Positions 1 to 34,631 of a stretch of DNA of 34,631 nucleotides are shown piece by piece. Both the position numbers and the translations under genes were made by a program. Origin of the DNA: an uncultured Chitinophagaceae bacterium. GTDB lineage: Bacteria > Bacteroidota > Bacteroidia > Chitinophagales > Chitinophagaceae. Location: contig CAISDV010000108.1 in assembly GCA_903884185.1 (NCBI GenBank), forward strand, positions 1 to 34,631, read 5' to 3'. Every line of letters starts with the position of its first letter. The first letter of the stretch is position 1. Below the pieces are notes generated by a model. That model saw nothing but the letters and a program-made list of their open reading frames with translations. It was not told the origin of the DNA and did not search any database.

Positions 1-131
1 TTCAAACCACAAAATAAAATTTTATAAAATCTTTTTAGATTTGTGGACCTGCTGTGCTGTAAAGGAGTCCAGCGACTCTGAATTTTATACTAACGAATGT
101 TCGGTTTGCCTTTTTCCTGAGCCACTGTGCG

Positions 132-139
132 TATCTTTG
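132..139 (+). promoter_or_regulatory. uvrA promoter -7 box
   Basis: The octamer TATCTTTG fits the Bacteroidota -7 consensus TAnnTTTG. It ends nine bases before the uvrA ATG at 149, so the mRNA leader would be only a few bases long. No TTG sits at the usual 19-base spacing; the nearest is 106-108. The box helps decide the uvrA start, because the longer reading from position 41 would place the promoter inside the gene. Confidence 0.5.
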
Positions 140-148
140 CTAAAGAAT

Positions 149-3085
149 ATGGCAAAGAGTAAAAAAACGGAGGAGGTGAAAGAACCATTGCATAATGATG
201 AATTCATAGAAGTATTTGGTGCAAGGGAACACAACCTTCAGAACATTGATATCTCCATTCCTAAAAACAAATTAGTGGTTTTTACAGGAGTAAGTGGCAG
301 TGGTAAATCTTCCCTTGCTTTTGATACTGTTTATAACGAAGGGCAGCGCCGTTACATGGAAAGTTTCAGTGCCTATGCGCGGCAATTTATGGGTGATATG
401 GAAAGGCCTGATGTAGATAAAATTACCGGCCTCTCACCAGTCATCTCCATCGAACAAAAAACAACCAATAAAAACCCACGTTCTACTGTTGGTACGGTTA
501 CAGAAGTATATGATTTTTTCCGTTTGCTGTTTGCGCGTATAGGTGAAGCATATAGTTACAATACCGGAAAGAAGATGGTGAAGTTCAGCGAAGAAGAGAT
601 CGTAGAAAATATTTTCACAAAATTCAAAGGAAAGAAGATTATGTTGCTGGCGCCATTGGTACGCGGGCGCAAAGGGCATTACCGTGAACTGTTTGAAGAC
701 ATTCGCAAAAAAGGTTTTGTAAAAGTGAGAGTGGATGGGGAAGTGATGGACATTACTGCTAAAATGCAGGTGGACAGGTATAAGATCCATGATATTGAAG
801 TGGTGATCGACAGGTTGCCGGTAACAGATGATATGCGCGTGAGAGTGAGCCAGAGTGTTCAGCAAACAATGAAAATGGGAAAGGAGTTGATGTTTTTGTT
901 GGTAGATATGGATACCACACCGAAACAGAAAGGAGCCAAAAATCTATTCTCATCAAATGAAAAAAAAGATGGATTCCTTGTTCAATATTCCAAGCAATTG
1001 ATGTGCGAAGATTCAGGAATCAGTTATGAAGAACCTTCTCCCAATGCATTTTCATTCAACTCACCTTATGGTGCTTGTCCAACATGTAAAGGTTTAGGAA
1101 ATGTATATACAGTAAGCCTCGAAGCGATTCTTCCTGATAAAAAATTATCTATTAAAGAAGGAGCTATTGCACCATTGGGTGAAGAGCGGGAAGCATGGAT
1201 GTATAAAAGGGTAGAGCAGCTGGCCAAAAAACACAAGATCAGCTTAGACAAACCGATCAAGGACCTGCCCTCAGGTTCATTGAATGTTTTACTATATGGA
1301 AATGCTGCAGGTACCACTGATGATGAAGTAAGCAATTTTGATGAAGTACCCGAAGCAGAATCTTATGAAAAAGAATTTGAAGGGATCATCCCCATGCTGA
1401 AACGCTGGTTTGCAGGAAGTGGCAGCAGTGAGGTCTTACGCGATTGGGTAGAAAAATTTATGGTATTGAAAGTATGTCCCGAATGTCATGGAGCGCGGTT
1501 AAAAAAAGAAAGCCTGTGGTTTAAAGTAGATGGAAAAAACATTTCAGAATTAAGCGCATTGAATATTGACAAATTAATGCATTGGTTTGATGGGATTGAA
1601 AATCGGTTGAATGAAAGGCAGAACACTATTGCAAAAGATTTGCTCAAAGAAATAAGAGAAAGGCTTGTTTTTTTAATTGATGTTGGCCTGACCTATCTCT
1701 CACTCGACCGCCCCTCCAGAAGCCTGAGTGGTGGCGAATCACAGCGCATACGCCTCGCAACTCAGATAGGTTCTCAACTGCAAGGCATCACTTATATTTT
1801 AGATGAACCCTCTATTGGGTTACATCAAAGGGATAATCACCGTTTGATACACGCATTGAAGAACCTGCGCGATATGGGCAACAGCGTTTTGGTAGTAGAA
1901 CATGATAAAGACATCATGCTTGCATCTGATTACCTGGTTGATATTGGTCCTCGTGCCGGTAAATACGGCGGGCGTATTGTTGCAGAAGGAACGCCAAAAG
2001 AATTTCTAAAATCAAAATCAGAAACCGCGCAATACCTCAACGGCGCAGTATCTATTGAAGTGCCAAAAGAAAGAAGACAGGGCAATGGTAAATTTTTAGA
2101 ATTGAAGGGAGCTAAAGGGAATAATTTAAAAAACGTAGCAATAAAACTTCCTTTGGGTGAGTTGATCGTGATAACAGGCGTCAGTGGTAGCGGCAAATCA
2201 ACTTTAATAAATGAAACATTGTATCCTTTGCTTGCCAAACATTGTTACGACAGCAAGGGTATGCCAATGGAATACAAATCTGTAAATGGTTTGGAGAATA
2301 TTGATAAAGTGATAGAGATAGATCAATCACCAATAGGGCGCACACCACGAAGTAACCCGGCAACGTATTGCGGATTCTTTACAGAAATAAGAACTTTATT
2401 TGCCGCAGTACCTGAAGCAAAGATCCGCGGATACAATGCAGGGCGTTTTTCTTTTAATGTAAAAACGGGCCGCTGTGATGTCTGCGAAGGTGGCGGCATG
2501 CGCGTCATAGAAATGAATTTTCTTCCAGATGTGTATGTGCACTGCGAAAAATGCAATGGCAAAAGGTACAACCGTGAAACGCTCGAGATCCGGTACAAAG
2601 GCAAATCCATCAGTGATGTTTTGGATATGACGGTGGATGAAGCCTGCGATTTCTTTCAGGCGGTTCATTTTTTATACCGGAAAATAAAAGTGTTGCAGGA
2701 TGTGGGGTTAGGATATATTACACTCGGGCAATCTGCTGTAACCCTGAGTGGGGGGGAGGCACAGCGTGTAAAGCTGTCAACGGAATTAGGGAAAAAAGAT
2801 ACCGGAAAAACTTTTTATATTTTAGATGAACCAACTACCGGGCTACATTTCCAGGATATCAAGTTATTGATGCAGGTATTGAGTAAATTGGTGGACAGGG
2901 GCAATACGGTCCTGATCATTGAACATAACATGGATGTGATAAAGATGGCAGACCATTTGATAGATCTTGGGCCGGAAGGTGGTGATGGTGGCGGACGAAT
3001 ATTATTTGAAGGAACACCCGAGCAAATGATCGGGAATAAAGAAAGTCACACAGCCAAATTTTTGGAAGTTGAATTAAAAGCATGA
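149..3085 (+). CDS. uvrA: Excinuclease ABC subunit A (UvrA)
   Basis: DNA damage-recognition ATPase of nucleotide excision repair; it loads UvrB at lesions. There are two ABC ATPase modules: Walker A GVSGSGKSS near residue 47 and GVSGSGKST near 677, signatures LSGGESQ near 526 and LSGGEAQ near 866, and Walker B/D-loop YILDEPSIGLH and YILDEPTTGLH. The C-terminal zinc module is intact (CDVC and CEKC, about residues 776-802). In the first zinc module, C286 is followed by Ser at 289 where Cys is usual, while the CPTC half (310-313) is kept. The reading frame is open from 41, but I start at the ATG at 149. That ATG begins MAKSKK, follows a -7 box, gives 978 aa (close to the family size of about 940-980), and removes 36 unconserved residues. 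The next gene begins one base after the stop. Confidence 0.97.
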   Translation: MAKSKKTEEVKEPLHNDEFIEVFGAREHNLQNIDISIPKNKLVVFTGVSGSGKSSLAFDTVYNEGQRRYMESFSAYARQFMGDMERPDVDKITGLSPVISIEQKTTNKNPRSTVGTVTEVYDFFRLLFARIGEAYSYNTGKKMVKFSEEEIVENIFTKFKGKKIMLLAPLVRGRKGHYRELFEDIRKKGFVKVRVDGEVMDITAKMQVDRYKIHDIEVVIDRLPVTDDMRVRVSQSVQQTMKMGKELMFLLVDMDTTPKQKGAKNLFSSNEKKDGFLVQYSKQLMCEDSGISYEEPSPNAFSFNSPYGACPTCKGLGNVYTVSLEAILPDKKLSIKEGAIAPLGEEREAWMYKRVEQLAKKHKISLDKPIKDLPSGSLNVLLYGNAAGTTDDEVSNFDEVPEAESYEKEFEGIIPMLKRWFAGSGSSEVLRDWVEKFMVLKVCPECHGARLKKESLWFKVDGKNISELSALNIDKLMHWFDGIENRLNERQNTIAKDLLKEIRERLVFLIDVGLTYLSLDRPSRSLSGGESQRIRLATQIGSQLQGITYILDEPSIGLHQRDNHRLIHALKNLRDMGNSVLVVEHDKDIMLASDYLVDIGPRAGKYGGRIVAEGTPKEFLKSKSETAQYLNGAVSIEVPKERRQGNGKFLELKGAKGNNLKNVAIKLPLGELIVITGVSGSGKSTLINETLYPLLAKHCYDSKGMPMEYKSVNGLENIDKVIEIDQSPIGRTPRSNPATYCGFFTEIRTLFAAVPEAKIRGYNAGRFSFNVKTGRCDVCEGGGMRVIEMNFLPDVYVHCEKCNGKRYNRETLEIRYKGKSISDVLDMTVDEACDFFQAVHFLYRKIKVLQDVGLGYITLGQSAVTLSGGEAQRVKLSTELGKKDTGKTFYILDEPTTGLHFQDIKLLMQVLSKLVDRGNTVLIIEHNMDVIKMADHLIDLGPEGGDGGGRILFEGTPEQMIGNKESHTAKFLEVELKA

Positions 3086-3086
3086 G

Positions 3087-3587
3087 ATGAATAAAGAGGA
3101 TCTTGATATGAGCGGGATGCCCGACTGGAGGGATGATGACTTTGAACAGGAGGAGGGCGAAGAATGGAAACCCGATCCTGCAAGAGAGGCATGCAAAGCG
3201 TTGTACCAGCAATGGAAGACGATCGTGATGATGATGAAAGGCGCACTCGATTCCATGAACACAGATAACGGAGATGAACTCAGCAAAGATTACAGTGAAA
3301 CGGAAAAAGATATTTTATTAAACGATGCTTATATAACAGGCGTAAAAATTCTGAGCTCTGAAACAGGAGGTCTGTATATCATTCGCATGGAAAATGCATC
3401 TATCATCCGTAAGAATGCGCAATCAATCAAATCCGCTTTACTCGGAATGATGATAGATCAAATGATAGAAGAGCATCATGGACATGCAATAAGAAATGAG
3501 ATTGACAAATTTCGGGAATTGTTTAAAGTATGGGTATCCAACTTTCAACGAGATGAGTACGAAGATGAATGGGGGCTATTTATTTAA
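3087..3587 (+). CDS. Small acidic protein coupled to uvrA, function unknown
   Basis: A 166-aa soluble protein that I do not recognise. Its ATG lies one base after the uvrA TGA (ATGAGATGA overlap context), so it is almost certainly co-transcribed and probably translationally coupled. The first 30 residues are very acidic (DWRDDDFEQEEGEEW). The rest looks alpha-helical with one likely beta segment (GGLYIIRMENASII near 91-104). There is no signal peptide, membrane segment, Cys cluster or nucleotide-binding motif. Tight linkage to uvrA suggests a DNA-repair accessory role or simple hitchhiking; the sequence does not decide between them. The frame is convincingly coding, with Bacteroidota-like codon use and no gap to uvrA. 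Confidence 0.8.
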   Translation: MNKEDLDMSGMPDWRDDDFEQEEGEEWKPDPAREACKALYQQWKTIVMMMKGALDSMNTDNGDELSKDYSETEKDILLNDAYITGVKILSSETGGLYIIRMENASIIRKNAQSIKSALLGMMIDQMIEEHHGHAIRNEIDKFRELFKVWVSNFQRDEYEDEWGLFI

Positions 3588-3591
3588 AACA

Positions 3592-3767
3592 TTTCACGCA
3601 AAGGAGCAAAGTAAATTAAGGCGCCAAGAATTTACTATATATTAAAAGCTTTTCTTGGTACCACTGTGCCTAATATTGATAGTAGCTTTGAATTCATCTA
3701 GCTATTCCTGAAATTTCCCTTTGCGCCTTTGCCCCTTAGCTCCCGAAGCTTCGGGATTTGCGTGAAA
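3592..3767. repeat. Dispersed repeat, family A (TTTCACGCAAA ends), overlaps elaA 3' end
   Basis: A 176-base element bounded by inverted copies of TTTCACGCAAA (3592-3602 and 3757-3767). Next to the right end is the 16-base palindrome TCCCGAAGCTTCGGGA (3741-3756). The internal stretch CAAAGTAAATTAAGGCGCCAAG closely matches, in reverse, the interior of the element at 8055-8192. The stop and last ~23 codons of elaA lie inside it. It encodes no protein of its own. The structure suggests a MITE-like or REP-like non-autonomous element. Confidence 0.75.
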
Positions 3768-4222
3768 CCTTCCTTCACCATTTCAATATGATCAATCCCA
3801 TCCTCATCATATATCTCGCTTGTTTGTATAAATCCTAATGATTCATAAAATTTCTTCAGCCGGAATTGTGCACCCAGTTTAATAGGCCCGTTGCCAAACA
3901 ATTCATAACATTTTTCAATCGCGATATTCATCAACTCTCTTCCTGCACCTGTACCACGATGTGCAGGCGAACTGATCACCCTTCCTATAGACATTTCGGG
4001 ATATACTTTTCCCGGCGCGATCAGCCTGGCATAAGCCACGAGGTTTTCCCCATCCCATCCTGATAAATGTGTACAGAACTGGTCTTTGTTATCCATATCG
4101 AGAAAGACACAGGTCTGTTCTACCACAAATACCTCGCTTCTTAAACGGAGTATGGCGTATAAATTAACCAGGCTAAGGTTTTCAAAAGGCTGGCATTTCC
4201 AGGTGAGTTGCAGACCGCTCAT
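3698..4222 (-). CDS. elaA: ElaA-family GNAT N-acetyltransferase
   Basis: A 174-aa cytoplasmic acyltransferase of the GNAT fold, close to E. coli ElaA along its body: LYAILRLRSEVFVVEQ, the LVAYARL strand, IGRVISSPAHRGTGAGREL (acetyl-CoA pyrophosphate loop R/Q-x-x-G-x-G/A), LGAQFRLKKFYESLGF, and YDEDGIDHIEM. The physiological substrate of ElaA is not known. The homologous body ends around residue 151, the usual family length. The last ~22 residues (GFTQIPKLRELRGKGAKG and on) are encoded by the dispersed repeat at 3592-3767, so the tail is probably an acquired extension rather than conserved enzyme. The gene stands alone between convergent and divergent neighbours. Confidence 0.9.
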   Translation of the reverse strand: MSGLQLTWKCQPFENLSLVNLYAILRLRSEVFVVEQTCVFLDMDNKDQFCTHLSGWDGENLVAYARLIAPGKVYPEMSIGRVISSPAHRGTGAGRELMNIAIEKCYELFGNGPIKLGAQFRLKKFYESLGFIQTSEIYDEDGIDHIEMVKEGFTQIPKLRELRGKGAKGNFRNS

Positions 4223-4298
4223 TTTTTACAGGTTATTTAGGAGTTGTAAAACTACTGTCTTCACAGGCAAAATAAATGGCAGTACGGTATTTATTTTG

Positions 4299-4306
4299 CA
4301 ACTTTG
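4299..4306 (+). promoter_or_regulatory. Candidate -7 box for the flavoprotein at 4346
   Basis: CAACTTTG differs from TAnnTTTG only in the first base and is followed by CGCC, like the other promoter candidates in this window. It lies 39 bases before the ATG. No properly spaced -33 TTG is visible, so this is tentative. Confidence 0.3.
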
Positions 4307-4345
4307 CGCCAGTTCGAAAAGAAGACTTAAAAGCTGAATAATAAC

Positions 4346-5827
4346 ATGCAAAAAAAAGTTGCCATTATTGGTGCAGGCCCGGCGGGATTGACCGCAGCTT
4401 ACTTATTGGGGAAAGCAAAACAGGAAGTGGTGGTATTTGAAAAAGACCCTCAATATGTTGGCGGTATCTCCAGAACAGAAACGTATAAAGGCTACAGCTT
4501 TGATATTGGGGGGCATCGCTTTTTTTCCAAGTCAAAAGAAGTGGAAGATTTCTGGACAGAGATATTAGGTGATGAAATGCTGGAACGCCCGCGCAGCAGC
4601 CGGATCTATTACAACAAAAAATATTTTTCTTATCCATTGGTGGCAATGGATGCTTTGAAGAAATTGGGAATTATTGAAAGCGTATTGTGCGTGCTGAGTT
4701 ATTTAAAAGCACGCATGTTCCCGGTAAAGAATCCACAGAACTTCGAAGACTGGGTGAGCAACCAGTTTGGAAAAAGGTTGTTCAATATCTTTTTTAAAAC
4801 ATACACAGAAAAACTCTGGGGGATACCGTGCAAAGAGATCTCTGCCGACTGGGCTGCACAGCGTATCAAAGGATTATCATTAAGCAGCGCTATCTGGAAT
4901 GCATTGTTTCCATCAAAAGGGGGTGGCGATAAAGACAAACTCATCAAAACACTGATAGACTCATTCCGTTACCCAAAGAAAGGACCGGGAATGATGTGGG
5001 AAGTATGCCGGGATAAATGTTTGGCAATGGGGGTGAAGGTTGAAATGAATACAGGTGTACAAGAAATACATTACAATGGCAACCACCAATGGAGTGTAAA
5101 AACATCAGCTGGTAATACATTAGACGGATTTGATTATGTATTGTCCTCTGCGCCCATGCGGGAACTCATCGCTTCTACTTTTCCAAAAATGCCTGATGCC
5201 GCTTTTCATGCAGCACAGCAATTAAACTACCGCGATTTTATTACCGTGGTATTGATCTGCCGCGACAAAGATGCATTTACTGATAACTGGATATATATTC
5301 ACGATCCTTCCGTTAAAGTGGGACGTATACAAAATTTTAAATCATGGAGCCCCTACATGGTGCCTGATCCTGAAATGGCCTGTTATGGGTTAGAATATTT
5401 TTGTTTTGAAGGAGATGGTCTATGGACAAGCAGCAATGAATCATTGATAGACCGTGCAAAAAGTGAAATTGAACAGATCGGTTTGGTGAAAGGAGAGAAT
5501 GTAGTTGATGGATATGTAGTGCGCCAGCCCAAAGCTTATCCTGTGTACGATCATTTTTATAAAGCCAACGTAGGAGCAGTACGCGATGCGCTGAAAGACT
5601 ATCCGGGCTTGTATTTGGTAGGAAGGAACGGAATGCACAAATACAATAACCAGGATCATAGCATGATGACAGCTATGCTCGCCGCAAAAAATATTATTGC
5701 CGGCAAGGAAGTGTATGACCTCTGGGATGTAAATGAAGATGCCGAATACCACGAAGGTGGCTTACGCGGTGCGGAGGAAAGTGGGAAGGTTGCTGGGAGG
5801 ATGGTTCCGCAGAAGTTGAACTCATAA
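4346..5827 (+). CDS. NAD(P)/FAD-dependent oxidoreductase (UGM/amine-oxidase-like)
   Basis: A 493-aa flavoprotein. The N-terminus has the Rossmann dinucleotide motif [17 protein letters not shown] (residues 5-21) followed by VVVFEKD. It then has [25 protein letters not shown], the flavin-contact region typical of UDP-galactopyranose mutase, protoporphyrinogen oxidase and amine oxidase relatives. A C-terminal FAD-binding stretch ([27 protein letters not shown]) is present. Homologues in Bacteroidota often sit with surface-polysaccharide genes, but no glycosyltransferase is nearby here, so the substrate is not inferable. The gene starts at the first ATG after stops. It converges on the gene at 5870 across a shared perfect hairpin. 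Confidence 0.85.
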
Positions 5828-5830
5828 AAT

Positions 5831-5863
5831 AAACCCCGAGGATTTTTAAAATCCTCGGGGTTT
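5831..5863. terminator. Bidirectional intrinsic terminator
   Basis: A perfect inverted repeat with 16-base arms (AAACCCCGAGGATTTT and its complement) around one central T. The GC core CCCCGAGGA is flanked by A/T runs on both sides, so it can end transcription from either strand. It starts three bases after the stop of the flavoprotein gene and ends six bases before the stop of the convergent gene at 5870. Confidence 0.9.
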
Positions 5864-5869
5864 GGTTAG

Positions 5870-6592
5870 CTACTTCTTCTTTGGCAGTTTAGGAAAGCCA
5901 GTTTTTCTCAACTTTTCGTTCGCCTTTTTCAATTTTTCAGGAAAAAGCACAACATTATCATATTTATTTAATGCAGGGTCAATGCGAACGACTGGTACCT
6001 TCTTTGCACTTATTTTTTTGGGTTTTGATTCCTTTAAATATTTTCTGAATGTTGTTGAATATCTGTCGCCAAACCATAGAATCTTAATATCGTTGAGTTT
6101 TATAGTAGTAGGTTTCTTATCTAGTTTCCCTGTTGGGCTATAATTATGAATGCTTACACTTGTTTTTGTAACCCTTTTAATAGATCCAATAAAAAAATCC
6201 AAGTAATCTTTGTTTACACTTTCAATAATAACGTGATAGTCATATTTTCTTAGATCATGTATTATGCTTGTCCAACTTCTAAGAATAATATTCTTGTCAA
6301 TGCCATAAGTTGTATCTAAAATTCTTTCTGCTTTTAGTATCTTTTTTTTAAACTTATCATTTTTATTACATCTTATACTGTCGTAGTCATCCATTCTGAT
6401 TATGGCATATCCGTCAAGTATAAAATCATATTCAGGTTGTATCAACAAAAATCCTTTGGACATTTTCAAAATAAAGCCTGAAAGAATTTCTTCTTTATCG
6501 CAAATTGTTCTGAATATCTTAATATACTCCTTGTTGTCAAGATACTTCTGTAACAATTTATTATACGTCTTAATTTTTTCTTTTGTTGTCAT
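5870..6592 (-). CDS. AT-rich orphan protein with an internal duplication, function unknown
   Basis: A 240-aa protein that I cannot assign. Residues ~39-89 and ~136-189 look like two copies of one module. Each begins Gly-x-Ile, runs through alternating hydrophobic residues typical of beta strands, reaches an acidic D-[YI]-D/K-x-I turn, and ends with a Lys-rich helix-like stretch (NDKFKKKILKAE versus YSTTFRKYLKES). The pattern recalls small SH3/Sm-like barrels, but that is inference. The C-terminus is strongly basic (ending FPKLPKKK). There is no signal peptide or membrane segment. The DNA is visibly more AT-rich than its neighbours, which suggests relatively recent acquisition. It is flanked by a bidirectional terminator and by a family C repeat. 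Confidence 0.75.
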   Translation of the reverse strand: MTTKEKIKTYNKLLQKYLDNKEYIKIFRTICDKEEILSGFILKMSKGFLLIQPEYDFILDGYAIIRMDDYDSIRCNKNDKFKKKILKAERILDTTYGIDKNIILRSWTSIIHDLRKYDYHVIIESVNKDYLDFFIGSIKRVTKTSVSIHNYSPTGKLDKKPTTIKLNDIKILWFGDRYSTTFRKYLKESKPKKISAKKVPVVRIDPALNKYDNVVLFPEKLKKANEKLRKTGFPKLPKKK

Positions 6593-6635
6593 TCAGCCAT
6601 CAGTTTAAACTTACTCAAGCTTTCAGAGTATAAAT

Positions 6636-6675
6636 GACCGGTAAAAGGTAACCAGCACCTGGCAACCAGAAACTA
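6636..6675. repeat. Dispersed repeat, family C, carrying the M28 peptidase stop codon
   Basis: On the plus strand this reads GGTAACCAGCACCTGGCAACC and then AGAAACTA. The minus-strand peptidase gene uses the terminal TAG of this motif (6673-6675) as its stop. The same AACCAGAAACTA ending occurs at 24320-24390, where it supplies the sucD stop. Confidence 0.6.
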
Positions 6676-8025
6676 TCTCCCCACAGCTGGCACCACCGGC
6701 AAACTCTCATTTCCCGCTTCTCCAATGGCCTGCACAGCAAAGAAATAATTGTCCTTTGAATAAGGCAATTGCATGGTTAACTCCTTTGTAAAAAATTTCT
6801 TCTGCCAGAAAGCGCTGGTAGTTTCGCGCATCATAACATAATAGCCTTTCACTTTACCTGTTTTTGGTGCCTGCCAGGAAAGGCTGGTGTAATTGCTTAA
6901 TCTTCTCACTTCCACTCTCACATCCTGCGGCATAGAAGGCGCTTTGGACAGGTTGGCCAGGTTAGAAAGGTTCATAGCAGTATTTTTGCGCAGGTATTCA
7001 AAATCCATGAATTCGGGAAGATCGCCGTATTGCAATCCGTTCTCCTTGCGCACATCCTGGTGCTGGTGATAATAATTTTCATTCATTTCTGTGATACGTA
7101 CTGCTGCATATCCATTTAATACATAAGGAGTATGATCGCCGCCGCGTAGGAACCTGTCGTTGCGATAGATCATCACCACTTCCAGATTTTCTACATAACG
7201 TTCACCGATCTCTTTTACATAACGTGCAAGCTGCCTGGCTTTGCCGTCGTTCTCGAGGCCCAGGTTACGGATATTCGTTTCCACCCTGCCGGTATCAAGC
7301 ACTGAAAGCCCTTCGCTGAAAACACGGATGCGTGTATTGTCGATGATATTTGTTTCGCTGCTGTTATTGCTGCCCATGATATCATTGTTCAGCACCGCTT
7401 CAATATTCACGTTATTGGCTTTTGATTTTTTTGCATTGTACTCAGCGCCTAATAAACCCTGCTCTTCACCACTTACTGTAATAAAAACAATGGTGGCCGG
7501 GAAAGAATGTTTGCTCATGACACGGGCACATTCAATCACTGCTGCAGAGCCGCTTCCATCATCATTAGCGCCAGGTGCATCGCCTGTGCTGTCTGTTGGA
7601 CTGCTGCGCATATTATCCAGATGTCCGCTGATGAGGAATATGCGGTTATCATTAGGGTCTGTTCCTTTTAATGTAGCCACCACATTACCCAATACAATAT
7701 CATGGCCTACCCTGCGCTTGTCTGCGGGATAAATTTCATTGTCTATGATAGCTGTCAGCCTGCCCCCACTTTGCTTCGCGAAATCATTAAATTTACTGAG
7801 TACCCATTCTTTCGCAGCGCCAATGCCACGTGCAGGATCAGATTGTGTACTCAGCGTATTGCGGGTACCCAGGCTCACCATCTTGTAGATATAAGATTGG
7901 AGTGAATCACGTGAGATCTCTTTCACCATTTGATCTATCTCCGGGTCGCGGTCAATTTTAACTTGAGCATAAGAGCCGGCAGAAAAAAATAATGCTGCCA
8001 ATACTAAGAATGATACTTTTCTCAT
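6673..8025 (-). CDS. Secreted M28-family zinc metallopeptidase
   Basis: A 450-aa exported aminopeptidase-like enzyme. A signal peptide (MRKVSFLVLAALFFSAGSYA) precedes the mature chain. M28 co-catalytic zinc motifs are in order: GHLD (H135), GANDDGSG (D155/D156), SGEEQG (E187 as general base, E188 as ligand), NNDIMG (D215), and a late YYHQHQD histidine. A C-terminal fibronectin-III-like module (SMPQDVRVEVRRLSNYTSLSW to FFAVQAIGEAGNES) follows. There is no T9SS sorting domain, so periplasmic or Sec-exported location is likely. I start at the ATG at 8025, because the 20 codons upstream read into a repeat and would bury the signal peptide. The stop codon belongs to a dispersed repeat. Confidence 0.93.
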   Translation of the reverse strand: MRKVSFLVLAALFFSAGSYAQVKIDRDPEIDQMVKEISRDSLQSYIYKMVSLGTRNTLSTQSDPARGIGAAKEWVLSKFNDFAKQSGGRLTAIIDNEIYPADKRRVGHDIVLGNVVATLKGTDPNDNRIFLISGHLDNMRSSPTDSTGDAPGANDDGSGSAAVIECARVMSKHSFPATIVFITVSGEEQGLLGAEYNAKKSKANNVNIEAVLNNDIMGSNNSSETNIIDNTRIRVFSEGLSVLDTGRVETNIRNLGLENDGKARQLARYVKEIGERYVENLEVVMIYRNDRFLRGGDHTPYVLNGYAAVRITEMNENYYHQHQDVRKENGLQYGDLPEFMDFEYLRKNTAMNLSNLANLSKAPSMPQDVRVEVRRLSNYTSLSWQAPKTGKVKGYYVMMRETTSAFWQKKFFTKELTMQLPYSKDNYFFAVQAIGEAGNESLPVVPAVGR

Positions 8026-8054
8026 AAGGTGGAGTTGAGGATTAAAGATAGGAG

Positions 8055-8192
8055 TTTCACGCAAATCCCGAAGTTTCGGGAGCAAAGGAGCAACCCCGAA
8101 GTATCGGGGGCAAAGAAACTTAGCAAGACCCTTGGAAATAACTTGGCGCCTTAACTTTACTTGGCTCCCGAAACTTCGGGATTTGCGTGAAA
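8055..8192. mobile_element. MITE-like element with 29-base perfect terminal inverted repeats (family A)
   Basis: A 138-base element. Its left end (8055-8083, TTTCACGCAAATCCCGAAG and ten more bases) is matched perfectly, in inverse, by 8164-8192. Each arm contains the palindrome TCCCGAAGTTTCGGGA, and a third related palindrome (CCCCGAAGTATCGGGG) lies inside. The interior shares AAGTAAAGTTAAGGCGCCAAG (read in reverse) with the element at 3592-3767. It sits between the universal stress gene stop, with a further GCGTGAAAC partial copy at 8195-8203, and the peptidase start. There is no coding capacity and I could not identify a target-site duplication. Confidence 0.8.
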
Positions 8193-8205
8193 TATGCGTG
8201 AAACA

Positions 8206-8991
8206 CTACTCATGCACCACCAATACCGGCACAGAACTGTGATAGGTAAGGTTCTTGGTATCGCTTGCCTTGAACAATTTATGCAGAAGAGAATGATCTT
8301 TCTGGATAGTAATGACAAGATCAATATCTTTTTCTGTAGCAAAAAGATGAATAGCATCTTCCCTATCAAATAAGCGGATGAAATAAAACTCAGGGTTGAA
8401 TTCTTTGAACAGATCCTGTAGCGCTTTCTTCTCTTTTTCATAAGATTCAGTTATCGCTACATAATGGTCGCTGTTCACATTTACGATATTCAATTTTGGT
8501 TTAAATGTTTTCAGGAACTTTTTGATAGGCTCTACGGGTGTGCTGTAATACGCATTCTGCATATCTGAAGCCAACATCACATTTTTGATATCACTGTATT
8601 CAGCGTTTTCCTGGACGATCAAAACCGGACATACTTTTCTTTCAGCCATTTTGAGTGTGTTGCTTCCGATAAATTTCTGTGCCAGGGCAGACCGGCCGGT
8701 GATGCCCATCACGATCAGGTTGGCAGCTTGTATTTTCACTTCTTTTTCCAGCTCGTCGATCAAATCGGAACCTTGTTTCAGAAGGGTAGTAATTTTTACA
8801 GGATTTTTTTCTGTAAGCACTATCTGCAATCTTCCTAATTCGCTTGCCGCTTCAGCTTCATCGGATGGGGAATTGTACATGTGGTACAGTACCATCGTGA
8901 GGCCTTTATGGTCTTTTACCAACTGCGACGCATAATGAGCTGCATTGTAAGAGGTAGTAGAAAAGTCGATTGGAACAATAATATTCGTCAT
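8206..8991 (-). CDS. Universal stress protein, tandem UspA domains
   Basis: A 261-aa cytoplasmic stress protein made of two UspA-like halves. The first half starts NIIVPIDFSTTSYNA and has the ATP-binding motif G-x2-G-x9-G-S (G96, G99, G109, S110; GITGRSALAQKFIGS). The second half (from about residue 135, VMLASDMQ) ends SSVPVLVVHE but lacks the glycine motif, having IQKDHSLLHKLFKASDT instead. Only the N-terminal half is therefore likely to bind nucleotide. A good -7 box lies 24 bases upstream. The stop is three bases from a dispersed repeat. Such tandem proteins are common in Bacteroidota; the specific stress signal is unknown. Confidence 0.92.
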   Translation of the reverse strand: MTNIIVPIDFSTTSYNAAHYASQLVKDHKGLTMVLYHMYNSPSDEAEAASELGRLQIVLTEKNPVKITTLLKQGSDLIDELEKEVKIQAANLIVMGITGRSALAQKFIGSNTLKMAERKVCPVLIVQENAEYSDIKNVMLASDMQNAYYSTPVEPIKKFLKTFKPKLNIVNVNSDHYVAITESYEKEKKALQDLFKEFNPEFYFIRLFDREDAIHLFATEKDIDLVITIQKDHSLLHKLFKASDTKNLTYHSSVPVLVVHE

Positions 8992-9014
8992 AAACAGTTT
9001 GATTTACTATGCCG

Positions 9015-9022
9015 CAAAATTA
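9015..9022 (-). promoter_or_regulatory. Universal stress protein promoter -7 box
   Basis: Read on the minus strand, TAATTTTG matches TAnnTTTG and is followed by CGGC, the same extension seen at efp. It lies 23 bases upstream of the ATG at 8991, in the short gap after rarA, so the stress gene can be transcribed independently. Confidence 0.55.
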
Positions 9023-9057
9023 GGGGGAGAAGGGGAGCGGGAGAAATGATATTACGG

Positions 9058-10326
9058 TTAATACCCATATTTTTTCCCCCATTTTTCCTTGAGTGATTTC
9101 CTTAGTTCATTCTCCCTGGCATTGTTACCGGGGTCATAGAAGGTGGTTCCGGCAATCTTTTCGGGCAAATACTCCTGCTCCTTGAAATTGCCCTCATAAC
9201 TGTGTGAATATTTATAGTCCTTGCCATAATCCATGTCCTTCATGAGCTTGGTAGGTGCATTGCGGATATGCAAAGGAACGGGCAGGTCGCCATGTTGTTT
9301 TACCGCAGCCAACGCTTCGCCAATGGCCATATATGCTGCGTTGCTTTTGGGTGAGGAGGCGAGGTAAGTGGCACACTGCGATAAAATAATCCTGCTTTCG
9401 GGATAACCAATTTTATTGACCGCATCAAATGTGGCATTAGCCAGCAGCAGTGCATTCGGATTGGCATTGCCGATATCCTCGCTTGCAAGGATCAGCATAC
9501 GGCGTGCAATGAATTTTACATCTTCACCGCCTTCTATCATTCGCGCCAGCCAATACACTGCACCATTGGGATCACTGCCGCGCATGCTTTTGATAAAAGC
9601 TGAAATAATATCATAATGCTGCTCACCGCTTTTATCATATAACGCGATCTTTTTTTGTGCCACCGACATGACAAGTTGATCAGTGATCTCTACACCGTTT
9701 TTACTTTGCTGTGAATCTGCCACCAGTTCCAGTAAGTTCAACAATTTCCTTGCATCACCACCCGAAATATTGATCAGCGCTTCGGTTTCTTTTAGTGCGA
9801 TATTTTTTTTCTTCAGCTCTTCATCCTTTTCAATGGCGTGTTTCAACAATTCTATCAAGCCTGCTTCCTGCAATGGTTTCAGCACATATACCTGGCAGCG
9901 GCTAAGTAAGGCGGAATTCACTTCAAAGGATGGGTTCTCCGTAGTCGCGCCAATCAAAGTGATGATACCTTTTTCTACTGCACCCAATAAAGCATCCTGC
10001 TGGCCTTTATTAAAACGGTGTATCTCATCAATAAAAAGTATCGCGCCTGAAGTTTCTTTTGCAGATTCGATCACTTCGCGTACTTCCTTTACACCACTGC
10101 TAATGGCGCTTAATTGGAAATAAGGGGCTTTCAATGTGTGCGCAATAATATTGGCAATGGTTGTTTTGCCAACACCCGGTGCACCCCAAAGGATCATCGA
10201 TGGAATTTTTCCCTGTTCAATGGCTGCGCGAAGGATGCTTCCTTTGCCGGTGAGATGTTCCTGTCCAACCAGGTCATCCAAAACCGAAGGGCGCATTCTT
10301 TCAGCAAGGGGAGTGGAGCTGTTCAT
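9058..10326 (-). CDS. rarA: Replication-associated recombination protein A (RarA/MgsA), AAA+ ATPase
   Basis: A 422-aa homologue of E. coli RarA, yeast Mgs1 and human WRNIP1, which act at stalled replication forks. It has PLAERMRPSVLDDLVGQEHL at the N-terminus, Walker A GAPGVGKTT (residues 48-56), Walker B ILFIDEIHRF (D100, E101), sensor 1 GATTENPSFEVN, and the Arg-finger region ALLSRCQVYVL. The C-terminal tetramerisation domain includes DPNGAVYWLARMIEGGEDVKFIARRM and ends with PEKIAGTTFYDPG. Length and start are normal for the family. It is last in a same-strand run, 32 bases after the small membrane protein, so it may share transcription with the ATP-grasp cluster, although a functional link is not established. 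Confidence 0.97.
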   Translation of the reverse strand: MNSSTPLAERMRPSVLDDLVGQEHLTGKGSILRAAIEQGKIPSMILWGAPGVGKTTIANIIAHTLKAPYFQLSAISSGVKEVREVIESAKETSGAILFIDEIHRFNKGQQDALLGAVEKGIITLIGATTENPSFEVNSALLSRCQVYVLKPLQEAGLIELLKHAIEKDEELKKKNIALKETEALINISGGDARKLLNLLELVADSQQSKNGVEITDQLVMSVAQKKIALYDKSGEQHYDIISAFIKSMRGSDPNGAVYWLARMIEGGEDVKFIARRMLILASEDIGNANPNALLLANATFDAVNKIGYPESRIILSQCATYLASSPKSNAAYMAIGEALAAVKQHGDLPVPLHIRNAPTKLMKDMDYGKDYKYSHSYEGNFKEQEYLPEKIAGTTFYDPGNNARENELRKSLKEKWGKKYGY

Positions 10327-10358
10327 AAAGGAAAAGTAAGAAAAAATCCTGCCATTTT

Positions 10359-10874
10359 TTATTCCACCTGAAACACATGCTTGTACAATTTCAGCATACG
10401 GAAGGTAAGGATCACGTGAACCAGGAGAACAATAGATAAAGCAAGCATAATACCAGCCATGTATTTGATTGTTTGAATAGATCTGGGATCGGTTATTTCG
10501 GCAGGGACTGCAGTTTTTTGATCTGCTGAAAACTTAGCTAATGCCTGTTTAAATAATTCAGGGTCACTGACAAACATCAACATTCCAATCACAGCAAGTA
10601 AACCCAGAAAGACATATATAATTGTAACTACTGCATTTGCCCTTATCCAATCCCGTAATGATTTTTTGCAGGGCTGTGCATTCTTAATTCCCTTTTGCAG
10701 AAAAATAAAACTGCAGAAAATATAAATAGGAACGCAGGCAAATATGAAAGTAAAGAGCATAAAAATGGGATTCCCGAATACTTGTATCATTGCAGTTAAC
10801 GCCTGCAAACCAAAGTAAGCCCCAAATGGCAGAAGAATGTAAGTGAGTACCCTGTAAACCGGTAAAATTTTCAT
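10359..10874 (-). CDS. Small four-helix membrane protein, function unknown
   Basis: A 171-aa integral membrane protein with four predicted transmembrane segments: YILLPFGAYFGLQALTAMI, FMLFTFIFACVPIYIFCSFI, AVVTIIYVFLGLLAVIGMLM and MAGIMLALSIVLLVHVILTF. A soluble loop between helices 3 and 4 is rich in charged residues (FKQALAKFSADQKTAVP). I use the ATG at 10874 (MKILPVYR), not the upstream in-frame codon that adds 11 polar residues. It lies 39 bases downstream of the transglutaminase gene and 32 bases upstream of rarA on the same strand, so it may be an operon member. I recognise no family. Confidence 0.75.
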   Translation of the reverse strand: MKILPVYRVLTYILLPFGAYFGLQALTAMIQVFGNPIFMLFTFIFACVPIYIFCSFIFLQKGIKNAQPCKKSLRDWIRANAVVTIIYVFLGLLAVIGMLMFVSDPELFKQALAKFSADQKTAVPAEITDPRSIQTIKYMAGIMLALSIVLLVHVILTFRMLKLYKHVFQVE

Positions 10875-10913
10875 GTAGTTGAATTTCTGTGCCGCAAGAT
10901 GCAACAATTTTTC

Positions 10914-11861
10914 TTATTGCTGCTGTTGTCCTGCAAAACCTTCATCGATCAATAGTTCTTCTTTATCAATTGGAAGGATCTCCATCTTAACATTATTCTT
11001 TTCTTCAAATACCTGGCCATCCTCATATCCCACAGAAACATATACCGATAACTTCTGCCTCGCAGGCCCTTTAAAACTTCCCTTTACAGGGGTGCAATCG
11101 TTGAAATGCTTGCCCACGGCAAGTTTGATATGGGTATTGGTGACCCAAACATTATTAGTAGGATCAATACCTGCAAAACCATGACCGGGTATCCAGGCTT
11201 CTACCCATGCATGTGTTGCGCCTTCACCACGCATACCATTTTTATTGGGGCAAATATATCCGCTCACATAACGGCAGGGAATATTAAGTGTTCTCAGTAT
11301 CTGCAACATCAGGTGTGCAAAATCCTGGCACACACCGGCGCGGACATTCATAATTTCATCAACAGTTGTTTCAATATTCGTAATGCCCTTGATGTATTGA
11401 AAATATTTGAAAATATATTCACTGCATGATTCCACTATAGCGGCAACATTTTTATTCCCCTGTTGTAATTGTTCCGCGATCTCTTCAATACTTTTTTGTG
11501 TCTCGATATTAGCCGGTTTACTGATCTCGAGCAGTTGCAGGTTGCCGGCCACTTCTTCTCTTAATTGTTGCAGGCTTGTTTGAAAATTAACGCGTAACTG
11601 TGATGGTGCTGTAGTGCGGACAGTAAGTTTACTTTCTATGATCAGTTCTTTGTGTGGGGGAAGAAGATTGAACAACCCGGTCTTGTTTCCCCAGTAATCC
11701 AAAAATGTGTACACTTCAGGATATCCGGTGATATTGAGTTCCTGCTGCAATACTTCCTGGTCATCACACAGGTAAGGAAATATTTTTATTTCGTTGGAGC
11801 TTTCTTTTACCGGCCTGTCGTATTCGTATTTTGTAATGTGGTGTATCTTAAAGATCGGCAT
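10914..11861 (-). CDS. Transglutaminase-like cysteine protease, ATP-grasp cluster member
   Basis: A 315-aa protein with the N-terminal beta domain common to bacterial transglutaminase-like proteins (FKIHHITKYEYDRPVKES) and a papain-fold catalytic core. The triad is complete: C178 in GVCQDFAH, H217 in ATHAWVEAW, D233 in GIDPTNN. Such enzymes usually cleave or transfer peptide amide bonds. There is no signal peptide, so it is probably cytoplasmic. It starts nine bases after the alpha-E gene. Families of this type are regularly adjacent to alpha-E and circularly permuted ATP-grasp genes, in which a peptide is thought to be built and then processed. The substrate is unknown. Confidence 0.92.
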   Translation of the reverse strand: MPIFKIHHITKYEYDRPVKESSNEIKIFPYLCDDQEVLQQELNITGYPEVYTFLDYWGNKTGLFNLLPPHKELIIESKLTVRTTAPSQLRVNFQTSLQQLREEVAGNLQLLEISKPANIETQKSIEEIAEQLQQGNKNVAAIVESCSEYIFKYFQYIKGITNIETTVDEIMNVRAGVCQDFAHLMLQILRTLNIPCRYVSGYICPNKNGMRGEGATHAWVEAWIPGHGFAGIDPTNNVWVTNTHIKLAVGKHFNDCTPVKGSFKGPARQKLSVYVSVGYEDGQVFEEKNNVKMEILPIDKEELLIDEGFAGQQQQ

Positions 11862-11870
11862 ACAAATAAA

Positions 11871-12812
11871 TTAAGAATAAGAAAAGAAATGTTCGGCCAG
11901 CTGTTTGCTGAAGCTTACCAGTTCTCTCCGGGTTTCGTTCAAATAAGGCTGCAAGGTAGTTTGATCAAGTGATTGAAAATCGGTGTATTTGATCCTGCTT
12001 AACAATCTTCCCAATGATCTTGCCAGCGCCTGTTTTTCTTTGTCGTTATTATTCTGAATAGTTTCCTGGAAATATTTATCTACTCTTTTTAAAGTATATA
12101 AAACGCTTCTTGTAAAATTTGAATTAAAGAGAACCTGGTGCAATACGTTGCTGGTATGATTGCTGTTATGATAGGTTTTCAAATGCAGCTCATAGCCTGA
12201 TAATGAGAGCAGGAGCGGGCGCCAGTGCAGCATGTCTTTTTCCTCTTCCAAACTATAACTCACCTCGCTGAAATATTTATTGGTCATTTCAAGCGTAAGC
12301 AAGCAACGCTCAATATAACGGCCCAGGCTCATGAAATTCCAGCCCATACCACGCGGCATGGTAGCATCTGCCACACCATTATATAAAATTGAATCAGTGG
12401 TCAGTTTCTCAATCGTTTCCATTGCTTCAAAACCGCTTAATTTCAATTCGGTGTGTGGCTGGTTGACGAGATGATACATTTGGTTTACCTGTTCCCAAAC
12501 TTCTTTGGTGATATGATCCTGTACACCTCTTGCATTTTCTCTTGCACGGGTGATCATTACTTTCAGTGAGTTGAGGTTGGTAGTGTCGAGTAACAATCGA
12601 TGTAGCGATGCTTCCGTATCATCTTTTAATTGTGCGAGTTCTTCTTTATCACTATTGGTAAAAATTTCCAGTACAGGTTGCCAGGAGAGATGTTCGTTAA
12701 TGCCTTTATCAAGCAGCAGGATATAATTGGTTGAAGTGGCACGCAACAAGCCGTCACTCCGTTCCATATAACGGTTTAGCCAAAACATCGAATCTGCAAT
12801 TCTACTCAGCAT
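11871..12812 (-). CDS. Alpha-E domain protein (DUF403)
   Basis: A 313-aa all-helical protein matching the alpha-E family throughout: MLSRIADSMFWLNRYMERSDG at the start, ITRARENARGVQDHITKEVWEQVNQ, the MPRGMGWNFMSLGRYIERCL motif, and SVLYTLKRVDKYF. Its biochemical role is not established; it consistently accompanies circularly permuted ATP-grasp and transglutaminase genes, and a scaffold or catalytic partner role has been proposed. It lies 21 bases after the ATP-grasp gene and 9 bases before the transglutaminase gene, so the three form one tight transcription unit. Confidence 0.93.
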   Translation of the reverse strand: MLSRIADSMFWLNRYMERSDGLLRATSTNYILLLDKGINEHLSWQPVLEIFTNSDKEELAQLKDDTEASLHRLLLDTTNLNSLKVMITRARENARGVQDHITKEVWEQVNQMYHLVNQPHTELKLSGFEAMETIEKLTTDSILYNGVADATMPRGMGWNFMSLGRYIERCLLTLEMTNKYFSEVSYSLEEEKDMLHWRPLLLSLSGYELHLKTYHNSNHTSNVLHQVLFNSNFTRSVLYTLKRVDKYFQETIQNNNDKEKQALARSLGRLLSRIKYTDFQSLDQTTLQPYLNETRRELVSFSKQLAEHFFSYS

Positions 12813-12833
12813 TTTTAAATGTTTAAACCTTTG

Positions 12834-14279
12834 TTAGTCCACTACCCATGTATCCTTACTGCCGCCACCTTGTGACGAGTTTACAACAAGCGATCCTTCT
12901 TTCAATGCCACCCTTGTTAAACCTCCCGGAACTATCTCAATACCATTTGGCCCACACAATGCATAAGGGCGCAGGTCTACATGCCTTGCCACAAACTTTC
13001 CATTTAAAAAGCAAGGCACGGTAGATAATTTAATAATAGGCTGGCCAATAAAACTCCTTGGGTCTTCTTCCACAGCTATTTTAAATTCATCAATTTCTTT
13101 TTCTGAAGCAGTATTACCCATCAGCATACCATAGCCTCCTGATTGATTGGTGCGCTTGATGACCATCTTGCCAATATTTTTAAACACATGTTCACGCGCT
13201 TCTTTATCACTCATTTCATAAGTGGGAACATTGGGAAGCAAGGGTTCTTCATTCAAGTAATAACGGATCATCGCCGGCACATAATTATACACAGCTTTAT
13301 CATCTGCAACACCATTGCCCATTGCATTTACAATAGCAATATTCCCCTTCCTGTATGCGCCCACAAGCCCGGGTACACCCAATGCACTATCATGTTTAAA
13401 AACCAAAGGATCTAAAAAATCATCATCCACTCTCCTGTAAATAACATGCACCTGTTGCAACCCATTCGTTGTCTTCATGTATACCTTGTGATTGTCTACC
13501 ACTAGGTCGCGGCCCTCTACCAGCGCTACTCCCATCTGCCTGGCAAGAAAAGTATGTTCGTAATAAGCGGAATTAAAAACACCCGGCGTGAGTAGCACTA
13601 CGGTTGGATTAGATAGTTGCTGTGGTGCCAGAGACAATAATATCTGGTGCAACAACAAAGGATAATTATTCACCATCCGCACTTTATTGGATGCCAGCAT
13701 TTCGGGAAATATTCTTTTTGTCACTTCCCTGTTCTCCAACATATAGCTAACTCCTGAAGGCGTTCGTAAATTGTCTTCAAGAATATAAAAAGTACCATCA
13801 TCACCACGGATCAGGTCAATACCGCTGATATGTACATAAATATCATAAGGCACTTTGATACCAAAGGCTTCGCGGGTATAATGCGGGCATGACGCGATCA
13901 GGTCTGCTGAAACGATCTTGTCTTTGATGATCTGCTGTTCAGAATAAATGTCTTTCAGAAAAAGGTTGAGTGCTTTTAATCTTTGCTGGATGCCTTTCTC
14001 AACATGCTCCCATTCTTTTGCTGTGATGATACGTGGAATAATATCGAAGGGAAAGATGCGTTCAATGCCGGCATTGTCGCTGTAAACGGTAAAAGTAATT
14101 CCCTGGTTCATGAAGAGCTCGCCTGCCAGCCTGTCTTTTAGCTGAAGCGCAGCTACATCAAAATGTTTTAATGCTTCTATCATTTTACCATACTGCTCGC
14201 GGACACTTCGCCCATCGGTCATTTCATCCCAGATCCCCGGCGATAAAAGGTATTCTTTGAGTAACTGTTCGCTGCTCAT
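12834..14279 (-). CDS. Circularly permuted type 2 ATP-grasp protein
   Basis: A 481-aa member of the DUF404/DUF407 ATP-grasp family, predicted to ligate carboxylates to amines using ATP. Family hallmarks are GITFTVYSDNAGIERIFPFD, the DLIRGDDGTFYILEDNLRTPSGVSY segment, VDDDFLDPLVF, NAMGNGVADDK and the nucleotide-binding strand VIKRTNQSGGYGM. Homologues begin about 15 residues before the WDEM motif, which favours the ATG at 14279 (MSSEQLLKEY, preceded by AGGA). An ATG at 14318 and a TTG at 14333 are in-frame alternatives. It is first in the ATP-grasp, alpha-E, transglutaminase operon and is followed after 21 bases by alpha-E. No Anbu proteasome-like gene, a frequent partner elsewhere, lies in the window. 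Confidence 0.92.
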   Translation of the reverse strand: MSSEQLLKEYLLSPGIWDEMTDGRSVREQYGKMIEALKHFDVAALQLKDRLAGELFMNQGITFTVYSDNAGIERIFPFDIIPRIITAKEWEHVEKGIQQRLKALNLFLKDIYSEQQIIKDKIVSADLIASCPHYTREAFGIKVPYDIYVHISGIDLIRGDDGTFYILEDNLRTPSGVSYMLENREVTKRIFPEMLASNKVRMVNNYPLLLHQILLSLAPQQLSNPTVVLLTPGVFNSAYYEHTFLARQMGVALVEGRDLVVDNHKVYMKTTNGLQQVHVIYRRVDDDFLDPLVFKHDSALGVPGLVGAYRKGNIAIVNAMGNGVADDKAVYNYVPAMIRYYLNEEPLLPNVPTYEMSDKEAREHVFKNIGKMVIKRTNQSGGYGMLMGNTASEKEIDEFKIAVEEDPRSFIGQPIIKLSTVPCFLNGKFVARHVDLRPYALCGPNGIEIVPGGLTRVALKEGSLVVNSSQGGGSKDTWVVD

Positions 14280-14396
14280 TGCGTCCTGATTTGGTAAAAA
14301 CAAAAATTGCTTGGCCATAAAAATGGTAAGCAATCGTTCGTTGAATGAATATAGTAAAAAAAGGAATGTACAGGTGGAATTTTCCTGCTTTATGGT

Positions 14397-16223
14397 TTAT
14401 TTTAAGTTGAGTTTTATCTGTAATTCTTCAAATTGTTTTTCATCAATGGGGCCGGGAGCATCGAGCATTACATCCCTACCTGAATTGTTTTTTGGGAATG
14501 CAATAAAATCACGAATGCTTTCACTTCCGCCCAATATCGAACAGAGCCTGTCGAACCCAAATGCAATGCCACCATGCGGAGGTGCACCATATTCAAATGC
14601 GCCCAGCAGGAAGCCAAATTTATGGAGTGATTCTTCTTCACTCATACCCAAAGCAGCAAACATTTTTTCCTGCAGCCCGCGTTGGAAAATTCGGATAGAA
14701 CCACCGCCGATCTCGTTACCATTTAAGACCATATCGTATGCATTGGCCTTGATGTTAGCGTAAGGATGTTTCAAGTATTCAGCAGCATTTTCTATGACAG
14801 GATTATTATTGATCATCACTTCAATATCACTCGGTTTGGGTGAAGTGAAAGGATGATGCCTTGCTACCCACCTGTTATCTTCTTCAGCATATTCAAACAA
14901 TGGGAAATCAAGCACCCATAATAACCTGAACTCATCATCTTTTCTGAAACCAAGGCGCTTGCCCATTTCAAGGCGCAATTCGCTGGTTGCTTTTCTTGTG
15001 CGTTCTTCTGCTCCGGCTAATACTAAAACAAGATCACCCGATTTTGCATCCGCAGATTCTGCAATAGCCTTTAATTTTTCTTCGCTGTAAAATTTATCTA
15101 CACTGCTTTTGAAAGTTCCGTCTGTATTGCATTTGATGTAAACCAAGCCTTTCATTCCTATCTGTGGGCGTTTCACCCATTCAGTTAGTTCATCGGTTTG
15201 TTTACGGGTATATTCACTGCATCCCGGTGCAGCAATGGCCAGAACTGTTTCAGCGCCATCAAATACAGCAAAATTTGCGCCGTCAATTAATGCCGATATA
15301 TTTTTTTGTGAAGGGAATGTATGTGAGGGAAATTTCAGGTTAGATATCTTCATGCCAAAGCGGATATCCGGTTTATCATTTCCATAATTCCACATCGCAT
15401 CTTCCCAGTTCATTCTTTCCACTTTATCGGTATAGTCAATCCCTTTTACATCTTTGAATATTCGTTTGATCAGGTTCTCAAACATATTCAGGATGTCTTC
15501 CTGTTCTACAAAAGCCATTTCACAGTCGATCTGTGTAAATTCCGGCTGCCTATCAGCACGCAAATCTTCATCCCTGAAACATTTTACGATCTGGTAATAA
15601 CGGTCGTACCCGCTCACCATCAATAATTGTTTGAATGTTTGGGGCGATTGTGGCAAAGCATAGAATTGTCCGGCATTCATTCTTGACGGAACAACAAAAT
15701 CTCTGGCGCCTTCAGGGGTCGATTTAATCAGAAAAGGTGTTTCAATATCCATGAAGTTGTTTTCATGGAGATAATTTCTTGTGGAACGGCTCACGGCATA
15801 ACGCAGTTCCAGGTTCTTCTTTACGGCATTGCGGCGAAGATCAAGGAAACGGTATTTCATGCGAATATCATCGCCACCATCTGTATCATCCTGGATGGTG
15901 AAAGGTGGTGTAGCTGATTTATTGAGGATGGAAAATTCTGATACAACAATTTCGATATCACCCGTAGGAATATTTGCATTCTTACTGCTGCGTTCACTCA
16001 CTTTCCCTTTTGCCTGTAGAACAAATTCACGTCCCAGTGGTTGGGCATCAAGTTGGGCACTCATTTCTTCACCAAACAATAATTGGGTGATGCCATATCG
16101 GTCGCGCAGGTCCACAAAAGTGATGGCCCCGAATTTCCTGACTGTCTGTACCCAGCCGGCAAGTGTTACTGACTGGCCTGAATGCTGGTTTTTTAACTCT
16201 CCACAAGTGTGCGAACGATACAT
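14397..16223 (-). CDS. aspS: Aspartyl-tRNA synthetase
   Basis: A 608-aa class IIb synthetase that charges tRNA-Asp. It has an N-terminal OB-fold anticodon-binding domain ([23 protein letters not shown], residues ~18-105), catalytic motif 2 ([19 protein letters not shown]), a bacterial GAD insertion (about 300-420), [19 protein letters not shown], and motif 3 ([15 protein letters not shown]). Length matches bacterial AspRS (~590-610). The GAD domain makes it the bacterial type; whether it also charges tRNA-Asn cannot be judged here. The ATG at 16223 follows a family B repeat by seven bases, and a -7 box lies about 130 bases upstream, so the leader is long and carries the repeat. Confidence 0.97.
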
Positions 16224-16230
16224 TTCTTCA

Positions 16231-16258
16231 ATTTACGATGTTAGATGTACGATGTACG
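16231..16258 (-). repeat. Dispersed repeat, family B, in the aspS leader
   Basis: On the minus strand this reads CGTACATCGTACATC, two variable bases, then ACATCGTAAAT, ending seven bases before the aspS ATG. An identical arrangement with two different spacer bases lies ten bases before the efp ATG (28737-28764), in the same orientation relative to the gene. Confidence 0.75.
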
Positions 16259-16351
16259 ATTTGTTCAGTATTTGATAAGGCGTTGAAGTGTGCGACGCAA
16301 CAATGCTTAATAGTAGTACAAAAGCTTGCTACATCAATACTTTAACGGCTG

Positions 16352-16359
16352 CAAATATA
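16352..16359 (-). promoter_or_regulatory. aspS promoter -7 box
   Basis: TATATTTG on the minus strand fits TAnnTTTG and is followed by CAGCC. It predicts a leader of roughly 120 bases before the aspS ATG, containing the family B repeat and a segment (about 16270-16340) with nothing I can assign. Confidence 0.5.
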
Positions 16360-16374
16360 ACCAAACAGGGCGGC

Positions 16375-16785
16375 TTATAGGGTTTCGAGTTCATTTTTAT
16401 GGCGGGGCTTCCAGTACAAATAATAGAACGAGAGAATGAGGATACCAATGCCAAAAGGAATGATCGCCAAATGTTTGTAAGTGATTGCCCCCGAAATGGT
16501 ATCTGCATCAAAATGCATGAACTCGCTGATCATCCAGTATGCATTGGCGGTGATCCAGAAAGAGATGGCCACATTATGACATAATTCCGAAACAAATTGC
16601 CTTGTACGGTATGCGATGACGATAGAAATGATCAATGTTGGAAAGATCATGGCAATACCCAACGGCCGCCAGATCATGCACCAGGAAATATCTTTCAGGA
16701 GCCAGAATACAATATGCATGTTTTCCATTTTGCGGAAACTGAGTGGAATGCTGTAGGTGGGTTCGGCAGAAGCGGTCTGGCTCAT
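16375..16785 (-). CDS. Small membrane protein, function unknown
   Basis: A 136-aa integral membrane protein. Hydrophobic segments are around residues 24-40 (MHIVFWLLKDISWCMIW), 42-59 (LGIAMIFPTLIISIVIAY), 72-88 (VAISFWITANAYWMISEF) and 104-125 (HLAIIPFGIGILILSFYYLYW), ending in a basic cytoplasmic tail. The Trp- and His-rich profile resembles short hypothetical membrane proteins of Bacteroidota; I know no function. It follows the DAO-type gene by 40 bases on the same strand and may be co-transcribed with it. Confidence 0.75.
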   Translation of the reverse strand: MSQTASAEPTYSIPLSFRKMENMHIVFWLLKDISWCMIWRPLGIAMIFPTLIISIVIAYRTRQFVSELCHNVAISFWITANAYWMISEFMHFDADTISGAITYKHLAIIPFGIGILILSFYYLYWKPRHKNELETL

Positions 16786-16825
16786 GGCTGTTTTGTTTGG
16801 CGTGAGAAATAAAAATAATGAATGA

Positions 16826-17890
16826 TTATATTTTGGCGCTTAAAATCCTTGAGAAACGTTGCACATCTGCCAGTGGGTTAATGGGAGTATTATGAGTGAG
16901 GTGCTCCACAAACTGGTGCGCAAAATAAGGAGCCAGTGAACAACCTTTGGCACCCATTCCATTTAATAAGCCTACAGTAGGAATGCTGGGATGCATCCCC
17001 ACAAACGGGCGACGCTCAATATTGGCAGGACGTTCAGATGCAATATGATCAACAATTTTATATGGAATTTTCAGCCAGTGATTCAATTGTGCTTCTGTTC
17101 TTTCCCGGAAAATAGCGGTAGGACCGGGGTCTGTAAAATCCCATTCGTAAGAAGAACCTATCCAGAACAATCCATCCTGCCAGGGTACAATGCTGATACC
17201 TTGTTTAAAAATATTTGTTCGAGGAAGGCCGGGTATCTCTGCGATCAATGCTTCGCCTTTCATTTTTGTATAAGGAAGCAGTTCAAAATACGGATTGGTA
17301 AACCCGGATACTCCCTCACAGAAAATAATATTCTTTGCTGTAATGTTTTTATAAGTGATGGAACCTGTTTGCGAAACATCAAGGGTTGAGAAATCAAACT
17401 TTTCTTCTACAAGCTCATCCAATTCTTTTAATTTTTTTCTCCAACCATTTAAAAAAGGATGCAATTCCACCAGCCAGCAGGGATCAATCTCTCCGGCACC
17501 AAAATCATAATTAAAAAACTCAGTCCATTGATCTTGCTCAGCAGGTTTTTTCAGGTAAAAGGTTTCCTCATTCAATCTTTTTTCAAAAGATATTTTCATT
17601 TGTGGGGTAGGGTGGAAGTCGATCACATTACATTGACTGATCAATGTTTCTCCCAATTCGCTTCCCACTTGCGTATAAGCATCTACTGCAAAAGGCATGA
17701 TCTCTTCTATCATCCAGGTGCGCACGATCCTTCTGCCGGTAACGGGATTAATGATACCACTGGCGGCCTTGCTGGCGGAGAAAGGCTGCTGTTCATCTAT
17801 CACCATCACTTTCATCCCGGCTTTCTGTAAATAATAGCTGAGAAAAGTGCCGCAAATACCCTGGCCTATGATGAGGTGATCTGTTTGCAT
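16826..17890 (-). CDS. FAD-dependent oxidoreductase, DAO/glycine-oxidase family
   Basis: A 354-aa flavoenzyme. The N-terminal FAD-binding motif DHLIIGQGICGTFLSYYLQKAG has the GxGxxG pattern, then VMVIDEQ and ASGIINPVTGRRIV. The middle carries the substrate-domain strand and the C-terminus has the second FAD contact (RPANIERRPFVGMHPSIPTVGLLNGMGAKGCSLAPYFA). These are features of the DAO superfamily (amino-acid oxidases, ThiO, MnmC C-domain). The substrate is not predictable. I start at the ATG at 17890: the frame stays open for another 53 codons upstream, but that DNA is the family D repeat and reads as unconserved peptide. A near -7 box (TATATTTA) lies just upstream at 17896-17903. Confidence 0.87.
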   Translation of the reverse strand: MQTDHLIIGQGICGTFLSYYLQKAGMKVMVIDEQQPFSASKAASGIINPVTGRRIVRTWMIEEIMPFAVDAYTQVGSELGETLISQCNVIDFHPTPQMKISFEKRLNEETFYLKKPAEQDQWTEFFNYDFGAGEIDPCWLVELHPFLNGWRKKLKELDELVEEKFDFSTLDVSQTGSITYKNITAKNIIFCEGVSGFTNPYFELLPYTKMKGEALIAEIPGLPRTNIFKQGISIVPWQDGLFWIGSSYEWDFTDPGPTAIFRERTEAQLNHWLKIPYKIVDHIASERPANIERRPFVGMHPSIPTVGLLNGMGAKGCSLAPYFAHQFVEHLTHNTPINPLADVQRFSRILSAKI

Positions 17891-17903
17891 AGTGTAAATA
17901 TAC

Positions 17904-18069
17904 CTCACCCTCGTTCCCCGTCCGAACGGCTTGGCCGGGCGGGCCTCTCCAAAGGAGAGGGACGATACATCACGTAAATCTTCATCAGAAAAAGCGGAAT
18001 GATCGATCTCGTAGCCCTCTCCTCTGGAGAGCCCGTCCGAATGGCGCAACCGGGCGGAGGTTGGGTGAG
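17904..18069. repeat. Dispersed inverted-repeat element, family D (CTCACCC ends, CTCTCC hairpins)
   Basis: A 166-base element bounded by CTCACCC (17904-17910) and its complement GGGTGAG (18063-18069). Each arm has a hairpin: CCTCTCC-AAA-GGAGAGG at 17944-17960 and CTCTCC-TCT-GGAGAG at 18017-18031. Related GC-rich stretches CGTCCGAACGGC and GCCCGTCCGAATGGC also occur in the arms. It ends one base before the complement of the alpha-2-macroglobulin stop codon. Its open frame is an artefact that extends the downstream DAO gene. Confidence 0.75.
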
Positions 18070-18070
18070 A

Positions 18071-21000
18071 TCACTCCACTCGAATTTTTATTCCCTCACT
18101 ATGTGCTCCAAACTCCGGCGCATACATACATTGTATCGTTGCCAGCCCCGCTGAGAATCTGCCAACATGCGTGATGTACAAAGGATATTCAAATACATAA
18201 GTTCCTTTGTGAAGATTATTGATAAAGAAATTGGTGCTTGCATCGGCAGTAGCTTCATAATAACCCAATCCATCCTGCCATTTGTACCCGCTTAATACAT
18301 TGATGGGTTCCATACAGGCCGCGCGGGTATCTTTCAGGTGCAGGTATTCCATATCACGGTCACTTTTTAATTCTATTCGAACGATCACTTTATCACCCAC
18401 TTTTACTTCATCATTTTCATTGATGGGTGAAAGCAGTTTTCCTTTATCTGTATTTTTTTCAATGAATAATTTTCTGTGCAGGGATAGAGGAGAAGAGGCT
18501 TCTGTGATCCTGTCCATGTCCTCAAAATATTGCCAGTAAACACTTCCGTAAGAAATGGATGTATTGGTTGAAGGGAGGCTTGATTGTGTTGTAACGATAA
18601 TATTACCCATTGCCGGTTTTACCGCATTTGCTTCGATCCTTTTTTTGAAATAGCCTGTGCCTGCTTCTGTTGTTTCATTCGAAGAATTGATACGGTAATC
18701 ACCCAATTGGATCGTTACCTGTTTGTTATTGTTCAACAGGTCTTCGCCATTTAATAATAATGCAGAACAGGCATCAGCAGTAGCGATGGTTGTTTTCCAG
18801 TTATTGGTTTGTTTGTTCAGTATCAGCCATGTTTTCATATCGCTAATATTTTTACTGAGCGCTTGGTTTTTTTCTGTTTGATTTAATTCACTCATAAAGC
18901 TGATCACCAGGCTTTGGAATTCAATGGGCGACTGGTACCACCAGTTAGTATAAGTTTCTTTCCAATACATTCCTTGTGTAGAGCTGGCAACCGAATTTTC
19001 TGTGATGGAAGGAAGAATATTGCTGATGGCTATTTTTTTATCATCATTCCTGTAAAATATCAATCCTAATAATGCCTGGTTGTAGAGAGATTGCTTCACC
19101 CAATATTTTTTTGCCTGTGCATAATAATAATTGTACGCTTCTTTATTAGTGATCGCTTCTTCCGGGAAGAAACTCCGCATATATAAATATTGTATTTGAA
19201 AGGAGTAGAGTTGCTGCTCATCCATCTTTGCTTTATAACGAATTAAATTCTGATAATCTTCTGTGGCCTTTCCATCTAAATATTGAAGGGCGTTTTTGAT
19301 CATGTTCTTTGTTGCATTATCCATAGCTGCCAGCGCACCTGCTTTTTTCAGTTTGCCAATTCCGGTCATGATATAATTCGTCATATACCTGTCTTCATAG
19401 CCGCCTTTGAACCAGGTAAATGCGCCGTTGGATAATTGTGCCTGTTTCACTTTTTCAAGCGCCGACTGCATGCTGTTGCTCATTGTTACTACATCAAACA
19501 ACAAAGCAATATTCTTTTTCTGCTGCGTTTCATTTTCTGCCTGCAATACCCAGGGTGTTTCTTCTAATAATATTTGTTTTAACTCCTGGTTTTTTTGCAG
19601 GTTGCTTTTTAAGGCAGTAGTATCGCTCTTCCATTTTTCAAAAACATCTTTGATGCGTGGGTGTTTATTCACGATAAATGACGCCAGTGCATTGGCATAA
19701 AATCGGTTAAAGGTTTGCTCAGCACATTCGTAAGGATACTCTATCAAATAAGGCAAAGCCTGAACGGCGTACCAGGCAGGGTTAGCAGTATATTCAACTG
19801 TAATATCCTGATGGGTAAGTGTTTCGCTGGTGGTGTTCAGTAATTTGGAAAAAGTAAAATGTTGTGTGGTATCTCCGTTCAATAATAAGGGCATGCTTTC
19901 TGTTACCAACATTCGGTTCGTGATCACAGGCAAAGTATTTTCTTCCCCATCGCTGTAATCACCTGCTTTGGCAACGATGCGCCAGGTCAGTGGCCTGTTA
20001 TAACTGAATGGTACTTGAATTGGGAATTTAATAGAACTGCTTTGCCCTGCGCCAACAGTAAAATATTGCACCGGGAATACATTCACAAACCATCCGTCTA
20101 CAGAGGTATTAGTGGTAGCGTCTATTAATTCCAGGCTTGCCTGCCCGGTCAATTCTTTATCGCTGAGATTAGCAATTTTTGTAACAAATTCCATCTGGTC
20201 GCCTTCACGCATAAATCTTGGTGCATTGGGTTGCACCATCAATGTTTTTTGTGTAGTGATACTCGCGCTTTGTGTGCCGAATGACAGGTCTTTTGTATGC
20301 GCCAGGCTCATCCATTTCCATTGTGTCAATGCTTCGGGCATGGTAAAGCTGAAAGAAAAATTTCCTGATGAATCTGCATGTAATTGCGGGAAGAAGAAGG
20401 CTGTCTCGGAAAGGTTTTTGCGGATTTGGATATTGCCTAAATCATTTGTGTTTGTGCCACCGCTCGGTATGTGTATATACTCATAGACATTTCCTCTAAA
20501 AGGATTAAGGTCTGATTCTATTTGTGCTCCTGCCACTTTTCCTTCTAATGCCTGAGAGGGGGCAGGTTCTAAATTAAAAGTACTTGCTAATCCTGTGACA
20601 TCGCTTCTTCTCTGGGTGCCGTAGGCAACTACCACCACTTCAGATAAATTTTGACTTGCCCGCTGCACCTGAATATTCATGTAGATGATATTGGTATCAC
20701 CATACGATAGATAAGCATTCGCTAATGAAGATTCATTTTGGGCTAATTTGTCATAACTTGTCTGGTCATTCAATTGGTTTTGTGAAAGACTGTTTCCGAT
20801 AGAACTAATACTTGTAAAATGCGGGCCTGGCCTCCACTGACGAGTGTAATACCTGTTAGGCCACATATTATAAGGGGTCTCCCAACTATTTTGCGCAAAC
20901 TGATCTAAGGATGCATCATACATTCCGGTGAGTAATTCAGCAGCAACCTTTTCTCCCTTTTTTCCACTAAGTGTCACTGTCCATTTCTCATTACTCCCTG

Positions 21001-24000
21001 GCTCTGTTTTATCACGATAACTGGTATAATGTACGTTTAGTTCCTTGTTTGTCCAGGGTACGCGGATATTGTAAGTGTTGTTATATACCCGGTTATTTTT
21101 TACAAATATTTCATGAATTGCAACTCCACCTCTTTCTGCTTCTGAAGGTGTATACGCAATTTGCTCAATGCCTTTTTTTCGTAGAAGAAAATCAAAATTT
21201 GAATTGTTTTTTCTTAATGGGGTAAACACCTGTCGCAGAACAAATAATTGGTCTGATGAGCAACCAGAAAAGAATAATGCTTTTTCTCCGGGTTGAACTA
21301 TCTCTTTTACGGTATAGGTAAAATCATTTTCCGGAACAGGTGGATGGGTGCTATTGCGGTCAAAGACCTCAATATATCTGACATCCTTTACTGGTTGATT
21401 GTATTTGTCAAATGCAGAAGCTTCTATACGATAATACCCACTTGTTAAGGGCACATTGTCTAAAGAGAATTCTCCCTTATCGTTTGCATGAATCGTTTTA
21501 TCAGCTAATATTTCTCCCTTTGCCCAACTTGCGATAGAGTTGTCATTATCATAATCATCAGTAGGAAAAAGCCTGAGATACCTTTCTCTGTTAAGAACAA
21601 ATTGGTCGGGCCGTTGCCAGTATCTTTTCCTGACTACCCTGCCGGGTGATTCTAAGGGATAAATTTTTATCCCTACATCAGTGGTTTCTTTTTCTCCCGC
21701 CATATTTGTTGTGGAGATATTGATATGATGAAGGCTGTCTTTTTCAGCAATTGAAGGGGCAATGATCTGTAAAAGCAAAGATTGGTAAGCAACGCTCACA
21801 TTGGCACTGTTGGTTCTTGTTTCACCATTAATATCAGTTACTATGGCTTCAACAGAAAAATCAAAGATGGGGCTGGTTGATCTGTCAACTGAAAGGTCAG
21901 CCAATGCTTTAAAACTGATAGTAAACTTACCATCTGTCCCTGTTGTCATTTCACCATGTACGATTTCTTGCGAATTATTATTTGGCGGGTTGCCTCCACG
22001 CCATACCCATTCATACATATATCTTGCCCGTCTTTTTACATTAAATTTTACCAACGCACCATCTATATTATTACCGGCATAAGCTTTGGCAGAGCCTGTA
22101 AGGTGAATGCTGTCACCTAAACGATAGGCACCCTTTACTTTTTCGAAGGCTACATAAAATTTAGGGCGTTTATATTCTTCTACCCTGAAGGAAGCAGAGC
22201 CATCTACTATTGTTTCTGTACTCAACCTGAAGTAGCCTGTCAGCACATTCTGTGGAATAGTAAGGTTACTGGCAACTGAGCCAAATTCGTTTTGCAAACA
22301 ACGAACCGAATCAACGAATTTGCCATTCACATCACAGAGATAGACCCGGATGCTATCCTTTTGGACATATAATTTGCTTTGTCTTGTTTTCTCATCAGTT
22401 GTGACAGCAATTCCCTTAAAAAAAACTTTTTGCCCCGGCCTGTAAATGGCTCGATCTGTAAAAAAGAATATATTTTTTGTAATACGATCGCTTGGTTCAT
22501 TCCTACGCATTACATATTCGTTATTGTGTATATGGAGCTTGTCAGCACTGGTTTCTATAGAAAACTCCAAAGCCCCTTCATTAAGAGATTCATCGAGGCC
22601 AAACCATCCATGCGAATCAGTTTCTTTAGTGGATATCTCTATTAAGGAATACCCTCTCCTTGCTCGCTCATAATTTTTCTTAAATATACTCACAGAAGCC
22701 CTGTTTATAGGCTCCCCGGTTTCCCGATCTAGTACAAAATAATCATTATTGTTTTTGATATAGCTTAGACCAGATATATAAAAGTACTGAATGGCCATCT
22801 GGTCAGCATCCGCTTCAAATTCCTTTGAAGTAGATACCAGAATTGCATATTCCCCAACGGGCAAAGCATCTATGCTAATTTCAGTAAAATGTGTTTGATG
22901 ATCATAGGTGGCAGGTAATTTTTGTTTAAAGCCTTTGTCAACCGACAGACTTGAAGCGTATTCCCAAAAATCATGATTGATATATTTCGAACGGATCGAG
23001 TCATTATCTGAAATATCAATGATGCGGGCATACAGTGTATCTGTGTTTCGGTAAGTAACCAGCGTTCTGAATGGCTTCCCGGGAATATTCACATTTTCTG
23101 TTTGTAATTGGATGTTTTTTTGCTTTATTCCTGACAAGAGATTTTGCATGTGAATGTTGCCCAAGCTTCTTTCTTTTGTATTAGGTAGGATCTCACTGAT
23201 TATCTTTTCTGCTTTAATATAATTGTATCGATGTGTTGTATCACCAAAAGGGTTATAGTCCCTGGCTTTATCGGCATCCATTTTTGCAAATAGATACCAT
23301 GCTTCGGCTGCATCTGATTTTGAGAACCGGCTGGTAAGTTCTTTTAATGCCGTAGTATAGAATGTTTCTTTGTTTTCAAATACGCCCTGCCCGTTCACCC
23401 ATTGGATGCGTTCGATATCTGCATCAATCAATGCATCGGGTAAAGGATCGTTCAGGTGAAATGAAATAAGCTTTTGAAATACCTGTAAACTAATAAGCTG
23501 ACCGGAAGCAGAATCTTTAGATATGAAACGTGTATTTAAAAACTGAGCTATTGTACCTAATGCCTTGCTGTCATCCACTACAAAGGCATAAGAAGGTTTT
23601 GTAAAATAAGAATCTCCCGATTTAAAATAATCCAACGCTTCATGTGCAAGGAGGTCATATAGCGTAGGCCTGAGATTTCGTGCATTGCCTTTAATGATGA
23701 TGGCATCAAAGCTTTCCAGCTTTGTATGCTGAAGAACATCTGCGGCTTCCAACGACTTTAAATAATTGGCCGCAATAGCTGCATGAAAATCATCTGTGCT
23801 CCATGTAGCGATATCATCTTTTTTAAGATCGGTGGTATTGCTCCTGTTATAAAAACGGTAACGGTTATTGTTGAAATAGTTCTGAAATAGTTTCGCCTCC
23901 AAAGAATAAAGAATACTTTTTGCAGCGGTATTATTGGTATGACCGATAGCATCTTTAACTGTTGCAATACTCCTGTTAGGATTGAGCTCATTCACTTTGT

Positions 24001-24235
24001 CCTCCAGGCTATACCTGTAAATCAGCGCCTTGATCTGTTGCGCTTCATCATTACGTTGTATGGCTTGTTTGTAAAGAGTGTTTACTTTCTCTAAAGCCGA
24101 TTTGGTAAGATTGCGCCCTATGATCAATGTATCTATCTCCTTCCACTGCTTTTGAAAAGCAGTATCGGCCTGCTGTGCAGAGACAGTAATACATGACATA
24201 AGAAACAGGAAGAACAAACATTTCTTCAGGAGCAT
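18071..24235 (-). CDS. Giant alpha-2-macroglobulin family protein with an embedded SusC-like plug signature
   Basis: A 2054-aa exported protein. A signal peptide (MLLKKCLFFLFLMSCITVSA) starts at the ATG at 24235; the frame has an upstream TTG at 24244. Residues ~25-450 are mostly helical and unassigned. MG2-like beta domains follow, with the hallmark TDRAIYRPGQKVFFKG near 590. The conserved macroglobulin stretch ALTQWKWMSLAHTKDLSFG lies near 1300. A thioester-type motif CAEQ is at 1504-1507 in PYECAEQTF, followed by a terpenoid-cyclase-like helical barrel (ALEKVKQAQLSNGAFTWFKGG) and a C-terminal receptor-like domain. Bacterial relatives are thought to trap proteases in the envelope. Unusually, residues ~1195-1265 (SEVVVVAYGTQRRSDVTG, later ALEGKVAGAQI) copy the start of a SusC/TonB plug domain. 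No PBP1C gene is adjacent. Confidence 0.93.
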   Translation of the reverse strand: MLLKKCLFFLFLMSCITVSAQQADTAFQKQWKEIDTLIIGRNLTKSALEKVNTLYKQAIQRNDEAQQIKALIYRYSLEDKVNELNPNRSIATVKDAIGHTNNTAAKSILYSLEAKLFQNYFNNNRYRFYNRSNTTDLKKDDIATWSTDDFHAAIAANYLKSLEAADVLQHTKLESFDAIIIKGNARNLRPTLYDLLAHEALDYFKSGDSYFTKPSYAFVVDDSKALGTIAQFLNTRFISKDSASGQLISLQVFQKLISFHLNDPLPDALIDADIERIQWVNGQGVFENKETFYTTALKELTSRFSKSDAAEAWYLFAKMDADKARDYNPFGDTTHRYNYIKAEKIISEILPNTKERSLGNIHMQNLLSGIKQKNIQLQTENVNIPGKPFRTLVTYRNTDTLYARIIDISDNDSIRSKYINHDFWEYASSLSVDKGFKQKLPATYDHQTHFTEISIDALPVGEYAILVSTSKEFEADADQMAIQYFYISGLSYIKNNNDYFVLDRETGEPINRASVSIFKKNYERARRGYSLIEISTKETDSHGWFGLDESLNEGALEFSIETSADKLHIHNNEYVMRRNEPSDRITKNIFFFTDRAIYRPGQKVFFKGIAVTTDEKTRQSKLYVQKDSIRVYLCDVNGKFVDSVRCLQNEFGSVASNLTIPQNVLTGYFRLSTETIVDGSASFRVEEYKRPKFYVAFEKVKGAYRLGDSIHLTGSAKAYAGNNIDGALVKFNVKRRARYMYEWVWRGGNPPNNNSQEIVHGEMTTGTDGKFTISFKALADLSVDRSTSPIFDFSVEAIVTDINGETRTNSANVSVAYQSLLLQIIAPSIAEKDSLHHINISTTNMAGEKETTDVGIKIYPLESPGRVVRKRYWQRPDQFVLNRERYLRLFPTDDYDNDNSIASWAKGEILADKTIHANDKGEFSLDNVPLTSGYYRIEASAFDKYNQPVKDVRYIEVFDRNSTHPPVPENDFTYTVKEIVQPGEKALFFSGCSSDQLFVLRQVFTPLRKNNSNFDFLLRKKGIEQIAYTPSEAERGGVAIHEIFVKNNRVYNNTYNIRVPWTNKELNVHYTSYRDKTEPGSNEKWTVTLSGKKGEKVAAELLTGMYDASLDQFAQNSWETPYNMWPNRYYTRQWRPGPHFTSISSIGNSLSQNQLNDQTSYDKLAQNESSLANAYLSYGDTNIIYMNIQVQRASQNLSEVVVVAYGTQRRSDVTGLASTFNLEPAPSQALEGKVAGAQIESDLNPFRGNVYEYIHIPSGGTNTNDLGNIQIRKNLSETAFFFPQLHADSSGNFSFSFTMPEALTQWKWMSLAHTKDLSFGTQSASITTQKTLMVQPNAPRFMREGDQMEFVTKIANLSDKELTGQASLELIDATTNTSVDGWFVNVFPVQYFTVGAGQSSSIKFPIQVPFSYNRPLTWRIVAKAGDYSDGEENTLPVITNRMLVTESMPLLLNGDTTQHFTFSKLLNTTSETLTHQDITVEYTANPAWYAVQALPYLIEYPYECAEQTFNRFYANALASFIVNKHPRIKDVFEKWKSDTTALKSNLQKNQELKQILLEETPWVLQAENETQQKKNIALLFDVVTMSNSMQSALEKVKQAQLSNGAFTWFKGGYEDRYMTNYIMTGIGKLKKAGALAAMDNATKNMIKNALQYLDGKATEDYQNLIRYKAKMDEQQLYSFQIQYLYMRSFFPEEAITNKEAYNYYYAQAKKYWVKQSLYNQALLGLIFYRNDDKKIAISNILPSITENSVASSTQGMYWKETYTNWWYQSPIEFQSLVISFMSELNQTEKNQALSKNISDMKTWLILNKQTNNWKTTIATADACSALLLNGEDLLNNNKQVTIQLGDYRINSSNETTEAGTGYFKKRIEANAVKPAMGNIIVTTQSSLPSTNTSISYGSVYWQYFEDMDRITEASSPLSLHRKLFIEKNTDKGKLLSPINENDEVKVGDKVIVRIELKSDRDMEYLHLKDTRAACMEPINVLSGYKWQDGLGYYEATADASTNFFINNLHKGTYVFEYPLYITHVGRFSAGLATIQCMYAPEFGAHSEGIKIRVE

Positions 24236-24319
24236 GGGCCGCAATTTGATAGTAAAATAAGTTGTTTACTGAGAGTGAGATGCAAAGAGGAGGTTAATTG
24301 CACAAATAAAACGGCAAAT

Positions 24320-24390
24320 CGGTTGCCGGTTGCTAGTTACCGGTTACTAGTTAGGATCTTTCGTAACCAGAAACCAGAAACTAGAAACTA
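24320..24390. repeat. Dispersed repeat, family C, carrying the sucD stop codon
   Basis: The left half is GGTTGCCGGTTGCTAGTTAC followed by CGGTTACTAGTTA; the right half is AACCAGAAACCAGAAACTAG followed by AAACTA. The halves are roughly inverted relative to each other. The TAG stop of sucD (complement of 24388-24390) is the last triplet of the element. The same ending occurs at 6636-6675. Confidence 0.65.
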
Positions 24391-25260
24391 TTTTTTCAAC
24401 GCCTCAGCCATCGTTTTACCAATGTCTGCCGGACTAGCCACAACAACTATTCCGCATTCTGCCATGATCTTCATCTTGGCAGCAGCAGTATCATCTGCAC
24501 CGCCAATGATTGCGCCTGCATGTCCCATACGCCTTCCGGGAGGGGCGGTCTGACCGGCAATAAATCCAACTACCGGTTTTGTTTTATTGTCTTTGATCCA
24601 GCGTGCGGCATCTGCTTCCATGCTTCCACCTATTTCGCCGATCATGATAATACCATCTGTTTCAGGATCATTCATTAATAATTCAACCGCTTCTTTGGTA
24701 GGAGTGCCAATGATAGGATCACCACCAATGCCAATCGCAGTGCTGATACCCAATCCTGCTTTTACCGCCTGGTCGGCAGCCTCATAAGTAAGTGTACCCG
24801 ATTTAGAAACAATACCTATCCTTCCGGGTTTAAATATGAATCCGGGCATGATTCCCACTTTTGCTTCGCCGGCAGTAATTACTCCGGGGCAATTTGGTCC
24901 TATCAGTCTTGTATTTTTTCCGAGTAGATAATTTTTCACTTTCACCATGTCCTGTACGGGAATGCCTTCTGTAATGCAAACCACCAAAGCAATACCCGAG
25001 TCAGCAGCTTCCATAATAGCATCAGCAGCAAATGCCGGCGGAACAAATATGATGCTCACATTAGCGCCTGTTTTATTCACGGCATCTGCAACAGTATTAA
25101 ATACGGGCCTGTCCAAATGAGTCGTTCCACCTTTATTGGGAGTAACGCCACCCACTACATTGGTGCCGTATTCTATCATCTGTGTAGCATGAAAACTACC
25201 TTCCGTTCCGGTAAAACCCTGGACAATTATTTTGGAATCTTTGTTTACTAATACTGACAT
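24388..25260 (-). CDS. sucD: Succinate-CoA ligase, ADP-forming, alpha subunit
   Basis: A 290-aa TCA-cycle enzyme subunit that carries the phosphohistidine intermediate in the succinyl-CoA to succinate step and makes ATP or GTP together with SucC. The CoA-binding N-terminus reads [35 protein letters not shown]. The middle has [20 protein letters not shown] and [13 protein letters not shown]; the active-site His is in [10 protein letters not shown] near the C-terminus. I start at the ATG at 25260 (MSVLVNKD); 16 further upstream codons lack conservation and overlap the promoter. No sucC is adjacent, which is common in Bacteroidota. The stop codon is part of a dispersed repeat. Confidence 0.97.
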
Positions 25261-25291
25261 ACTCGGTTGCGCATCACTTTTGTGTGCGGCG

Positions 25292-25299
25292 CAAAAATA
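25292..25299 (-). promoter_or_regulatory. sucD promoter -7 box
   Basis: TATTTTTG on the minus strand fits TAnnTTTG and is followed by CGCCGC. It lies 31 bases before the chosen ATG at 25260 and supports that start over the longer frame beginning at 25308. Confidence 0.55.
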
Positions 25300-25352
25300 A
25301 GAAAACAAACCGCTGTTTGAGCGGGGAGATAAAGTTTAATATTTTAAACCTA

Positions 25353-25456
25353 TCGGCTAAGCCGAGGTAAACACAATGGCCACAAAGGAGACACAATGAA
25401 CACAAAGAAAGCCCTTGTGTCCTTTGTGTTTCCTCCTTTGTGCTCCTTGTGGTTAA
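25353..25456. repeat. Dispersed repeat, family E (CACAAAGGA motif)
   Basis: A small hairpin TCGGCT-A-AGCCGA (25353-25365) is followed by GCCACAAAGGAGACACAATG and then ACACAAAG. An imperfect inverted counterpart follows, CTTTGTGTTTCCTCC and then TTTGTGCTCCTTGTGG, around a short centre. It fills the gap between the sucD promoter region and the terminator of the PKD gene. It has no coding capacity. Confidence 0.55.
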
Positions 25457-25463
25457 ACAAAAA

Positions 25464-25487
25464 CACCCCGAACAAGTGTTCGGGGTG
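25464..25487 (-). terminator. Intrinsic terminator of the PKD-repeat gene
   Basis: A perfect inverted repeat with 11-base arms, CACCCCGAACA and its complement, around AG. It lies about 40 bases past the stop of the minus-strand gene at 25528. The plus-strand A-rich flank (AAACAAAAA) becomes a T-run downstream on the minus strand. Confidence 0.8.
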
Positions 25488-25527
25488 CAAAAACTAAAAC
25501 TACCGTTATTGTCTATCAACCTAAAAA

Positions 25528-28500
25528 CTAAAACTTATAAAAGAGCCTGCTTTGTACGCCATAGCTGCTGGTAACCCGTAAGAAATACAAGCCATTAGAA
25601 AGGAAACCTGTTGCTATAGTAGTTGTATTGTTTCCCTGCAACAATGTCTTCTTCACGCTCCATTTCTTTACTCCAAAGATGTCATAGATGGCAACTTCTG
25701 CATCCACATTATTGTTCTTGCTCCAGATCACAGTTGTCATTTGTGTGCTAACCGGGTTAGGGTTGATGCTGAGGATGTTTACATAATCGCTGCCATTGTT
25801 TGCTACCGGTATGCTGTCGGTCACGAGTATTTCTACGCAGTATTCATTTTCACAACCCTTTGCTGTTTTGATCTTCATACATACTGTGAAGATGCCTGGG
25901 AAGCTGTATTGTTTTACCGGGCTGGCAGTGTTGCCATCGATAGATGATCCGTCACCAAATACCCATCTGCGTTCTATGATGCTGTCGCCATCAGGTACCC
26001 ATGTTGAAGAACTGTTGAACCTGATTGCTCTTTCAGCAATTTTTTCACTGGTGAACTGTGGTTTGCAATTTGTGTTCGGTGGCGGTGGAGCAATGGTTAC
26101 AGTATTGCACATCTTGCTTTCACAACCCTTTGCAGTTTTTGTGTAGAGGCAAACATTATAAGTGCCTGGTTTTGCATATTGGTGTGTAGCATAGATGGAG
26201 TTGCCTGTCAATGTGCTGGTATCACCAAATATCCATGTGCGACTAATGATGCTGTCGTTTGTTGGTGCAGTGCCTGTGCTTGCAACCACTATTGAATTAC
26301 CAAAAACTGAATCCCTGAAGCTGGTGTTACATACCATAGCCGGCGGTGGCGCAACATATACGTTTGTGCAGATATGGCTTTCGCAACCTCTTGCTGTTTT
26401 GATGTAGAAGCATACATTATAAGCGCCTGCTTTTGCATATTGGTGTACAGGATCATTGGTAGTGCTGCCAACAGTTGTGCTGCTTGTTGCATCGCCAAAT
26501 ACCCAGTAGCGGCTGATGATGCTGTCGTTTGCTGTTGCTGTGCCAATAAATTTCACATTATAGCCTTGTACAGAATCTCTGAAAGTAGCGCTGCAAATAA
26601 CGGGTGGCGGTGGTGCTATCACTACGGTTACTGTATTGCACATTTTGCTTTCACAACCTTTTGCTGTTTTAGTGTAGAGGCAAACATTGTAAGTGCCGCC
26701 TTTTGCATATTGATGTATTGGGTTGATGGCGTTGCTGCCAACAGTGTTAGGTGTGGTGCTGTCGCCAAATATCCAGGTGCGACTAACTACTGAATCACCT
26801 GTTGAAACAGAATTCAATCCGTAGAAACTTACGATCGCGCCTTTAACTGAATCCCTGAAATTGGTAGCACATACAGGTGGTGGCGGTGGAACAATGGTAA
26901 CATTAGAGCAGATATGGCTTTCGCAACCCTTTACTGTTTTTGTATATAGACAAACATTATAAGTACCTGCTTTTGCATACTGATGTGTTGGGTTGATATC
27001 AGAGCTACCGGTTGCAGTGCCATTGTCGCCGAATATCCATGTGCGGCTAACTACTGAATCACCGGTTGAAACTGAATTCAATCCATAGAAATTAACGGTG
27101 CTGCCATTTACTGTATCCCTGAAATAAGTAGCGCATACAGGTGGTGGCGGTGGAGCGATGGTTACTGTGTTGCACATCTTACTTTCACAACCCTTTGCTG
27201 TTTTGCTATAAAGGCAAACAGTATATGTTCCTGCTTTTGCATATTGATGTATTGGGTTTGTTTGTATGCTGCCGGCATTTGCTGTAGTGCTGTCGCCAAA
27301 GAACCAGGTACGACTGATCACTGAATCACCTGTTGAAACACCATTTACTGCATAGAAGTTAACCGTATTGCCTTTTACCGTATCCCTGAAAGTAGTGTAG
27401 CATACAGGAGGTGGTGGTGGCACAGCAATGGTAACAGTATTGCAGATATGGCTTTCGCAACCCTTTGCTGTCTTAGTGTAGAAGCAAACATTATAAGTTC
27501 CTGCTTTTGCAAATTGGTGTGTTGGGTTCATATCAGAGCTGCCTAGTGTAGATGTGTTGCTGCTATCGCCAAAGTACCAGGTGTGGCTAATCACTGAATC
27601 AGTGGTTGATACAGCTCCATAAAATTTCACTGTATTTCCTGAAACTGAATCTTTGAAATAAGTAGCACAGATAACCGGTGGAGGAGGAGCGATCACAACT
27701 GAATTGCAGAAATGGCTTTCACAACCGCTTGCTGTTTTAGTATAAAGGCAAACATTATAAGTACCTGCTTTTGCATATTGATGTGTTGGGTTAGTAGCAG
27801 TGCTGCCCGCTGCAGATGTACTGCTGTCGCCAAAATACCAGCTGCGACTAACTACTGAATCACCTGTTGAAACAGAACTCATTGCATAAAAATTAACTGT
27901 ATTGCCTTTTATAGTATCCCTGAAATAGGTTGCGCAAACCGGAGGTGCTGGTGCAGGGATAGTAATTGTATAACAAGCTTTGTTGGTGCAACCCTTTGCT
28001 GTTTGAATAGCGAGGCAAACATTATATGTACCTGGTTTTGGAAATTGATATGTCAGGTTTGTTAAGTTACCTGTAATAACAGAACTGTCACCAAAATACC
28101 ATGTGCGGCTTGTAATAGTATCGTTTGATGAAGTACTTGCATTGCTATAAAATTTTATCGTAGTACCTGCAACTGAATCCCTGAAACCTGCAGAACAAAC
28201 AGGCGCTATTGTTGGTACACAACTTAAAGTAAAATTATTTTCAACTGTAATTGATCCGGCAGCTACATGTGGTGTGTTGATCAACACATTTCCATTGCAA
28301 TCTTCGGTAGATATTCTTACTATCCTGATATCCACGCTGCAGCTGATAGTATCTATATAATAGCCATTGGCATTGGTTGTTTTTGTATGCTGAACGGTGC
28401 AGGCTGCACTGTCAACACTGATCTTTACTGTGCGGTTAGCAGCTGCTGTGCCGTTGCTGTATTGGATATAGCCTTTTACGATTACTGTATTGGCAAATAA

Positions 28501-28560
28501 CTGTGTGGCGAAGAGGCTACAGAAGGCTAAGATGAGGATCTGCGTAAATGTGTTTTTCAT
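25528..28560 (-). CDS. Secreted PKD-repeat protein with T9SS C-terminal sorting domain
   Basis: A 1010-aa exported protein, probably a cell-surface adhesin or carbohydrate-contact protein. A signal peptide (MKNTFTQILILAFCSLFATQ) is followed by a carboxypeptidase-regulatory/transthyretin-like beta domain (~25-118). Nine PKD-type units of ~88 aa follow (residues ~120-915), each with a W-x-FGD core (SRTWYFGDSS), a Y-x-x-x-G-x-[YF]-x-V-C strand and a Pro-rich PPPP linker. Every unit keeps four Cys at the same places (PVC, NVC, KGC, and C two or three residues later), which suggests two disulfides per unit. The C-terminal ~75 residues (SINPNPVSTQMT to GLYFLRVTSSYGVQSRLFYKF) are a type A T9SS sorting domain. 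It is divergent from efp and has its own terminator. Confidence 0.93.
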   Translation of the reverse strand: MKNTFTQILILAFCSLFATQLFANTVIVKGYIQYSNGTAAANRTVKISVDSAACTVQHTKTTNANGYYIDTISCSVDIRIVRISTEDCNGNVLINTPHVAAGSITVENNFTLSCVPTIAPVCSAGFRDSVAGTTIKFYSNASTSSNDTITSRTWYFGDSSVITGNLTNLTYQFPKPGTYNVCLAIQTAKGCTNKACYTITIPAPAPPVCATYFRDTIKGNTVNFYAMSSVSTGDSVVSRSWYFGDSSTSAAGSTATNPTHQYAKAGTYNVCLYTKTASGCESHFCNSVVIAPPPPVICATYFKDSVSGNTVKFYGAVSTTDSVISHTWYFGDSSNTSTLGSSDMNPTHQFAKAGTYNVCFYTKTAKGCESHICNTVTIAVPPPPPVCYTTFRDTVKGNTVNFYAVNGVSTGDSVISRTWFFGDSTTANAGSIQTNPIHQYAKAGTYTVCLYSKTAKGCESKMCNTVTIAPPPPPVCATYFRDTVNGSTVNFYGLNSVSTGDSVVSRTWIFGDNGTATGSSDINPTHQYAKAGTYNVCLYTKTVKGCESHICSNVTIVPPPPPVCATNFRDSVKGAIVSFYGLNSVSTGDSVVSRTWIFGDSTTPNTVGSNAINPIHQYAKGGTYNVCLYTKTAKGCESKMCNTVTVVIAPPPPVICSATFRDSVQGYNVKFIGTATANDSIISRYWVFGDATSSTTVGSTTNDPVHQYAKAGAYNVCFYIKTARGCESHICTNVYVAPPPAMVCNTSFRDSVFGNSIVVASTGTAPTNDSIISRTWIFGDTSTLTGNSIYATHQYAKPGTYNVCLYTKTAKGCESKMCNTVTIAPPPPNTNCKPQFTSEKIAERAIRFNSSSTWVPDGDSIIERRWVFGDGSSIDGNTASPVKQYSFPGIFTVCMKIKTAKGCENEYCVEILVTDSIPVANNGSDYVNILSINPNPVSTQMTTVIWSKNNNVDAEVAIYDIFGVKKWSVKKTLLQGNNTTTIATGFLSNGLYFLRVTSSYGVQSRLFYKF
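25816..28203 (-). repeat. Nine tandem ~265-base coding repeats (PKD units)
   Basis: Units recur about every 265 bases, each containing near-identical blocks such as TTTGCTGTTTT, CATTATAAGT and TGAATCACCTGTTGAAAC on the plus strand. The middle units (about 26640-27950) are the most alike, which suggests recent duplication by recombination. The outermost units (first and last) have diverged. Confidence 0.85.
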
Positions 28561-28669
28561 GTGGGCATTTTTTGGGTTCCTGTTAACAGATACCCCCCGA
28601 TTCTGGTTTGTTGCCTGAAAAGGAAAAAAATTCCATTTAGACCCAAATAGCCAGTCCCATTGCTAATAA

Positions 28670-28698
28670 CTTTTGGAAAGTCCTAAACTTTCCAAAAG
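28670..28698. promoter_or_regulatory. Perfect dyad upstream of efp, candidate operator
   Basis: Twelve-base perfect arms (CTTTTGGAAAGT and complement) around CCTAA. It lies between two divergent genes, so neither gene would terminate here. It ends six bases before the efp -7 box and covers the -33 region. A regulator-binding site is the simplest reading; a mobile palindrome is the alternative. Confidence 0.45.
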
Positions 28699-28704
28699 TC
28701 CCCC

Positions 28705-28712
28705 TACTTTTG
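28705..28712 (+). promoter_or_regulatory. efp promoter -7 box
   Basis: TACTTTTG fits TAnnTTTG and is followed by CGGC. It predicts a leader of about 55-60 bases that contains the family B repeats up to the efp ATG at 28775. Confidence 0.55.
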
Positions 28713-28716
28713 CGGC

Positions 28717-28764
28717 AATCGTACATCGTGCACTTACGTACATCGTACATCACACATCGTAAAT
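28717..28764 (+). repeat. Dispersed repeat, family B, in the efp leader
   Basis: AATCGTACATCGT (28718 onward) is followed by the block CGTACATCGTACATC, two bases, and ACATCGTAAAT (28737-28764). The latter block matches the aspS leader copy at every position except the two spacer bases. It ends ten bases before the ATG. Confidence 0.75.
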
Positions 28765-28774
28765 CATACATAGA

Positions 28775-29341
28775 ATGGCTTCAACATCAGATATCAGCCG
28801 TGGAATGATCCTCAAATTAGACGGCAGCCTCTACAGTGTAGTGGATTTTGGAGAAAATAAGACAGCCCGCGCAGCAGCCAAAGTATGGGCTAAGCTGAAG
28901 GGGGTTGATAACAAACGTAGTATAGAAAAGACCTGGAATAGCGGCGAAAACATCTTCCCTGTAAGGGTTGAGAAGAAAGCCTTCCAGTTCCTGTATAAGG
29001 ATGACAGCGGCTATAATCTCATGAATAATGAGACCTTTGAGCAGATAGCCCTTTCTGAGGAAATGATCGATGCCCCCCAATTCTTAAAGGATGGTGCCGA
29101 AGTATTTGTATTCATCAATACCGAAACAGAACAGCCTATTGGCGCTGAACTTCCCGATAAAATAGTAGTAAGGGTCACTTATTGCGAACCAGGCCTGCGC
29201 GGCGATACAGCCACCCGTGCCCTCAAATCCGCTACTGTAGATACCGGCGGACAAGTAAATGTTCCCCTATTTGTTGAGCAGGGCGAGTTGATCCGTATCA
29301 ATACGAAGAATGGGGAGTATGTTGAAAGGGTGAAGGAATAA
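28775..29341 (+). CDS. efp: Translation elongation factor P, Arg32 type
   Basis: A 188-aa three-domain EF-P that binds the ribosome between P and E sites and relieves stalling at proline runs. Domain I has MASTSDISRGMILKLDGSLY, domain II DAPQFLKDGAEVFVFINTET, and domain III the signature VRVTYCEPGLRGDTATRALKSATVDTGGQVNVPLFV with LIRINTKNGEYVERV. In the modification loop the residue aligned with E. coli Lys34 is Arg32: the loop reads NKTARAAAKV, aligning with the rhamnosylated NKSGRNAAVV of Pseudomonas EF-P rather than with PGKGQA. No modification enzyme is in the window. accB and accC follow on the same strand, a common arrangement with efp, but a 263-base repeat-filled gap separates them. 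Confidence 0.96.
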   Translation: MASTSDISRGMILKLDGSLYSVVDFGENKTARAAAKVWAKLKGVDNKRSIEKTWNSGENIFPVRVEKKAFQFLYKDDSGYNLMNNETFEQIALSEEMIDAPQFLKDGAEVFVFINTETEQPIGAELPDKIVVRVTYCEPGLRGDTATRALKSATVDTGGQVNVPLFVEQGELIRINTKNGEYVERVKE

Positions 29342-29374
29342 TCAGTGTTAATGCCGACGGAGTCAGGCGACCAG

Positions 29375-29512
29375 GGCATCCCCGACAGAGTCGGGGACGA
29401 GTTTATAGCATCCGCATATTCATCAGAAACCATAGCAAAACAAAAACCTTTGCGTCTTTTTTTACTTTGCGCCTTTGCGTGAAAACTCGTCCCAAGACTC
29501 TGTCTGGGATGG
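29375..29512. repeat. Composite repeat: family A core inside CCCCGAC-type inverted arms
   Basis: The outer arms are GGCATCCCCGACAGAGTCGG (from 29375) running into GGACGAGTTT, and the inverted partner AAAACTCGTCCCAAGACTC with TGTCTGGGATGG (29482-29512). The left arm is itself a hairpin (CCCCGAC-AGA-GTCGGGG). The interior holds ACTTTGCGCCTTTGCGTGAAA, the family A end. The span is about 138 bases, equal to the element at 8055-8192. The segment from 29342 to 29374 also contains a degenerate copy (CCGACGGAGTC). Confidence 0.65.
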
Positions 29513-29548
29513 TTTTCATATTTTCCCCTGTTTTTATCAAAAAAAGGC

Positions 29549-29555
29549 TATTTTG
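29549..29555 (+). promoter_or_regulatory. Possible accB -7 box
   Basis: TATTTTG followed by CCCC resembles TAnnTTTG with one spacer base missing. It lies 49 bases before the accB ATG. It would allow accBC to be expressed separately from efp, since the gap upstream is filled by a repeat. Confidence 0.3.
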
Positions 29556-29604
29556 CCCCTCATTTCAGTGAAAAATAACCGTTTTTACTCAAAAACCAGC
29601 CAAT

Positions 29605-30078
29605 ATGGACCTGAAGCAAATTCACGAATTGATCAAAATTGTCAACAAAAGTAATATCGGGGAAATCAGTATCGAAGACAAGGATGGTAAGGTCACTATC
29701 AAGCAAAAAGAAGAACAGGTAGTAACCGTAGCTGCAGCCCCACAGCAAGTGTATAATGTAGCTCCGCCTGCTGCCAGCTATGCTCCCCCGGCTACAGATC
29801 CTCCCAAAAGCACTGCACCCGCTGCCAAAACAGATAACTTCATTACCATCAAAAGCCCAATGATCGGCACTTTCTACCGCAGGTCTTCTCCTGATAAACC
29901 CAGCTTTGTAGAAGTGGGCACAGAGATTAACCCCGGCAAAGTTGTCTGCATCATTGAAGCCATGAAACTCTTTAATGAGATAGAAGCAGAAATAAAAGGC
30001 ACGATCGTAAAAATACTCGTGGATGATAATAGCCCGGTTGAGTACGACCAGCCTTTATTCCTGGTAGAACCTAATTAA
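29605..30078 (+). CDS. accB: Acetyl-CoA carboxylase biotin carboxyl carrier protein
   Basis: A 157-aa carrier subunit of acetyl-CoA carboxylase (malonyl-CoA synthesis for fatty acids). The N-terminus (MDLKQIHELIKIVNKSNIGEI) is the helical region typical of AccB, followed by a flexible Pro/Ala-rich linker (about 43-75). The biotinyl domain follows, with the thumb region SPMIGTFYRRSSPDKPSFVEVG and the biotin attachment site EAMKLFN (K121). Length is typical. accC follows after 69 bases; that gap holds a small 7-base hairpin (30113-30128) that looks incidental. Confidence 0.96.
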   Translation: MDLKQIHELIKIVNKSNIGEISIEDKDGKVTIKQKEEQVVTVAAAPQQVYNVAPPAASYAPPATDPPKSTAPAAKTDNFITIKSPMIGTFYRRSSPDKPSFVEVGTEINPGKVVCIIEAMKLFNEIEAEIKGTIVKILVDDNSPVEYDQPLFLVEPN

Positions 30079-30147
30079 TCTTACGAATTACTTGTTTCTT
30101 ATTTCTAACCATGTCAGCCTGGGCTGACGTATTAGCTAACAAAACAG

Positions 30148-31488
30148 ATGTTCAAAAAAATATTAATAGCAAACAGGGGTGAGATCGCTCTTCGCGTAAT
30201 AAGAACCTGTCGCGAAATGGGAATCAAAACAGTAGCTGTTTATTCAACTGCTGATAAAGACAGTCTGCATGTACGCTTTGCAGATGAAGCAGTTTGTATT
30301 GGCAAACCTGCCAGCGCAGATTCTTATCTGAATATCCCTCATATCATGGCTGCTGCAGAAATTACCAATGCAGATGCTGTTCATCCCGGTTATGGATTCC
30401 TTGCAGAAAATGCCAAGTTCTCACAGATATGTGCTGATCATGGAATTAAATTCATTGGCCCAACCCCTGAAATGATCAATGGTATGGGCGATAAGATCAC
30501 TGCCAAAGAAACCATGATCAAAGCTGGTGTGCCTGTAGTTCCGGGTAGTGGTGGTTTACTGGAAAGTATAGAACAGGCAAAAGAACTTGCAAAAAATAAA
30601 GTGGGTTACCCGGTTATATTAAAGGCAACTGCCGGTGGTGGTGGTAAAGGAATGCGAGTTGTATGGCAGGAAAGCGAGATGGAGAAAGCTTTTAATACTG
30701 CCAAAGCAGAAGCTGCTGCATCATTTAAGAATGACGGAATTTATATGGAGAAGTTCGTGGAAGAACCACGCCATATTGAAATACAGATCGCAGGCGACCA
30801 GTACGGTAATGTTTGCCATCTAAGTGAAAGGGATTGCTCGATACAACGGCGCCACCAGAAATTGGTGGAAGAATCACCCTCTCCATTCATGACACCTGAA
30901 TTAAGAAAAAGAATGGGAGATGCTGCCATTAAAGCTGCTTCTGCTATCAATTATGAAAGTGTCGGTACCATAGAATTTCTCGTTGATAAGAACCGCGATT
31001 TCTATTTCATGGAAATGAATACAAGGATACAGGTAGAACATTGTGTAACGGAAGAAGTGGTGAGTTATGACCTGATCAAAGAGCAGATAAAGATTGCGAT
31101 GGGTGAAAAGATATCAGGGCAAAATTATGAGCCACGTATGCACGCTATTGAATGCCGTATCAATGCAGAAGACCCGTATAATGATTTCCGCCCTTCACCG
31201 GGCAAGATCACTAATCTTCATACACCCGGTGGGCACGGTGTGCGTGTTGATAGTCACGTGTATGCAGGTTATACGATACCACCTTATTATGATAGCATGA
31301 TCGGTAAACTGATCACTGTTGCACAGACAAGACAGGAAGCAATTGATACCATGTACCGTGCATTGAGTGAGTATGTGATAGAAGGAGTGAAAACAACCAT
31401 TCCTTTTCATTTGCAATTAATGCAGAATGAAGATTTCAGAAAAGGAAATTTCACTACCAAGTTTCTGGAAACATTCAGAATGAAATAA
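30148..31488 (+). CDS. accC: Acetyl-CoA carboxylase biotin carboxylase subunit
   Basis: A 446-aa ATP-grasp enzyme that carboxylates biotin on AccB with bicarbonate and ATP. It has N-terminal [34 protein letters not shown], the glycine-rich ATP loop [38 protein letters not shown] with the [16 protein letters not shown] motif, [18 protein letters not shown] (metal and catalytic Glu/Asn/Arg), and the C-terminal ECRINAEDP. Length equals the usual ~445-450. It is the second gene of accBC and ends before a strong hairpin terminator. Confidence 0.97.
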
Positions 31489-31509
31489 TATCATTGCCAT
31501 AAGCACAAA

Positions 31510-31543
31510 TAAAAAAGTCTTTCCGTTGGGAAAGACTTTTTTA
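31510..31543. terminator. Bidirectional intrinsic terminator after accC
   Basis: Fifteen-base perfect arms (TAAAAAAGTCTTTCC and complement) around GTTG, with T-runs on both strands. It lies between the accC stop and the stop of the convergent gene at 31567, serving both. Confidence 0.9.
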
Positions 31544-31566
31544 TTTATTATGGTGTAACCAATTAA

Positions 31567-31959
31567 TTATTTGTTACCACCGCCACCTGCAGGAGGAGCA
31601 CCACCTGGACGGCCACCACCGCGACCTTGTGCCATGATCTCAGATACTTTTTTAATAGCATCAGCAGAAAGGCCTGCTTTTGCCATTCTTGCTTCCCTGG
31701 CATCATTGATGACTTTCATCTTAGCTGTTCTTTCTTCAGGAGGCGTATCTCTTGTGATACCTGCAGCAGTCATTGCAGTCCTGTCAGAATAGATCGCAAT
31801 CACAGAATCAGTCTGAGCATCGGTCAGACCCGCTGGTTTCAATCTTTCTTTCATTGCTGCTAAACGTGCAGCAGGATCCTGCTGGCCACCACCTTGTGCC
31901 ATTAATGTTGTGAACGAACACGCCACAACAAAAACTACTAATGCAATTGCTTTTTTCAT
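31567..31959 (-). CDS. Small secreted Spy/CpxP-like protein with glycine-rich tail
   Basis: A 130-aa exported protein. A signal peptide (MKKAIALVVFVVACSFTTLMAQ) is followed by a helical body with an LT-x-x-Q-type segment (LKPAGLTDAQTDSVIAIYSD) and a second related helix pair (GLSADAIKKVSEIM), as in periplasmic Spy/CpxP-like or DUF-type stress chaperones. The last ~20 residues are almost only Gly, Pro, Ala and Arg (GRGGGRPGGAPPAGGGGNK) and probably disordered. I start at the ATG at 31959; a longer in-frame start adds 20 residues that would destroy the signal peptide. The family assignment is tentative and rests on overall pattern. No -7 box of the TAnnTTTG type is evident. Confidence 0.8.
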   Translation of the reverse strand: MKKAIALVVFVVACSFTTLMAQGGGQQDPAARLAAMKERLKPAGLTDAQTDSVIAIYSDRTAMTAAGITRDTPPEERTAKMKVINDAREARMAKAGLSADAIKKVSEIMAQGRGGGRPGGAPPAGGGGNK

Positions 31960-32170
31960 AAATGCTTTTTTTAGAGGTTTTAATTTTAGGAAGGGAAAAT
32001 TAATAAGAAAAACGGTCATGGGGTACTTTTTTTCGGTGGAAGAGGGGTTTTTTCCGCCCTATTTTTTTCCACCCTGTCCTGTAACCAGCTTTCCTGCTTT
32101 TTTACATTTTCTGTGACAATCTATGATACCTGCTGATGAGGAAAGTTTAACCCCGAAAGAGTATTAACAA

Positions 32171-32196
32171 AAAGTCCTCCGATTTCGGAGGACTTT
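32171..32196 (-). terminator. Intrinsic terminator of glnN
   Basis: Perfect 12-base arms (AAAGTCCTCCGA and complement) around TT, about 25 bases past the glnN stop. The minus-strand downstream side reads TTTTTGTTAA, a T-run. Confidence 0.8.
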
Positions 32197-32219
32197 CGTT
32201 AACAAATATGATAATATTT

Positions 32220-34409
32220 CTATCTGAGGAAAAGTATTTCCCTGTATTTAGGAAGCGTCCAGTTATCATCATTTACCAGGTGTTCCAGTTTGTCTACGTG
32301 ATAGCGTATCTCATCAAAGAAAACTTCTTTTACCTGGCTGCAATAAGCGATCGCTTTGGTGCGGGTATCGGTCATATTATTCACGATCTTTCTTGCTTCT
32401 ACCATTGCATTTACTTTTTCGTAGATCACCTGTATATGTTCGCTTACTTCTTTCAGGATGGCCAACTGGCTTTTATATGAACCTTCAGGAAGCCCTGCAG
32501 TTTTTAACCCGTTGATATTTTCCAGCAATTCATTCTGATATCCAATGGCTGTAGGAAGGATATGGTTGATGGCAAGATCACCCATGATGCGGGCTTCGAT
32601 CTGTACCTTTTTGATATATTTTTCCAGCTCTATCTCATGGCGTGCTTCCAGTTCTGAATGTGTGTACACATGATTGCTTTCAAATAAATGCTTCGCTTTT
32701 TTAGTGACCATCGCATCCAATGCAAGTGGTGTAGTACGAACATTGGGAAGCCCGCGGCGTTCTGCTTCGTGGTGCCATTCATCGCTGTATCCATCGCCTT
32801 CAAACAAAACTTTTTTACTGTCAACTATACTTTTCTGTATCACCTGCATGATCGCTACTTCTTTCTTGTCGCCTTTTTCTATCAATGCATCCACATCTTT
32901 TTTGAAATTCTTTAATGTTTCTGCCATGATGCTGTTTAACACGGTCATCGCATTAGAACAGTTCGCAGCAGAACCCACTGCACGGAATTCAAATTTATTT
33001 CCTGTGAAGGCAAAAGGAGAGGTCCGGTTCCTGTCTGTATTGTCAAGCATCAGTTCAGGAATAGAACGGTGTATATCTAATTTGAGGATGGCTTCATCCT
33101 GTTCATCAAATTTATTGTTTACGCGCGATTCAATTTCATCCAGCACTTTTGAAAGATACTGCCCAACAAAAACAGAGATGATCGCAGGCGGGGCTTCATT
33201 TGCGCCCAAACGATGGTCATTTCCCGCTGATGCAATAGATGCTCTCACCAGGTCAGAATAATCATGCACAGCTTTGATCGTATTCACGAAAAATGTGAGG
33301 AACATTAAATTGGTCTTGGGAGTTTTGCCGGGGGCGAGGAGGTTTACGCCTGTATCCGTAGCCATGCTCCAGTTATTATGTTTGCCACTTCCGTTGATGC
33401 CCGCAAATGGTTTTTCATGCATCAGCACGCGCAACTTGTGACGGCGTGCAACACGGTCCATAATATCCATCAGCAAGGCGTTGTGGTCAACAGCCACACT
33501 TACTTCTTCAAATATCGGTGCGCACTCAAACTGTGCAGGCGCTACTTCATTATGCCTGGTACGTAATGGAATTCCTAATTTATATGATTCAGCTTCATAG
33601 TCGCGCATGAATGCATAAACCCTTTCAGGTATCGATCCAAAATAATGGTCTTCTAATTGTTGACCTTTTGCAGGTGCAGCGCCAAATACAGTACGGCCAC
33701 ATTGTACCAGGTCAGGGCGTGCATTTGCCAACGCTTCATCAATTACAAAATATTCCTGCTCCCATCCTAAAGTGGCAGTTACTTTGGTTACGTTCTTATC
33801 AAAATAATTACAAACATCCACAGCAGCTTTGTTCAAAGATTCCAGTGCTTTTAATAAAGGCGCTTTATAATCCAGCGATTCGCCGGTATAAGAAACAAAG
33901 ATGGTTGGGATACACAAAGTTTTACCCTGGCCTATCTCCATTACAAACGCGGGAGAGGAAGGGTCCCAGGCAGTATAACCTCTTGCTTCAAAAGTGGCGC
34001 GTAATCCGCCGCTTGGAAATGAAGATGCATCCGGTTCTTGCTGTATCAATGCAGCACCATCAAATTCTTCAATAGGAGTGCCATCACTTTTTATGGTGAA
34101 GAAACTATCATGTTTTTCTGCGGTGGTACCTGTCAGGGGTTGAAACCAGTGCGTAAAATGCGTAACGCCCTTGCTTTCGGCCCATGCGCGAAGCCCGTTG
34201 GATATCTGGTTGGCAACGCTACGGTCTATTCGTTTGCCACCTTTGGTACTTGTAAGAAGGCTTTTGTAGGCCTCGTCGCTTAGGTATTGGCGGGCAGTGT
34301 TGAGGGTAAAAACATTTTCCCCAAAAATGGCAGTTATCTTGGACGTACCACCATGTGCTTCATTGGGCTCGTTACTGAGGTTTCTGATAGCTTCAAATCT
34401 TAATGACAT
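32220..34409 (-). CDS. glnN: Type III glutamine synthetase (GlnN)
   Basis: A 729-aa GSIII, the large class typical of Bacteroidota and cyanobacteria, which makes glutamine from glutamate, ammonia and ATP as a large oligomer. It has the GSIII N-terminus (FGENVFTLNTARQYLSDEAYKSL), GVTHFTHWFQPLTGTTAEKHDSF, the QEYFVIDEA and HNEVAPAQFECAPIFEE catalytic segments, HEKPFAGINGSGKHNNWS (ATP/glutamate-binding), and RTSPFAFTGNKFEFRAVGS with SANCSNAMTVLN. The start is the ATG at 34409 (MSLRFEAI); the longer frame adds 17 unconserved residues. It is transcribed alone, and no nitrogen-regulatory gene lies next to it in the window. Confidence 0.96.
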   Translation of the reverse strand: MSLRFEAIRNLSNEPNEAHGGTSKITAIFGENVFTLNTARQYLSDEAYKSLLTSTKGGKRIDRSVANQISNGLRAWAESKGVTHFTHWFQPLTGTTAEKHDSFFTIKSDGTPIEEFDGAALIQQEPDASSFPSGGLRATFEARGYTAWDPSSPAFVMEIGQGKTLCIPTIFVSYTGESLDYKAPLLKALESLNKAAVDVCNYFDKNVTKVTATLGWEQEYFVIDEALANARPDLVQCGRTVFGAAPAKGQQLEDHYFGSIPERVYAFMRDYEAESYKLGIPLRTRHNEVAPAQFECAPIFEEVSVAVDHNALLMDIMDRVARRHKLRVLMHEKPFAGINGSGKHNNWSMATDTGVNLLAPGKTPKTNLMFLTFFVNTIKAVHDYSDLVRASIASAGNDHRLGANEAPPAIISVFVGQYLSKVLDEIESRVNNKFDEQDEAILKLDIHRSIPELMLDNTDRNRTSPFAFTGNKFEFRAVGSAANCSNAMTVLNSIMAETLKNFKKDVDALIEKGDKKEVAIMQVIQKSIVDSKKVLFEGDGYSDEWHHEAERRGLPNVRTTPLALDAMVTKKAKHLFESNHVYTHSELEARHEIELEKYIKKVQIEARIMGDLAINHILPTAIGYQNELLENINGLKTAGLPEGSYKSQLAILKEVSEHIQVIYEKVNAMVEARKIVNNMTDTRTKAIAYCSQVKEVFFDEIRYHVDKLEHLVNDDNWTLPKYREILFLR

Positions 34410-34631
34410 ATTTTTTTGATTTTGCGCTACAAAGAAATAGGAAATAACGCGAAGAGGCAATAAAAATCAAAGATTTGCACAAAAATCATCACTGAAAGTG
34501 GAAAACTGAATACATATATATTTTTTATATACGATATTACTCAATCCTATATCGATCCTTCGTCTCTCGTTCGTCCATCCTATATCTCTCCTGTATACCC
34601 AATTCTTTCGAGCCTATTAGAAGGTGTTAAA

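Follow-up and report, generated by a model that had tools for sequence, protein, structure and literature searches.

Macroglobulin baits are usually regarded as arbitrary flexible sequence, and SusC/RagA transporters are built around a beta barrel of 22 strands. In E. coli A2M the bait lies within MG8 and residues Arg923-Leu942 are disordered (excerpts of PMC4498604). A literature search of open-licence PMC papers returned no report joining a macroglobulin or its bait with TonB or a plug, nor did broader queries show one among the titles and abstract openings listed, and the excerpted text of PMC5764988 mentions neither TonB nor DUF2135.

The window (the whole stretch of 34,631 nucleotides analysed here) encodes a protein that, judged by its sequence and structural model, is a type I (thioester, CAEQ) bacterial macroglobulin, presumably periplasmic, with a TonB-receptor-like segment in its bait. 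The features are given below, the block scores referring to six blocks taken from the N-termini of 17 receptors, several belonging to the window's own genome; the blocks were picked once the baits as well as the receptors had been inspected. The p-values of the window bait are based on 400 shuffles of the same bait; block p-values are descriptive throughout and the weight is carried by the controls.

18071..24244, minus strand: macroglobulin gene (ORF list; 2054 aa from the M at 24235)
24173..24235, minus strand: putative signal peptide, residues 1-21, ending ...VSAQ (translation read by eye)
22187..22471, minus strand: MG2 domain, residues 589-683 (Pfam PF01835, E 4e-16)
20441..20812, minus strand: bait region, residues 1142-1265, predicted disordered (AlphaFold pLDDT <50, model residues 263-386)
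20591..20647, minus strand: Ton box signature LSEVVVVAYGTQRRSDVTG, residues 1197-1215 (block A, 52.4 bits, p<=0.005; TIGR04056)
20513..20554, minus strand: first plug motif QALEGKVAGAQIES, residues 1228-1241 (block B, 27.7 bits, p<=0.005)
20141..20404, minus strand: A2M domain 3' of the bait, residues 1278-1365 (Pfam PF00207, E 2.5e-18)
19715..19726, minus strand: thioester motif CAEQ, residues 1504-1507 (position in translation)
18113..18487, minus strand: bMG10 domain, residues 1917-2041 (Pfam PF17973, E 3e-31)

In a Pfam scan of the window protein MG2, A2M and bMG10 follow one another in this order, each exceeding its cut-off, and CxEQ is found at the thioester site in 83 of the 99 aligned rows covering that position. 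The model of residues 880-1400 aligns with Salmonella A2M 4u48 (VIA Z 13.9, rmsd 9.2, 296 aligned). Putative signal peptides of the homologues have similar endings (25 N-termini inspected out of 100 aligned rows). Lipoprotein anchoring was considered, the LMSC of the putative signal peptide resembling a lipobox, and was rejected as the cysteine is not conserved (by eye, 25 of 100 N-termini). Ten neighbouring ORFs were scanned, two of which lacked any family match, and no Ton gene, Sus gene or pbpC was found among them.

Secondary structure is nearly absent from residues 1142-1265 in the AlphaFold model, where the whole bait has pLDDT <50, and the bait flanks align with E. coli and Salmonella A2M on either side of their bait (4u48, 4ziq, 4rtd). 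The A2M_BRD family (PF07703) was matched in 25 of 48 rows, the window row not being among them. Identity of the homologues to the query is 0.13-0.17 in residues 1151-1250, compared with 0.43-0.61 in the 50-residue blocks of 1251-1600 and 0.23-0.48 in those of 601-1150. The SusC/RagA-like segment occupies residues about 1186-1242 and is thus, on alignment and model, part of a disordered, fast-changing bait. Here SEVVVVAYGTQRRSDVTG begins at residue 1198 and ALEGKVAG at 1229; the initial annotation had given this pair of motifs in the correct order but with a spacing of some 25 residues, and the gap measured from the end of the first motif is 14 residues.

An 80-aa segment matched TIGR04056 (OMP_RagA_SusC) across model positions 68-129 with 33 bits (E 2e-8), well under the whole-protein cut-off of 368 bits; the family was detected only with the 80-aa segment, a 254-aa piece or a 521-aa piece as query, and the NCBIfam scan of the full-length protein listed no family. 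A search of the 2054-aa protein against its own genome (E<=0.001) gave just two matches apart from the gene itself: residues 1186-1242 matched an ORF of 1071 aa (E 1e-4) and residues 1188-1240 one of 1081 aa (E 1.9e-4), each of which has a Pfam Plug match. The TIGR04056 and own-genome matches confirm that the SusC signature pair reported in this macroglobulin is real and not a product of chance. Further receptor sequence is lacking: block scoring found blocks C-F absent from the window bait, leaving only the Ton box signature and the first plug motif, and a plug domain was rejected, with no Pfam Plug (PF07715) match to protein or segment and a bait modelled as disordered. A barrel domain was likewise not found by the Pfam scan, and A2M, CAEQ and bMG10 come next instead, as the initial annotation had it in placing the segment upstream of CAEQ (1504) with no beta-barrel. 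The sole CarboxypepD_reg match in the window protein (residues 913-943) is sub-cut-off.

In order to follow the segment through the family we used 117 ORFs matching the protein, of which 17 lacked bait coverage and 100 were aligned, yielding 98 distinct baits; 93 of the 100 rows entered the tree, and the AlphaFold alignments drew on 50 eligible rows, A1 comprising 47 rows plus the window and A2 36 plus the window. At least one SusC block was present in 36 of the 98 baits and at least two in 22 (p<=0.005), whilst two or more blocks were found in none of the control segments (0/98, 0/92, 0/92 and 0/97; segments <60 aa excluded, n 92-98) or shuffled baits (0/98). Chance probably accounts for a small number of the 36, because control rows sometimes pass with one block (5/98, 2/92, 1/92, 2/97 and 8/98). 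These single-block passes are what can be said for chance resemblance as a general explanation, which we consider practically discounted by the E 2e-8 of the window segment and by recurrence in baits with no control reaching two blocks. The remaining 62 baits have no SusC block and the trap therefore does not need SusC sequence.

Searching by BLAST the 98 baits against 1361 ORFs, a set that is receptor-enriched because 20 of its stretches were fetched for a Plug match, gave a non-A2M match at E<=1e-3 in 15/98 baits, compared with 0, 1, 0 and 0 of 98 for four control segments and 0/98 for three shuffles; at the laxer E<=0.05 the contrast narrows (19/98 baits versus 5, 8, 5 and 5 of 98). At E<=0.01 the matches in long receptor-like ORFs lay within about the first 290 residues with none in the barrel part, an absence that is partly a detection effect because barrels are more weakly conserved. 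Library profiles, independent of the blocks, were matched in 48 rows as follows: TIGR04056 in 8, TIGR04057 in 5 and Plug in 5 (Plug at E<=0.01). Baits L021, L014, L112 and L064 copy other, non-SusC types of TonB receptor, and a small number of baits have an almost complete plug. Blocks depart from transporter order in nine of the 22 multi-block baits, and the pieces seen are the Ton box, plug strands and sometimes an extra N-terminal domain. As far as sequence and models allow, baits in this family are built time and again from pieces resembling the TonB-receptor N-terminus, in or out of transporter order.

The initial annotation had described a plug-like module, and a folded plug captured as a contact element, for example one seating in an emptied receptor barrel, deserves consideration with respect to two homologues. 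The L034 bait matches solved SusC plugs over nearly the whole plug (E 7e-27), its final part being modelled with strands and a helix at pLDDT of about 74-82, and the L270 bait has a Pfam Plug match (E 8e-8). The Ton box stretch of L034 nevertheless falls below pLDDT 50 too, and the window bait, without blocks C-F, is predicted to be disordered, so that we regard this explanation as very improbable and do not retain the plug-like module for the window protein. The AlphaFold model shows the segment as a disordered loop without plug topology, one half of what the initial annotation named as refuting it, but contrary to the other half the segment is present in close homologues: the four nearest tree rows all have SusC blocks, L034, one of the four, having nearly the whole plug. 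Description of the segment as captured as a bait fits, because it is TonB-receptor-like and sits in the bait.

We tentatively favour, with a little less than even confidence, a periplasmic type I macroglobulin whose bait has repeatedly been remade out of sequence from TonB-receptor N-termini, probably to serve as a decoy cleavage sequence. A protease reaching the periplasm would cut the bait, upon which the molecule would collapse and the CAEQ thioester would bond to the protease, by analogy with E. coli A2M. A plug-derived bait may work as a decoy for proteases attacking plugs because receptor plugs are likely to be abundant, periplasm-facing peptides that can turn loose and protease-sensitive. 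In SusC the plug was cleaved off in one crystal and plug density was missing in closed states (excerpts of PMC7782687).

The blocks turn over quickly, and this raises the alternative of neutral capture, in which a bait tolerating any flexible sequence would receive the 5' ends of abundant receptor genes by recombination and then let them decay. The 'two or more blocks' state changed at least 14 times across the tree of 93; L034 has nearly a whole plug versus blocks A and B only in L102 and L033, and L013 has a Ton box that its sister L020 lacks, with a downstream identity of 96%, a difference that speaks against the decoy. Receptor genes are numerous, with 15 to at least 141 Plug matches per genome (20 genomes, two of them at the upper value). 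Constraint on the blocks is mixed, which suits neutral capture and weighs against the decoy: in the window clade they are better conserved than the rest of the bait in eight of ten pairs and equally so in two, and better in the L076/L050 pair, versus worse in all three pairs of the L030/L039/L069 trio. Neutral capture does not readily account for the use of the receptor N-terminal part only, in frame and never with the barrel (partly the detection effect mentioned above), or for receptor pieces in the linkers of 28 of 30 DUF4139 proteins. The L013 bait DNA also resembles receptor genes only across 35-55 bases at the Ton box (76-89%), the three matching loci that were translated being SusC-type receptors; because the likeness is so short no recent copy is seen in the two genomes searched, and recent gene conversion was rejected on the same ground. 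Taken together we judge neutral capture to be unlikely.

The same receptor pieces recur in other exported proteins. In the DUF4139 linkers (30 rows, counting the query itself and a locus represented by two ORFs, with own shuffles as the only control) they are also reordered, and a reordered segment was matched in nine of 98 genomes; the phenomenon is therefore wider than protease baits. YfbK/vWA and TPR/DUF2135 proteins likewise have receptor pieces, as do M56/amidase proteins, where the match is weak. None of these four groups are known protease traps, and a decoy role leaves their receptor pieces unexplained.

A common motif in unrelated exported proteins would be explained by TonB docking, in which the TonB C-terminal domain would bind the bait Ton box and place the macroglobulin, together with the DUF4139, vWA and TPR proteins, at TonB-ExbBD or beneath TonB receptors. 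The bait motif resembles the Bt1763 Ton box DEVVVTG, deletion or mutation of which led to a growth defect like that of a strain without SusD (excerpts of PMC7782687). Block A is the commonest block, being found in 24/98 baits and frequently in DUF4139 linkers, and the L154 host has a TonB_C domain as well. Block A is, however, missing from 74/98 baits; the L004 bait, L154 and L162 have no Ton box and only later parts of the plug; the Ton box of the macroglobulin is mid-chain, far from the N-terminus; and the ten scanned neighbouring ORFs, two without a family match, include no Ton or Sus gene. Docking is in our view rather unlikely. We would also give only a low probability to a broader proposal: several unrelated Bacteroidota exported proteins, the macroglobulin bait included, would use a portable 'receptor-start' module in which a Ton box and plug strands can be rearranged, and the module would be recognised by TonB, by a receptor barrel that has been emptied or by a protease that cuts plugs. 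If that were true, the macroglobulin trap would stand where receptors open, sprung by attack on a plug mimic.

Baits drawn repeatedly from one source, the TonB-receptor N-terminus, give a hint of what a trap would encounter in the periplasm, and such a single source makes bait choice testable. The pieces in DUF4139, vWA, TPR/DUF2135 and M56 proteins suggest that Ton box and plug sequences also serve in non-transporters, something of which we found no description, and annotators should not take such proteins for transporters on a Plug or SusC match.

Compared with known systems, the window protein shares MG domains, bait site, CxEQ and fold (VIA Z 13.0-13.9) with E. coli ECAM/YfhM and Salmonella A2M, at an identity of 12-16% in the aligned chains and an rmsd of about 8-9. 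Unlike these its bait holds TonB-receptor-like sequence, its family is without a conserved lipobox (25 N-termini) and there is no pbpC in the ten scanned neighbours. Human A2M/A2ML1 and complement C3/C5 have in common with it the macroglobulin fold around the bait (identity 7-18% among the rows listed), and to our knowledge a TonB-receptor-like bait is not known from them. The SusC/RagA N-terminus (Bt1763, RagA) has the Ton box signature and ALxGKVAG motif also seen in the window bait, and its near-whole plug is likewise found in the relative L034, whereas the window protein has no barrel, no N-terminal extension before the Ton box and no Plug match, and block order is broken in 9/22 multi-block baits of its relatives. 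The DUF4140/DUF4139 proteins of the same bacterial family, which we take to be MuiA-like, differ in having no macroglobulin domain (in the single protein scanned) and resemble the window protein in a variable region, here a linker, that holds the same receptor pieces, also reordered.

Features of the macroglobulin gene, its product and a neighbouring gene
18071-24244, minus strand: macroglobulin gene, encoding 2054 aa
Residues 589-683: MG2 (Pfam)
From residue 1198: SEVVVVAYG
From residue 1229: ALEGKVAG
Residues 1278-1365: A2M (Pfam)
From residue 1504: CAEQ
Residues 1917-2041: bMG10 (Pfam)
25528-28560, minus strand: 1010-aa PKD-repeat protein ending in a T9SS sorting tail and lying two genes away from the macroglobulin gene

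The initial annotation proposed that a SusC plug-like module had been captured by the macroglobulin. The isolated SusC-like segment matched positions 68-129 of TIGR04056 (OMP_RagA_SusC; E 2e-8), and a search of the window's own genome with the window protein (E<=0.001) returned, besides the protein itself, only matches of this segment to a 1071-aa and a 1081-aa ORF, both with a Pfam Plug match. The window protein had no Pfam Plug match, and an NCBIfam scan of its full length listed no family. Judged from sequence, the SusC-like pair is real but consists of two motifs rather than a plug domain. Ten neighbouring ORFs were scanned, of which eight belonged to housekeeping families or were the PKD/T9SS protein and two matched nothing; no Ton or Sus gene was found among these ten, all of them above position 14397.

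Residues 880-1400 were modelled with AlphaFold using an input of 48 rows. Up to model residue 250, ahead of the bait, mean pLDDT was 81-97; beyond the bait, starting at model residue 391, it was 54-95. At model residues 263-386 (residues 1142-1265) it fell below 50, and the only structure predicted there was a short helix near residue 1170, the SusC-like part having none. The best solved matches to the model were Salmonella A2M 4u48 (Z 13.9, rmsd 9.2, 296 aligned) and E. coli A2M 4rtd (Z 13.5, rmsd 8.2; model residues 182-521 aligned with chain residues 855-1081), and the Foldseek matches listed were likewise macroglobulin-family chains. PMC4498604 places the E. coli A2M bait in MG8 and describes it as largely disordered, with residues 923-942 unseen. 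The predicted disorder, the structural matches and this bait location therefore put the segment singled out by the annotation in the bait. The Pfam bait-region domain matched 25 of the 48 rows, the window row not among them.

The macroglobulin was present in 93 of 147 genomes of the family (E<=1e-30), and scanning genome_contigs yielded 80 loci, mostly Bacteroidota. Three members (L083, L094 and L095) lie on contigs labelled Sulfurovum or Campylobacteraceae, reflecting either transfer or contamination. Among 117 matching ORFs, the 100 spanning the bait were aligned; identity to the query fell to 0.13-0.17 across residues 1151-1250, and CxEQ was retained in 83 of the 99 rows covering the site.

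Read through, the baits contained receptor-like pieces of many kinds. When 98 distinct baits were compared by BLAST with 1361 ORFs (441 from the window and stretches of its genome, 920 from the genome_contigs loci), excluding 86 macroglobulin ORFs from the matches, 15 had a non-macroglobulin match at E<=1e-3. Four other segments taken from these proteins gave 0, 1, 0 and 0 of 98, and in three shuffles none of the 98 matched. With the threshold relaxed to E<=0.05 the counts were 19 of 98 for baits, 5, 8, 5 and 5 for other segments and 2, 1 and 2 for shuffles. Twenty-two subject ORFs were matched at E<=0.01: in the long receptor-like ones the matches lay in the N-terminal 290 residues or so; the rest were, by inspection, carriers of plug or carboxypeptidase-regulatory pieces. 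Six blocks derived from 17 SusC N-termini (p<=0.005) gave at least one block in 36 and at least two in 22 of 98 baits, compared with one block in 5/98, 2/92, 1/92, 2/97 and 8/98 control rows and two in none. Blocks were out of receptor order in 9 of the 22 multi-block baits (7 of 18 with a 12-bit floor). Library matches at E<=0.01 were to TIGR04056, TIGR04057 and Plug (8, 5 and 5 of 48 rows, respectively).

Individual baits resembled other receptor types. Itself aside, the L021 bait piece (LLKKLPGVQVD...) had no matches in four genomes other than ORFs of 903-1016 aa, three of which on examination carried CarboxypepD_reg and OMP_b-brl_3. The L014 bait matched, besides itself, just two ORFs (977 and 904 aa) of its own genome, the better one with Plug. 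The piece in L112 (Bacteroidales) showed 71-78% identity to ORFs of 1269-1292 aa that carry CarboxypepD_reg and Plug, and further matched the L105 macroglobulin, three other ORFs (2072-2201 aa) and a 563-aa ORF; the L064 bait showed 65% to a 1244-aa ORF with CarboxypepD_reg and Plug and 54% to a 721-aa YfbK/vWA protein. One YfbK/vWA protein (L255) starts with CarboxypepD_reg and a partial Plug. The L034 bait holds almost all of the Ton box and plug and matches a solved SusC homologue at E 7e-27, with the last part predicted folded (pLDDT about 74-82) and the Ton box part below 50.

On the core tree (93 rows, FastTree), in which 20 of the 88 inner branches were left open, the presence of two or more blocks changed a minimum of 14 times and that of block F a minimum of seven; the window's group (L036, L034, L102 and L033) was entirely block-bearing. 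Near relatives show fast bait change: L013 and L020 share 96% identity downstream and 23% in the bait, with the Ton box only in L013, and L102 and L033 share 98% and 32%. In these two pairs identity was 96-98% after the bait and 61-68% over the 500 residues preceding it, the pre-bait part changing much faster than the post-bait part. Within the window's clade, blocks were kept better than the remaining bait in 8 of 10 pairs (e.g. 15/31 vs 15/60) and equally well in 2; they were also kept better in L076/L050, and worse in all three pairs of another trio (e.g. 13/26 vs 48/68). Block conservation is no clear argument for selection. Neutral capture of receptor sequence into the bait appears rather unlikely to us.

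The same pieces occurred outside macroglobulins.

Proteins carrying receptor pieces outside baits
L150:2385-4205, minus strand, and L219-L248: DUF4140/DUF4139 proteins whose linker contains pieces of the SusC Ton box and plug
L154:2-2463, plus strand, window's genome: a single protein combining M56 peptidase, amidase_3 and TonB_C with a plug fragment that scores below cut-off

The window's genome encodes a DUF4140/DUF4139 protein with Pfam Plug in its linker. Of 30 DUF4139 linkers, 28 contained blocks and 25 contained two or more; the pieces were often reordered, in some linkers as in the baits. Four linkers showed, by eye, an apparent extra N-terminal receptor domain. A reordered DUF4139 piece found matches in 9 of 98 genomes, including other DUF4139 proteins, two ordinary-looking receptors, the second macroglobulin of genome G076 (L270, 2132 aa, Plug E 8e-8 ahead of the A2M domain) and two proteins with a mid-chain Plug followed by TPR or DUF2135 (some below cut-off). 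L272 (1109 aa) and L273 (1103 aa), with this arrangement of Pfam Plug, carry an additional LAGRIAG-like piece ahead of it. A small, apparently exported 130-aa ORF (L162) is largely the last plug part. The 23 of the 1361 ORFs that had at least two blocks comprised 10 receptors, 11 macroglobulins and 2 others that were in the sample because of their Plug match. Such pieces in proteins not known as traps count against a decoy bait, and point to some broader use, e.g. docking to TonB, or to a shared source from which linker sequence is drawn. Docking of TonB through the bait's receptor pieces seems unlikely to us. No paper linking macroglobulins with TonB, plug or bait terms was found in a library of open-licence papers.

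We tentatively favour a bait of receptor-like sequence that may act as a decoy. According to PMC4498604, bait cleavage leads to conformational change and thioester exposure. For SusC Bt1763, PMC7782687 reports that Ton box mutants grew like a SusD-less strain, that the plug was lost through proteolysis in one crystal and that plug density was absent in closed states. A loose plug of this kind would be a natural target of periplasmic proteases, and a bait made of plug sequence could, by its resemblance, serve as the decoy.
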